A stretch of DNA of 49,394 nucleotides from Planctomycetota bacterium (lineage in GTDB: Bacteria > Planctomycetota > Phycisphaerae > Sedimentisphaerales > Anaerohalosphaeraceae). How positions within the stretch are numbered: the stretch's first letter is position 1; each line of letters starts with the position of its first letter. The stretch spans positions 1 to 49,394 of the forward strand of contig VGXU01000014.1 in NCBI GenBank assembly GCA_016873215.1, read 5' to 3'. Positions 1-49,394 of this stretch are shown piece by piece. A program made the translations under genes and the position numbers. The notes beneath the pieces were generated by a model. That model was not told the DNA's origin. It saw only the letters and a program-made list of their open reading frames with translations, and made no database searches.

Positions 1-144
1 TCGCTGCTGCGGTTGATGCTGCGCAGAAATCCACATAGACACCCCGGTTTTTCTCGTGTAAAATACTCTGGCGTGCTGAACACTATCTGAATTTGTCAAA
101 GAGCAAATACCGGGCCGAACAGGATTGGGTCTGCCCCGCTTTGG

Positions 145-170
145 TTCTCCTGGCGAAAGCCAGAATCCAG
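145..170. repeat. REP-like repeat, single copy
   Basis: A short G+C-rich element whose core (GCGAAAGCCAGAATCCAG) resembles the pair at 7821-7887. It belongs in appearance to the widespread intergenic element that, when translated, gives VIPAKAGIQ-like peptides. It lies downstream of the ABC permease region and is probably not coding. Bases 1-144 show nothing else that I can support. Confidence 0.5.
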
Positions 171-215
171 TTTGTAGGTGTACCCGCTTTTAACGGACTG
201 CACATGCGGAACTGC

Positions 216-1190
216 TCATCTTTGATTTGGGTCAGAATTTGATTTCCGGAGGGTTGATTTTTCCGGCAAAACAAAATCTTTGATTTCGATTTGTTTTGTC
301 ACGCTTCCCACTCGCACGGCGTCCACCCGCACCAGCCGGGCATCTTTAAGCCATTCCTTGTCAATCATGGGCAGCGTTCCGGTTTGCTTGTTGATATATA
401 CAAACTCAATTTTTTTGATTTTGCTGAATAACCGCGACGAAGAATTTAGCATCTCATCAATATCCACAGTGGGGTTTGAATTCTCCGCCACAAAGGCCTC
501 TTTCCTTTTCACGTTTTCAATGAGATAAAAATTCTTCGGAAACCAACGATCCTGCAATACGCTGTAAGAACCTGGTTTTTCCGTTTCCCGGTCAAAAAGA
601 AGCCTTGCCTTCTTTTCTCCGACAACGACACTGAGGCCATTCTCCTGGTCCAAAATGTCAAAAATCACAATCTGCTCAGAACCGAACCTGTCTCGGCTTC
701 CGCGACTCAGCGGCAGGCTCGAACGCACCTGGTACTTGTAAATGTCAAGCTCTGTGTCGGCCTTGTATGTTCCCGCCTCGTTTTTATGCCGATAGTAGGA
801 GGTTTCATCGCAGCAGAAAATCTCCCGGGGTTCGATGTATTTTGGCTGGTCTCCCGGGCCGGCAAATGCATTTAATATCTTCGATTGGGTCATTGCGGCC
901 TGTAAAGGTTCTGTAAATCGAGTTTCATCACGCATTTCTTTCAGTAGATTTAAAATAAGCGAGGAATCCAGCGTATCGCCGGTTGGATATTGGATCTCAG
1001 GCTTCAGGTTCGTCAATACGACAAACTCTTCAAATGCCGGGCTGGAAATATCAACCGGCGCAGTGAACGTTTTATCGCGAACACTGCTTTTGTAATAACT
1101 GACCTCATCGCTGATGCCGACATGTTCAGCGTCGATGGTAAATGTGACGGTCTCGGCTGTGGTCTTTGTCTGGGATATCGGCGGGGGGGG
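216..1190 (-). CDS. C-terminal ectodomain of ABC permease, out of frame
   Basis: About 320 residues of soluble, lysine- and acid-rich sequence without membrane segments and without a credible start of its own; the only upstream initiator is a TTG at 1236-1238 that lies inside the permease gene. The reading frame joins the permease frame exactly at a run of eight C (minus strand) at 1183-1190. With seven C the two frames fuse into one protein of about 585 residues, a six-helix permease followed by a large extracytoplasmic domain. I do not recognise the domain. It is either the second half of a frameshifted gene, a phase-variable segment, or a sequencing error at a homopolymer. Confidence 0.6.
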   Translation of the reverse strand, partial: PPPPISQTKTTAETVTFTIDAEHVGISDEVSYYKSSVRDKTFTAPVDISSPAFEEFVVLTNLKPEIQYPTGDTLDSSLILNLLKEMRDETRFTEPLQAAMTQSKILNAFAGPGDQPKYIEPREIFCCDETSYYRHKNEAGTYKADTELDIYKYQVRSSLPLSRGSRDRFGSEQIVIFDILDQENGLSVVVGEKKARLLFDRETEKPGSYSVLQDRWFPKNFYLIENVKRKEAFVAENSNPTVDIDEMLNSSSRLFSKIKKIEFVYINKQTGTLPMIDKEWLKDARLVRVDAVRVGSVTKQIEIKDFVLPEKSTLRKSNSDPNQR

Positions 1191-1980
1191 TCTTGATAAA
1201 ATCAACTTTCCAGAGCCGGCCGAGCGCGATGAGCACAAGAAAACCGGCGGCGATCCCCAACACGGTTCTTAAGGTCTTTCTGCTGAGAGATTGATAAACA
1301 ATAATACCGCTGCCGAACAGGATTATAAAAATATTGCGGATAACCCTAATGGATAAGTTGAGCGTATAATAATCTTTTAAATTGTCAATTGTGGAAGAAG
1401 ACATCTTGATTTTCGTAACCTCCGGTATCAATGCCGCCAGGAGTAGCCACAGGATTATGACGGCAATATATACGGCCAGGATACTTACACCAACGATGGC
1501 ATACCGGCTGAATTTAGGGGTGATGACCGCCAGCAGGAAAAAGGGAATGATAAACGACGTCTTCTCGATCAGGATCTCCGGAATCGCCAGTAAAATATAC
1601 TTCAGAGGAAAACCGTTGGCTGTAAAAACAAACAGTTCCGCCAGTAAGGCCAGCAGCACGAATGTTCCCGCTGCAAAACAGACTTTCGTGATGAGCAGCG
1701 GTTTACGTCCGATGGGCCGGGTAAACCAGAATGCCGTTGTACCGACCAGCGGATCAGATTGCACAAGCAGCGGAACGATGACAATGACCATCAGGCCCTG
1801 CAGGAACCGGATGAATATCGTAAGCTGCGGCAAGATTACTTGAAGCTGAAGATTATCGATGGCGATCTTTGCCCCTCCGATACCCATAAAGGACTGGATA
1901 CATAGAAGCACCGCCCAACAGATCAGCATCAGTCGCAAGTGCAGCATATCTTTCTTTAAGACCGGCAATAAAAAGTTCAT
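1126..1980 (-). CDS. ABC-2 type transporter permease
   Basis: Integral membrane subunit paired with the ATPase just upstream (12-base gap). About six hydrophobic segments are visible, beginning with residues 15-30 (LMLICWAVLLC) and ending near 240-258 (VLGIAAGFLVLIALG). A short TRPIGRKP loop between helices two and three is typical of ABC-2 permeases of this type. The last 18 residues after IKTPP (basic, HSRDRHIYHRR) are probably an artefact of a frame change at the C8 tract 1183-1190; the natural protein would continue into the soluble domain ending at 216. Substrate unknown; GntR/YtrA-linked ABC systems are often induced by cell-wall antibiotics. Confidence 0.75.
   Translation of the reverse strand: MNFLLPVLKKDMLHLRLMLICWAVLLCIQSFMGIGGAKIAIDNLQLQVILPQLTIFIRFLQGLMVIVIVPLLVQSDPLVGTTAFWFTRPIGRKPLLITKVCFAAGTFVLLALLAELFVFTANGFPLKYILLAIPEILIEKTSFIIPFFLLAVITPKFSRYAIVGVSILAVYIAVIILWLLLAALIPEVTKIKMSSSTIDNLKDYYTLNLSIRVIRNIFIILFGSGIIVYQSLSRKTLRTVLGIAAGFLVLIALGRLWKVDFIKTPPADIPDKDHSRDRHIYHRR
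1183..1190. repeat. G8/C8 homopolymer at frame junction
   Basis: Eight consecutive G on the plus strand. It sits exactly where the permease frame (stop at 1126) and the frame of the C-terminal domain (stop at 216) overlap. Loss of one base would fuse them. Confidence 0.9.
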
Positions 1981-1992
1981 GGAAAACTCTCT

Positions 1993-2901
1993 CTAAGAAT
2001 TGGATTGTTTAAATTGTTTAGCCAGCACGACAAATATCTCCCGCAGCGACATTCCCTGCGCGGCAATATCCGTACACGCAGGCAGCAGCGACCGGATGCG
2101 CTGCTGGCCGGCGTCCTCCTGGTACTGCGTATCAACAAACCGCACGGCCCGTCCCTTCTGTTCCGCCGCAAGCCACTCGGCTGGAAAAGAAACGGCTCCG
2201 GCCGGGGCTTCGCCCAGTGTCACCTCCACCCACCGGAATCGACATTGTAGTTCCTCGATGTTCTCGTTGACCATGAGCGCGCCTTTATCAATGATGCCGA
2301 CCCGGTCGGCCAGCCGTTCCACCTCATCCACATCATGCGACGAAATAAATATCGTCCAGTTCTCCGTTTCCGTGACCTCTAGTATCCCGCTGACGAATTC
2401 CTCCCGCACCAGCGGGTCTAATCCGCTGAAGGGTTCATCCAAAACCAGAAGTTTGGGACGGTACGCAAGAGATGAAACCAGCGCGGCTTTCATCCGCATC
2501 CCTCGCGATAGACTTTTCAATTTTTTGTCCAGCGGAATATCAAACTGTTTTAACAACTGCTGACAAAAACCGTCGTCCCACGTGGGGTAAAACGATTTGC
2601 AGTAATTCAAAAAATACCCCGTCTTCATCCAGAGAGGCAACTCCTGATTTTCAGATACGTAACCGATTTGAGCGAATTCAGTGGGACTAAGCTTCCTCGA
2701 ATCGACCCCGAAAACCGTCGATGTCCCCGCGTTGGGGGATAGAATATTCATCAGGGCCTTGATAGTGGTCGTTTTGCCGGCTCCGTTGGGTCCCAGAAAG
2801 GCGAAAATACATCCCGTGGGAATATTCAGCGTAAGATTGTTTATGGCGACCTGCTTGCCAAACCGTTTTGTCAGTTGCTCCGTGGTTATCACGTACTCCA
2901 T
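1993..2901 (-). CDS. ABC transporter ATP-binding protein
   Basis: Nucleotide-binding subunit of the ABC-2 exporter encoded next to it. Of 302 residues, the first 215 or so form the ATPase: Walker A GPNGAGKTTT at 37-46, signature LSRGM at 131-135 (a variant of LSGGQ), Walker B LLVLDEP at 151-157 with the catalytic Glu, D-loop SGLD, and the switch His at 189 (ISSHD). The C-terminal 85 residues match the accessory region common in YtrB/CcmA-like ATPases. A GAGGGCAAA ribosome site precedes the ATG. It lies 12 bases after the GntR gene and 12 before the permease, so the three are one operon. Confidence 0.9.
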   Translation of the reverse strand: MEYVITTEQLTKRFGKQVAINNLTLNIPTGCIFAFLGPNGAGKTTTIKALMNILSPNAGTSTVFGVDSRKLSPTEFAQIGYVSENQELPLWMKTGYFLNYCKSFYPTWDDGFCQQLLKQFDIPLDKKLKSLSRGMRMKAALVSSLAYRPKLLVLDEPFSGLDPLVREEFVSGILEVTETENWTIFISSHDVDEVERLADRVGIIDKGALMVNENIEELQCRFRWVEVTLGEAPAGAVSFPAEWLAAEQKGRAVRFVDTQYQEDAGQQRIRSLLPACTDIAAQGMSLREIFVVLAKQFKQSNS

Positions 2902-2913
2902 TTTGCCCTCGTT

Positions 2914-3291
2914 CTATTTTCCTTTCCCCCAGTGATTTTGAATCGCTTCGATCAGTTCCCCTTTTTTTATGGATAGTCGTCTGGCTTCAATGACTAATTT
3001 TTCAGCCTCCGTATTTAAAATAGTGTGTCGCTGCTCCTCGGTGGCGTTGCCCAACTTCGACACGATACTGCCGATGCCGGGTTTTATTTCGATGAGTTTT
3101 TCCTGAACAAGCAGGGTGACTATTTTCTGAGCGGTATTCGGATTGATTCGTAATTCCTTGCTCATCTCACGGACGGAGGGGAATGGATCGCCTTCCTGGA
3201 GCCGGCCTGAAACAATGGCTTTTTTCACGGCATAGATCACCTGCTCATAGATGGGAATGCCTGCCTTAAATGTGACCGAAAAAGGAATCAT
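2914..3291 (-). CDS. GntR-family regulator, YtrA subfamily
   Basis: A 125-residue winged-helix repressor. The N-terminal region shows the GntR pattern IYEQVIYAVKKAIVSGRL-EGDPFPSVREMSKELRINPNTAQK, followed by the wing (EIKPGIGSIV) and only a short helical C-terminus. This is the YtrA layout, which lacks the long effector domain of FadR or HutC types. First gene of the operon with the ABC ATPase and permease. A perfect inverted repeat lies inside its own promoter (3331-3355), so autoregulation is likely. The effector cannot be read from the sequence. Confidence 0.9.
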   Translation of the reverse strand: MIPFSVTFKAGIPIYEQVIYAVKKAIVSGRLQEGDPFPSVREMSKELRINPNTAQKIVTLLVQEKLIEIKPGIGSIVSKLGNATEEQRHTILNTEAEKLVIEARRLSIKKGELIEAIQNHWGKGK

Positions 3292-3330
3292 TGTTTGTCG
3301 CCTGCTTTTTAGGTTTCCTTCTTAATCTTG

Positions 3331-3364
3331 TGTGTACTATGTCACACAGTACACATATTGTCAA
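3331..3364 (-). promoter_or_regulatory. Promoter with GntR operator for the ABC operon
   Basis: On the minus strand a perfect -35 (TTGACA, 3359-3364) and a -10 (CATAGT, 3336-3341) are separated by 17 bases. An inverted repeat with arms TGTGTACT (3331-3338) and AGTACACA (3348-3355), nine bases apart, covers the spacer and the -10. Bound repressor would block RNA polymerase. The arms resemble the GTAC-containing half-sites of YtrA-type regulators. The start codon of the GntR gene lies about 38 bases below the predicted start of transcription. Confidence 0.75.
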
Positions 3365-3475
3365 CACATAATTTAAAATACTTCTTTTCCACATTCCGGA
3401 TGCTTGCCTTGAAATACGGACTCGCAATCTCCGAAATTCACGCCTGAATTTTTTAATCTCCCCGGCCGCATCCAA

Positions 3476-3931
3476 TATTCTTGCGCTCTTTTCTCTGCTT
3501 CATTCTAAGTCCGATTTCACTATCCTGCTGTCTTATAAAATTCCATAAATTTTTAACCCCTTTCGCAATAAAGACTTATGATTTCTACAACCTTCAAAAA
3601 TCGCCGATTTTCGACACCGCCACGCAAGTCCAGCCCATATAGGAGACGCTTATTTTGCGCCCCGGAAAGGAGTATGATGTGCCATAATATTATGTAAAAT
3701 CAGTTCAGCTTGAAAAGCTGTCCTTAATTTTGATTTTTGCACTTTGATTTTTGATATCCAAAAAATGGTTCACCCTCATTTTTTGGAAAAACAAACCCAT
3801 TTCAAAAATCGTTAACTTGTTATACAGAAAGGACTAATCTCAAAATCGCAAAACAAAAGCAAACCCAAACAAACCCATTTAACCCAATTGTGGATAACGT
3901 TAATTGAACGCTACACGCGGTACACTGCCCG
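3476..3931. other. AT-rich intergenic region with inverted repeats
   Basis: No convincing gene. It holds a tandem heptamer tract (3728-3755), a small hairpin with arms CAGCTT/AAGCTG (3706-3711, 3715-3720), a perfect inverted repeat with arms TCCAAAAAATG/CATTTTTTGGA (3757-3767, 3777-3787), and a direct repeat AACAAACCCATTT near 3790 and 3867. The 185 bases before 3476 belong to the leader of the GntR operon and an unsupported short open frame. Confidence 0.6.
3728..3755. repeat. Tandem heptamer tract 1
   Basis: Four contiguous 7-base units in exact register: TTTTGAT, TTTTGCA, CTTTGAT, TTTTGAT. Related degenerate tracts occur at 9555, 31361, 39028 and 39927. Confidence 0.8.
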
Positions 3932-5296
3932 TTATTCCCGTGTGCGGAAGAAGTTGAGGAGGGCGTTCTGCCGGGCGGCAAGGGTAATGCGCGCTGTCCA
4001 GAGGCGCAGGTGCCAGGAATTGCCCACAACGCATTTGGCCTTTTCGATGATGTCCAGCGCCTGCTGAAAATCCTTATGCTTGTAATGAATGATCGCGGCG
4101 CAGGTATATGCGGCGGAAATTTTAATATCCAGGCCGATGGCGTGTTCGAGAAACTGCAGGCAGCCTTCCACGTCGTGTTTGTTCATCAATATCGCGGCCA
4201 TCGCGAAATATGCCTGTGCCTGCTCGGGATTGCTGTCGAGCGTCCGCAGGAAGCAATTGACCGCCTCGTCATATTCGCCGAGGCCCAGCAGCATTCGTCC
4301 CATCAGCAGTAGCGCCTGTTCATCATTGCAGGAAAGCCCAAGCTCGGTTTTAAGCAGGTCGGCAACTTCGGCGGGCTGCTTTTGCCACAGTAAAATCTGC
4401 GCCAGACGGAATCGCGGACCCGCGAGTTTCGCGTCGGCGTTTATGGCGCTGCGATAGGCGGCAATCGCCTTGTCAAACCGGCCCTGAGTGCGGTAAATTT
4501 CGCCGCGGTAGAACATCGCCGGGGCGAAATCCGGCTGCAAATCCAGCATCCAGTTCAGCTTTTCCGCGGCCTTTTGAATCTGTCCGTGTTCCAGCAGAAA
4601 GATGCTGTAGTCCAGCAGAATTTCCACGTTGCCAGGGTTTTGGCGCAGTTCGCAGAGGAAATTCTCATTAGCCTTGTCGTATTGTCCGTTGGCCCAGCAG
4701 GCCTGGGCGATGCGGTAATGAATCTGCGGATGTGCCGGCTCCAGCTCGGCGGTTTTTTCCCAGCACCAGGCGGCGCGGGCGTACAGGCCGCGGGTGAACA
4801 GCGAATTACCGATGTTATAAAAGCAAATCGCGCAATTGGGATTCAATTCCTGCGCCAGATAAAACATCTGCTCGGCCTTGTCGTACTGCTCCATTTCGGT
4901 ATAGGTAATAATCCGGTTGCAGTAGGCCGGCTCAAATGTCGGGTCGATTTTCTCGATGTCTTCAAAGGTGGATATGGCCAAATCATATTGTGCCGTGCGG
5001 GTGTAATCAACGGCTAAGCAATTGAGAATCTCCACATCGTCGGGCGACAAATCCAGCGCGTGCCGAAAGCAGGTAATGGCTTCTTCGTAACGCTCAAGGC
5101 CGTCGAGCGTCAGGCCCATATTGAAGTGTGAGGAACAGCAGGCGGGATTGAGCGCGACGGCTTCGTTAAGTTTTTCGAGCGCCTGCTGCATCAAGCCTGT
5201 CTCGTAAAGTTCGTAAGCCTCGCCGATGCGCTGTTCCGCCTCGTCCCAACTGTTGAGGTTGTCGTCGTTTTCGTCGTAAAAAGATGAATCAGCCAT
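3932..5296 (-). CDS. Tetratricopeptide repeat protein
   Basis: A 454-residue protein made almost entirely of TPR units: an acidic N-terminus (DENDDNLNSWDEAEQ) followed by about eleven 34-residue repeats with the usual W/L/G/Y/A/P positions, for example YNIGNSLFTRGLYARAAWCW and LLLMGRMLLGLGEYDEAVNC. TPR solenoids mediate protein-protein contacts; no enzymatic or membrane domain is visible, so the role is unknown. The frame is open upstream to 5584, but that extension is proline- and arginine-rich with no repeats, so I place the start at the ATG at 5294-5296 (MADSSFYDEN). No signal peptide. It is divergent from ribH. Confidence 0.85.
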   Translation of the reverse strand: MADSSFYDENDDNLNSWDEAEQRIGEAYELYETGLMQQALEKLNEAVALNPACCSSHFNMGLTLDGLERYEEAITCFRHALDLSPDDVEILNCLAVDYTRTAQYDLAISTFEDIEKIDPTFEPAYCNRIITYTEMEQYDKAEQMFYLAQELNPNCAICFYNIGNSLFTRGLYARAAWCWEKTAELEPAHPQIHYRIAQACWANGQYDKANENFLCELRQNPGNVEILLDYSIFLLEHGQIQKAAEKLNWMLDLQPDFAPAMFYRGEIYRTQGRFDKAIAAYRSAINADAKLAGPRFRLAQILLWQKQPAEVADLLKTELGLSCNDEQALLLMGRMLLGLGEYDEAVNCFLRTLDSNPEQAQAYFAMAAILMNKHDVEGCLQFLEHAIGLDIKISAAYTCAAIIHYKHKDFQQALDIIEKAKCVVGNSWHLRLWTARITLAARQNALLNFFRTRE

Positions 5297-5635
5297 AGGG
5301 TATCTGCCATTCCATTTTGCCGAGTTCTTTTCCGCAGATACTATCGGTTCAGCGAAGGCGGTGCTTTGTCTGGATTGTCCGGCGAAAGGAAAGTGAGGAT
5401 TTTGGAAACTTTTTTCTGGCGGAGCGGGGCTTAACCCTTTATAATTTCGAAGCTTAAGATTTCGCTGAAAACAATCGCTGTCGCGGCGGCAAAGATTGTT
5501 TTTGAAAAAACATCGCACCGGTCCGATAATGGGACCGACGGGTTCGGGTATCCGGCCGGGACGGTCTATAGGCGGATGTTTCATACGGACTTATGAAAAA
5601 CGGAAATAAAACAGAAACTATAACGGAGCCGACTT
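5297..5635. other. Divergent intergenic region, TPR gene and ribH
   Basis: Contains a 6-bp stem with arms CGGTCC/GGACCG (5519-5524, 5532-5537). I looked for the conserved boxes of the FMN riboswitch ahead of ribH and did not see them. A GGAG ribosome site eight bases before the ribH ATG is clear. The long upstream extension of the TPR frame across this stretch is probably not translated. Confidence 0.55.
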
Positions 5636-6100
5636 ATGATTAGAGAAATCAAAGGACAGCTTACCGCAGGGAAGCACAATTTTGGTATCGTGGTCAGCCG
5701 ATTCAACGAATTTATCACGAGCAAGCTGCTGGCCGGGGCGATTGATTGTCTTCAGCGTCACGGCGCGTCGGATGAACAAATCACCGTGGTGTGGGTGCCG
5801 GGGACGATAGAGATTACACCGGCGGCCAAGAAAATGGCGCAGGGTGGTAAGTATTCCGCCGTGCTGTGCTTGGGCGCTGTCATTCGCGGCCAGACGGGGC
5901 ATTACGATTATGTCTGCCAGCAGATTTCACGCGGCGTTGGGGCGATCAATTATGATACGGGCGTGCCGACGATATTCGGCGTATTGACCTGCGAGACGAT
6001 TGAGCAGGCTATCGAGCGTGCCGGCAGCAAGCAGGGCAACGCCGGCGCCAGCGCGGCGATGGCGGCCATTGAAATGGCGGATGTTATAGCCAAACTGTAA
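5636..6100 (+). CDS. ribH: 6,7-dimethyl-8-ribityllumazine synthase
   Basis: Condenses 5-amino-6-ribitylaminouracil with 3,4-dihydroxy-2-butanone 4-phosphate, the penultimate step of riboflavin synthesis. At 154 residues it has the normal length. The N-terminal substrate loop [10 protein letters not shown] (19-28), the VPGTIEI segment (54-60), the phosphate-binding GAVIRGQT (80-87) and the catalytic His 89 in HYDYV are all present, as is the C-terminal [15 protein letters not shown] helix. GGAG lies eight bases before the ATG. nusB follows 115 bases later, an order (ribH-nusB) that is widespread in bacteria. Confidence 0.97.
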
Positions 6101-6215
6101 TATAGGTATGCAGGGATAAAATTTGGAGTGTCTAACAAACGCCTTTGCATTCAAGCGGCTTATTTTGTGTCCGGCGGCTTAGAAAAAACCACTGAGTCCA
6201 ATACGTGAATAAATC

Positions 6216-6710
6216 GTGTCGAAATACATGACTATCGATCGACGAACCCAGGCAAGAGAACTGGCGATGCAGGCGCTATGTCAGTTAGACGTTCAGGGAG
6301 AGGACATCTTTGCCTGGCTGGGACGGTTCTTTCGTGAGCAGTGCGATGACGCGATGACGATTCAACTGGCCGAGCAGTGGACAAAGGGGGCGTGGGAAAA
6401 AGTGAACTGCTGCGATGAGCACATTGAACGAGCGGCGGCCCAGTGGAAGCTGTCGCGGATGTCGCAGGTGGATCGCAATGTTTTGCGGCTGGCGGTGTAT
6501 CAACTGGGGTACTGTCCGGACATTCCGGGCAAGGTGATTATTAATGAAGCGATAGAAATGGCCCGCAAATACAGCACGGAACAATCGCCGCGATTTATCA
6601 ATGGCGTTCTGGACGCGGTGCTTAAACAGCTTCGTCCCGGCGGGGCGGCGCCTTCCGTTGCGGCCTCCGGTAAAGAAGAGGGCAAGGAAGAAAGCGGAGA
6701 ACTTTCATGA
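6216..6710 (+). CDS. nusB: Transcription antitermination factor NusB
   Basis: RNA-binding partner of NusE (ribosomal protein S10) in rRNA antitermination complexes. 164 residues: the opening RRTQARELAMQALCQLDVQ and the C-terminal block VDRNVLRLAVYQL plus KVIINEAIEMARKYSTEQSPRFINGVLD are diagnostic of NusB. A glycine- and glutamate-rich tail of about 25 residues follows the domain. Start is GTG at 6216; an ATG four codons later (6228) is an alternative. The stop overlaps the next start by four bases (ATGA), so nusB and the ParA-like gene are translationally coupled. Confidence 0.95.
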   Translation: MSKYMTIDRRTQARELAMQALCQLDVQGEDIFAWLGRFFREQCDDAMTIQLAEQWTKGAWEKVNCCDEHIERAAAQWKLSRMSQVDRNVLRLAVYQLGYCPDIPGKVIINEAIEMARKYSTEQSPRFINGVLDAVLKQLRPGGAAPSVAASGKEEGKEESGELS

Positions 6711-7591
6711 GAACTATCGCCGTACTCAATCAGAAAGGCGGCGTGGGAAAGACCACGACGGTGGTTAATGTCGCCGCGGCGCTGGCAGACCGGGGACTGC
6801 GGGTTCTGGCGATAGACCTTGACCCGCAGGCGCATCTGACGGTTCATCTGGGTGTTGACGCGGAACAGAAAGATTGCGGAATTTATAAAGTTTTAGCCGG
6901 TTCAACGAGCATAGAAGAGGCGGTCGTGCAGGTTCGACCGAATCTGCGGCTTCTGGGTGCTGGGATTGATTTGGTGGGAGCGGAGGCGGAACTCGTCGGC
7001 GAGGTCGGGCGCGAGATTATTCTGCGTCAGGCGCTGGAGCCGGTGAAAGACAAGTTTGATTATGTGCTCATTGATTGTCCGCCGTCGCTGGGCTTACTGA
7101 CGCTTAACGCGTTGTCGGCATCGACAGAGGTGGTGATACCGATTCAGCCTCATTTTCTGGCTTTGCAGGGATTCAGCCGGCTGTTGCAGACGGTTTCGCT
7201 GGTACAGAGCCGCATCAACCCGGCGCTGCGCGTCTCGGCGATTCTGATGTGTATGTTTGACGCCCGCACGAGCCTGTCAACGGAAGTGCGAGAGGATATA
7301 GAAAAGTTTTTGAGCGGGGCGCGTAATCAGAACAGCCCTTGGGCCGGCGCGCAGATTATTCCCGTGCATGTCCGGCGGAATATCAAGCTGGCCGAGGCGC
7401 CCAGCTATGGGAAAACGATATTCGAGTATGAGCCCGGCTGTCACGGGGCGACGGACTATCTGGCGGTGGCGGAGTTTATTCATACCGGAAAAATCTGCGG
7501 CGCATTCGAGCAGAAGAAAACACAGGAGTCTGCCGCCGAGAATGTGACGGAACCTGCGACACAGGATACAACGGAATCTATTTCATCATAG
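6707..7591 (+). CDS. ParA/Soj-family ATPase
   Basis: Walker-type ATPase of the ParA/MinD superfamily, which forms DNA-associated gradients that place chromosomes or other cargo. 294 residues: deviant Walker A KGGVGKTTT with signature Lys 10 and catalytic Lys 15, switch motif LAIDLDPQAHLT, Walker B YVLIDCPPSLG, and the late PVHVRRNIKLAEAPSYGKTI motif typical of Soj. The last 40 residues are Thr/Glu-rich and look disordered. No parB gene or parS site lies beside it, so it may be an orphan ParA for a cargo other than the chromosome or work with a distant ParB. Confidence 0.9.
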   Translation: MRTIAVLNQKGGVGKTTTVVNVAAALADRGLRVLAIDLDPQAHLTVHLGVDAEQKDCGIYKVLAGSTSIEEAVVQVRPNLRLLGAGIDLVGAEAELVGEVGREIILRQALEPVKDKFDYVLIDCPPSLGLLTLNALSASTEVVIPIQPHFLALQGFSRLLQTVSLVQSRINPALRVSAILMCMFDARTSLSTEVREDIEKFLSGARNQNSPWAGAQIIPVHVRRNIKLAEAPSYGKTIFEYEPGCHGATDYLAVAEFIHTGKICGAFEQKKTQESAAENVTEPATQDTTESISS

Positions 7592-7612
7592 AGCATCTAA
7601 AGAATTGGGGAA

Positions 7613-7727
7613 ATAAAAAAGGCTGCTTCGTGGATGATGAAGCAACCTTCGTTCGAAAAAATTCGCTTGCACGCGAACTCTACTGTTCATTTTTAATCAA
7701 ATTATGCGTTGTTTATTTTTTTGTCAA
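7613..7727 (-). ncRNA. Candidate small RNA with promoter and terminators
   Basis: On the minus strand, TTGACA (7722-7727) and CATAAT (7701-7706; 15-base spacer, slightly short) could start a transcript near 7694. It would run through a hairpin with arms TTCGC/GCGAA (7662-7677) followed by T6, and then a larger hairpin with 11-base arms (7619-7629, 7639-7649; one mismatch) followed by CTTTTTTATTT, ending near 7613. That gives an RNA of roughly 35 or 80 bases with no open frame of note. No minus-strand gene nearby needs these terminators. Inference from signals only. Confidence 0.35.
7615..7649 (-). terminator. Rho-independent terminator, minus strand
   Basis: Stem with arms 7619-7629 and 7639-7649 (one mismatch) and a nine-base loop. 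On the minus strand it runs into a T-rich tail (complement of A6 at 7615-7620). On the plus strand there is no T-run, so it does not obviously end the ParA-like gene. Confidence 0.55.
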
Positions 7728-7820
7728 CAGAAAAATTCCATATAATTTTAATTTTCATTTCTTTTGTCCGCCGTCGAAAATTTCTGCTTTTGAATAACAA
7801 ACTAAACGTCTGATGTTTTT

Positions 7821-7887
7821 GCCATTCCTGGCTTGCCCCGGAGTCCAGATTGAAAACCGCCTGGATTCCCGCCTTCGCTGGAATGAC
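7821..7887. repeat. Inverted pair of REP-like elements
   Basis: Two imperfect copies of a 26-base G+C-rich element face each other (7821-7847 and 7861-7887), separated by 13 bases. Each copy resembles the CATTCC...GGAATCCAG element whose translation gives VIPAKAGIQ. The paired arrangement is like REP doublets mobilised by Y1 transposases (RAYTs). No transposase gene is present in the window. Confidence 0.6.
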
Positions 7888-8011
7888 AGAGTAATTGTTC
7901 GGCCATTCCCGCAAAGAGGTTATCATGCGGGGTTCATCATTGACAAAATCCGCGGAATACGATAGTTTTTGCTTTTGATAAGAAACAGACCATAGGGAAG
8001 GGGTTTAAGAA

Positions 8012-8578
8012 ATGGCGGCGATACTTATTGTTATCATAGCGGTTTTAGGAGTGCCGCTGCTGGTTTTGGCGGTGATGTATAACCTGCTGATTTCCCGTCG
8101 CAACCAGGTACAGAATATATTCGGGACGATGGACGCGATGCTGAAAAAACGGTGGGACCTCGTGCCGAACCTTGTCGCCGCGGTTCAGGGCTATGCTCAG
8201 CATGAAAAGTCCCTCTTTGAGAATGTGACGCAGGCGCGGGCGCGGGCGATGGGTGGGCAGATGAGTCCTAACGAAATGGTTCAGTACGACAATGCCGTGT
8301 CCCAGTTGATGGGGGTGTTTCGTGCGACGGTAGAAAATTATCCCCAGTTGAAGGCCGGGGAGAATTTTTTGCACTTGCAACGGACACTCAATGAACTGGA
8401 AGAGCAGATTTCGGCGGCCCGGCGGGCTTATAACGCGGCCGTGACCGACTATAACAACGCCGTGGAGATGTTCCCGACCAATATCATTGCCGCGATGTTT
8501 GACTTTGAACGGAAGACTCTGCTGGAGTTTTCCGAACAAGACCGGCGGAATCCGGATGTTGGGAAAATCATACGATGA
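8012..8578 (+). CDS. lemA: LemA family protein
   Basis: 188 residues: an N-terminal membrane helix (ILIVIIAVLGVPLLVLAVMY, 4-23) followed by the LemA core, NQVQNIFGTMDAMLKKRWDLVPNLVAAVQGYAQHE, and long helices with the conserved LNELEEQISAARRAYN. The N-terminus would lie outside and the coiled-coil domain in the cytoplasm. Biochemical role is unsettled in the family. The stop overlaps the start of the DUF3137 gene (ATGA), a partnership seen repeatedly in bacteria and suggesting a shared membrane complex. Confidence 0.93.
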   Translation: MAAILIVIIAVLGVPLLVLAVMYNLLISRRNQVQNIFGTMDAMLKKRWDLVPNLVAAVQGYAQHEKSLFENVTQARARAMGGQMSPNEMVQYDNAVSQLMGVFRATVENYPQLKAGENFLHLQRTLNELEEQISAARRAYNAAVTDYNNAVEMFPTNIIAAMFDFERKTLLEFSEQDRRNPDVGKIIR

Positions 8579-9543
8579 AAACGCTCGACGAACTGCGGGA
8601 GTATTACGACACCGACCTCAAGCTGGACCTTGCGGATTTTGAACGGCAGCGGCAGAAAATAGTCACGCATTCAATGATTGTATTCGGCGCTCTGGCCGGG
8701 GCGGGCGTTCTGGTGGCGCTGTTTTTGATGTTGCGGGGTTTGCCGCCGGTGATACTGCTGTTTATCCTGATTGGGTGTGCGATTATCGGGGGCGTGTATT
8801 ATTATATTGCCGGGCTGGATTATCGAAGCGGCTTCAAGAGGATTATTTTGCCCAAGCTGATTGCGTTTGTCGAGCCGGGACTGGAGTATCGGCCCGAGCA
8901 AGGCATCTCCAAAGAATTGTTCAGGGCCGCGGGGCTGTTTTTGCATTCTATCGACCGCTACAAATGCGAAGATATGATTCAAGGGAAAGTCGGCAAGACG
9001 GAAATCGCGTTTTCGGAAGTCCACGCCGAGTACAAGACGACTTCCGGGAGCGGCAAGAACAGGCGTACCGAGTGGCATACGATATTTAAGGGACTTTTCT
9101 TTATCGCCGACTTTAACAAAGATTTTCACGGGCGGACGGTGGTGCTGCCGGACACGGCGGAGAAATTATTCGGCCTGTTCGGACAGACGCTGCAATCGTG
9201 GAATTCGTCTTATGGGCAGCTTGTCCGGCTGGAGGATGTGGAGTTCGAGAAGGAGTTTGTGGTCTATGGGACCGATCAGATTGAGGCGAGGTATATTTTG
9301 TCGCCGGCGCTGATGGAGCGGATACTTCTTTTCGGGCGCAAAGCGGGGAAGAAGATTTATCTTTCATTCCTGGGTTCGAAGGTTTTCGTGGCAATCCCGG
9401 TGCAGGAAAATATGTTCGAGCCGAAGGTGTTTTCATCGATTCTGGATTTTAATGTGATTGCGGAATATTATGCCCAGTTGCAGCTTGGCGTCGGCATCGT
9501 GGATGAACTGAATCTGAATACGCGAATCTGGACGAAAGAATAG
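8575..9543 (+). CDS. DUF3137 domain membrane protein
   Basis: 322 residues. Two adjacent membrane helices (about 33-52 and 58-76) are followed by a soluble domain containing the DUF3137 hallmarks YRSGFKRIILPKLI, FSEVHAEY, TIFKGLFFIADFNKDFHGRTVV and a late SFLGSKVFVAIP segment. Function is unknown. It is translationally coupled to lemA by a 4-base overlap, so the two proteins are probably made in fixed ratio and act together at the inner membrane. Confidence 0.88.
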   Translation: MKTLDELREYYDTDLKLDLADFERQRQKIVTHSMIVFGALAGAGVLVALFLMLRGLPPVILLFILIGCAIIGGVYYYIAGLDYRSGFKRIILPKLIAFVEPGLEYRPEQGISKELFRAAGLFLHSIDRYKCEDMIQGKVGKTEIAFSEVHAEYKTTSGSGKNRRTEWHTIFKGLFFIADFNKDFHGRTVVLPDTAEKLFGLFGQTLQSWNSSYGQLVRLEDVEFEKEFVVYGTDQIEARYILSPALMERILLFGRKAGKKIYLSFLGSKVFVAIPVQENMFEPKVFSSILDFNVIAEYYAQLQLGVGIVDELNLNTRIWTKE

Positions 9544-9554
9544 GAAGGAAATTC

Positions 9555-9582
9555 AAAAGTTAAAAAGTAAAAGGCAAAATTG
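9555..9582. repeat. Tandem heptamer tract 2
   Basis: Four contiguous 7-base units AAAAGTT, AAAAAGT, AAAAGGC, AAAATTG directly after the DUF3137 stop codon. See 3728-3755 for the first of the family. Confidence 0.7.
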
Positions 9583-9593
9583 AAGAAGCCTTC

Positions 9594-9632
9594 GGCGGGG
9601 GAATAAACAGATTCCTCGCCCCTTTATTTTTC
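9594..9632 (+). terminator. Terminator of the lemA-DUF3137 operon
   Basis: Stem of about ten pairs with one bulge (arms 9594-9604 and 9611-9620, loop AAACAG) followed by CCTTTATTTTT on the plus strand. It sits between two convergent genes and overlaps the 3' codons of the polyferredoxin gene. Confidence 0.5.
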
Positions 9633-10289
9633 CAGTTTCAAGGCTTTTTTGGGGCAGGCAGAGGTACAGAGGCCGCATTTCAAACAGTCGCCATCCATCG
9701 CCTTTTCCATGCCCTTATCTTTGTACTTGTACGGCGAAACCTGAATCGGGCATACTTTGCCGCACAGCTTGCATTCGTTGCAGAGGCTCGAATCTATTTT
9801 AACAGGCCGCTTGCCTTTTCCGACCCAGTTCGAGATCGAACCGATCGGGCAAAAACAGCACCATATCCTCGGATGATAAATAATCGCCAGAACAAGCGCG
9901 ATGCCTGTTGTTACCGTAAGCACAACCACAAAGGCTTTGCCTATTTTGTACGGGTCCGGCCAAAACCTGATGATTTGCACCGTAACAACCGACATAAGAA
10001 TGGTCAGCATTGCAATTCTCATCGACAGACTCTTGAAAGCCGCCGGGATTTGTTTGTTCGGACTTATCCGCATTATCGCAGTGTCGAAAAAACTTCCTCT
10101 TGGGCAGTACCAGTCGCACCATTTCCGCCCGCGCGAAAAAGCGATACTTATGCCCGCAATCATACAAATCGGAATAAAATAGCCCAGCAGGGGATAAAAC
10201 CACCCGCCGACAATAACGATTGGGAAAATAACAGCCGTGCTGGTTTGTTTTATCAGCCTTTTCTTTTTTGCGATTTCAAATTTACTCAT
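9624..10289 (-). CDS. NapH/CcoG-like membrane polyferredoxin
   Basis: 221 residues with four membrane helices and four cysteine clusters. Near the membrane face are WCDWYCPRG and WCCFCPIGS, as in NapH, NosR and CcoG; the C-terminus carries two 4Fe-4S motifs, CNECKLCGKVCP and CLKCGLCTSACP. It would pass electrons between a quinone or cytoplasmic donor and an unidentified partner. The frame is open for six more codons upstream, but GGAG six bases before the ATG at 10287-10289 (MSKFEIAKKK) decides the start. It has no redox partner next to it. Confidence 0.85.
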   Translation of the reverse strand: MSKFEIAKKKRLIKQTSTAVIFPIVIVGGWFYPLLGYFIPICMIAGISIAFSRGRKWCDWYCPRGSFFDTAIMRISPNKQIPAAFKSLSMRIAMLTILMSVVTVQIIRFWPDPYKIGKAFVVVLTVTTGIALVLAIIYHPRIWCCFCPIGSISNWVGKGKRPVKIDSSLCNECKLCGKVCPIQVSPYKYKDKGMEKAMDGDCLKCGLCTSACPKKALKLEK

Positions 10290-10370
10290 ACGGACTCCAG
10301 TGACCATTCACGGGTATTTTTACAGTACGCAGCAACATGCCCGATGTTCAAAACTTTTTCCAGCGGCAAT

Positions 10371-10401
10371 AAAAAAGGCGGAGCGATAAGTGCTCCGCCT
10401 T
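10371..10401 (-). terminator. Terminator of choice-of-anchor-D gene
   Basis: Perfect 10-bp stem AAGGCGGAGC/GCTCCGCCTT (10375-10384 and 10392-10401) with a 7-base loop, followed on the minus strand by TTTTTTATT. It lies 26 bases beyond the stop codon of the gene ending at 10427. Confidence 0.9.
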
Positions 10402-10426
10402 CAAATTTTGCTATTGGGCCGCTGAT

Positions 10427-11938
10427 TTATTGTGTTTTCAAAGTTGTTATCAGCGTATTGATCTTCGCGTTTAACTCAGCGACGGCGGGGCCTGTAATGA
10501 AGTCCTTCTGTTTGGGGTCGCCGTCGGTGAATTTATCAATCTCCATCAAAGCGACTATCGCAAACCGCTGATATTTGCTCTGAATCAGGCATTTTGTAAT
10601 CAGCAGCGCTTCTTTTATTACCTTGACGCGTGCCTGGGCTGATTTGCCGGGACCGACGCCCTGAATAGTTCCGTTTTGGACCGATTCGTCATAGAAGGCG
10701 ATGATGTCGTTTATTTGCCGGAGAGGAGGATAAACACCGATTCCCGCCACGGCCAGCGTTACCAGAGGCTGTTCGGGGTCGTCGCTGCCAATTTCCAGTG
10801 TTGCCGCGGCGGCTCCTATAGTTGTGGGCGTATAAACAACGCTTAACTCAACTATACCGTTGGGTTCAATAACCAAAGGAAGCTCGGGCAAAACAAAGAC
10901 GGCAAAATCGGCGCTGCTGTCTTCGGTCCAGGCGATAGAGTTTATCATCAGTTGGGCATCCCCATAGTTGGCAATAGTCATATTCTGTGCGACTGATGTG
11001 CCAAAGTCTATTGATCCAAAATCCAGCGACGCAGGTTCTAAGGTAATCTCCGGGCTGGTGCCGAGGCCGGCCAGGACCACCTCAACAACTGATTCGTCTT
11101 TATCATCACTGACGATCCGAACAACAGCAGAGGCCGGTCCATCGGCTGAAGGCGTAAAGGTAAATTCGTAATTGACAGGGGTTTCGGTACTTGGAGCAAT
11201 TACCAGCAGAGTGTTAGGATCATTAGGATCAATCACAGGGCCGCTGGTAAGAGTAAAGCCTGCGTCGCCAGCCAGCGTGACTGAACTGACCTTCAGGTCT
11301 GCCGTACCAATATTGTAAATCTGAACCTGAACAGTCTTGATTTCACCAGCCTTCACAGCGCCAAAATCCCAGGAAAGCGTTGCTGGAAATACTTCAATTT
11401 CAGGCGCCGTTTGTGACACATTGAGGTTGATGACGCCGCCATATTCCAGATAACAGGGCAAGGCACAAGGAGAACCGTCTTGATAAGTACCCATCAAAGT
11501 GAAAATCAATGTGCTTTCGTCTGCATTTGTATTAATGATCTGTTTCTGACCTTCTTCAAGAATTCCCGGAATGGGCTCAAAAGAAGAACCATATACCGTC
11601 ACATTGTCCGTTGATGTCGTATTCAGCGTGGTATCTATTTTGCCCGCATAAATATTGATCGTATTGTAACCGCCTGAGCTAAAATTGCCACCACCGAAAC
11701 CGCCATATACCTCAGAAATATGCGCTCCGGGCAAAAGATTCACTGTTGAGCTGAACACAATCGTATATCCAGTTTCACAATTGATATCCACAGGCTCCGG
11801 CTCAGAAATAATCCATACTTCACTGAGGCCGCAAACCTCTAACGCCATTGACGGAGGAGTAAAAATCGCCGCCAAGGCCAATAAAAATGCTCCCCAAAAT
11901 AATCTGTTTTTGTTTGTGATTGGTAGTTTACTGGTCAT
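10427..11938 (-). CDS. Choice-of-anchor D domain secreted protein
   Basis: 503 residues with an N-terminal signal peptide (LFWGAFLLALAAIFTPPSMA, 13-32). Residues 35-180 are a low-complexity beta-rich region with GGFGGGNFSSGGYN. Two Ig-like choice-of-anchor D (ASH-like) repeats follow, at about 185-295 and 296-400, each starting PEIEVFPATLSWDFG or PEITLEPASLDFG and ending near NDP/DDPEQPLVTLAVAG. The last 100 residues are helical with a basic segment. Likely exported to the surface. A strong AGGAGA precedes the start. A stable leader hairpin (11976-11997) and a strong terminator frame the gene, which is monocistronic. Confidence 0.85.
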   Translation of the reverse strand: MTSKLPITNKNRLFWGAFLLALAAIFTPPSMALEVCGLSEVWIISEPEPVDINCETGYTIVFSSTVNLLPGAHISEVYGGFGGGNFSSGGYNTINIYAGKIDTTLNTTSTDNVTVYGSSFEPIPGILEEGQKQIINTNADESTLIFTLMGTYQDGSPCALPCYLEYGGVINLNVSQTAPEIEVFPATLSWDFGAVKAGEIKTVQVQIYNIGTADLKVSSVTLAGDAGFTLTSGPVIDPNDPNTLLVIAPSTETPVNYEFTFTPSADGPASAVVRIVSDDKDESVVEVVLAGLGTSPEITLEPASLDFGSIDFGTSVAQNMTIANYGDAQLMINSIAWTEDSSADFAVFVLPELPLVIEPNGIVELSVVYTPTTIGAAAATLEIGSDDPEQPLVTLAVAGIGVYPPLRQINDIIAFYDESVQNGTIQGVGPGKSAQARVKVIKEALLITKCLIQSKYQRFAIVALMEIDKFTDGDPKQKDFITGPAVAELNAKINTLITTLKTQ

Positions 11939-11975
11939 AGTGCTCTCCTGATTTTCCCAAGTTTAAAATGTTTTT

Positions 11976-11997
11976 CGGCGCTGTTTCGACAGCGCCG
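11976..11997 (-). promoter_or_regulatory. Stable stem-loop in the 5' leader
   Basis: Perfect 9-bp G+C-rich stem CGGCGCTGT/ACAGCGCCG with a four-base loop (TTCG on plus, CGAA on minus). It lies 38 bases before the start of the choice-of-anchor-D gene and upstream of its ribosome site. On the minus strand it is followed by A5, so it is not a terminator there. It may stabilise the mRNA or regulate it; on the plus strand it is followed by CCTTTAT but no plus gene precedes it. Confidence 0.55.
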
Positions 11998-12100
11998 CCT
12001 TTATCGAACACTATATAAGTTCATCGTGTCAAAATATGATTCGGCTTTAATTTTTTCTGTTATTATAAGACAGCCGCGTAAAGAAGCGTTTGAACATCGG

Positions 12101-12117
12101 ATTCCATAAAATGGAAT
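12101..12117. promoter_or_regulatory. 17-bp perfect inverted repeat
   Basis: Arms ATTCCAT (12101-12107) and ATGGAAT (12111-12117) with an AAA centre, between the divergent choice-of-anchor-D and pseudopilin genes. It could be an operator for either gene. No regulator gene is adjacent. Confidence 0.45.
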
Positions 12118-12225
12118 TTTCAGATTCGATTTTTATATGTTTTCCCGACACAAAACGGCCGATATGAAGAAAATGTTTTGCGATTGTGCAGAGAAGGACT
12201 TACTATACAGGGAATATCTGATAAT

Positions 12226-12720
12226 ATGAAAAGAGCATTTACGGTGATTGAAATAATCGTTGCGGTGTCCATTCTGGGCATTCTGGCGGCGATTATACTG
12301 CCGATGCTCGGCTCTTCTGTGCAGGCCAAAGAAACCGCCGCTCGGGAAGCCCTGCGTATTATGCGCAGTCAGATAGAACTGTACAGGTTTGAGCACAAGG
12401 GTTTAGTGCCTGGATACAAGAATGTCATCCAAGCAACATCCGCCGAGTTGGTAAATCAATTTACCGGCACTACGACGATTGCCGGGTTAGTCAGCGCCTC
12501 AAAAATTCCTGCCGGGTCATACATCTATGGGCCTTATGTGCAGAAACTGCCTGTCAATCCATTTAACAAATTATCCACCATCAAATTTGTTCCCTCGGCG
12601 ACGGCGTTTTCCGCTGCCGCCGACAAAACCACCGGCTGGCTGTACAAGAAGGAAACTGCCGAATTCAAACTCAACTGGACGGGAACCGACGCCACGGGGA
12701 AAGCCTATACTGATTATTAA
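12226..12720 (+). CDS. Type II secretion/pilin-like pseudopilin
   Basis: 164 residues, GspG-like. The type III signal is plain: MKRA followed by FTVIEIIVAVSILGILAAI, with Glu at +5 after the cleavage site; the residue before the cut is Ala rather than the usual Gly. After the helix comes RSQIELYRFEHKG and then YGPYVQKLPVNPFN, as in GspG-like pseudopilins. The frame is open 16 codons upstream, but the prepilin signal fixes the start at the ATG at 12226. It stands alone, so other secretion parts must be elsewhere. Confidence 0.88.
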   Translation: MKRAFTVIEIIVAVSILGILAAIILPMLGSSVQAKETAAREALRIMRSQIELYRFEHKGLVPGYKNVIQATSAELVNQFTGTTTIAGLVSASKIPAGSYIYGPYVQKLPVNPFNKLSTIKFVPSATAFSAAADKTTGWLYKKETAEFKLNWTGTDATGKAYTDY

Positions 12721-12834
12721 GCTTCTTTCGCGTCTTTATTTCCAGTTGAATTGAGCGTAATCCCGACCTTTATTTGACAGCGCATTCCCTATCTTGAAAA
12801 TCATCCTGCGGAGTTGTGAAAATTGGCGGGGATG

Positions 12835-12840
12835 GTATAA
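12835..12840 (+). promoter_or_regulatory. -10 box just before mutS, possible leaderless mRNA
   Basis: Perfect TATAAT ending nine bases before the ATG at 12850; a TTGTGA lies 15 bases upstream (12814-12819). Transcription would start within one to three bases of the start codon, and no ribosome site is visible. Confidence 0.45.
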
Positions 12841-12849
12841 TCCGCGTTG

Positions 12850-15465
12850 ATGGCGAATCCACAGGACAATTTGACGCCGGCAATGCGGCAATTTATGGAG
12901 TTCAAGAAGAAGTACCCCGATGCAATACTGTTTTTCCGGATGGGGGACTTCTATGAGACGTTCTATGAAGATGCGGAGACCTGTTCGCGTGTGCTGGGGC
13001 TGGTACTGACCAGCCGGAACAAGGGCAGCGACAACCCCGTGCCGCTGGCGGGTCTGCCGTATCACGCGGTGGACGGCTATCTCAAGAAAATGCTTCTGGC
13101 GGGGTGTAAAGTGGCCGTCTGCGAGCAGATTGAAGACCCCAAATTAGCCAAAGGCTGTGTCAAGCGTGATGTGATACGCATTGTTACGCCCGGCACGCTG
13201 ACTGATGATATGCTGCTCAATGAGCGGGAGGATAATTTTCTGGCGGCGGTGCACCTGGGACGCAAAGAGGCCGCGATTTCGTGGGTGGATATTTCGACGG
13301 GGCATTTTTTCATTCAATCGGTGCGGGAGCAGCAGGTGGTGGATGAATTGCTGCGTCTGGGGCCGCGGGAGGTGCTGCTGGCCGAGCGACGGGCGGAGTT
13401 ATTCGCGGGCGAACAAAAAAAGCTGGCCGAGCAGATTCGGCAGCTGTCCGGCGCGACGATTACGGAACGGCCGGGCTGGTATTTTGATCCGTACAACGCC
13501 CGGCAAAAGCTGTTCAAGCATTTCGGCGTTTCGACGCTGGAAGGATTCGGGCTGGAGGATTCGTTTGAAGGCGTTGCGGCGGCGGGGGCGATTCTTGAGT
13601 ATCTGGATGAGACGCAGAAAACAGCAATCAAGCACATCACGTCCATAAAAAAAATCAAACACAGCGAAAACCTGCAAATCGACCAGACGACGCTGCGTTC
13701 ACTGGAAGTATTGCGTACGATGCGCAGCGAAAGCGGCAAAGGCACGCTGCTGGAATGTGTCGATAAGACGCTGACGGGGATGGGTTCCCGGCTGATGCGG
13801 TACTGGATTTGTATGCCGCTGTGCGATGTCGAAAAGATTCAGCGGCGACAGGAAGCAGTACAGGAGTTTGTTGAAAATGACGCTCTTTGTGCGGATGTGC
13901 GCAGTCGGCTCAAAGGGATTTCCGACCCGGAGCGAATTGTCGCACGGGTGACGACGAATCGCGCGACGCCGCGGGATTTGGTCGCTCTGGCGGCGACGCT
14001 GCGGGCGATCCCGGCGATGCGGGAGAAACTGCTGAAATGCCATTCGGAACTGCTGGCGACGCTGGCCGGCGGCTATGACAGCATTGACGAACTGGCGGAA
14101 CTTCTGGAGCGGGCGATTGAGCCGGAACCGCCGGTGCATCTGCGGGACGGCGGCGTCATCCGCGACGGCTTTAATCCGCAGCTTGATAAATACCGTTCGA
14201 TTTCGCGCGACGGGCAAAGCTGGCTGGCGCAATATCAGCAGCAGGAAATTCAGCGAACCGGCATTGCCAATCTCAAAGTCGGCTTTAACAAGGTCTTTGG
14301 TTATTATATCGAAATCAATCATACGCAGGCTGAGAAGGCGCCGGCTGAGTATGTTCGCAAGCAGACGGTGAAAAACGCCGAGCGATATATTACGGAGCAA
14401 TTGAAGGAGTATGAACAGGAGGCGCTGGGGGCGGCGGAAAAGGCGCTGACGCTGGAAGCCAATCTTTTCGAACAGCTTCGCGCCGAGACGGCCCGTTATA
14501 TCGCGAGGCTTCAGGCGCTGGCGCATGTAATCGCGCAAACGGATTGCCTGGCTTCGATGGCCTATATGGCGAGGCAGAATCGGTGGCTGTGCCCGCAGAT
14601 TACCGACGGCAGGGAACTAATTATCCGCGACGGCAAGCACCCGGTTTTGGCGCAGATGCTGGGGGCGGAGTTTGTACCCAACGATGTGCAGCTTGGCGTT
14701 GATGGGGCGGATTTGGCGATGATAACGGGGCCGAATATGGCCGGCAAAAGTACGTATATCCGGCAGGCGGCGTTATTGGTCTTGCTGGCACAAACGGGGT
14801 CGTTTATCCCGGCGTCGGAGGCGACGATTGGCATTGTGGACCGGATATTCACCCGCGTCGGGGCTTCGGATGAGCTGGCCCGCGGGCAAAGTACATTTAT
14901 GGTCGAAATGACCGAGACGGCCAATATCCTCAACAACGCCACGGGAAAATCGCTGGTGATTTTAGACGAAGTGGGACGCGGTACCAGCACGCACGATGGG
15001 CTGAGCTTAGCCTGGGCGATTACCGAACATATCGCCAACGTGATTAAATGCCGGACGCTGTTCGCGACGCATTATCATGAATTGACGTCGCTGGCGGAAT
15101 TGCTGACCAATGTTCGCAATTATAATGTGGCCGTGCGGGAATGGGCCGGCGAAGTGGTGTTTCTGCATAAAATCATCCCCGGCGGGGCGGACAAAAGCTA
15201 CGGCATTCACGTTGCCCGGCTGGCGGGACTGCCCAAGGACATTATTCGCCGCAGCGGTGAAATCCTGGCCGATTTGGAAAACACATTCGCTAAAGAGGCT
15301 CACGGCACGCAGTTGGCAAAACATAAAACCGCCGACAACGAAGAAATGCTGTTTGTGCAGAAAAACAAAACCGTGCTGGATAAACTGCGGGAACTGGATG
15401 TTGACCGTCTAACGCCGATTGAGGCAATCAATCTGCTCAATGAAATCAAAGAACAAATGGAGTAG
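12850..15465 (+). CDS. mutS: DNA mismatch repair protein MutS
   Basis: Recognises mismatches and small loops and recruits MutL. 871 residues, normal for MutS1. The N-terminal mismatch-reading motif FFRMGDFYETFYEDA contains the Phe-X-Glu that stacks on the mispair. The ATPase has Walker A GPNMAGKST near residue 627, Walker B LVILDEVGRGTST, and the FATHYHEL motif, followed by the C-terminal helix-turn-helix dimer region. A TTG one codon earlier (12847) could also start. A perfect TATAAT (12835-12840) lies just ahead, with no ribosome site. No mutL is adjacent. Confidence 0.97.
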   Translation: MANPQDNLTPAMRQFMEFKKKYPDAILFFRMGDFYETFYEDAETCSRVLGLVLTSRNKGSDNPVPLAGLPYHAVDGYLKKMLLAGCKVAVCEQIEDPKLAKGCVKRDVIRIVTPGTLTDDMLLNEREDNFLAAVHLGRKEAAISWVDISTGHFFIQSVREQQVVDELLRLGPREVLLAERRAELFAGEQKKLAEQIRQLSGATITERPGWYFDPYNARQKLFKHFGVSTLEGFGLEDSFEGVAAAGAILEYLDETQKTAIKHITSIKKIKHSENLQIDQTTLRSLEVLRTMRSESGKGTLLECVDKTLTGMGSRLMRYWICMPLCDVEKIQRRQEAVQEFVENDALCADVRSRLKGISDPERIVARVTTNRATPRDLVALAATLRAIPAMREKLLKCHSELLATLAGGYDSIDELAELLERAIEPEPPVHLRDGGVIRDGFNPQLDKYRSISRDGQSWLAQYQQQEIQRTGIANLKVGFNKVFGYYIEINHTQAEKAPAEYVRKQTVKNAERYITEQLKEYEQEALGAAEKALTLEANLFEQLRAETARYIARLQALAHVIAQTDCLASMAYMARQNRWLCPQITDGRELIIRDGKHPVLAQMLGAEFVPNDVQLGVDGADLAMITGPNMAGKSTYIRQAALLVLLAQTGSFIPASEATIGIVDRIFTRVGASDELARGQSTFMVEMTETANILNNATGKSLVILDEVGRGTSTHDGLSLAWAITEHIANVIKCRTLFATHYHELTSLAELLTNVRNYNVAVREWAGEVVFLHKIIPGGADKSYGIHVARLAGLPKDIIRRSGEILADLENTFAKEAHGTQLAKHKTADNEEMLFVQKNKTVLDKLRELDVDRLTPIEAINLLNEIKEQME

Positions 15466-15472
15466 AATCCAT

Positions 15473-16009
15473 TCAAGTCAGCCATTTAATTTCAGCGGCG
15501 CAGTCAGGCCAGCGACGAATCAAGCCTTCTCGGTCGCCATGTTCATAATCGTCGAATTCAAATCCCGGGGTGACGGTACAGCTCATCAGACACCATTGAC
15601 CGCTATCAATGAGTCTTGCTCCCTGCCATACGTCGTGCGGCACGACAACCTGCACCTGCTGGCCGGCCAAAATATCCGGACCGATGATGATATCGCGGCT
15701 GGAACCATCAGGGCAAAGCCGCAGCATTTTTACGGGGTCGCCAAGATGATAATGAAAAATCTCATCGCTTTTGACGCGGTGCATTTTAGAGCAGGTATCG
15801 GCGGTCAGCAGGTATAAAATGGCGGTGCCGTGGCAGCGGTCGCCGGTATAGCGGATATCCAGCCCGGCACGGGCGATTTTTTCGGCGGCGCGCCAGGTCT
15901 CCACGTACCAGCCGCCTTCCCGCGGCAGCGGCTGCATACCAAAATGGTCTATAATTTGCCGGGCAATGTATGGATTCATTTTAGGCGTTTTCTTTTCAGC
16001 AGGCATCAT
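15473..16009 (-). CDS. DUF985 cupin-domain protein
   Basis: 178 residues of the cupin_5/DUF985 family: a short N-terminal helix, then LPREGGWYVETWR, the strand TAILYLLTADTCSKMHRVKSDEIFHYHLGDPVKML with the metal-ligand-like His residues, GQQVQVVVPHDVWQGARL, and the closing SCTVTPGFEFDDYEHGDRE. Members are RmlC-like in fold, but the reaction is not established. Starts at 16009 or the next ATG (16006) are possible with AGGA just ahead. The gene is convergent with mutS, seven bases apart. Confidence 0.85.
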   Translation of the reverse strand: MMPAEKKTPKMNPYIARQIIDHFGMQPLPREGGWYVETWRAAEKIARAGLDIRYTGDRCHGTAILYLLTADTCSKMHRVKSDEIFHYHLGDPVKMLRLCPDGSSRDIIIGPDILAGQQVQVVVPHDVWQGARLIDSGQWCLMSCTVTPGFEFDDYEHGDREGLIRRWPDCAAEIKWLT

Positions 16010-16170
16010 ATCCTGTCACGGCATTGATGTCCATACGATGGTTTTTACACAATACCTGATAAAACCGTATTTTGTTGCGAAAAATGTTGTTTTGGGGACG
16101 TATAAATGATGGACAGAGCCGAAATGAGATAATAGAATAAGGCTTAAAAGTTGACATGAGGAGTATGAAT

Positions 16171-16428
16171 ATGTGCGATAGTTGCGGATGCGGCGAAAAG
16201 ACGTTTGAAGCGAAAGTGACCGAAGTGATTGATGCGATTCGGCCGATGCTGCAAAATGACGGCGGCGATATTGAGCTTGTCGGCGTCGATGCGGATAAAA
16301 CTGTGCGGGTTCGCCTGCAGGGCGCGTGCCGGGGATGTCCCGGCGCCAGAATGACCCTGAAAATGGGCGTTGAGCGAGTTCTCAGGCAGAAAATCAGCGA
16401 TGTTAAAGAAGTTATCGCGGTAGAATAA
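16171..16428 (+). CDS. NifU C-terminal-domain Fe-S scaffold protein
   Basis: 85 residues. The NifU/Nfu domain (about 12-85) has EVIDAIRPMLQNDGGDIELV and the scaffold pair in GACRGCPGA, which binds a 4Fe-4S cluster for transfer to apoproteins. The N-terminus is unusual: MCDSCGCG adds three cysteines in a CxxCxC pattern. Two in-frame ATGs lie upstream (16156, 16165), but AGGAG at 16159-16163 is spaced seven bases from the ATG at 16171, which fixes the start. The flippase-like gene begins 21 bases downstream, probably by chance of position. Confidence 0.88.
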   Translation: MCDSCGCGEKTFEAKVTEVIDAIRPMLQNDGGDIELVGVDADKTVRVRLQGACRGCPGARMTLKMGVERVLRQKISDVKEVIAVE

Positions 16429-16448
16429 GGTTTTCTTGTGCTATAATT

Positions 16449-17477
16449 ATGCGGGAATCCCAAAATCTGTATGAGCCGGCGGGAGATTTCCCGCGGAAGG
16501 GAATCGCTTCCAAACACCTCAAGACTTTGCGGTGGATTCTGACGGCGGTCTGTGTGGTATGGGTGGTGTGGTATTTTTATCACTATCGCCAGTCTTTAGG
16601 TCTATTTACGTCATTGTCGGTGCCGGTAATGGCTATTTTGCTGATTCTGGCCGCGATACATATGTGTCTGTATGCGCTGCAATTCTATCTGGTATTGCGG
16701 ACATGTACCCCTCGGCCATTTTCTTTCTTTGTTTTTTTTAAGACCATTATTCTGGGTCGGATTTTCAGCAACGTTGCCCCGCAGGGCGGCAATGTATATC
16801 GAGCGGTCTATTTTAAGTATAAATTTGGCATTTCTTACACCCATTATCTGGGCGGTTTTTTTTGTTTCCTCTGGATTGACGCAGCGATGAATATTTTACT
16901 TGCGGCGGCGGTTTTCGGATGGTTTGAGCCGGAGTTCCGCATTGGAGCAGTGTCGATATGGTGGATTTTGCTGGCTATGACGGCGATGTGGTTTATGCCT
17001 CTTTTGTTTGAGGCGCTGTTTCGCCGGCAATCTTTTCATGAGGGGATTCTGCTCTGGCTGCACAGCAGAATTTCTGAAATGCTGAGGGTTGCGGTACAAA
17101 GCCTGTCGCATATCCGGATGCTTGGCATGGTGACTGCCGCCAATACAGTGAATTTTGTTAATGCGATGGCATTTTTTTATTTGTGCCTGTCCGGCTTTGG
17201 AAACGATGTCGGCGTACCCGTGCTGATGATGTTTTTTGTCCTGATGAAAATTACCAGCTATCTGATTATCACGCCGGGCAATTTCGGCCTGCGGGAAATC
17301 GCCTATGCTTTTCTGGGCCGTCAGATGGGGATGGATGCCGGGCAGGCTATGGTTGTATCCCTTCTTCATCGTCTGGCGGTATTGATTATTGTCGTTCTGC
17401 TGGCGGCCTGTTTTGGCGGGTATGACTTGCTGTACAGGGAAAAGCAAACCAAAGATTCAAACGGCCGTCGATCCTGA
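16449..17477 (+). CDS. Flippase-like (LPG synthase TM-type) protein
   Basis: 342 residues with about eight membrane helices. It matches the lysylphosphatidylglycerol synthase transmembrane family (UPF0104, AglD-like): the early APQGGNVYRAVYFKYKFG, with a following membrane stretch, and the late signature ITPGNFGLREIAYAFLG. These proteins are thought to move or modify lipid-linked sugars. Its location ahead of the glycosyltransferase cluster supports a role in glycolipid handling. A TATAAT (16442-16447) is almost touching the ATG; if used, translation would have to start downstream, so it may be chance. Confidence 0.8.
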   Translation: MRESQNLYEPAGDFPRKGIASKHLKTLRWILTAVCVVWVVWYFYHYRQSLGLFTSLSVPVMAILLILAAIHMCLYALQFYLVLRTCTPRPFSFFVFFKTIILGRIFSNVAPQGGNVYRAVYFKYKFGISYTHYLGGFFCFLWIDAAMNILLAAAVFGWFEPEFRIGAVSIWWILLAMTAMWFMPLLFEALFRRQSFHEGILLWLHSRISEMLRVAVQSLSHIRMLGMVTAANTVNFVNAMAFFYLCLSGFGNDVGVPVLMMFFVLMKITSYLIITPGNFGLREIAYAFLGRQMGMDAGQAMVVSLLHRLAVLIIVVLLAACFGGYDLLYREKQTKDSNGRRS

Positions 17478-17639
17478 AAGGTGGCGGTTGATTTTTGCCG
17501 TGTCGGGTTTTTCAATGACTTTGCGTTCGATGATGATGGCGGTTTGTTTCGGCGGACGGGATTTGCTGCCCGGCGGCTTCAAGCTTCTGGGGCAAAACAA
17601 GCGGGCGGACAATCCCAGGGGAAAGGACCGTGGAGTGTT

Positions 17640-19319
17640 GTGAAAAAAAAGATACTGCCAAAATCCAAAGAGATGACAGCGCATCACATCCATAAAAAAG
17701 ATTTATGGCTGATAATTGTGGTTATCATTATCAGTATATTCCTCAATGGGCTGGGATTCGGCTGGGGGAAAGACGGCTATGTCCCGTGGTCGCCGGATTC
17801 CATCGAAGGGGTGACCACCGTTCGGGAGCTGCCGAATCTGTTTGGTACATGGACCAACAAATATCCGCGGCTGCAATTTCTGATTGATGGGTTGTGTTAT
17901 AAACCAGTTGTCCGGTCCTGGGAGAGAGAGCCGGTTGCGGTGCAGCGCGGCGGAAGGGTGGAACAATCCGTACTGACTCAGGAACAGCTTGAGGTGCTGG
18001 CGACGATTTCGAGAATTAATATTCTGATTATGTCTGCGGGTATCCTTATTTTTGTATATTTAATCGCCCGGTTTTATTACGCCGATTCGATCGCGGCGTT
18101 TTTTGCTTCTCTGTCTATTGCAGTGACTTTAAATTTTGTCTATTACAGTCATACGACCTGTGTTGATATTCCATCGATGTTCTGGATTACGCTGGGAGTT
18201 TATTTCCTGCTAAAAAGCGTTTATTCGGGCAGCCTGTTTTATCCTGTCATGATGGGAATAGCACTTGCTTGTGCCTGCTGCACCAAGGATCCAATGCTGT
18301 TTTATGCCGCCGCGTTTGCCCTGGCCTACATTGTTTTACGTTTTTATCATTTTCGTCAACAGGGGCTGGGGTTCAAGGCGTGTCTTCTTTCGCTTTTGAA
18401 TCGAAATACTTGGTTAGCGATGGGTGCGTTTTTATTTGTTTTTGCACTGCTTCAGGGCATTTTATTTTCGCCGAAGGCCTACTGGGAGCGGATGGGTGTC
18501 TGGGTTGGGGGCCGTGGAGTTAAGGACTTCAATCAGGGTTTTGGCGGGCAATGGATATTGCTGACCGGAACGCTGGGGTCGTTTTACTGGTCTATCGGCT
18601 GGCCGCTGCTGATGTTATGGTTATTTTCCATGGTATTGACATTTAAAAAGCACCGGCTGCTTAACACGGTTATCGTAATATTGCCGCTGGTTATCTTTTA
18701 TGTTCTGGTTTCAATGCGGATTCATATGAGTTATATCCGGTATTATTTACCGGTGATGGGGGTATTCTTTCTTCCAGTTGGGGCATATATCGCACAACTG
18801 TTTTCCGTGAAAGTCACGTGGGTACGTCGTCCGGCGTTAGCATTGATTGCCTTATGTTATGTCTTGAGCCTGATGAATTGTTTAGCGATGGATATGGAGC
18901 TGATCAATGATTCAAGAAATCAGGCTGCTGAATGGTTTAAAACAAATGTAAAACAGAATACGCCGGTTCTGTCTCTGATTCGGTATCCTTTTGGACTGAA
19001 GTTGTCGAAATTCGGGTATCCAACAATCGATAACTGGAAAGTTCCGCCATTGCAGGTTCTGCTGGATAATCAAAAAAATCTGCCGGAGTATATTGTTATC
19101 AGCAATAACTGGCTGACGATTTCCACCCCGGATGCAGCAGCATTTAAAGAATCGCTGCTGGAGGGCAGGGCGGGATTTACAAAGACTGCGGAATTTGGAA
19201 GTAAAGGATACATGTATCCCCGGCGAAACTGGCTGTCGATTGCGGTCTGGCCGATGCCGTCACGTTTTGAGGAAATCAGTCCGGAAATTATTGTGATGAA
19301 GAAAAAGCCGGCGAAGTGA
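17640..19319 (+). CDS. GT-C (GT39-like) membrane glycosyltransferase
   Basis: 559 residues from the GTG at 17640 (GGAG four bases ahead). One N-terminal helix, then a periplasmic loop with the acidic motif PWSPDSIEG and TWTNKYPRLQF, then about ten helices with a second loop, and a C-terminal soluble domain of about 110 residues. This is the ArnT/PMT-like GT-C layout, using a polyprenyl-phosphate sugar donor outside the membrane. The frame runs 53 codons further upstream, but that part lacks a membrane character and a ribosome site. Acceptor and sugar are unknown. Confidence 0.7.
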   Translation: MKKKILPKSKEMTAHHIHKKDLWLIIVVIIISIFLNGLGFGWGKDGYVPWSPDSIEGVTTVRELPNLFGTWTNKYPRLQFLIDGLCYKPVVRSWEREPVAVQRGGRVEQSVLTQEQLEVLATISRINILIMSAGILIFVYLIARFYYADSIAAFFASLSIAVTLNFVYYSHTTCVDIPSMFWITLGVYFLLKSVYSGSLFYPVMMGIALACACCTKDPMLFYAAAFALAYIVLRFYHFRQQGLGFKACLLSLLNRNTWLAMGAFLFVFALLQGILFSPKAYWERMGVWVGGRGVKDFNQGFGGQWILLTGTLGSFYWSIGWPLLMLWLFSMVLTFKKHRLLNTVIVILPLVIFYVLVSMRIHMSYIRYYLPVMGVFFLPVGAYIAQLFSVKVTWVRRPALALIALCYVLSLMNCLAMDMELINDSRNQAAEWFKTNVKQNTPVLSLIRYPFGLKLSKFGYPTIDNWKVPPLQVLLDNQKNLPEYIVISNNWLTISTPDAAAFKESLLEGRAGFTKTAEFGSKGYMYPRRNWLSIAVWPMPSRFEEISPEIIVMKKKPAK

Positions 19320-19365
19320 TTTTTTAGATAGTAAAAAATCACGACGTAATAATCCGTCCTGTTTG

Positions 19366-20139
19366 CTATTTTTTCTCCAGGATAATGGTCTGGAACATTC
19401 CCAGAAATCCGCTTAAGGGGCTCAGGCAAAATTCCAAACCCTTGAATATGGGATAGGAACATGTTGGAGCCAGTTGCCGCAGGGTCAGTCCGCCGCTGAA
19501 GAGGTATCGAAACGGAGTGTGATGGCGGATATTCATTATTTGCAGCGATGGAAACTCAGACTCAAATTGCCGGCGGTCACGGCAAAAAACAATCCATGGC
19601 AGGGCGCCATTGGCTGTGGAAAGCGGCCCCTGCGACTGAAATTCCCAGCGGGCAGCGGGGTCAAAACCCTCGTGGTGAAAATGGGTATAAATAAACCGTC
19701 CCCAGCAGGTGTTGGCCGGTTCAATCATAGCCACTCTGCCGCCGGGCTTGAGGCATCGCGCCGCTTCCCGAAAAAATGCGCGGACATTCGGGATATGATG
19801 CAGGACATCGATCATCACAATCGCATCCAGCGATTGATCGTCAAAAGGCATGGCCGTCGCTGAGAAAATCTTGTCCACCGAAGGTAATTGCAGGACATCG
19901 GAAGTGATGATTGTCGGATACAATTCTTTTAAGAAACCGCCGCCGCTGCCTAACTCAAGGATGAATTTATCCCGGCTAAAACTTGCCGCGTCCATCATCT
20001 CCTGATAAAAGTCTTCATAGACTCGCCTTAAGAATTTCTTTTTGGTGATAATCTGCCGGTGAAGCTGTGATAATGCGGCATCATCGAGTGACGCGGCATT
20101 GTCAACCTCAGGCAATTTCAATTTATCCAGCAAACCCAT
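19366..20139 (-). CDS. SAM-dependent methyltransferase
   Basis: 257 residues, class I Rossmann fold: the SAM motif LELGSGGGFLKE, acidic strand-2 end TSDVLQLP, AMPFDDQSLDAIVMIDVLHHIPN, and LKPGGRVAMIEPAN. The last 110 residues hold an aromatic-rich segment (FIYTHFHHEGFDP) that may bind the acceptor. Starts three bases after the YfhO-like gene ends, so it is part of that operon. Substrate unknown; a sugar or lipid of the neighbouring glycan pathway is plausible. Confidence 0.83.
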   Translation of the reverse strand: MGLLDKLKLPEVDNAASLDDAALSQLHRQIITKKKFLRRVYEDFYQEMMDAASFSRDKFILELGSGGGFLKELYPTIITSDVLQLPSVDKIFSATAMPFDDQSLDAIVMIDVLHHIPNVRAFFREAARCLKPGGRVAMIEPANTCWGRFIYTHFHHEGFDPAARWEFQSQGPLSTANGALPWIVFCRDRRQFESEFPSLQIMNIRHHTPFRYLFSGGLTLRQLAPTCSYPIFKGLEFCLSPLSGFLGMFQTIILEKK

Positions 20140-20142
20140 AAT

Positions 20143-22365
20143 TCATTTTGTTCCGAAAAGAATGGCCTTCAGGGTCGGTTCATATCGGAATATAACCCGA
20201 TGTTTTCCCTGTGTTAAAGGGATGGATTTAAATGTGCCGAACAACAACTCTATCTGAGTTTCCTTGTTGTCCACATAAGCTTTCCAGTGAGGGTCCCAGT
20301 TGTCGATGAAACTCAGGTAGCCATTAATCGGCATATCCAGTTCCCAGACCAATTCATCGCCGTTGTATGAAACCAGTTGTCCGGAATTCTGAAATCGCAA
20401 GCTGTCTTTTAAAAAGGAGTAAATCGAGTTGTGAACCAGAGATTCCGATAAAAAGATGCGGCGGCCATCCCTGACACCCAGTAAAATATCTCTGTTGTCT
20501 TTTTCCCGTTGTGAGATATGCAGAAATCTGACATAGCTTTCAAAATACCATGTGGGGCTTCCAAGGCCGATGGTATAAACAGGTTTAATGGAAACTGTTA
20601 CATCATCGGTAATTCGCGGTTTGTTAAAAGCTTCCAGGTGGAAAGATGCGGGATTGATTTGTATTCGCTTGCTGGGAGAGGGTGCGCGGTATGACCAGAT
20701 ATGAGCGCCGACCGGCCACATTTCGAGGGCGGCGGCAAACCAGAGTCCTGCAAATATAAGGAACCTGTAATAATTTATACGGACAGCAAGCCATTGACCC
20801 CAGATCAGGAAAAACAAGACCACGGAAAATCCAAGACCGCCCAAAACAAGAAACCAGATTCGCAGGTTGATTAATGGGCCGGAATATGCTTTCCAGTAAG
20901 GGTCATTTATCTGGTTGATATATAAATACAATTGAGTGTACAATATAATAGAATAAAATCCTGTCACGACAAGAATGAGCGATATTTTACTTTTTTTTGA
21001 AATTGAACCGGTTCCGGCCCACCGGCTTTGGATAATTTTTTCAAATGCGTCATAGGCCATTGCCAACAACCATGCTATCAGTGGGATCAAGATAATATTT
21101 AATCTTCCCCATACCCGAAGGATTGAAAATCCCGGCATATATAGCCACAGCAGTTTAAACAGATAAGAATCTTTGCCATAACTGATATAACTGATTAGCG
21201 CCATCCAGCCAATAAGCAGCAGGCAAAGATATTTCCTGGATGAAGGCCGCATGGAATAGAGCGAATTGGATGGCAAAGCAGTTTTTGGAGATAGAAAGAG
21301 CCAGACAAAAAACAGGATAACAAGAAGCAGTCCTGTAAGGCTGAAAAAATACCATCCCTCCATCTGTGAAAGCGGCGGGTAAATTAAGGCGCCAAGGGTG
21401 TCTTGTGTCGTGAACGTATAATAGGTCGAATAGTTGAAATCATTTCCGGATCGACAATGGGCCATCTCTGCCAAACGCTTTATGCATATCAGGTAGGGCA
21501 TGCCTAACAGCAGGATTGCAATTCCTGAAATTCCTAAAGCAGGCAATATGGCTTTCCATGAAATACCAGATTGGCCGAGGATTATCATTCTGGAAGATCT
21601 GAAGGACAGCATGAGAGCATAAGGAACTAATAAAAATACAGAGTAATAAACAAAATAAGGGTATCCGCCTGTTATCATGCAGACTGACGAGAAAAATAAA
21701 ATAAGGCATGGAGAAACCATTTTTTTTATGGAAAGCGTCATGTAGATGCGTGTGAGTGCATAAAGTATCCATGGGTACCAGGCCGCGGTATGAATTCCAT
21801 TAGGAAAACGCAATGATTCCGTCAACCTGAAACTTACCGTCATAATCAGAACACCGAAAACTACCGCCCGCAGGTTTATGTTCAACAGTTTCAGCCAGTA
21901 ATAAAGACCAAGTCCGAAAATTGACAACCCAAAGATTGTAAAAAGCTGGTGATCAATGCTGCTGTATCCGCCTGCCAGTTTATACCACAGGACCAGAGGT
22001 ACATTAAATGGATAAAAATATTGTGCCAGAGCGCTGGAAAAAAAAGGAAATCCGGCCGCTTCAGACGGCGACCACAGGGCGGGATAACCATTGGCCAGAT
22101 GAGCCAGAAGATAGATTTTATGTTTTAAGAAAAAGCCGTAGAAATCGTTGCCCATGTGGGTGTATTTCCCACCGAAAGGGATGAAATATTCCATCAGATA
22201 CACAAAAGGCCAGAAGAAAACAACAACAGGAAACCAACGGGAAAAGGATGTGGATTCAGGTTCTCCGGATGAATCAGGGGTGATATCCACAGGATGATTT
22301 TCATCTGTATCACGAGTATTATTTTTGTTAACGGTTGTTTTTCTTTTTATTTTCATGTTTAACAA
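20143..22365 (-). CDS. YfhO-like polytopic membrane protein
   Basis: 740 residues (737 if the ATG three codons later is used). A hydrophilic N-terminus of 50 residues is followed by about twelve helices and a C-terminal domain of 170 residues ending in NGYLSFIDNWDPHWKAYVDNKE and TQGKHRVIFRYEP, the hallmark of YfhO family proteins. In Bacillus and Listeria, YfhO takes part in glycosylation of teichoic acids from lipid-linked sugars. GGGGAG precedes a TTG at 22363-22365 (three bases) or the ATG at 22354-22356 (12 bases); neither spacing is ideal. Confidence 0.75.
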   Translation of the reverse strand: MLNMKIKRKTTVNKNNTRDTDENHPVDITPDSSGEPESTSFSRWFPVVVFFWPFVYLMEYFIPFGGKYTHMGNDFYGFFLKHKIYLLAHLANGYPALWSPSEAAGFPFFSSALAQYFYPFNVPLVLWYKLAGGYSSIDHQLFTIFGLSIFGLGLYYWLKLLNINLRAVVFGVLIMTVSFRLTESLRFPNGIHTAAWYPWILYALTRIYMTLSIKKMVSPCLILFFSSVCMITGGYPYFVYYSVFLLVPYALMLSFRSSRMIILGQSGISWKAILPALGISGIAILLLGMPYLICIKRLAEMAHCRSGNDFNYSTYYTFTTQDTLGALIYPPLSQMEGWYFFSLTGLLLVILFFVWLFLSPKTALPSNSLYSMRPSSRKYLCLLLIGWMALISYISYGKDSYLFKLLWLYMPGFSILRVWGRLNIILIPLIAWLLAMAYDAFEKIIQSRWAGTGSISKKSKISLILVVTGFYSIILYTQLYLYINQINDPYWKAYSGPLINLRIWFLVLGGLGFSVVLFFLIWGQWLAVRINYYRFLIFAGLWFAAALEMWPVGAHIWSYRAPSPSKRIQINPASFHLEAFNKPRITDDVTVSIKPVYTIGLGSPTWYFESYVRFLHISQREKDNRDILLGVRDGRRIFLSESLVHNSIYSFLKDSLRFQNSGQLVSYNGDELVWELDMPINGYLSFIDNWDPHWKAYVDNKETQIELLFGTFKSIPLTQGKHRVIFRYEPTLKAILFGTK

Positions 22366-22459
22366 AAGCTCCCCGGTAAATGATGTTGTTTGTATCTTAT
22401 ACGAGGGGTTTGTTCACTGTTTCATTCCCGTTCGCTATATTTTTAATTCTAAGCTCATT

Positions 22460-23866
22460 TTACTTAAGCCATTTGAATTTGGTAAAGGCGAACCAGCTCA
22501 TTTTCAGGAGCAGCCAGCCGTGGCGGAAGCGGTCAATATTGGTGGTGCCGTAGGTTCTGGCACGGTAGGTCACCGGCACTTCAATGACCTTGAAATTCTG
22601 TTTGACCGAGCCGAAGATCAGGTCAAAATCGCCGAAGGGGTCAAAATCGCCGAAAAAAGCCCGGTTGGCGGCCAGAATGTCATAATTTTTTCGGCTGATC
22701 ATCTTGGTCCCGCACAGGGTATCACGAAACCGCTGGTTGAGCAGCCAACTAAAGAGTAATCCGAAGAATTTATTGGCCAGCAGGTTCAAAAACCGCATCG
22801 CCTGTTTTTCCATCGGATATACCAGCCGTGAGCCGTTGATATACTCGCCTTTGCCCTGTACCATCGCGTTAAAGAATTTCGGCAGGTCTTCCGGCGGCGC
22901 GGTCAAATCCGCATCCTGGATGACTAATATATCGCCTTTGGCGGCGGCAAAACCCTTGCGGACGGCGTCACCTTTGCCTTTGCCCTGACCCTGATGAATC
23001 AGAGTAATTTTTTTTTCCGGATGCAACGCGATCTGTTTTTCAATTTCGGCAGTGGTTCCATCCGTGCTGCTGCCGTCAACAAAAATGATTTCGGTAAATG
23101 ATCCCAGGTTGGGAATTCGTTCTACTGCGTCCTTGATATTGCCCTTTTCATTGCGGCAGGGGACGATGACCGACAGGCTCATTGAATCAGGCTCTTTTGC
23201 TTTGGGATGCGGCCGGGCGATAACAAGGTTAATCAGGTTCAATCCCCGAATCCACGGTACAAGAGATAAAATCCGGTTGCACAGGCTTGACAACAGGGGG
23301 ATGTATTTGGGGAAAAGCATGAAGCTTTCGCTGCGGATAAAATCAAAATCACTCAATTCAAGCAGGTTGGCGATATCTTCCGGGGGCAGCCAATTCTGGT
23401 AGCTGTTGGGCCGTCGCAATCCGCAGGCCGAGCCAAGCCGTAAAATGCTTTCCCATAGATAGCTATAATAGGTAATAATAATCCGAGTGCCGTCGTTTGT
23501 CAGGGGATGGAGATGTTCAAGGACCTGCTGGATATCCGGCCAGTCACCGATGGAATTGCAGATAAGAATATAGTCAAAAGTTTCATTGAGTTGTATTTCG
23601 TGTGGTTTCTGAGCGAAAAAATGAAGGTCGGGAAATCGTTTTTTGGCTTCTTCAATCGTCTCTGGATTGCTGTCGATCCCAATGCCGTAAGATGGCCGGA
23701 CCGCCGAAAGCAGGTCGCCGCAGTCGCATCCGACATGTAAAACACGACTGCCTGGGCGAACATTATATTGATAAATTTTGTCCAACCAGCCGTAGTAATA
23801 CCGGTTTTTTTCTCTCCAGCAGATTGAGAAAGAGCCGGCTTTTATTTTATCTGCGGCTGTTGTCAT
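22460..23866 (-). CDS. Methyltransferase-GT2 glycosyltransferase fusion
   Basis: 468 residues in two domains. Residues 1-215 form a class I methyltransferase (VLHVGCDCGDLLSAV near 42, IGIDSNPETIEEA, YILICNSIGDW). Residues 226-468 form a GT2 enzyme (LSVIVPCRNEKGNIKDAV, FVDGSSTDGT, IQDADLTAPPEDL with the DxD, then EYINGSRLVYPM and CGTKMISR), of the DPM1/dolichol-phosphate mannosyltransferase type. The fusion may glycosylate and methylate the same lipid intermediate. Its ATG overlaps the stop of the mtnA relic (ATGA), which shows how closely the junction was joined. Confidence 0.85.
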   Translation of the reverse strand: MTTAADKIKAGSFSICWREKNRYYYGWLDKIYQYNVRPGSRVLHVGCDCGDLLSAVRPSYGIGIDSNPETIEEAKKRFPDLHFFAQKPHEIQLNETFDYILICNSIGDWPDIQQVLEHLHPLTNDGTRIIITYYSYLWESILRLGSACGLRRPNSYQNWLPPEDIANLLELSDFDFIRSESFMLFPKYIPLLSSLCNRILSLVPWIRGLNLINLVIARPHPKAKEPDSMSLSVIVPCRNEKGNIKDAVERIPNLGSFTEIIFVDGSSTDGTTAEIEKQIALHPEKKITLIHQGQGKGKGDAVRKGFAAAKGDILVIQDADLTAPPEDLPKFFNAMVQGKGEYINGSRLVYPMEKQAMRFLNLLANKFFGLLFSWLLNQRFRDTLCGTKMISRKNYDILAANRAFFGDFDPFGDFDLIFGSVKQNFKVIEVPVTYRARTYGTTNIDRFRHGWLLLKMSWFAFTKFKWLK

Positions 23867-24060
23867 AGTTGCGGTTTTTGACTTTCTGTCAGAGATTGCC
23901 GATTTTTTTTCGCGCTGGGGTGTTCCATAACTCCCCGGTTCGTTATAAGCGCGGCGATATTCGCTGCATCCTTTACGTCAAAGACAGGATTATAAATCTT
24001 TATCTTGTCAGGGGCAATCGAAATTCAGGCAAATTGAATAACCTCCTGTACCGGGTGGCT
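23863..24060 (-). pseudogene. C-terminal relic of a second mtnA
   Basis: Translated on the minus strand, this stretch gives EVIQFA, a stop (TGA, 24025-24027), then ISIAPDKIKIYNPVFDV and DAANIAALITNRGV. It aligns without gaps to the end of the intact MtnA at 29627 (EVRGFAGQTTSPENIAVYNP... ITAIITERGI). The stop stands where MtnA has Gly, so GGA to TGA is the likely change. The frame ends in a TGA that overlaps the start of the next gene. Only about 50 residues remain and the catalytic parts are gone. Confidence 0.8.
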
Positions 24061-24082
24061 TAAACTGCGGCCAGGAACTTGT

Positions 24083-25021
24083 TTAGAATCGCATCATATT
24101 GCGGGTAAGAACACTGTGAAGCTCACGAAACCGCTGGTTAATCGCATGCAGCAGCAGTCCCAGAAAAACAAACAACCAGGACAAAAGGATAAGGCTTGCC
24201 GCAAGAATTGCGGAAGGGACGTGTTCGACATAATGATTGGGATTGACCAGGTAATCCCGAATAGGCAAAATGCCGACCATAAGTCCGGCCAGCAGAAAGA
24301 ACAGGCCGATATTTCCAAAAAATGCCAGCGGTCTTAGAGACCGGAAGAGACTGAACAGCTTCCACAGGATTTTAGAGCCGTCTTTGAAGGTATGAAGTTT
24401 GCTTTCACTTCCCTGCGGGCGATGGCGATAAGGAATCTCGACCTCGGTGATTTTTCGCTGATAATAAAGGGTTTGAATGGTCAGTTCCGTCTCAATCTCG
24501 AATCCTGAGGATACGACCGGAATAATATTAATGATTTGCCGATTGAAGGCTCGATATCCGCTCATAATATCTTTCAGGCGGGAGCCCATAATTTTATTGA
24601 TGAAGAAGCAGACCAGTTTATTCCCAAAGACATGCAGGTTCCGAAAAGAAGCGTCCGTGTAATCCGCAAGACGCGAACCGACGACCATATCGGCCTGCTG
24701 GTTCAGGAGGGGTTGTATTAATTGATGTACGGCCTGGGCCGGGTACGTATCGTCGCCATCCACCATCACGTAAATGTCGGATTCGACGGAGTTAAACATC
24801 GTTTCCACAACAAACCCTTTTCCCTGACGCGGTTCCGGGACCAGGATGGCGCCCTGCTCTATGGCGATTTGCCTGGTGCGGTCGGAGGAATTGTTGTCGA
24901 AAACGACGATACGGGCGTCCGGCAACTGCTGTTTAAAGTCCAAAATCACCTTGCGGATGGTATTTTCCTCATTGCAGCATGGAATGAGCACGGCGATTTT
25001 TATTTCTTTACCTGTTTCCAT
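24083..25021 (-). CDS. GT2 glycosyltransferase, DPM1/GtrB-like
   Basis: 312 residues. Residues 8-230 are the GT2 domain: IAVLIPCCNEENTIRKVI, FDNNSSDRT, VDGDDTYPAQA (metal-binding DxD), VGSRLADYTD and a MSGYRAFNR acceptor motif. Two C-terminal helices (about 236-256, 271-293) anchor it, as in GtrB and Dpm1-like enzymes that charge polyprenyl phosphate with a sugar for outside transfer. That product would feed the GT-C enzymes next door. Followed by the mtnA relic. Confidence 0.88.
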   Translation of the reverse strand: METGKEIKIAVLIPCCNEENTIRKVILDFKQQLPDARIVVFDNNSSDRTRQIAIEQGAILVPEPRQGKGFVVETMFNSVESDIYVMVDGDDTYPAQAVHQLIQPLLNQQADMVVGSRLADYTDASFRNLHVFGNKLVCFFINKIMGSRLKDIMSGYRAFNRQIINIIPVVSSGFEIETELTIQTLYYQRKITEVEIPYRHRPQGSESKLHTFKDGSKILWKLFSLFRSLRPLAFFGNIGLFFLLAGLMVGILPIRDYLVNPNHYVEHVPSAILAASLILLSWLFVFLGLLLHAINQRFRELHSVLTRNMMRF

Positions 25022-25151
25022 ATCGCTCCAGACGAATAAAGGTGCATTTGCACGGTCAGGAACCCAAAGAGTCTATAATCAACATATCTATATCTGAGTA
25101 AAAGTCTTCGGCTCGCCGGAGACAAATTATTACAAGATTGATACGATAAAG

Positions 25152-25883
25152 TCAAGAATTATGCCTTGCGGCAATTGGCGTCGCTTTTTTATCCTCAACA
25201 TAAAGATAATCTCTTCCGATTCTTTTGATACCCCATTTTGACGGCAGCGGGAGCATGTGTTTCAGAAACGAATGCTCGTACGGGAAATAATGAAAATGAG
25301 GGTTCAGGGACCAGATGGATTCTCTCTCGCGCGGCACAACAATGATTAATTTATCGGAATACAGCCTTCGAAGCTCTTGTATTGCGGCTCTGATATCCAA
25401 TATGTGCTCAAGGATATGAGTGCAGACAACCGTATCAAACTCGCCATCTTTAAATGGGAGAGTTAGAATATCCCCTTTCAGGAATTGTAAATGATGGAGT
25501 GATTTCCACTCCTCATGTTCCGTGAAATCCAGCCCAACCAGCCTGTCGATAGGAGTATGTAAAGATATCTGGTTTAATAAGTATCCCGTGCCGCATCCGA
25601 CATCACACAGTGATTGTCCGCTGACATTGGAAATAATTTGTTCGACACATTTTCTTGAATTGTCCATTTCTTCCTGGATTCTTGGAAAATCCCGATAAAA
25701 AGATTTAATTTTTTCAGGCGTTAAATTCGGGATGTCAATTCTCAATTGCCGGCACTTTTTCAGGTTCATTCCGGACAGAATTGATAAAAGTGTGTTAAAC
25801 AAGGGAATATCGCGAATAAGGGGAGGCGTGCAATCCTCAAGTATGAAACGAATTATATTTGTGAATTCCCGTTTCAATTCCAT
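25152..25883 (-). CDS. SAM-dependent methyltransferase
   Basis: 243 residues. An N-terminal helical segment of 75 residues precedes a class I domain: LCDVGCGTGYLLNQI, VGLDFTEH, GDILTLPFKDGEFDTVVCTHILEHI, LIIVVPRE. The late HFHYFPYEHSFLKHML resembles methyltransferase-11 members that act on glycan or quinone-like substrates. It is first in the leftward set, 130 bases ahead of the GT2 gene. Real substrate unknown. The 280 bases between it and the divergent gene at 26164 hold no feature that I can support. Confidence 0.82.
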   Translation of the reverse strand: MELKREFTNIIRFILEDCTPPLIRDIPLFNTLLSILSGMNLKKCRQLRIDIPNLTPEKIKSFYRDFPRIQEEMDNSRKCVEQIISNVSGQSLCDVGCGTGYLLNQISLHTPIDRLVGLDFTEHEEWKSLHHLQFLKGDILTLPFKDGEFDTVVCTHILEHILDIRAAIQELRRLYSDKLIIVVPRERESIWSLNPHFHYFPYEHSFLKHMLPLPSKWGIKRIGRDYLYVEDKKATPIAARHNS

Positions 25884-26163
25884 CCGCCTTTATTATTTCG
25901 CCTGAATAGTATCGCCATAGAATGTTCAGCAAAGAATTCCACTTTGCACTATATTGAACCTTTTGTGCAGATAATACTATCGAAGAACCCGGGAAATGTC
26001 AAGATTCTGGGCCTCCCCCCAGTTGATATGCTGCAAGAGCTGTCGAAATGAATGTTTTTGCTTTTACTGTCAGGCGGCAATATAATGTTTTCCCATGTGT
26101 AATCCAGTACGTATGCGACTTTTATAAGTATTTGATGACTAAAATATTAAGTTTTTTGAGCCG

Positions 26164-27738
26164 ATGAGAAAAATTTCAAGAAAACCAAAGAAAACATCTT
26201 TCCGGCGAATTGCCCCCCCCTCTTTTTTGAACGATAAAATGTCGCTGTACACGCTTGGAATTTTTGTTCTGATAACCGCATTTGCAATCGGATTTCGAAT
26301 TTTCAAGGGTGTAAAAACAGGCATTATTTACGACGAAGTGTACACGGTTGTCAATTTCGGGCAGCATTTTCGTGATGCTGTAACTCTTTACAAAAATCCC
26401 AATAACAATCATGTCCTTAATTCTATCCTGATTAATGCAGACAGAGTGCTCTTTGCCGGCCATGAATCGTTTTACCGCTATCATACGATCTTTTTCGGCG
26501 TATTATACTGTTTTTCGGTGATGTATCTGGTATGGACGCTGATCACGAGTCGTTTGCTTCGAATAGCCTTTGTCGCATTACTGACACTGCAATGGTTCGT
26601 CTTTGACCTTTCCTTTCTGGCCCGGGGTTATTCGATTGCACTGGCAGCGGTTTTCGGCGGGCTGGCGCTGCTTGTATGGCTGCTGAAGCGCAAGATTATG
26701 ACGTCTTCTATTTGGCTGCCGATAGCCATCCTGACGGCAATGAATTTTCTTGCCTTTGGGTCCATGCTGTCAGTACCGCTGTTGCTGGTTGTGATTAACG
26801 GATGTTATATCCTTCTGTTTTCATATCGTGTTTTTCCGGAAGCAGCAAAGCCGATCAGACAGATTGGGATTCATCTGGTCGTCGTTCCGATCAGTTCATT
26901 TCTGCCGCTGTTTTTGCTGTACCGGTTTATCTATCGAGATATTCTTGCAGCCCGAGACCTATTTGGAACAATATCGTCGCTGAGACAACATCTGCTGGAG
27001 GTGCTGTGGATTAATATGCTGGCCGACAGCCGGCGGTGGGCACAGGGTGTGTATATTTTATTTTTAACGCTGACGGCCGCGGCAATAGCCTGTGTGATTT
27101 ATAGTCTTATAAGGACGCGTCGGTTTCAGCAGGTCTCGTTTTTAAATCTCAAACAGCCGCAGTCATTTATCGTCTTTACGACCCTGTTGTTTTTCGCAGG
27201 CATGTATATGTATCGAAATATATTTAATATGTCTCTGGGATACCCTCGCAATGGAGTTTTTCTGATTCCGTTGTTTTTGCTGTCTTGCGGTATTATTCTG
27301 GATTCGGCGTGCGGATTGCCGGCCTCGGTCCGCTTACGCGCGGCTTGTGCGGGTTTTGCCTGCGTGGTAATCCTGATGCTGACCGCGGCAGCGCGTCCCA
27401 GTCCGTATACGGTCAAAGTTTCTACGTGGGAAATTCAAAGTCTCGCCAAGCCATTAGTTGGCGACCTGCGATCGATCGATCCATACCGCCACTGGAAGAT
27501 TGGCCTGACAAAACAAACCTGGCATATGAATTTGCCGCTGCAATATTATCAGCTCTGCGGATTTCCCGTGCAGCAGGCGAATGGAGATGATTTCGATGTG
27601 ATTGTCATACGCCATTCGGAAGCAGCCGCCGACTCATTTTATTATCGAAAAAAATTTTACGACAATTTTAATTGTCATGTTTTATTCAATCCTGCCTTGA
27701 TTCAGCAGTATTCATTAAATGAGAAAGCAGGACAATAG
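26164..27738 (+). CDS. GT-C-like polytopic membrane protein
   Basis: 524 residues. A basic N-terminus of 30 residues, then a helix and an exposed loop with IIYDEVYTVVNFGQHF and NPNNNHVLNSIL, then about ten helices and a C-terminal soluble part of 110 residues. The Asp-Glu in the first loop is where GT-C enzymes keep their catalytic acid, so it is probably a glycosyltransferase. Codons 17-19 run over a C8 tract (26213-26220); a base change there would force initiation at Met 26. Followed by a paralogous gene 17 bases on. Confidence 0.65.
   Translation: MRKISRKPKKTSFRRIAPPSFLNDKMSLYTLGIFVLITAFAIGFRIFKGVKTGIIYDEVYTVVNFGQHFRDAVTLYKNPNNNHVLNSILINADRVLFAGHESFYRYHTIFFGVLYCFSVMYLVWTLITSRLLRIAFVALLTLQWFVFDLSFLARGYSIALAAVFGGLALLVWLLKRKIMTSSIWLPIAILTAMNFLAFGSMLSVPLLLVVINGCYILLFSYRVFPEAAKPIRQIGIHLVVVPISSFLPLFLLYRFIYRDILAARDLFGTISSLRQHLLEVLWINMLADSRRWAQGVYILFLTLTAAAIACVIYSLIRTRRFQQVSFLNLKQPQSFIVFTTLLFFAGMYMYRNIFNMSLGYPRNGVFLIPLFLLSCGIILDSACGLPASVRLRAACAGFACVVILMLTAAARPSPYTVKVSTWEIQSLAKPLVGDLRSIDPYRHWKIGLTKQTWHMNLPLQYYQLCGFPVQQANGDDFDVIVIRHSEAAADSFYYRKKFYDNFNCHVLFNPALIQQYSLNEKAGQ
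26213..26220. repeat. C8 homopolymer inside a gene start
   Basis: Eight consecutive C within codons 17-19 of the GT-C-like gene starting at 26164. It is the second eight-base G/C run in the window. Confidence 0.85.
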
Positions 27739-27755
27739 TCGAGGATGACGCAGGC

Positions 27756-29591
27756 ATGGGAAAAAACGATATTCGAAAAAAAGCCAATCCAGGCAAAGTG
27801 AAACAATTTCAGATACACGGCGACCATTCGATTGAGTCGGTCGAGCGAATCAAACGGCTGGAATGGATTTTTATGGAATTGCTGCTGGCGGCCGGGATTT
27901 ATCTGTCGATAGCTTATTTCGGTCAGAAAGCAGTGCCGAATTCTGATTTTACGGCGTTTGTTCAGACCGGCGATGAAATCCTGCATTTCCGGATACCGTC
28001 CAGCTTCAAGCGCGTACCCCTGCTTGGGATTCTGCAAATTACTGTGAGCCGGTTCATATTCAACAGTCCGTATCCGATTCTGACCGGCGCGCTGGTTTTA
28101 AACGGAATACTCTATACCCTGAGTATTTTGCTGTTCTACAAGATCAGCCGGTTTTTTATTGCCCCGACAGGGTCCTTTTGTTTAAGTCTTTTGGCTTCGC
28201 TGAATCCCTGGGCGCTGGCGATGGTTGTGGACCCCATCGCGGAGACGGCCATCGTTTTCTTTGTGCTGCTGACATTGTACTTGATTTTTCTGCGGTCCCG
28301 GTGGTGTTACCTGGCGGCGATGCTGGCGTCAATGGTGCGCCATGAATGTTTCGGATTGATCGTCATCGCACTGCTATTCGACCTTTTTGACCGTCAACCC
28401 AAACGACAAAGGCTGATCGCATTTGGGTTGGCTTTTCTGGCGGCTGTACCGATGCTGCTCTGGATGATTGGAACAAAAGTGATGACAACAAATCCTGACA
28501 CCACTTATTTCAAACATTTTTTAAATGTGACGCACCGAAACGGTTTTGACTTTTTAAAAATGCTCTGGACAACATCATTTTCATCGCTGCTTCAGTGGCC
28601 CGGGTGGATCCGGGCCATGCTGGTCGAGAGGCCGACAACGCAGCAGGCTGCCGATGCCGTCCGATCGCAAAATGATCTTTTAGGGTTCATTTGGAATATG
28701 GGTACGACAGGGCTTTTTGCCGCAGGCGTCGTCGGAGTTTTCGTGAAAAAGCAATGGCGATTTCTGGGTATCCTTTTATTCTGGGCGGGCTATGCAGGTA
28801 TCCACATGAGCCAGAGTGTGCTGATCGACCGCTACACGCTGCCGGCAGTTTGGCTGACACTGCTGACAGCCGCTTTTGGACTTAGCGCTGTTGCAGCCTT
28901 CCTGGCTGCTCGAATACCGCGAGGCATTCTGATGGCTGCTGCCGTAATTGGGGCTATATTTGCTTTTGGGTTTACGCTGCAATTATGGCCCGCAATCAAA
29001 ACGACAGCCAGAATCAGTTCGGCTTCAGGCAGCGTCGTATATGTCGGCCTTCTGCTGGCTGCGATCGGGCTGGTTAGCAGACAAATTCTCTGCCGCGGCA
29101 AAAATGCCTGGTCCGAGGGTTGTTTATTTATCATGATTGCTTTAATGATTGTGTCAAATCAGTTTTCTCTTGCGTTTCATCTGGGCAACGGAGATACCGA
29201 CATCGAGTTTAAACGACTTGCCGAATGGTATCTGCAAAACACCCAGCGCAATGAGAAGATGGTTACGACCCTGCCGGGGGTGGTCAATCTGTTTCTTCCG
29301 GAAAATCATAAGAATGCGATTCATACCGGCAATATCGCCGGAAAAAATCCTGCCGAATTCGCACAAAACTGTCGACAGCAGCAAATCGTGTACGTCGCAT
29401 GGGATTCACGGCTTGGATTTGCGGTAAAGGATTCTTATTACCAGGGCTGGGGTCTGGCGAAAATTCATCCGCTTGGCGGCGGAAAAGACGTCGGGCCGTT
29501 TCTATTCGTTACAAAAATTGAAGCCTCGAAGCAAAGATATATTAACCTGTACCGGTTGGATTATAATCTGATGAAGGAGTTCGGACTTTGA
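27756..29591 (+). CDS. GT-C-like polytopic membrane protein
   Basis: 611 residues. A charged cytoplasmic N-terminus (about 45 residues), a first helix, then a loop with SDFTAFVQTGDEILHFRIPSS bearing acidic residues, about eleven more helices, and a 150-residue C-terminal domain. The layout matches GT39/ArnT-like glycosyltransferases. It follows the previous GT-C-like gene by 17 bases in the same direction, so the pair forms an operon and may act one after the other on a lipid-linked glycan. Family assignment is from layout, not from a strong motif. Confidence 0.65.
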   Translation: MGKNDIRKKANPGKVKQFQIHGDHSIESVERIKRLEWIFMELLLAAGIYLSIAYFGQKAVPNSDFTAFVQTGDEILHFRIPSSFKRVPLLGILQITVSRFIFNSPYPILTGALVLNGILYTLSILLFYKISRFFIAPTGSFCLSLLASLNPWALAMVVDPIAETAIVFFVLLTLYLIFLRSRWCYLAAMLASMVRHECFGLIVIALLFDLFDRQPKRQRLIAFGLAFLAAVPMLLWMIGTKVMTTNPDTTYFKHFLNVTHRNGFDFLKMLWTTSFSSLLQWPGWIRAMLVERPTTQQAADAVRSQNDLLGFIWNMGTTGLFAAGVVGVFVKKQWRFLGILLFWAGYAGIHMSQSVLIDRYTLPAVWLTLLTAAFGLSAVAAFLAARIPRGILMAAAVIGAIFAFGFTLQLWPAIKTTARISSASGSVVYVGLLLAAIGLVSRQILCRGKNAWSEGCLFIMIALMIVSNQFSLAFHLGNGDTDIEFKRLAEWYLQNTQRNEKMVTTLPGVVNLFLPENHKNAIHTGNIAGKNPAEFAQNCRQQQIVYVAWDSRLGFAVKDSYYQGWGLAKIHPLGGGKDVGPFLFVTKIEASKQRYINLYRLDYNLMKEFGL

Positions 29592-29626
29592 TTGAGTGCC
29601 TTGAAAAACGGCTCTGTCAGCAAGCA

Positions 29627-30691
29627 TCATAAACAGCGTCGGATGTTATCGCTGCCGGGGGAAGGAATAATGCCTCGTTCGGTAATAATGGCGGTAATAT
29701 CTCCGGCGTCAGTCACGTCAAAAGCGGGATTATAAACCGCGATATTTTCCGGCGATGTGGTCTGTCCCGCAAAGCCGCGAACTTCATCGCCCTTGCGCTG
29801 CTCAATCGGGATATGGGAGCCGTCGGGGATGGATAAATCAAATGTGCTGGATGGGGCCGCAACATAAAACGGCACACTAAAACACCGGCACAAAATACTC
29901 AGGCTCAGTGTGCCGATTTTATTGGCGGTATCGCCGTTGGCTGCGATACGGTCGGCGCCAGCGAATACCGCGGCGATTTTGTCCGCTTTCATCAGACCAG
30001 CGGCCATGTTGTCGCAAATCAGCACCGCTGAAATGCCGGCCCGTGTCAGTTCCCATGCGGTAAGCCTTGCCCCCTGCAGCAGCGGGCGGGTTTCATCGAC
30101 ATACACGGTGAATTTTTTACCCTGCTGATGCGCCAGATACATTGGAGCCAGAGCGGTGCCGATGCCCGCCGTAGCCAAAGCCCCGGCGTTGCAATGGGTC
30201 AGAATCGCTTTGCCGTCCGGAATAAACGACTGGCCGTTTCGGCCGATAGCGAAGCACATTTCTTTGTCCTCGTTTTCAATGACCCTGGCTTCGTTAAGAA
30301 GGATTTGGCGGAGTATGCCGGCTTGTGCAGCCGGGTTGTCGGCGGCGAATTGAGCGGCGGTTTTTTTCATCCGCTCCAGCGCCCAGAACAGATTGACTGC
30401 GGTAGGGCGACTGGCCGCCAGATAGTTGGCGGTTTTTTCCATCTGCTCCAGCGCCTGTAGAAGCGGCGCATTGCCGGGCAACTGCCGCAATCCGAGGCAA
30501 ATTCCGTAAGCCGCGGCGACGCCGATAGCCGGCGCCCCGCGAACGGCCAGCGTGACAATCGCCTCAAACAGCGTCTGCGGGTTTTCGCATCGCAGGTATT
30601 CCATCCGCTGCGGCAGGAGCCGCTGGTCAATCAACTCCAGCATGCCGTCGCAGCCGCCGATCCATCGCAGTGTTTCAAAACCGAGATTCAT
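29627..30691 (-). CDS. mtnA: S-methyl-5-thioribose-1-phosphate isomerase
   Basis: Converts methylthioribose 1-phosphate to methylthioribulose 1-phosphate in the methionine salvage pathway. 354 residues, normal length. Signatures: VRGAPAIGVAAAYG, catalytic Cys in LTHCNAGALATAG, YVDETRPLLQGARLTAWEL, catalytic Asp in ICDNMAAGLM, GADRIAANGDTANKIGT, and the YNPAFDVT end. The frame extends 12 codons upstream to a TTG, but the alignable N-terminus begins at the ATG at 30689-30691. No other salvage gene is nearby. A decayed copy of its 3' end lies at 23863-24060. Confidence 0.95.
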   Translation of the reverse strand: MNLGFETLRWIGGCDGMLELIDQRLLPQRMEYLRCENPQTLFEAIVTLAVRGAPAIGVAAAYGICLGLRQLPGNAPLLQALEQMEKTANYLAASRPTAVNLFWALERMKKTAAQFAADNPAAQAGILRQILLNEARVIENEDKEMCFAIGRNGQSFIPDGKAILTHCNAGALATAGIGTALAPMYLAHQQGKKFTVYVDETRPLLQGARLTAWELTRAGISAVLICDNMAAGLMKADKIAAVFAGADRIAANGDTANKIGTLSLSILCRCFSVPFYVAAPSSTFDLSIPDGSHIPIEQRKGDEVRGFAGQTTSPENIAVYNPAFDVTDAGDITAIITERGIIPSPGSDNIRRCL

Positions 30692-30807
30692 AGGTGTTTG
30701 TTTAGCATAATATGCCCCCGGAATCAATACTATCCTTGTTTTTACGGCGTTTTTGCGGAGGTAAAATCCTCTTTAATTTTTTCTTTGCTTTTCGGTTTGC
30801 GCCGATT

Positions 30808-30813
30808 TACAAT
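30808..30813 (+). promoter_or_regulatory. -10 box just before cobO
   Basis: TACAAT ends seven bases before the ATG at 30821, with TTGCTT 17 bases upstream (30785-30790). No ribosome site follows, so the mRNA may be leaderless. Confidence 0.4.
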
Positions 30814-30820
30814 TCCCTGT

Positions 30821-31360
30821 ATGGAAAAGGGCTTTGTGCATATTTATACCGGCGACGGCAAAGGCAAAACGACCGCCGCATTCGGCCTGGCCCTGCGGGC
30901 CGCAGGTCATGGGGCCAGAGTGTTGATTTACCAGTTCCTTAAACCCAGCTCGCTCGACCTCGGCGAACGGGGAGCGCTGAGAAAGGGCGTCGAAGGCATC
31001 ACGGTGCGTTCATTGGATGAGCCGTGGGATATGTTTGAAACGTCGGGCAATACCCCGGCGCTGGACCGGGTCAAGAAAGCCATCAGCCGGTCACTCCGGG
31101 AGATTGAAACCGCCGCACATGAGAAATACTACGATGTTATTGTTCTGGATGAAATTGTCTTTTGCTATGCCCGCGGTTTGGTGACACTGGAGGATATCGA
31201 AAAGGTCATCGAACATCGTGAAAAAGGCGTGGAAATCGTCATGACGGGGCGCGGGGCGACACGAAAATTAATCGCGCTGGCCGACTTAGTCACCGAAATG
31301 AAGCCCATCAAGCATCCCTTTGAAAAAGGCGTTGAGGCCCGCAAGGGCATTGAATTTTAA
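30821..31360 (+). CDS. cobO: Cob(I)yrinic acid a,c-diamide adenosyltransferase
   Basis: Adds the 5'-deoxyadenosyl group from ATP to cob(I)alamin or its precursors (BtuR/CobO/CobP family). 179 residues: the N-terminal P-loop GDGKGKTTA (11-19) with the family-specific YTG ahead of it, FLKPSSLDLGE, then VIVLDEIVFCYARGLV and VEIVMTGRGATRKLIALADLVTEM. The frame runs 41 codons further upstream into the mtnA intergenic region; the conserved start MEKGFVHIYTG marks the real beginning. Isolated from other cobalamin genes. Confidence 0.93.
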   Translation: MEKGFVHIYTGDGKGKTTAAFGLALRAAGHGARVLIYQFLKPSSLDLGERGALRKGVEGITVRSLDEPWDMFETSGNTPALDRVKKAISRSLREIETAAHEKYYDVIVLDEIVFCYARGLVTLEDIEKVIEHREKGVEIVMTGRGATRKLIALADLVTEMKPIKHPFEKGVEARKGIEF

Positions 31361-31388
31361 GATTGTAAATTGACCATTGTCGATTGTA
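31361..31388. repeat. Tandem heptamer tract 3
   Basis: Four contiguous 7-base units GATTGTA, AATTGAC, CATTGTC, GATTGTA. The tract begins on the base after the cobO stop codon. Confidence 0.8.
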
Positions 31389-31404
31389 AAATGGAGGCAT
31401 TACA

Positions 31405-32079
31405 ATGGCCGAAGAAAAGGAATCGCCGGACCGGTCCGTAAAACCCCACACCAGCAAATTAGCTATTGCGGCAGCGGTAATGGTTTGGATATTTATCCTA
31501 TTTCTGGTTTGGTGGATGTTGTATCATAGCACGTGTTGTCCACCCATCCGAGTTATCTGTGGTACGAAACTCAAAGGGCTTGGCACGGCGATGATAGTGT
31601 ATGCGAATGATTATGACAATCAGTTGCCGCCGGGGGACCAGTGGTGTGATTTACTGATTACTAAAGCGGATGTGTCTCCCAAATCGCTGGTCTGTCCGGA
31701 TTCGGATGCCGTCGAAGGTGAATCTTCATACGCGATGAATATCAATGTCGCCGGCAAAAAGAATACATTTCCGGCGGATGTAGTTTTGTTGTTTGAGACG
31801 GACGCCGGGTGGGATGGTGATTCGCGGACGATGCCTATTGCAAACCGCAGATTTTATTCTTTGTTTAAAGAAAGCGAGAAGGAGTATTACCGGGACAAAC
31901 GAGTTTATCCTCGCCGGTGGAACATGGCGGGCGGGCCGGAAATGCTGACGACACGTTATCACAAGGGCGAGGGATGCAATATTACTTTTGTTGACGGCCA
32001 TACCAGCTACATTCCTTCCAGCCAAATCCAAACACTTCGCTGGGATATAGATAAAACAGAGCCTAATAAGACTTATTAG
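31405..32079 (+). CDS. H-X10-DG membrane-anchored protein
   Basis: 224 residues. A basic N-terminus, one membrane helix (about 22-42, IAAAVMVWIFILFLVWWML), then a soluble domain with LKGLGTAMIVYANDYDNQLPP and a late RYHKGEGCNITFVDGHTSYIP. That ending resembles the H-X9-DG motif of prepilin-type processing-associated proteins common in Planctomycetota, but here ten residues separate His and DG. The FTLIE-type prepilin signal is absent, so it is a membrane-anchored relative rather than a true pseudopilin. GGAG lies before the ATG. Neighbours give no pathway. Confidence 0.7.
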   Translation: MAEEKESPDRSVKPHTSKLAIAAAVMVWIFILFLVWWMLYHSTCCPPIRVICGTKLKGLGTAMIVYANDYDNQLPPGDQWCDLLITKADVSPKSLVCPDSDAVEGESSYAMNINVAGKKNTFPADVVLLFETDAGWDGDSRTMPIANRRFYSLFKESEKEYYRDKRVYPRRWNMAGGPEMLTTRYHKGEGCNITFVDGHTSYIPSSQIQTLRWDIDKTEPNKTY

Positions 32080-32145
32080 GCGCGAGAACAAAAAAACATA
32101 ACTAACTATTTTGTAATCACTTATATAATATTTCAAGGAAAAGTT

Positions 32146-32183
32146 TTTTGTCCAATTTAACGCTGGCGTTAATTTGGACAAAA
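32146..32183. promoter_or_regulatory. 38-bp palindrome, operator candidate 1
   Basis: Two 18-base arms (32146-32163 and 32166-32183) with a single mismatch and a TG centre. The inner core is TTTAACGC-TG-GCGTTAA. It lies 39 bases before the ATG of the DUF4143 ATPase gene and could be an operator or a transcript hairpin; there is no T-run on the plus strand. Confidence 0.65.
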
Positions 32184-32194
32184 TATTTGACTTT

Positions 32195-32212
32195 TTTAAC
32201 ATTGATGTTAAA
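32195..32212. promoter_or_regulatory. 18-bp palindrome, operator candidate 2
   Basis: Perfect TTTAACAT-TG-ATGTTAAA, ten bases before the ATG of the DUF4143 ATPase. It shares the TTTAAC...TG...GTTAA pattern with the core of the upstream 38-bp palindrome; the two centres are 39 bases apart. Confidence 0.65.
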
Positions 32213-32221
32213 TTTTACATA

Positions 32222-33445
32222 ATGAAGATTCGTTATTTACAGCAGGCAATTGAAAAAATAGCCTTTGGCGGCCGGAAAATGGCGTTTGTATCCGGACCGA
32301 GACAGTGCGGCAAAACCACGCTGGGACGGATGCTGGCGGCAAGCCGTTCTGCAAGTCAATATTATAGCTGGGATGATATTGAGTTTCGCAGGCTCTGGAC
32401 GAAATCTCCAAAATCGGTTGTTCCGGAATCTCAGGATGTACCGCTTGTTATTCTTGACGAGATCCATAAAGACCGTACGTGGAAAAGAACACTCAAGGGA
32501 ATTTATGACACCATTCGGTTTGAAGAAAAACCCTGCGATTTTTTTATTACCGGCAGTTCCCGACTGAATGTCTATCGCCGGGGAAGTGACAGCCTGCTTG
32601 GGCGGTACTACTATTTCCGTCTGGCGCCGTTTTCGCTGCGCGAAATGCGAACACCAGAAGTTTTATCGCCGGACGAAGTGATTGATGGTCTTAAACATCG
32701 CAGTCTGTCGGCGGAATCGGAAAACATATCCAACCTGCAATCGCTGCTGCGTTACGGGCCGTTCCCGGAGCCGCTGTTCGGGCAGAATATAAACCAATGG
32801 CGCCTGTGGCGTCAAAATCGCCATGAAACGATTATCCGCGAAGATTTGCGAGACATCACCCGCAGCACGGAAATCGGTAAAATTGAAATGCTCGCGTCCA
32901 TTCTGCCTGATAAGGTCGCATCGCCTTTGAGCATCAATTCGCTGCGGCAGGATATTGAAGTCGGCCATCAAACCCTCCAGCGATGGCTTGGCTGGCTGAA
33001 AGAACTGTATTTTATTTTTGAGGTCAAACCCTGGCATCAAAAAATTCGCCGGTCGCTGAAAAAAGAGGGGAAGATTTATCTCTGGGATTACAGTGAAATT
33101 GAAAACCCCGGCGCACGTTTCGAAAATCTCGTCGCCGTCCATTTAATTAAAGCCTGCAATTACTGGACCGACATGGGGCAGGGAAAATTCGAGCTCTATT
33201 ATTTACGCAATAAAAGCAAGCTGGAAATCGATTTTCTGATTGTTCGCGACGGCAAACCGTGGCTGCCTATCGAGGTTAAACTGGGCGACGAAAGCCCCGC
33301 CGAGAATTGGCGATATTTTCTCCCTGAGTTAAATTGCCGGCTGGCATTGCAAATCACCGAAAAATCATGCTGGAAGCTCTATACCTCACAAGACACAGAT
33401 ATATTGGTTGCCGGTGCCGATGAGGTGCTGATGTATTTTGTGTAG
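32222..33445 (+). CDS. AAA-type ATPase with DUF4143 domain
   Basis: 407 residues. The N-terminal AAA_14 ATPase has Walker A SGPRQCGKTT near 24-33, Walker B VPLVILDEIHK, and sensor-like FITGSSRLNV. The C-terminal DUF4143 part has the nuclease-like strand pattern YYLRNKSKLEIDFLIVRDGKPWLPIEVKLG, whose D...E-K set resembles the PD-(D/E)XK fold. Such proteins are common and patchy among bacteria, of unknown function. Start at ATG 32222; the frame continues upstream through the palindromes, which is not plausible coding. It ends 22 bases from the tRNA gene. Confidence 0.85.
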   Translation: MKIRYLQQAIEKIAFGGRKMAFVSGPRQCGKTTLGRMLAASRSASQYYSWDDIEFRRLWTKSPKSVVPESQDVPLVILDEIHKDRTWKRTLKGIYDTIRFEEKPCDFFITGSSRLNVYRRGSDSLLGRYYYFRLAPFSLREMRTPEVLSPDEVIDGLKHRSLSAESENISNLQSLLRYGPFPEPLFGQNINQWRLWRQNRHETIIREDLRDITRSTEIGKIEMLASILPDKVASPLSINSLRQDIEVGHQTLQRWLGWLKELYFIFEVKPWHQKIRRSLKKEGKIYLWDYSEIENPGARFENLVAVHLIKACNYWTDMGQGKFELYYLRNKSKLEIDFLIVRDGKPWLPIEVKLGDESPAENWRYFLPELNCRLALQITEKSCWKLYTSQDTDILVAGADEVLMYFV

Positions 33446-33466
33446 AAATGTGACAAAGAAAGTAAT

Positions 33467-33537
33467 TGCGGGCGACCAGAATCGAACTGGCGTATCATGC
33501 TTGGGAAGCACGTATTCTACCACTGAACTACGCCCGC
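33467..33537 (-). tRNA. tRNA-Gly (anticodon CCC)
   Basis: 71-base cloverleaf: 7-bp acceptor stem GCGGGCG/CGCCCGC, D arm GTTC/GAAT, anticodon stem CGTGC/GCATG with loop TTCCCAA (anticodon CCC, reads GGG), T arm GCCAG/CTGGT with TTCGATT. CCA is not encoded and the discriminator base is A. No att-like duplication of the 3' end was seen nearby. Confidence 0.93.
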
Positions 33538-33596
33538 CAAAAGTTGACGGTTATCCTACTCAATCGCCTGCGATTTGTCAATAAAACGTGGAAATG

Positions 33597-33629
33597 AAAA
33601 AGACCTGCCTGTTAACCGGCTTTGTCTTT
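33597..33629 (-). terminator. Terminator overlapping end of wecA-like gene
   Basis: On the minus strand an outer AAAGAC/GTCTTT stem (33624-33629, 33599-33604) encloses a short GCC/GGC stem and is followed by T5. The outer stem overlaps the last codons of the gene ending at 33612. Confidence 0.45.
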
Positions 33630-34778
33630 TTCTTTTTTCTGCCGTGCCGCTCCTCGCAGCCCCTCCATTTTCAAAAATCCTTTTGCCCAGACAATCCACG
33701 CGGATGTCAGAACGACGACAATGTACACGATTACGGCATAGCGTGTACGAATTTGGCTCATCGCAATGCCAATAACGGCATACAGCCCGGCCAGCAGATA
33801 ACAAATAATAACCGCTTTTTTTAATGAGTATCCGCGGTCCATCAATTGGTCGTAGATATGTCCGCGGTCAGAGACAAACAAAGGGCGTTTATTGATAAGC
33901 CGCCGGACCAGCGCCGTTGCCGTATCCAGAATCGGCAGACCGAAAATCATTATTGACGCCATCCACCAGCGGGGAATATCTTCCGCAAATAAAATCATTA
34001 ACGTGGCAGAGACAAATCCGAGCAGAAGACTGCCCGCGTCCCCCATAAAAATTTTCGCCGGATGACGATTGAACGGCAAAAACCCCAGTACTCCGCCGGT
34101 TAATCCGAGACAAATAATCATTCGTACCGGGTCCCCCACATCGCTAAATCTCCAGGTGGAAAGATGTACCGCCAGAAACAACATGCCCATCGAAATAATG
34201 GCGGTGACCCCACCGCAAAGTCCGTCAAGGCCATCCAGAAGATTCAGTGAGTTGGTCGCTCCCAGAACAAAAAAGATGACGACGGGAATACTCAGTATCC
34301 ACTCCATCTGATTGGATAGCGTAAATCCCAGATGCGAAGTGGTAAAGTGCAGGCTGGGTTTAATTCCTACAAATAATAAAATAATTGCGGCCACAACCTG
34401 CCCGAGCATTTTCTGCCAGGGGAGAATATCGAGAATATCATCGACCAGCCCGACAAAACAGGCGATTGCCGCCCCGGCCAATATGCCCAGCAGCCAGCGT
34501 AAACAGGTTTCAAATTCCGGCTGTCCATAGATGATCTGAATTCCCGCCAGCACGCCTACCACCAGCCCTACGAGAATGCCCAACCCTCCCAGGTACGCTA
34601 CGGGTTCCTTATGGGTCTTAACTGTCGCGTCGGGTTTATCAACGATCCCCAGTTTCATGGCGATTTTCTTGCACAGCCAGGTTGCCGACAGCGAGAATAC
34701 CCACGAACTGACCAATACCGGCCAAAATTGTACAACCCAGCTTAGAGGTCTTTCCTTGCCGACAAAATTACTAAACAT
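33612..34778 (-). CDS. Polyprenyl-phosphate sugar-1-P transferase
   Basis: WecA/TagO/MraY-type enzyme that starts a lipid-linked glycan by joining a UDP-amino sugar phosphate to undecaprenyl phosphate. 388 residues, about eleven helices. Conserved: KTHKEPVAYLGGLGI, LVDDILD (metal Asp pair), ATNSLNLLDGLDGLCGG, and FMGDAGSLLLGF. The usual HIHH-type histidine motif reads DRGHIYDQLMDRG, so only the first His remains, as in several other lineages. It may supply the lipid carrier for the 16-30 kb glycan genes. It lies downstream of the hydrogenase operon on the same strand but beyond its terminator. Confidence 0.88.
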   Translation of the reverse strand: MFSNFVGKERPLSWVVQFWPVLVSSWVFSLSATWLCKKIAMKLGIVDKPDATVKTHKEPVAYLGGLGILVGLVVGVLAGIQIIYGQPEFETCLRWLLGILAGAAIACFVGLVDDILDILPWQKMLGQVVAAIILLFVGIKPSLHFTTSHLGFTLSNQMEWILSIPVVIFFVLGATNSLNLLDGLDGLCGGVTAIISMGMLFLAVHLSTWRFSDVGDPVRMIICLGLTGGVLGFLPFNRHPAKIFMGDAGSLLLGFVSATLMILFAEDIPRWWMASIMIFGLPILDTATALVRRLINKRPLFVSDRGHIYDQLMDRGYSLKKAVIICYLLAGLYAVIGIAMSQIRTRYAVIVYIVVVLTSAWIVWAKGFLKMEGLRGAARQKKEKDKAG

Positions 34779-34905
34779 AAATTTCCCAACTTCCCACTGA
34801 GTAATTCACTGGAGTATCCATGGTCGTCATTATATCGGACAACTCGTAATATTGTCTATCTTTTTCCCCTAAAACTTCAGAATTCGCAACGGACAGCCTT
34901 CGCAC

Positions 34906-34935
34906 AAAAAAAGACCCCGCGTTGTGCCGGGGTCT
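34906..34935 (-). terminator. Terminator of the hydrogenase operon
   Basis: Perfect 8-bp stem AGACCCCG/CGGGGTCT (34912-34919, 34928-34935) with an 8-base loop. On the minus strand it is followed by T7. It lies 38 bases past the stop of hydA. Confidence 0.9.
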
Positions 34936-34972
34936 CATAATACTCTCTTTTTTTGTTTCGAATGTGTGTTGT

Positions 34973-36268
34973 TTATACAAATTCCACATTTAGAAAATGT
35001 GTCGAACAGGAAATGCACGGGTCGTACGACCGCACAAGCATTTCCATTGTCTGCCGCAGGCCATCCTGTCCCATGTGCATAAACTCGGGTACCATTTTTT
35101 CGAAATCTTTCTGGATATTCGCGTGGTTCTGATTGGTCGGAATGCACATGTTGCCCCAGGTGCATTCGCCGTTTTTATTGAATTCGTAGGCGTGGAAAAG
35201 GATTCCTCGCGGCGCTTCAACGGCGCCATAGCCGCGGCCCGCTTTGGGTTTGACGACAACTTTTTCATTCTTGAGACCCTTGGTCAGCAGTTCGTCGATC
35301 ATTTGGATAGAGACTTCGACGACATGGGCCGCTTCGGCAAGCTGGGCGACATTATTGAGGAATGGGCCGCAGACACCGGGCTTGAGACCGAACATATCGG
35401 CGACCGTTTTGCCCAGCGGGCTGATGAACCGGTAGTTGTTATTGTACCGAGCCAGGGCGCCGGTGGCATAGGATTCACGATGCCATTTGCACCACTTGGC
35501 GGTCGATTGCGGATGAACATATTCATTGGCAACCGATTCCCACTCACGGACAGGCTTGGTATGTCCATCGGAAGAAGTGATGTCGCCGTGATAAAACGCA
35601 TACGTTCCCTTTTTCGCCAAGGAGACATATTCGGTCTCACGGATAAAGTTGGGTAATCTATCGGCAACACTAAGGACTACTTTGCAAATAGTTACTAAGT
35701 CGGGCACAATGGCCTTAAGCTGATTCTGCAGGTCGCGGAACTGCTGTTCAGTTGGAATTCTGCTCAGACCGCCGGGGATAATGGTAATCGGGTGGGTAAT
35801 ACGGCCGGCGATCAGCTCCGACCACTGGTTGGCGACGCGATGGGCCTTGATGATCGTCTTGACCGCATCCGGAGCCTTGGGTACCAGCGGCACAACGGAT
35901 TTTTCGCCGAACAGATCCGGTGCGACTAAGTAACCGACATGCAGCACATGGCTTTGCAGTTGTTCGGAGTAGTGCAGCAGCAGACGAATCTTGTCGGCCT
36001 GTTCGGTAATTTCCAATCCAAGGGCATCCTCGACGGCTTTTATGGCCGAGAAGGAATGGCTGATGGAGCAGATGCCGCAGATACGGCTGACGATGGTTTG
36101 AATATCGTCCCAGCGGCGGCCGCGTACCATCGCTTCAAAAAACCGGGGCGCTTCGGGCACTTGCCATTCGCATTTTTCAATCTTGCCGTCTTTGACGTTG
36201 ACCGTGATATTACCATGGCCTTCGACGCGGGTGATATGATGAACGTTGATGTCTATATTTTTACTCAT
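34973..36268 (-). CDS. hydA: [NiFe] hydrogenase large subunit (group 3b)
   Basis: Catalytic alpha subunit of a cytoplasmic NAD(P)-coupled hydrogenase/sulfhydrogenase. 431 residues. The nickel site ligands are in RICGICSISH (Cys 64 and 67, His 71) near the start and DPCISCSTH (Cys 418 and 421, His 424) at the end. The tail beyond His 424 is only seven residues (FLNVEFV) and would be removed by the maturation protease. Start at ATG 36266-36268, overlapping the hydD stop by four bases; the frame upstream of it is spurious. Last gene of the operon. Confidence 0.95.
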   Translation of the reverse strand: MSKNIDINVHHITRVEGHGNITVNVKDGKIEKCEWQVPEAPRFFEAMVRGRRWDDIQTIVSRICGICSISHSFSAIKAVEDALGLEITEQADKIRLLLHYSEQLQSHVLHVGYLVAPDLFGEKSVVPLVPKAPDAVKTIIKAHRVANQWSELIAGRITHPITIIPGGLSRIPTEQQFRDLQNQLKAIVPDLVTICKVVLSVADRLPNFIRETEYVSLAKKGTYAFYHGDITSSDGHTKPVREWESVANEYVHPQSTAKWCKWHRESYATGALARYNNNYRFISPLGKTVADMFGLKPGVCGPFLNNVAQLAEAAHVVEVSIQMIDELLTKGLKNEKVVVKPKAGRGYGAVEAPRGILFHAYEFNKNGECTWGNMCIPTNQNHANIQKDFEKMVPEFMHMGQDGLRQTMEMLVRSYDPCISCSTHFLNVEFV

Positions 36269-37011
36269 AGCGTGGGTCCTTGCTTGCTTCCAAACAGTAC
36301 CATTCTTGTTCTCAGGTCGTCTAAGGACAAACCATACTTGTCGATCACTTCCCTGGCGGCGTCCACATTGGGATGATCCACATAACCCCGGCAGCCGAAA
36401 CAGCGATAGCCGGCCGAGGGACACTTTGCTTCGCATCCGGCGCGAATAATCGGCCCCAGACACGGTTCGTTGTATTCCCAGCGGCAGACATTTTCAAGGG
36501 CCTTGCATTCGACGCAGACCGGGTAATCCGGCACGAAGGGTTTTTTACCCAGCAGCAGCGCCCGTACGATTGCGGCAAACTCCCTGCCGTTTATCGGGCA
36601 TCCGTGAACCTTGAAATCGACGGGGACGATTTCATCGATCGCCTTGGTGTAATAGGTGTCCAAGTGCGGCATATCGGCGTGTTTGCCGTAAACGCAGCTT
36701 TTCACGTCCGTTATGCTGAAATTATTTTTGAGCTTGTTGACCCCGCCGATGGTCGCACAAGCGCCCAATGCAATCAGAATCTTGGCCCGGCTGCGGATGA
36801 TTTCGATGCGTTTTTCATCTTCAAGCCGTGTGATAGAGCCTTCGATAATGGCGATGTCGTAATCATGGCTTTGCTCGCTCATCGCTTCGCGCCATTCAAC
36901 CACATCGACGGTGCCGATCAGGTCGAGGATTTCCTCCTCGAGGTTAACGATCTGAAGCTGGCAGCCTTCACAGCACGCGAAATCAAAAATGGCCACTCTC
37001 GGTTTTGTCAT
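36265..37011 (-). CDS. hydD: [NiFe] hydrogenase small subunit (group 3b)
   Basis: Delta subunit carrying Fe-S clusters that link the nickel site to the electron chain. 248 residues. The proximal-cluster cysteines appear in ACCEGCQLQIV, LGACATIGG, HGCPINGREF and a Cys-rich C-terminus (VCVECK, EPCLG, CEAKCP, CFGCRG), as in short small subunits of group 3 enzymes, with no Tat signal (cytoplasmic). The ATG at 37009-37011 gives the canonical N-terminus MTKPRVAIFDFACCEGC. Coupled to hydA by ATGA. Confidence 0.93.
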   Translation of the reverse strand: MTKPRVAIFDFACCEGCQLQIVNLEEEILDLIGTVDVVEWREAMSEQSHDYDIAIIEGSITRLEDEKRIEIIRSRAKILIALGACATIGGVNKLKNNFSITDVKSCVYGKHADMPHLDTYYTKAIDEIVPVDFKVHGCPINGREFAAIVRALLLGKKPFVPDYPVCVECKALENVCRWEYNEPCLGPIIRAGCEAKCPSAGYRCFGCRGYVDHPNVDAAREVIDKYGLSLDDLRTRMVLFGSKQGPTL

Positions 37012-37066
37012 AATCGTTCTTCCCAAATAAGATTCATTAATAAATTTTGGGTGCTGAAATTTAACG

Positions 37067-37906
37067 TTAAATTGCTTCCGGTACGGCAGTCAAATCCGAC
37101 CAGCGGAACACCGGGCCGTCCTGACAGACGTACAGGTTGTTAATCTGGCAATGCCCGCACTTGCCCACACCGCATTTCATTCGTCGTTCCAGGTTCACGT
37201 AGATATTTTTCGCCGGCGCCTCCGCCTCGGACAGCGCCATCAGTACGAACTTGTACATCACCGGCGGTCCGCAAACCAGAACCAACGATTTGGGCAGGTC
37301 GCTTTCAATTTTTGGAATCAGCGTTGTCACCACGCCGACATTTCCGTCCCAGCAATCGTGTGATTCATCAACGGTTTCCATCAGCGTCATATCTTTGCGT
37401 TCCTGCCACATTGCGAGTTCTTCGCGAAACAGCCGCATATCGTAGCATTTGGTCCCGACCAGCACCGTCACTTTGCCGTAGTCCTTGCGATTGTCCAGGA
37501 CATACCGGATAAATGACCGCTGCGGTACAAGACCAATGCCGCCGCAGATAAACACAAGGTCTCTGCCTTTGGCCAGTTCGACCGGATATACCGACCCAAA
37601 CGGCCCGCGAATACCCACCTTTTGCCCTGCCGTCAGCTTGTGAATCGCCTTGGTCAGACTGCCGACGTTACGCACCACCAGTTCAAAGCCTTTTTGTGTC
37701 GGGGAAGACGAAATCGAGATCGGCGCTTCACCAAGACCGGCGATGGAGACTTCCACAAACTGCCCCGGCGTATGCCCCAGTTCTTTGCCGGAATCCAGCT
37801 CAAGGTGCATGTAAAATTCCGTGCCATTGAGCATCCGGTGTTTGGTGATAGTCGCCATCTGGGGCAGATAAATATCCTTTTGCCCGTTACCGCAGCACTC
37901 GCACAT
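37067..37906 (-). CDS. hydG: Sulfhydrogenase gamma subunit (NAD(P)-binding)
   Basis: Flavoprotein that exchanges electrons with NAD(P)H. 279 residues, ferredoxin-NADP+ reductase fold: the FAD part with GQFVEVSIAG and APISISSSP, NAD part with VFICGGIGLVPQRSFI and VLVCGPPVMYKF, and a C-terminal 2Fe-2S motif MKCGVGKCGHCQ plus the VCQDGPVF end. The N-terminal CECCGNG is an extra cysteine cluster. AAGGAG seven bases ahead fixes the start at the ATG at 37904-37906; the 15-codon upstream extension is not needed. Confidence 0.92.
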   Translation of the reverse strand: MCECCGNGQKDIYLPQMATITKHRMLNGTEFYMHLELDSGKELGHTPGQFVEVSIAGLGEAPISISSSPTQKGFELVVRNVGSLTKAIHKLTAGQKVGIRGPFGSVYPVELAKGRDLVFICGGIGLVPQRSFIRYVLDNRKDYGKVTVLVGTKCYDMRLFREELAMWQERKDMTLMETVDESHDCWDGNVGVVTTLIPKIESDLPKSLVLVCGPPVMYKFVLMALSEAEAPAKNIYVNLERRMKCGVGKCGHCQINNLYVCQDGPVFRWSDLTAVPEAI

Positions 37907-37963
37907 TATATTTCTCCTTGTATGCTCATTCGATTTTTCTGCATATATCAAAGATTTTAATGT

Positions 37964-39004
37964 TTATCCTATCGTTCTTTCTTCCATCAGACGATTGTAA
38001 ACAGTCACCGGGTTGGCAATATCAGCGGTGCAGGCCGTGACACACCGACCGCAGCCGACACAGGCGATTTGTCCGCCGATTTTTTCCGGCACATATTTGG
38101 CCTTGCGGTACAAGCGGTGACGGAATCGCGCCGAGCGGTCTTTGCGGAAATTATGATTGCCGGCCACCGTCGCGAAGTTTTCCAGAAGACAGCCGTCCCA
38201 GCATCGCACCCGCGTGCCCGTCTTTAAATCCCAGTTGACCCGGTCCTGTACGTCAAAACAATAACACGTCGGGCAGACTTGATTGCACGAGCCGCACGAA
38301 TAACACAGCCGGGCCTTTTCTTCCCAGACCGGGTGATTGTACGCGGTTTCCATCAATTTCGGCAGGTAAGACGGCTTGCAGTTGAGTTTGTGTTTATTAA
38401 GCCCTGTTTTATTGGCTTCCTGAATAGCGTTGCGTTTTTTAAGGTCTTCCGCCGTTGCCGCCGCCGCGCCTTTGGCATAAGCCATCAGGGCCTGGCCTTT
38501 TTCCGTTGCCGCGTCCAGCAGATACGCGTCGCCGATATCCGTAATCAGAATATCATATCCTTTATCGGCAACCGCCGTTTCCATTGACGAGGCAAAGACA
38601 TTTTTGCTGGCTTTGGCGACGTCGCAGGCGACAAGGGTAATGTTCTTCCGGCGGTCCATATAATGCGTGTCATATTCACCCTCGCTGAATAGTTCGTCCA
38701 TCTGGTTGATGGCGATCAGGTCGTAGGGATGAATTCCCAGCAGAATCATCGGTTCATTCTGCTTCACCGATTTCGCGTCACCGCCGACCTCGAATGTCAG
38801 CAGCGGCTCCACCTGCGGCAGAACATATTTTCTCGGCGACAGAATCGTCACGTCATAATCCAGCCGTAAATCCTTTGCCGACTTCAGCGTGTTGAACACG
38901 AATCGGTCGTTTTTAGCCACGACGCCGACGACCTTGCGCCCGGCCGCCAGTATCGCATCCACGAACTGCCCGAATTGCTGCTTATTCAGTTTGCTTACAC
39001 TCAT
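37964..39004 (-). CDS. hydB: Sulfhydrogenase beta subunit (4Fe-4S)
   Basis: Electron-transfer subunit between HydG and HydD. 346 residues. The first 200 form the family-specific domain (SPRKYVLPQVEPLLTFE, LLGIHPYDLIAINQMD, FASSMETA). Two cluster motifs follow: CYSCGSCNQVCPTCYCFDV near 230 and CVGCGRCVTACTADI near 320, the latter ending CTADI instead of CP. First structural gene of the operon, 79 bases after rex. The gap contains a heptamer tract. Confidence 0.92.
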   Translation of the reverse strand: MSVSKLNKQQFGQFVDAILAAGRKVVGVVAKNDRFVFNTLKSAKDLRLDYDVTILSPRKYVLPQVEPLLTFEVGGDAKSVKQNEPMILLGIHPYDLIAINQMDELFSEGEYDTHYMDRRKNITLVACDVAKASKNVFASSMETAVADKGYDILITDIGDAYLLDAATEKGQALMAYAKGAAAATAEDLKKRNAIQEANKTGLNKHKLNCKPSYLPKLMETAYNHPVWEEKARLCYSCGSCNQVCPTCYCFDVQDRVNWDLKTGTRVRCWDGCLLENFATVAGNHNFRKDRSARFRHRLYRKAKYVPEKIGGQIACVGCGRCVTACTADIANPVTVYNRLMEERTIG

Positions 39005-39027
39005 ACGCCAACCCTTGTATAAAGGAC

Positions 39028-39062
39028 CGAATTACAAAATCCAGATTCCAAAATCAAATTTA
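39028..39062. repeat. Tandem heptamer tract 4
   Basis: Units CGAATTA, CAAAATC, CAGATTC, CAAAATC, AAATTTA in one register, between hydB and rex. Confidence 0.7.
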
Positions 39063-39083
39063 TCCCGACAATCTCGGAATTTG

Positions 39084-39704
39084 TTATTTAATATAGTACG
39101 GCAGCGTTCCCATTTCCATCGCCAGGTCGATACTGACGATTTTTACGCGCTTTGGCACACGCAGCCAGCAGGGTGACAGGTTCAAAATTCCCCGCACTCC
39201 CGCTTGTACGAGGGTGTCGGCACACGTTTGTGCCGCCTCGCCGGGAATGGCCAGAATCGCAAGATGAACATCGCCGCTGCGAATCGCGGCAAGCCGCGCC
39301 GTGTCCTGAATCGTCAGGCCGGCGATTTTTTTGCCGATTTTGGCCGGTGCATTGTCAAAGATCGCCGCGATATTAAAACCGAATATCGCGAAACCCGGAT
39401 AGGATGCGATGGCCGTACCCAACCGGCCCGCTCCAATCAGAACCGCTTTCTGCGATACATCAAGCTTGAGAATTTTGCGAATCTGCTCGGCGGTCTGTGA
39501 AACCGGGTAACCCACGCCTCGTGTCCCGAAATCGCCGAAATATGACAGGTCTTTCCGTATCTGCGGCGGGTTCAAATGCAGATAGTCGGCCAACTGCCGG
39601 CTGGAAAGAAATCCCCGTCCATGCCCACCCAGTGTCGAAAACGCCCGCAAATAGCGGGGCATTCGTCGAATGGTCTCTTCCGGTATTCTGCGATACTTCA
39701 TCAT
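39084..39704 (-). CDS. rex: Redox-sensing transcriptional repressor Rex
   Basis: Senses the NADH/NAD+ ratio and represses anaerobic and hydrogen genes. 206 residues. An N-terminal winged helix (FLSSRQLADYLHLNPPQIRKD with LSYFGDFGTRGVGY) is followed by a Rossmann domain (VLIGAGRLGTAI, IAAIFDNAPAKIG, LAILAIPGEAAQTCADTLVQAGVRGILNLSP) and the swapped C-terminal helix. It heads the hydrogenase operon, so it very likely controls it, and possibly the divergent maturation protease gene too. Confidence 0.95.
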   Translation of the reverse strand: MMKYRRIPEETIRRMPRYLRAFSTLGGHGRGFLSSRQLADYLHLNPPQIRKDLSYFGDFGTRGVGYPVSQTAEQIRKILKLDVSQKAVLIGAGRLGTAIASYPGFAIFGFNIAAIFDNAPAKIGKKIAGLTIQDTARLAAIRSGDVHLAILAIPGEAAQTCADTLVQAGVRGILNLSPCWLRVPKRVKIVSIDLAMEMGTLPYYIK

Positions 39705-39919
39705 ACGCCGATTACCACCTTGTGTTTGTACTCACTTTCACAAGCTCATGTACAACAATATCGGTTTTGTTGTGCCGTGTCAAGCGATTTAGCCGCATAT
39801 TTTTCACATTATTTGGCGTTTTTATCGCTCAACTATACTTTTTTCTTGCTCATTGCTGACATTTTGACTAAGGTGTCCTTTTACGAATTCATGAACCGAC
39901 CACAACTAAAGTATTTACA
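39705..39919. promoter_or_regulatory. Divergent rex/protease control region
   Basis: 215 bases. TTGTGTT (39720-39726) and TTCACAA (39737-39743) resemble Rex half-sites (TTGTGAA/TTCACAA) but are ten bases apart instead of the usual four, so the match is weak. A second inverted pair TTGTAC/GTACAA (39726-39731, 39750-39755) overlaps it. Promoters could not be placed with certainty. Confidence 0.35.
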
Positions 39920-40423
39920 ATGACTTATCAATCAAAAATTGACAATCGAAAATCGTCGATCGTCATCGGTCTGGGTAACCCGCTGATGTCGGATGAGGGC
40001 ATCGGCGTACTGCTGGCACAAAAACTGGCCGAAAAATCGCAAAATCAGGAATTGGCCGGGGGCGAAATCGTGGAGTTTTACGACGGCGGAGTTGGAGGGT
40101 TAAACCTGCTGTATAAGATTGAAAACCGCGACAAAGTCATTCTGATTGACTGCGCTAAAATGGGCGAACCGCCCGGCACAATCCGCCGGTTTACTCCCGA
40201 CCAGGTGCGTTCCGTCAAAAATCTCGGCCATTTTTCGCTGCACGAGGTGGATATTTTGAAGGTGCTGGATTTGGCCGGCCAGCTTGATGCTGCCCCGAAG
40301 GAAGTCGTCATTTTCGGTATCGAGCCGGCGTCGCTGGACTTAAACCCGACGGTGTCGGATATTCTGGCCGGGCAGGTAGATACTTATCTTGCTGCAATAA
40401 CTGAGGAATTGAAAGAGACTTAG
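39920..40423 (+). CDS. [NiFe] hydrogenase maturation endopeptidase
   Basis: HybD/HycI/FrxA-type protease that checks nickel insertion and cuts the C-terminus of the large subunit. 167 residues. Core: VIGLGNPLMSDEGIG with nickel-binding Glu 32 or Asp 31 equivalents, VEFYDGGVGGLNLL, VILIDCAKMG, HFSLHEVDILKVL, and VIFGIEPASLDL. The first dozen codons encode a heptamer repeat (39927-39961) rather than conserved protein. Divergent from rex and the hyd operon; its substrate is presumably HydA with its seven-residue tail. Confidence 0.9.
   Translation: MTYQSKIDNRKSSIVIGLGNPLMSDEGIGVLLAQKLAEKSQNQELAGGEIVEFYDGGVGGLNLLYKIENRDKVILIDCAKMGEPPGTIRRFTPDQVRSVKNLGHFSLHEVDILKVLDLAGQLDAAPKEVVIFGIEPASLDLNPTVSDILAGQVDTYLAAITEELKET
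39927..39961. repeat. Tandem heptamer tract 5, inside a coding start
   Basis: Five contiguous 7-base units ATCAATC, AAAAATT, GACAATC, GAAAATC, GTCGATC. They supply codons 4-14 of the maturation protease gene (SKIDNRKSS). Confidence 0.8.
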
Positions 40424-40479
40424 GATGTAAAAATGCAGTAAAGCCGCCCTCGGCCGTGGAGTTTCAGTGAGGTATGGAG

Positions 40480-40485
40480 TATAAT
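40480..40485 (+). promoter_or_regulatory. -10 box just before coaB
   Basis: Perfect TATAAT ending eight bases before the ATG at 40494, with no ribosome site between them. Consistent with a leaderless mRNA. Confidence 0.4.
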
Positions 40486-40493
40486 AATAGAAC

Positions 40494-41129
40494 ATGGCAC
40501 AGAAAAAACCGACATTACATTTTGTCATCACCGCCGGCGGGACGCGGGAGTATCTTGACCCGGTGCGGTATATCTCCAATGCCAGTTCGGGGCGAATGGG
40601 GTATGCCCTTGCTCATGCGGCGCTAAAGGCCGGGCATAAGGTGACATTGATTACCGCGCCGACGGCATTAACGCCGCCGCGCGGGGCCGATGTAGTTAGT
40701 GTCGTTTCGGCGGCGGATATGGCCGCGGCGGTGAAAAAATATTTCAACCGCTGCGACGGCCTGATTATGGCCGCGGCGGTAGCGGATTATACGCCGGTCG
40801 AGAAGGCAAAAGTAAAAACGAAAAAGGAAAAAGGGCTGCTGACTTTAAGATTAGAGCCGACCGAGGATATTCTGGCCTGGGCGGGCAGGCACAAAAAGAA
40901 ACAATTTGTCATCGGCTTTGCTTTGGAGGATTGCGATCTCAAAGCCAATGCTGAAAAGAAATTATATTCCAAAAATGCCGATATGATCATCGCCAATACG
41001 CCTGCCGCTATCGGCGGCGACAGCTCCTGTGTCTATCTTAAAACCCCGCACACCGGCTGGACAAAATTACAAGATAAAAAAGACCGCCTCGCCAAATTGA
41101 TCATCCGGTCTGTCGTTGGATTGATTTGA
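40494..41129 (+). CDS. coaB: Phosphopantothenate-cysteine ligase (CoaB only)
   Basis: Joins cysteine to 4'-phosphopantothenate with CTP or ATP in coenzyme A synthesis. 211 residues, matching only the C-terminal half of bacterial CoaBC. Signatures: ITAGGTREYLDPVRYISNASSGRMG, MAAAVADYTP, KKEKG and the VIGFALE and NADMIIANTP loops. No CoaC decarboxylase domain precedes it, so CoaC must be encoded elsewhere as a separate protein. The mRNA is possibly leaderless (TATAAT at 40480-40485). Convergent with the deaminase gene. Confidence 0.93.
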   Translation: MAQKKPTLHFVITAGGTREYLDPVRYISNASSGRMGYALAHAALKAGHKVTLITAPTALTPPRGADVVSVVSAADMAAAVKKYFNRCDGLIMAAAVADYTPVEKAKVKTKKEKGLLTLRLEPTEDILAWAGRHKKKQFVIGFALEDCDLKANAEKKLYSKNADMIIANTPAAIGGDSSCVYLKTPHTGWTKLQDKKDRLAKLIIRSVVGLI

Positions 41130-41143
41130 TACACAAATAAAAA

Positions 41144-41725
41144 CTAATAAATAATGCCATTCGTGGATTTGTAGGCGTTGAGAACGGCCTTGGCTTCGGC
41201 GTGAAGAATATCGAGTGTCACTTCGATGCCGCGTTTTTCAAGTTCTTTTACCCATTCAGCCGGTTTTGCACCTTCATCAAAACCAATGGCCTCGGCATCC
41301 TCGCCTCGCGCACCGCAAACCAGAGATTTCATTCCCGACCAGCCAATTGCCCCCAGACACATCGCACAGGGCTGGCAGGAACTGACCAATTGGAACGTTC
41401 CTTTGGATGCAGGATTATGTGTCGATAGAGTTTGTTGAGCCAATGCAATCGCTGTCATTTCAGCATGGGCCTGACTGCATCGGCTTGCGACAACGACATT
41501 GACGCCGACAGAGATTAAATTGCCGTTTTGATTATCAAAGACGGCAGCGCCGAACGGCCCGCCGCTGCGTCGCTCGACATTCAGCCGGGACAGTTCTATC
41601 GCCAGCCGCATTCGGTCTTCGATTGTCGGATATGTTACAGGTCGGGATTGCAGAAACGCTGCTGTCCAGTTGGGCAGGGTGACGGTGAAGGTGTGTATAT
41701 CCAATTTCATGGTTTTATCGTCCAT
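41144..41725 (-). CDS. Nucleoside/guanine deaminase family protein
   Basis: 193 residues of the cytidine deaminase superfamily: the zinc site is HAE in SQAHAEMTAI and PCAMC in SCQPCAMCLGAIGW, preceded by RRSGGPFGAAVF. The order and the GPFGA segment resemble guanine deaminase-type (GuaD) or CMP/dCMP-like enzymes rather than TadA. A GGAAATA site favours the ATG at 41723-41725 over the ATG at 41710 or a GTG at 41755. It follows the GH20 gene on the same strand. Confidence 0.85.
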   Translation of the reverse strand: MDDKTMKLDIHTFTVTLPNWTAAFLQSRPVTYPTIEDRMRLAIELSRLNVERRSGGPFGAAVFDNQNGNLISVGVNVVVASRCSQAHAEMTAIALAQQTLSTHNPASKGTFQLVSSCQPCAMCLGAIGWSGMKSLVCGARGEDAEAIGFDEGAKPAEWVKELEKRGIEVTLDILHAEAKAVLNAYKSTNGIIY

Positions 41726-41756
41726 TATTTCCGCGTGTGCAACAAAGCTGCACACC

Positions 41757-44006
41757 CTACTTTTCTATAATAATGCCGATTTCGCCGACGGAAGCCCAGG
41801 GATTGCCGTTGATTTCACGTATGGACACAAAACGCAGATAACGCGCTTCAATGGGCTTTTCAAAAACGGCTGGATGCTCGACCAGATTGCGTTTGATGTC
41901 CTCGAATAATCCTTTCCCGGCCAGCATCCACGTTTTGCCGTCGGGGCTGGCATAAAATTCACATTCTTTGATGGTGCCGTTGCCGCCGCTGGGGCGCGGC
42001 GTATAGGTTGCGCCTTTGAGTTTGTATGTTTTACCCAAATCAATATCCAGCGTATGCGGATGAGCGGGAGACTTTTCGAGATATTCCGTTTGCCACCATG
42101 TTTCGGGGTTGTCGTCGATGGCGTTGGCGGCATCTTCGCCGGGCTGGGTACTGTCGGCAGCGAGGATTTTCCAGTCTTTTTTGCACGGGCCGAAATTTGC
42201 CTTCACAACAGGGCCGGCTTTATCATCGCTGACAGCGACGGCCTGTATCGTCCCGCCGTCGGGCAATGGAAACGAACCGGCATACTGTTTTGATTTTGCC
42301 GTTGGTTCGGAGCCGTCGAGCGTGTAGTAAATTTGAGCTGATGGGACAAAACAAGAGATGGAGACAAAGCCGTCTTTCCGACGGCGGATTTTGGGTGTCA
42401 GGAAACCCGCCTTATCGAGCGGGCAATAATTGACGTTGAGGCGGTCGAGGCGTTTGCTGTGAATCTGCAATCGCTGAATGAAATCGGCATAGTCCTTTTT
42501 ATCTTTTGGCGTCCAGAGCACCTCGGCCAAAGCGACGGCGCGCGGATAAGCCATATACTCGACCTGCTGCGGTGCGGCAATGTATTCCGTCCAGATTTGT
42601 CCCTGTGCGCCGAGAATATGTTTGGCCTTATCGGCATCGAGGGCAGCGGGGACGGGTTCATAATGATAAACCTTTTCAAGTGTCGTAAAGCCGCCGATAG
42701 CCATTGGTTCGGTTTTCGGGTCGGCCTGATAATGGTCGAAATAGGTGTAATTGCCCGGCGTCATCACGACATCATGGCCGGCTTTGGCGGCTTCGATACC
42801 GCCGACTTCGCCGCGCCAGCTCATTACCGCTGCCCCGGGGGCGAGTCCGCCTTCGAGAATTTCATCCCACCCGATAAGCCGGCGATTGTGCTTTGTCAAA
42901 AATGTGTCGATGCGATGGATGAACCAGCTTTGCAATTCCTCTTCATTTTTCAGACCCAGCTCTTTCATTTTAGCCTGGGCGTAAGCGTCCTGTTTCCATT
43001 GCGTCTTAGGCACTTCGTCGCCGCCGACGTGAATAAACGGCGAATCAAACAGCCCCATCACCTCAGTCAGAACATCTTCTATAAATTGAAACGTCTCTTC
43101 GCGGACGTTGTAGATATTTTCGCTGACGCCCCAGCCTTGCATTACGCCGACGGATTTTCCGGTGCAGCCCAGTTCGGGATAGGCGGCGACGGCGGCCTGG
43201 CAGTGGCCGGGCATCTCAATTTCGGGGACGATATTAATATGGCGGGCTTTGGCATAGGCGACAATCTCGCGGATTTGTTCCTGCGTATAAAAACCGCCAT
43301 AATGAACATTGTCATATTTTTTCTTCGCGGCGGAGTTATGGCCGATTTGCGTGCCGTCGCGCCAGGCGCCGATTTCGGTCAGTTTGGGATATTTCTTGAT
43401 TTCGATGCGCCAGCCCTGATCGTCGGTCAGGTGCCAGTGGAAGGTATTCATTTTGTGCATTGCCAGCAGGTCGATGTATTTTTTCACGAACCCAGCCGGC
43501 ATAAAATGCCGACAGACGTCCAGGTGCATCCCCCGCCAGCGAAATCGCGGATAATCCTCAATTTCGACGCAGGGGATTTGCCATTTGCCTTCGGATGTTT
43601 TAGACAGCAGTTGCAGCAATGTCTGGCAGCCGTAAAATGCCCCGGCGGGTTTAAAGGCGCGGATTTCCACCGCGTTGGATGCGGCGTTGAGTTGATAGCC
43701 TTCATTGCCGAGGAAGGTCATCGAGTCAACGAGAAAGAGACGGATTTGATAGTCGCTGTTGAGGTCCGTGGTACGGAGATGAAGGCCTGTTGCCGCATTA
43801 AGACTGTCGGCTAATTGTGACGCTTCATTGCGGGTGTTTTTGTCGGCCGAGAGAATTGTTGTCTTGCGCATCAGGACGAACATATCCTGGCCGGGCCTCA
43901 TCGACACAGGTTGAGGGATGATGGATATAGTATTTCGTTCCATTTGACATCCGGACACTATTACACAAACAGTTATCGCCGCCAGCCGCAATTTTCCGAT
44001 GTTCAT
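41757..44006 (-). CDS. Beta-N-acetylhexosaminidase, GH20 lipoprotein
   Basis: Removes terminal GlcNAc or GalNAc from chitin- or mucin-like glycans. 749 residues. A lipoprotein signal ends VSGC (Cys 20). A GH20b domain (about 28-145) leads into the catalytic barrel, starting WRGMHLDVCRHF near 157 with HWHLTDDQGWR; the catalytic Asp-Glu pair is 330-331 (HVGGDE). Then comes an Ig-like chitobiase C-terminal stretch (YYTLDGSEPTA) and a discoidin-type F5/8C domain ending the protein. AGGAG precedes the ATG. Likely outer-face anchored, scavenging amino sugars. Confidence 0.94.
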   Translation of the reverse strand: MNIGKLRLAAITVCVIVSGCQMERNTISIIPQPVSMRPGQDMFVLMRKTTILSADKNTRNEASQLADSLNAATGLHLRTTDLNSDYQIRLFLVDSMTFLGNEGYQLNAASNAVEIRAFKPAGAFYGCQTLLQLLSKTSEGKWQIPCVEIEDYPRFRWRGMHLDVCRHFMPAGFVKKYIDLLAMHKMNTFHWHLTDDQGWRIEIKKYPKLTEIGAWRDGTQIGHNSAAKKKYDNVHYGGFYTQEQIREIVAYAKARHINIVPEIEMPGHCQAAVAAYPELGCTGKSVGVMQGWGVSENIYNVREETFQFIEDVLTEVMGLFDSPFIHVGGDEVPKTQWKQDAYAQAKMKELGLKNEEELQSWFIHRIDTFLTKHNRRLIGWDEILEGGLAPGAAVMSWRGEVGGIEAAKAGHDVVMTPGNYTYFDHYQADPKTEPMAIGGFTTLEKVYHYEPVPAALDADKAKHILGAQGQIWTEYIAAPQQVEYMAYPRAVALAEVLWTPKDKKDYADFIQRLQIHSKRLDRLNVNYCPLDKAGFLTPKIRRRKDGFVSISCFVPSAQIYYTLDGSEPTAKSKQYAGSFPLPDGGTIQAVAVSDDKAGPVVKANFGPCKKDWKILAADSTQPGEDAANAIDDNPETWWQTEYLEKSPAHPHTLDIDLGKTYKLKGATYTPRPSGGNGTIKECEFYASPDGKTWMLAGKGLFEDIKRNLVEHPAVFEKPIEARYLRFVSIREINGNPWASVGEIGIIIEK

Positions 44007-44172
44007 AATATCTCCTGTATTATCTGTCAGGAATTCTATCGCTTTTTTAAAAAAAATACAGCGGTAATATCAGTAAACATGGGTATTGATTTTGTCGCGA
44101 TGTTTTCAGATAATCTATGGAAACCAAAGACGTTGTTTTGCCGTTTTTTATATGTGAAAACAAAGGTGCATT

Positions 44173-44487
44173 ATGAAAAAAGCATTTACGGTGGATTTGA
44201 ATGATAAGCAGGATTATCAGCGGCTGATGCAGTCGCCGGAAACGTGCGGAATGAAAGCGGGGCGGGTGTTTTTAGGGCCCAATGACGAATGCGGCAAACA
44301 CAGCACCGAGGCCCGCGAAGAACTGCTGGTTTTTCTTAACGGCCGGGGACAGGCGGTCATCGGCAAAGACCGCTTCTTAGTCGGCAAAGGCAAAGTTTTT
44401 TATATCCCGCCGCATACCGAACACAACATTGTCAACACCGGCTCCGATCCGCTGATTTACATCTTTTGCGTTGCGCCGGCAAGGTGA
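44173..44487 (+). CDS. Small cupin-domain protein
   Basis: 104 residues: a single cupin barrel with FLGPNDECGKHSTEAREELLVFLNGRGQAVI and YIPPHTEHNIVNTG, which together hold the His/Glu metal set of cupin_2 proteins. AAGG lies seven bases before the ATG. No enzymatic assignment is possible; such proteins act as sugar isomerase-like enzymes, dioxygenases or sensors. It is convergent with gmhA. Confidence 0.8.
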   Translation: MKKAFTVDLNDKQDYQRLMQSPETCGMKAGRVFLGPNDECGKHSTEAREELLVFLNGRGQAVIGKDRFLVGKGKVFYIPPHTEHNIVNTGSDPLIYIFCVAPAR

Positions 44488-45060
44488 TTATTTTACCTTC
44501 GTGAAATGCGTTTCAACTATATCGCACAAAATATGGTAGGCTAATTGGTGGATTTCCTGAACAGTAGATGTCGGGCCATTTAGAGTAATGCTCACATCGG
44601 CCAGTTTTTCCAGCGGGGTATCGGATTTTCCGGTAAAGGCCAGAATTTTCAATCCTTTATCTTTTGCCAGTCCGGCCGCGGCCAAAACATTTTTCGATGT
44701 GCCGCTGGTGGAAAAAGCCCACAGCACGTCGCCTTCTTTAGCCAGTGCCTCAACCTGGCGGGAAAAAATATGTTCAAAGCCATAATCATTTCCGATAGCA
44801 GTCAGAGCGGATGTGTCGGTCGTCAGTGCTACAGCGGCCAATGCTTTCCGTTCGAGCCGGAATCGCCCGACCAGCTCCGCGGCGATATGCTGGCTGTCGG
44901 CAGCAGAGCCGCCGTTGCCGCAGATAAAGACACACCCGTTGTTTTCAAGGCAGTCAATCAGCAGATTCGCCGCCGCCGGCAGGACTTTTTGTGCCTGGGC
45001 CTCAAGTTCCGCCAGGACTTTCTTATGGCGGTCAATTTCTGTAAGAATCGTTTTTTTCAT
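44488..45060 (-). CDS. gmhA: Phosphoheptose isomerase
   Basis: Isomerises sedoheptulose 7-phosphate to D-glycero-D-manno-heptose 7-phosphate, the first step to ADP- or GDP-heptose for surface glycans. 190 residues. SIS domain: CGNGGSAADSQHIAAELVGRF (His 58, Glu 62), LTTDTSALTAIGNDYGFEHIFSRQVEAL, STSGTSKNVL, and the QEIHQLAYHIL end with the second catalytic His. The frame extends 43 codons upstream, but the ATG at 45058-45060 gives the usual length. TATAAT (45071-45076) ends ten bases before it. Confidence 0.92.
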   Translation of the reverse strand: MKKTILTEIDRHKKVLAELEAQAQKVLPAAANLLIDCLENNGCVFICGNGGSAADSQHIAAELVGRFRLERKALAAVALTTDTSALTAIGNDYGFEHIFSRQVEALAKEGDVLWAFSTSGTSKNVLAAAGLAKDKGLKILAFTGKSDTPLEKLADVSITLNGPTSTVQEIHQLAYHILCDIVETHFTKVK

Positions 45061-45070
45061 TCTATTTACA

Positions 45071-45076
45071 ATTATA
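45071..45076 (-). promoter_or_regulatory. -10 box just before gmhA
   Basis: Perfect TATAAT on the minus strand, ten bases before the ATG. No ribosome site is visible between them. Confidence 0.35.
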
Positions 45077-45305
45077 CAGGTTTGCGCCTGATTTTCCAGA
45101 TAAAAAAGGCCCTGCGAGAGCTTCATAGGCCATCGGAGACCTCGTGGGATTTTCATTGTCTTTAATGCCTGTATAATGCCATATAGCATAGAATGGGTGA
45201 AATTAGCCCGGCGGGTGAGACAATTTTATATCAAAAAAAGGTAAAAATTTCCTGTAAGAAACGGGCTGTTGCGGTTACTAACATAGGGAACAGGAAGGGA
45301 ACGAT

Positions 45306-45821
45306 TTGACGGCTCAAGAGCAACAATTCCGCAAGTGGATAGAAAGCTATCAGGCGATTCTGATTCGAATCGTCCGCTCCTTTGCCGTCCAGACCTCGGA
45401 CAGGGATGATTTGTTTCAGGAGATTCTTTTACAGCTTTGGAGATCACTGCCGAAATTCGAGGGTCGTTGCGAGGAGAGCACCTGGATATACCGCGTGGCA
45501 TTCAATACGGCACTGGATTGGAAACGCGGCGGCAAGCGGAAAAACAGTAATCTACAGTTATTATCGCCGGAGCAGACGCCGGATGGCGGCAAAGGAAAAG
45601 AGTCTCCATTTGGCGACCAACAAACAATTGAACAATTATACCAGGCGATTCATTCCCTGCCAATTGTGGATGCGACACTTGTCCTGTTGGCCCTGGATGG
45701 ATTACCTTATAAACAGATGGCCGAAGTGCTGGGGATTACCGAAAGCAGCGTGGGGACGCGATTAACCCGAGTCAAGGCCAAACTGGCGGAATTACTGAAA
45801 GGGCGGATTGATGAAATTTGA
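45306..45821 (+). CDS. ECF-type RNA polymerase sigma factor
   Basis: 171 residues. Sigma region 2 reads TSDRDDLFQEILLQLWRSLPKFEG with WIYRVAFNTALDWKR; region 4 reads LPIVDATLVLLALDGLPYKQMAEVLGITESSVGTRLTRVKAKL, with no region 3. It would direct polymerase to an unknown regulon after release by an anti-sigma. Starts at a TTG with AGGAAGGG ahead. It overlaps the next gene by about ten bases, so the two are coupled. Confidence 0.93.
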   Translation: MTAQEQQFRKWIESYQAILIRIVRSFAVQTSDRDDLFQEILLQLWRSLPKFEGRCEESTWIYRVAFNTALDWKRGGKRKNSNLQLLSPEQTPDGGKGKESPFGDQQTIEQLYQAIHSLPIVDATLVLLALDGLPYKQMAEVLGITESSVGTRLTRVKAKLAELLKGRIDEI

Positions 45822-46896
45822 AGACCTGCAGAATCAATGGCGAAAAGAAGGCGGCGATGCCAAAGTGCAAATCAGCTATGATATGCTCTTTAAGGAAGTC
45901 AGCCGCAATCAGCGCAATTTTGACCATGAAATACTCTGGCGGGACATCCGGGAATGTATCGCATCCTTAGTTGGTGTTTGTTTTTTAATTCTATTCGGTG
46001 TTGCATTGAACAAATGGTTCTATGCGGCGGCGGGAGGGATGCTTTATGTGGCGATATTTTTTATTGTATATCGACGATTTCGCCCGAAAAAAAGTCCGGC
46101 CGGGACGGCGTCGCTGCGAACATGTGTTGAGGAGTCCCTTTGTGAGATCGAGTGCCAGATGGAACTATTAAGGAATGTTTTCTGGTGGTATCTGTTGCTG
46201 CCATTTGTCACTTTCAGTTTTACGTTCATCGGTCTCGGCCATCCCCTGATTCAGGAAGGTCAGGTTTTGGGGAGTATAATATTTTTTGGCAGCTTTGTTG
46301 TCGGTGCGGTACTGGTTTGCTGGTGGGTCTGCTGGCTGAATCAAAGAGCCAACCAAAAAGAACTGCTGCCCAGAAAACAGGAACTGGAAGATTTATTGCG
46401 CAGCATGGGCAATGGTCGGGAAAAGGGGCTAAAGGCCAATGTCGTAAATCTCTGGATAGCATTTTTTCTGTCGGTACTGATTACGTTATTCCTTTCGACG
46501 CCGTTATTCTTTGTGGACAAAACAAGCTGGGTGGAAGAATGGCAGAGGGATCTCAGTCAACAGGTTAAAATTGAAATCACGCCGCCACTTTCGCCGCAGG
46601 AAGCGGTTGGACCCAAAGAGTTAAAAATTCTCTCTGCTCGATACGGCGCGAAAGACCAATGGGTCGATGTGACCTTGAAAGTGGCCGATGCAGTTCATCA
46701 AAATACACTTTCCATTCACTCCGGCAATGAGCTGGCAGGAGAAGACCCTCTGGACGGATGCACTAAGACGCTCGAAGTGGAATGTCTTTGGGACGGTCAG
46801 AAAAAAACTATCCTGGTGCGCGAAGGGACGGATTTGAAAATTCCATTCAATAGAGATCCCAATACGGTGCAGATAGACAAGTTGTCAAACACATAG
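45811..46896 (+). CDS. Membrane partner of the sigma factor, DUF3395-like end
   Basis: 361 residues. A cytoplasmic N-terminus of about 45 residues is followed by two helices (about 48-80), a loop, two helices (about 120-175) and another near 212-232, then a soluble domain of 125 residues. That domain (KILSARYGAKDQWVDVTLKV, LSIHSGNELAGEDP, LEVECLWDGQKKTILVREGTDLKIP) resembles the DUF3395 C-terminus of DnaJ C11-like proteins. Position and overlap suggest it is the anti-sigma factor, but no ZAS or RsgI-type motif is visible. A TTG at 45808 could also start. Confidence 0.7.
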   Translation: MKFEDLQNQWRKEGGDAKVQISYDMLFKEVSRNQRNFDHEILWRDIRECIASLVGVCFLILFGVALNKWFYAAAGGMLYVAIFFIVYRRFRPKKSPAGTASLRTCVEESLCEIECQMELLRNVFWWYLLLPFVTFSFTFIGLGHPLIQEGQVLGSIIFFGSFVVGAVLVCWWVCWLNQRANQKELLPRKQELEDLLRSMGNGREKGLKANVVNLWIAFFLSVLITLFLSTPLFFVDKTSWVEEWQRDLSQQVKIEITPPLSPQEAVGPKELKILSARYGAKDQWVDVTLKVADAVHQNTLSIHSGNELAGEDPLDGCTKTLEVECLWDGQKKTILVREGTDLKIPFNRDPNTVQIDKLSNT

Positions 46897-46919
46897 GAAC
46901 CACGTACAAAACACGCCGC

Positions 46920-49187
46920 TTATTCAGCGCAATGATAACGGGGCAGCAGGTTGCATTGCAGCCAGCTTTCCGCAAGCCGCATCAGGTCTTCCATATTAAT
47001 GATGCAATCGCAGTTAAAGTCGCCTTCAATACATTGCATACAGCATTTTTTTTCCGGGCTTCGACTGGCCTGTTCCGTGCCGCCGTCAGCGCCGATATTG
47101 ACTCGGTTTCCGTTGCATTGCATTTCCATGCCCACAGAAAGTTCAGGGTCGCCCGCGTCGATGCAGGGGCTGTTTTCATCGTCGCCGGCGTCGTAATTGT
47201 CGCCGTCATCGAGAACCCACTCGGACGTTTGCGAATCCCAGTGGCCCGAGGCGGATTTGAGACGATAGTTGTGCTGCGAGGGGTCAACAAACAGCGGGTC
47301 GGCGTTAATATTGCCATCGCCCCAGTCCAAAATGCAATTGAACTCTATCAGATGGCCCTGGTTCAGCCCGGTGACATCGCAATAATTAACTCGCAGGGTC
47401 GTTCCAAACAGCGAGTCGTCAAGCAGGGCGATTTGCGGACCGCTGAATGCTCCGGCCGTATTATTCCACAAAATGGAGTTGTTCAGTTCGACGACGCTGT
47501 CCATAGCGAAGATGCCGCCGCCCAGACCGCTGGTGCCGTTGGCGGTAATGGTGCAAAACGTCAGCGTCGGCACATTGGGATCAACGTTGTCCCCGGATTC
47601 AAAGAAGAATAATCCGCCCCCGGCGTTATTGCTGTAATTGCCGGCGATGATCGTGTGATCGATAACTACCCTGGAATTGACCCAGCAATAGACCCCTCCG
47701 CCTTCATCGCCGGAATCATTGTTGAGGAATTGACAGTTGGAGATAATCGGACTGCTGCCGTCACGGCAGCTGATGCCGCCGCCATAACTGCTGGCTGAGT
47801 TATTCTCAACCCGGCAGTTGGAAATAGTCGGGCTGCTGTTGTAGAGAGCGATGGCTCCGCCGGATTTTTTGTACCCCGTGGCCTTATTGTTTTCAAAGAC
47901 ACAGTTTTTGATTGTCGGGCTGCTGTAATAGCAATAAACCGCTCCGCCGTTGTCGCGGACATACCCGTTGCGGATAGTCAAACCGGAAATCACGGAGTTT
48001 GCGTTTTCGCCTTTGTCAAAGATAAACGCTCGCCGCGGCACAGCGTCCGTACCCTGGCAGTCGAGGATTGTAGCGGCGACTGTATTGGGGTCCAGGGGAT
48101 TGGTTGAACGAAGAGTCACGCCCTTGCCGCCGAAATCGATATTGGTGTTATCGTTGCCGGTATAAGTTCCCGGCGACAGCCGGATGATATCGTTATTGTC
48201 AGCCGCGGCGAAAGCCGCCTTGATTGTTGGATAGACGTCGGGAACGTCGAAATAGTTGGGTTCATTGTCGGGCGTCCATTCGGCATAACAGGGCGCGGCG
48301 CCCACATTATTACTGCCGTATTCAATCCGCATATAGCCGTTTTCGCCCCATCCCGTTCCCCATGAATTACGCAGAATCCAGATACCGTTGACGCCCTGTG
48401 TGTCGTCCCAGCCAACGAGAACCACGGCGTGATTTAAATTGCCGTTTGGAGGCGTGTTGAAAATACCGCCAAGATAACATTGAAAAAGATCATCAGCACA
48501 TACACAAACTGCGATAGGGCCATACGTAGAGATTGCCTCTTTCATCGCTTCGATATCTTCCTGCACAGCCGACCAGTCCGTGATTAGGAATCGCGGTCCC
48601 GCAGGGCAGGTACAGTCTGCGTTTTTCGCCTTATAAGGATAGTCCTCTTCGAGAGGAGAGCCGATTTTTTCACAGGCATCCGGCGTATCCAAAAGATAAT
48701 CCAGGGCCTTTTCATACCAGCCGCCGTCGCAGTCGCCGGCTTCCGTGCAGCTTACTAGCCACTGTTCCGAGAAATCCTTAACCTCGTTGCCGTGTATCCG
48801 ATAGACGCATTCCACGACACCCATCGCCGCAAAGGCCCAGCAGGAGCCACAACCGCCTTGATTTTTTATCGGAGTGCAGCCCTCCAGTTTGCGCCAGTCG
48901 AAACTGCTCGGCAGAGAACCGGCTGCGGCGGCCTGCCGTTGCGCTGCGGAGGTGGTTTTCATTCGCGGCCGACGTACAGCCGGCATTTTGGTTCCGCATA
49001 ATTGTTCGAGGGAGTATTGAGTTGCCGGGTTTTCGCCGATGATGAAAGTATAGCCCTTGTCTTTGGCCTTTTTTCTTACCGCCGCAACGTCCGGCCGGGC
49101 CGCGTAACCCTGCAGCGCCGTCAACATCGCAAATATGCACAAAAAAACGGCTCTGAAAGCTTGTCTGTATGCCATATAACCCCGCAT
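46920..49187 (-). CDS. Papain-like protease with beta-helix and dockerin
   Basis: 755 residues. Signal peptide (AVFLCIFAMLTALQGYAA), a short propeptide, then a C1A peptidase at about 90-320: catalytic Cys in NQGGCGSCWAFA, His in LNHAVVLVGWDD, Asn in LRNSWGTGWGENGYM. A right-handed parallel beta-helix follows (about 325-640) with GGGI and SNCRVENN-type coils. The last 40 residues (GDFNCDCIINMEDLMRLAESWLQ) look like one half of a dockerin type I repeat, common in Planctomycetota. Starts at 49214, 49187 and 49175 are possible; AGGG six bases ahead favours 49187. Likely exported. Confidence 0.9.
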   Translation of the reverse strand: MRGYMAYRQAFRAVFLCIFAMLTALQGYAARPDVAAVRKKAKDKGYTFIIGENPATQYSLEQLCGTKMPAVRRPRMKTTSAAQRQAAAAGSLPSSFDWRKLEGCTPIKNQGGCGSCWAFAAMGVVECVYRIHGNEVKDFSEQWLVSCTEAGDCDGGWYEKALDYLLDTPDACEKIGSPLEEDYPYKAKNADCTCPAGPRFLITDWSAVQEDIEAMKEAISTYGPIAVCVCADDLFQCYLGGIFNTPPNGNLNHAVVLVGWDDTQGVNGIWILRNSWGTGWGENGYMRIEYGSNNVGAAPCYAEWTPDNEPNYFDVPDVYPTIKAAFAAADNNDIIRLSPGTYTGNDNTNIDFGGKGVTLRSTNPLDPNTVAATILDCQGTDAVPRRAFIFDKGENANSVISGLTIRNGYVRDNGGAVYCYYSSPTIKNCVFENNKATGYKKSGGAIALYNSSPTISNCRVENNSASSYGGGISCRDGSSPIISNCQFLNNDSGDEGGGVYCWVNSRVVIDHTIIAGNYSNNAGGGLFFFESGDNVDPNVPTLTFCTITANGTSGLGGGIFAMDSVVELNNSILWNNTAGAFSGPQIALLDDSLFGTTLRVNYCDVTGLNQGHLIEFNCILDWGDGNINADPLFVDPSQHNYRLKSASGHWDSQTSEWVLDDGDNYDAGDDENSPCIDAGDPELSVGMEMQCNGNRVNIGADGGTEQASRSPEKKCCMQCIEGDFNCDCIINMEDLMRLAESWLQCNLLPRYHCAE

Positions 49188-49303
49188 TGGACACCCTGAC
49201 TCCGTTTTACACATTTCGACCGGTTAACTTCGGAAAGTACATATCGACAGATGCGCTTGACGGCTTTTATACCGTTCCTGACTGGAAAAGTCTGGTAAAA
49301 TTA

Positions 49304-49330
49304 TTGAAATAGGCGAGAATGTCCGATAAT
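49304..49330 (+). promoter_or_regulatory. Promoter candidate for gene at window end
   Basis: TTGAAA (49304-49309) and GATAAT (49325-49330) with a 15-base spacer, ending six bases before the ATG at 49337. Spacing is short. Confidence 0.3.
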
Positions 49331-49336
49331 AAAGAC

Positions 49337-49394
49337 ATGAAGGGATTTGAGTTAAGCAAAGCGGAAGTTGTTCGACTGAAGGATATGCACAAGA
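49337..49394 (+). CDS. Start of an unidentified gene, cut by window end
   Basis: Nineteen codons are visible (MKGFELSKAEVVRLKDMHK), enough for one amphipathic helix. The pattern resembles the N-terminal helix of IS630-type transposases or other HTH proteins, but this is a guess. No inverted repeat of an insertion sequence is recognisable before it. Confidence 0.35.
   Translation, partial: MKGFELSKAEVVRLKDMHK

Follow-up and report, generated by a model that had tools for sequence, protein, structure and literature searches.

A gene for an AAA_14-DUF4143 ATPase in a planctomycete genome is preceded by two palindromes, and the question this locus raises is what reads them. The stretch of DNA analyzed, 49,394 nucleotides in all, is referred to here as the window. 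Our answer, which comes from sequence comparison and which we consider likely, is that the encoded protein reads the dyads of its own promoter and represses its own gene, with a dimer on each dyad and contacts made by a helix and a nuclease loop. The elements upstream of the gene are as follows.

32146..32183, no strand: distal operator dyad (putative), two half-sites; the window's best inverted repeat, with a counterpart in most close relatives
32150..32162, plus strand: half-site A, GTCCAATTTAACG; compare GACCAAATTAACG in homologs 52-56% identical
32167..32179, minus strand: half-site B, reverse complement GTCCAAATTAACG; from the sequence and comparison with close relatives
32187..32192, plus strand: -35 element TTGACT, which begins half-site C; promoter scan, with TTGAC here in most homologs
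32189..32202, plus strand: half-site C, GACTTTTTTAACAT; from homolog comparison and the half-site register
32195..32212, no strand: proximal operator dyad TTTAACATTGATGTTAAA (putative), within the promoter; inverted-repeat scan
32205..32218, minus strand: half-site D, reverse complement GTAAAATTTAACAT; from the sequence
32209..32214, plus strand: -10 element TAAATT; promoter scan, 16-nt spacer, preceded by TG

The distal dyad, TTTTGTCCAATTTAACGCTGGCGTTAATTTGGACAAAA, is the highest-scoring inverted repeat in the 49.4-kb window (score 15.1; runner-up 10.0), compared with best scores of 9.0-9.8 in three shuffled windows, and its RNA fold beats all 200 shuffles (z -5.96). The 38-bp dyad at 32146-32183 that an earlier note had claimed is therefore present and far above shuffles, and re-measurement of the distance between the centers of the two dyads returned the same 39 bases. 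The proximal dyad, TTTAACAT-TG-ATGTTAAA at 32195-32212, had been called a perfect 18-bp palindrome ending ten bases before the ATG. Its 8-bp arms are indeed perfect, but the central TG is not palindromic; it does lie close before the ATG at 32222, but nine bases intervene. Both occurrences of the pattern TTTAACNNTGNNGTTAA in the 2.69-Mb genome are at this locus. Taken by itself the proximal dyad, with its 8-bp arms, is weak: window shuffles yield about one match to the two-mismatch pattern, the symmetry between half-sites C and D is modest (9/14) and the RNA fold is not clearly better than shuffles. What makes it meaningful is its place inside the promoter and its conservation in homologs.

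Other strong inverted repeats of the window lie at 19316-19342, 3331-3355 and 3757-3787, GTGATTTTTTAGATAGTAAAAAATCAC and TGTGTACTATGTCACACAGTACACA among them. A perfect, terminator-like hairpin, GCCTAATAAGACTTATTAGGC (32061-32081), overlaps the stop codon of the upstream gene (31405-32079), whose product resembles a short DUF1559-type (SBP_bac_10) protein in a C-terminal motif only, under the Pfam cut-off.

The proximal dyad sits between the -35 element TTGACT and the -10 element TAAATT and overlaps the latter. Since the ATG at 32222 is 35 nt from the first T of the -35 element, where transcription should begin, the mRNA of the gene is probably leaderless. This geometry is shared: the first T of TTGAC is 34-36 nt from the ATG in 117 of 134 homologs, and the gap between half-sites B and C is 2 nt in 147 of 174. 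A leaderless promoter that moves with its gene may help to account for expression in unrelated hosts.

How widely the dyads recur was examined at increasing distance. Within the phylum, 68 of 392 genomes match the window protein at E <= 1e-20, about 10 of the homologs at 51-56% identity and many more at 35-44%. Most have a common design, with as many as four half-sites that alternate in orientation (A-B, followed by C-D), in which the left arm of the proximal dyad starts within the -35 element (TTGACC or TTGACT) and the right arm includes the -10 element, a few bases from the ATG. The distal dyad is absent in two close relatives (L027 and L028), so the proximal dyad is the constant part. A single-protein search of genome contigs found no relative; an alignment-based scan of GTDB genomes did, yielding 80 further loci in many phyla and groups (among them Lentisphaerae, Acidobacteria, Chlamydiae, Bdellovibrionales, Spirochaetes, Elusimicrobia, Nitrospirae, Verrucomicrobia, Armatimonadetes and Melainabacteria), with dyads preceding most starts. 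Extra searches, first of eight of those genomes and later of the phyla to which five of them belong, brought the final set to 390 distinct genes, many of them from metagenome-assembled genomes. A dyad detector compared scores in -95..+10 with gene-body control windows. The score exceeds the 95th percentile of controls in 71% of the 390 homologs and the 99th in 59%, and a strong dyad lies at -50..+10 in 42%, versus about 1-2% in most other windows. The ortholog comparison that the earlier note had proposed as a check thus finds dyads before homologs of many phyla, and the idea survives the note's own refuting condition, a lack of palindromes at orthologous genes. The roughly 29% without a dyad above the 95th percentile count against it; we put them down to weak dyads, different spacing or mis-annotated starts.

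A number of further loci came to light during these searches. Dyads seemingly lie near the promoters of remote AAA_14-DUF4143 proteins too (about 25-28% identical; L169-L173 and L425), as well as of two other AAA_14 proteins of the window's genome, G000:C62 (L003) and G000:C3 (L005), for example TTTTAGGAATTGGTTCCTAAAA before L005; the operator habit may accordingly run through the whole family. The Bdellovibrionales genome G392 (contigs of L092, L187, L192, L199, L203, L208 and L211) has 19 matches to the family profile, and the operators differ among those examined. In G166:C180:31155-33524, two identical, divergent gene copies (L039 and L052) stand back to back with about 250 bp between them, a perfect inverted duplication that could be real or an assembly artifact. 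The gene is split into AAA and DUF4143 parts, by a break or as two separate matches, in L018 (a Candidatus Bandiella plasmid) and in the planctomycete contigs G046:C3, G212:C449 and G244:C455, which suggests frequent decay. The record that holds L149 is titled as a Klebsiella pneumoniae metagenome-assembled genome, and the bin may be mislabelled. Relatives on viral contigs are only 22-28% identical and a PHROGs search gave no match to the window protein; as far as these tests go, we rejected its identity as a phage gene.

The gene itself encodes a protein of three parts, located as follows.

32222..33445, plus strand: AAA_14-DUF4143 gene, 407 aa; open reading frame and Pfam
32273..32647, plus strand: AAA+ ATPase domain (GPRQCGKTT, DE Walker B); Pfam AAA_14, E 3e-24, and invariant columns
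32873..33082, plus strand: winged helix-turn-helix, residues 218-287; AlphaFold model, pLDDT 94.5
32966..33004, plus strand: predicted recognition helix, residues 249-261 (HQTLQRW...); model helix, with the strongest operator coupling at residues 249-250
33188..33415, plus strand: PD-(D/E)XK nuclease-like part of DUF4143 (E335, D337, E351, K353); invariant or nearly invariant columns, model strands
33212..33214, plus strand: codon of K331, the second-ranked residue in coupling to the operator, at base 4 of the half-site

Both Pfam domains score above their gathering thresholds (85.8 bits versus 27 and 93.3 versus 28.1). Across homologs the residues G25 P R Q x G K T T, D79 E80, E335, D337 and E351 are invariant and K353 is conserved in at least 90%; E335, D337, E351 and K353 are the presumed catalytic residues. 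The AlphaFold model (mean pLDDT 94.5) has an AAA+ core, then a winged helix made of helices 218-231, 238-245 and 249-261 with a wing strand at 265-270, and at the C-terminus a domain like PD-(D/E)XK; the earlier note had likewise given this ATPase a nuclease-like C-terminal part. The top Foldseek matches of the model are Orc1/Cdc6 structures with bound DNA, and a sequence search of the PDB found no relative of the window protein.

Several observations bear on what reads the operator. Half-sites have an outer GAC common to homologs and a core that varies by gene. Among 75 pairs of paralogs within one genome, none has a half-site in common, and similarity between their half-sites is no greater than in matched cross-genome pairs, which argues against a common regulator. 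In the window's own genome, this operator sequence is found at this locus only. In many pairs of relatives the start of DNA similarity falls in the dyads or just inside them, and its end is usually the stop codon, give or take a few bases; no matching repeat at the 3' end of the gene was seen in this comparison. Family paralogs are neighbors at 23 of 200 loci; any other flanking gene has a match at no more than about three of the other loci. The tRNA 22 bases from the end of the gene was correctly noted (the stop codon ends at 33445 and a tRNA-Gly on the minus strand starts at 33467), and because no neighboring gene was found to travel with the ATPase gene, its position is probably coincidental.

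Evidence on the reader also comes from residues and bases that change together. A Mantel scan of 94 genes peaked at residues 249-257, that is, in the recognition helix. A Mantel test that compared the similarity of the arms, with peaks at 274, 83 and 249, was dropped as too blunt and was replaced by registered half-sites and a tree test. Among 222 genes whose half-sites could be placed in register, residue 250 has the highest summed mutual information with the half-site of all 407 columns, and residue 249 the next highest. D250 pairs with G12, N250 with A12 and R250 with C12, and the D250-G12/N250-A12 pattern is seen in both tabulated half-sites, B and C; at residue 249, P tends to go with G at base 10, V with A and Y with T. 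Contacts of Asn with A and of Asp with C are standard preferences in DNA recognition.

To correct for kinship, a tree was built without residues 231-285, so that the winged helix-turn-helix was left out. It shows 19 changes of D250, and in 14 of them G12 changes as well, with matching direction and either on that branch or on a neighboring one. This fraction is equalled by none of 533 other residue states; N250-A12 by itself is weak on the tree (4/19). As the D250-G12 pair had been found on the same data, an unbiased scan of all 42,160 residue-state by base tests was run. At the top was D250-G12 (p 5.5e-11), followed by R331-A4 (p 6.4e-9), with the third only at 3e-6; the p-values were approximated with a binomial over a parsimony tree, and the ranking is sturdier than the figures. 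Fisher tests on 37 representatives below 50% identity had no power and lost significance. Residue 250, the partner of operator base 12, is the second residue of the predicted recognition helix, and residue 331 lies in a turn just ahead of the DUF4143 catalytic strand. In both half-sites, B and C, K331 occurs with T or C at base 4 and R331 mostly has A there, and from this coupling we infer that the nuclease-like domain probably touches the outer part of the half-site. The co-variation of the recognition helix with the operator core supports the suggestion in the earlier note that the ATPase could read the dyads.

Other readings of the dyads have to be weighed against this. Dyads that overlap a promoter are the usual mark of any dimeric repressor, and a separate host transcription factor might bind them and control the ATPase gene. 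We regard this as highly improbable, given that the half-sites vary by gene within one genome, that the window genome holds no other copy of the operator, that no regulator gene travels with the ATPase gene and that changes in the operator go along with changes of ATPase residues. That the dyads work as RNA hairpins, in a bidirectional terminator or a riboregulator, would suit the good RNA fold of the 38-bp dyad, but this dyad lies upstream of the -35 element and would be absent from the gene's transcript; the proximal dyad overlaps the -35 and -10 elements and does not fold clearly better than shuffles. A terminator scan gave nothing at the dyads, the nearby terminator-like hairpin being that at 32061-32081, and the operator bases vary with residues of the protein. 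The hairpin explanation is barely credible.

More of the evidence can be turned toward a recombination or cleavage site, where the nuclease of a mobile or homing element would recognize the repeats and the promoter overlap would be secondary. The dyads and gene are conserved as a unit without their flanks, the distribution over phyla is patchy, the gene occurs on plasmids, the PD-(D/E)XK residues are conserved and the nuclease domain seems to touch the site. We nevertheless think this quite unlikely: the matching 3'-end repeat was not seen, and the rigid placement of the dyads relative to the promoter and ATG is explained only by control of transcription.

Self-repression by the ATPase, the reading we prefer, would work as follows. 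Each dyad would be bound by a dimer of the AAA+ ATPase/winged-helix/PD-(D/E)XK protein, in which the N-terminus of the recognition helix (residues 249-250) would read the inner core of the half-site (bases 10-13) and a loop of the nuclease-like domain (residue 331) would probably read the outer part (base 4). With the -35 element in half-site C, the -10 element in half-site D and transcription predicted to start at or next to the ATG, the bound protein would shut out RNA polymerase. More speculatively, attack by foreign DNA would release the protein and so lead to more of an ATP-dependent nuclease for defense.

We also put forward, tentatively, a wider possibility: that a very large family of single-gene ATPase-nucleases, spread over many phyla of bacteria and perhaps also in archaea, is made up of self-contained portable cassettes. 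Each would have a leaderless promoter in which a gene-specific operator is embedded, and the winged helix and nuclease domain of the encoded protein would read this operator together. Docked by the operator on its own promoter, the nuclease would be in a safe, sensing state, and each paralog would have a private address. Joint reading by the two domains would be the most unusual feature. Autoregulation through promoter dyads is an old principle, and the domain pair and its listing as a defense candidate are known from papers; a literature search on DUF4143/COG1373/PDC-S01 proteins, with most subscription papers outside it, found no operator, promoter geometry or specificity code reported. Such a protein-DNA code would tell where in the cell the protein sits, provide a binding assay and a reporter for finding the trigger, allow the addresses of paralogs to be predicted and suggest that the DNA reader and the nuclease work as a single machine. 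The dyad arrangement precedes hundreds of related genes, in one of the commonest candidate anti-virus gene families of bacteria and archaea.

Among known systems, the archaeal STAND-like ATPases PABY2304 (2qen) and SSO1545 (2fna) and Orc1/Cdc6 (2v1u, 2qby) likewise have an AAA+ core followed by a winged helix, and the Orc1 structures hold DNA; the alignments of 2qen and 2fna to the window protein, at 12-15% identity, end near residue 295, ahead of the PD-(D/E)XK part. In the autoregulation of type II toxin-antitoxin systems the gene product binds dyads over its own promoter, whereas the window locus is one gene with no antitoxin partner, and the reader would carry the putative effector.

The window protein matches the PADLOC PDC-S01 profiles (best PDLC04790, E 2.8e-49) and, like PDC-S01, joins an ATPase to PD-(D/E)XK. 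According to the accessible part of a survey (PMC12988326), PDC-S01 (AAA_14-DUF4143, COG1373 type) is the fourth most common defense candidate in prokaryotes, with 9,986 detections in archaea and 29,494 in bacteria, and validation is pending for most such candidates; that part is silent on any operator and on DNA reading by the protein, and the PDC models have no promoter part. Our literature search found no published validation of PDC-S01 and no reported mechanism, and we infer a defense role for the window protein. In Thermus thermophilus, TT_P0211 (AAA 14, DUF4143), a distant relative with the same domain pair, is up 6.6-fold when a plasmid and TtAgo are both present (PMC4406477). This fits an inducible gene, although induction does not give the mechanism, and the Thermus promoter we looked at was that of the T. 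thermophilus JL-18 homolog rather than that of TT_P0211. RptR and similar regulators of defense islands (PMC12255303) resemble the proposed arrangement in placing a repressor on repeats in the promoter of a defense gene, but RptR is a separate small protein, whereas the window protein would unite reader, ATPase and nuclease in one polypeptide.
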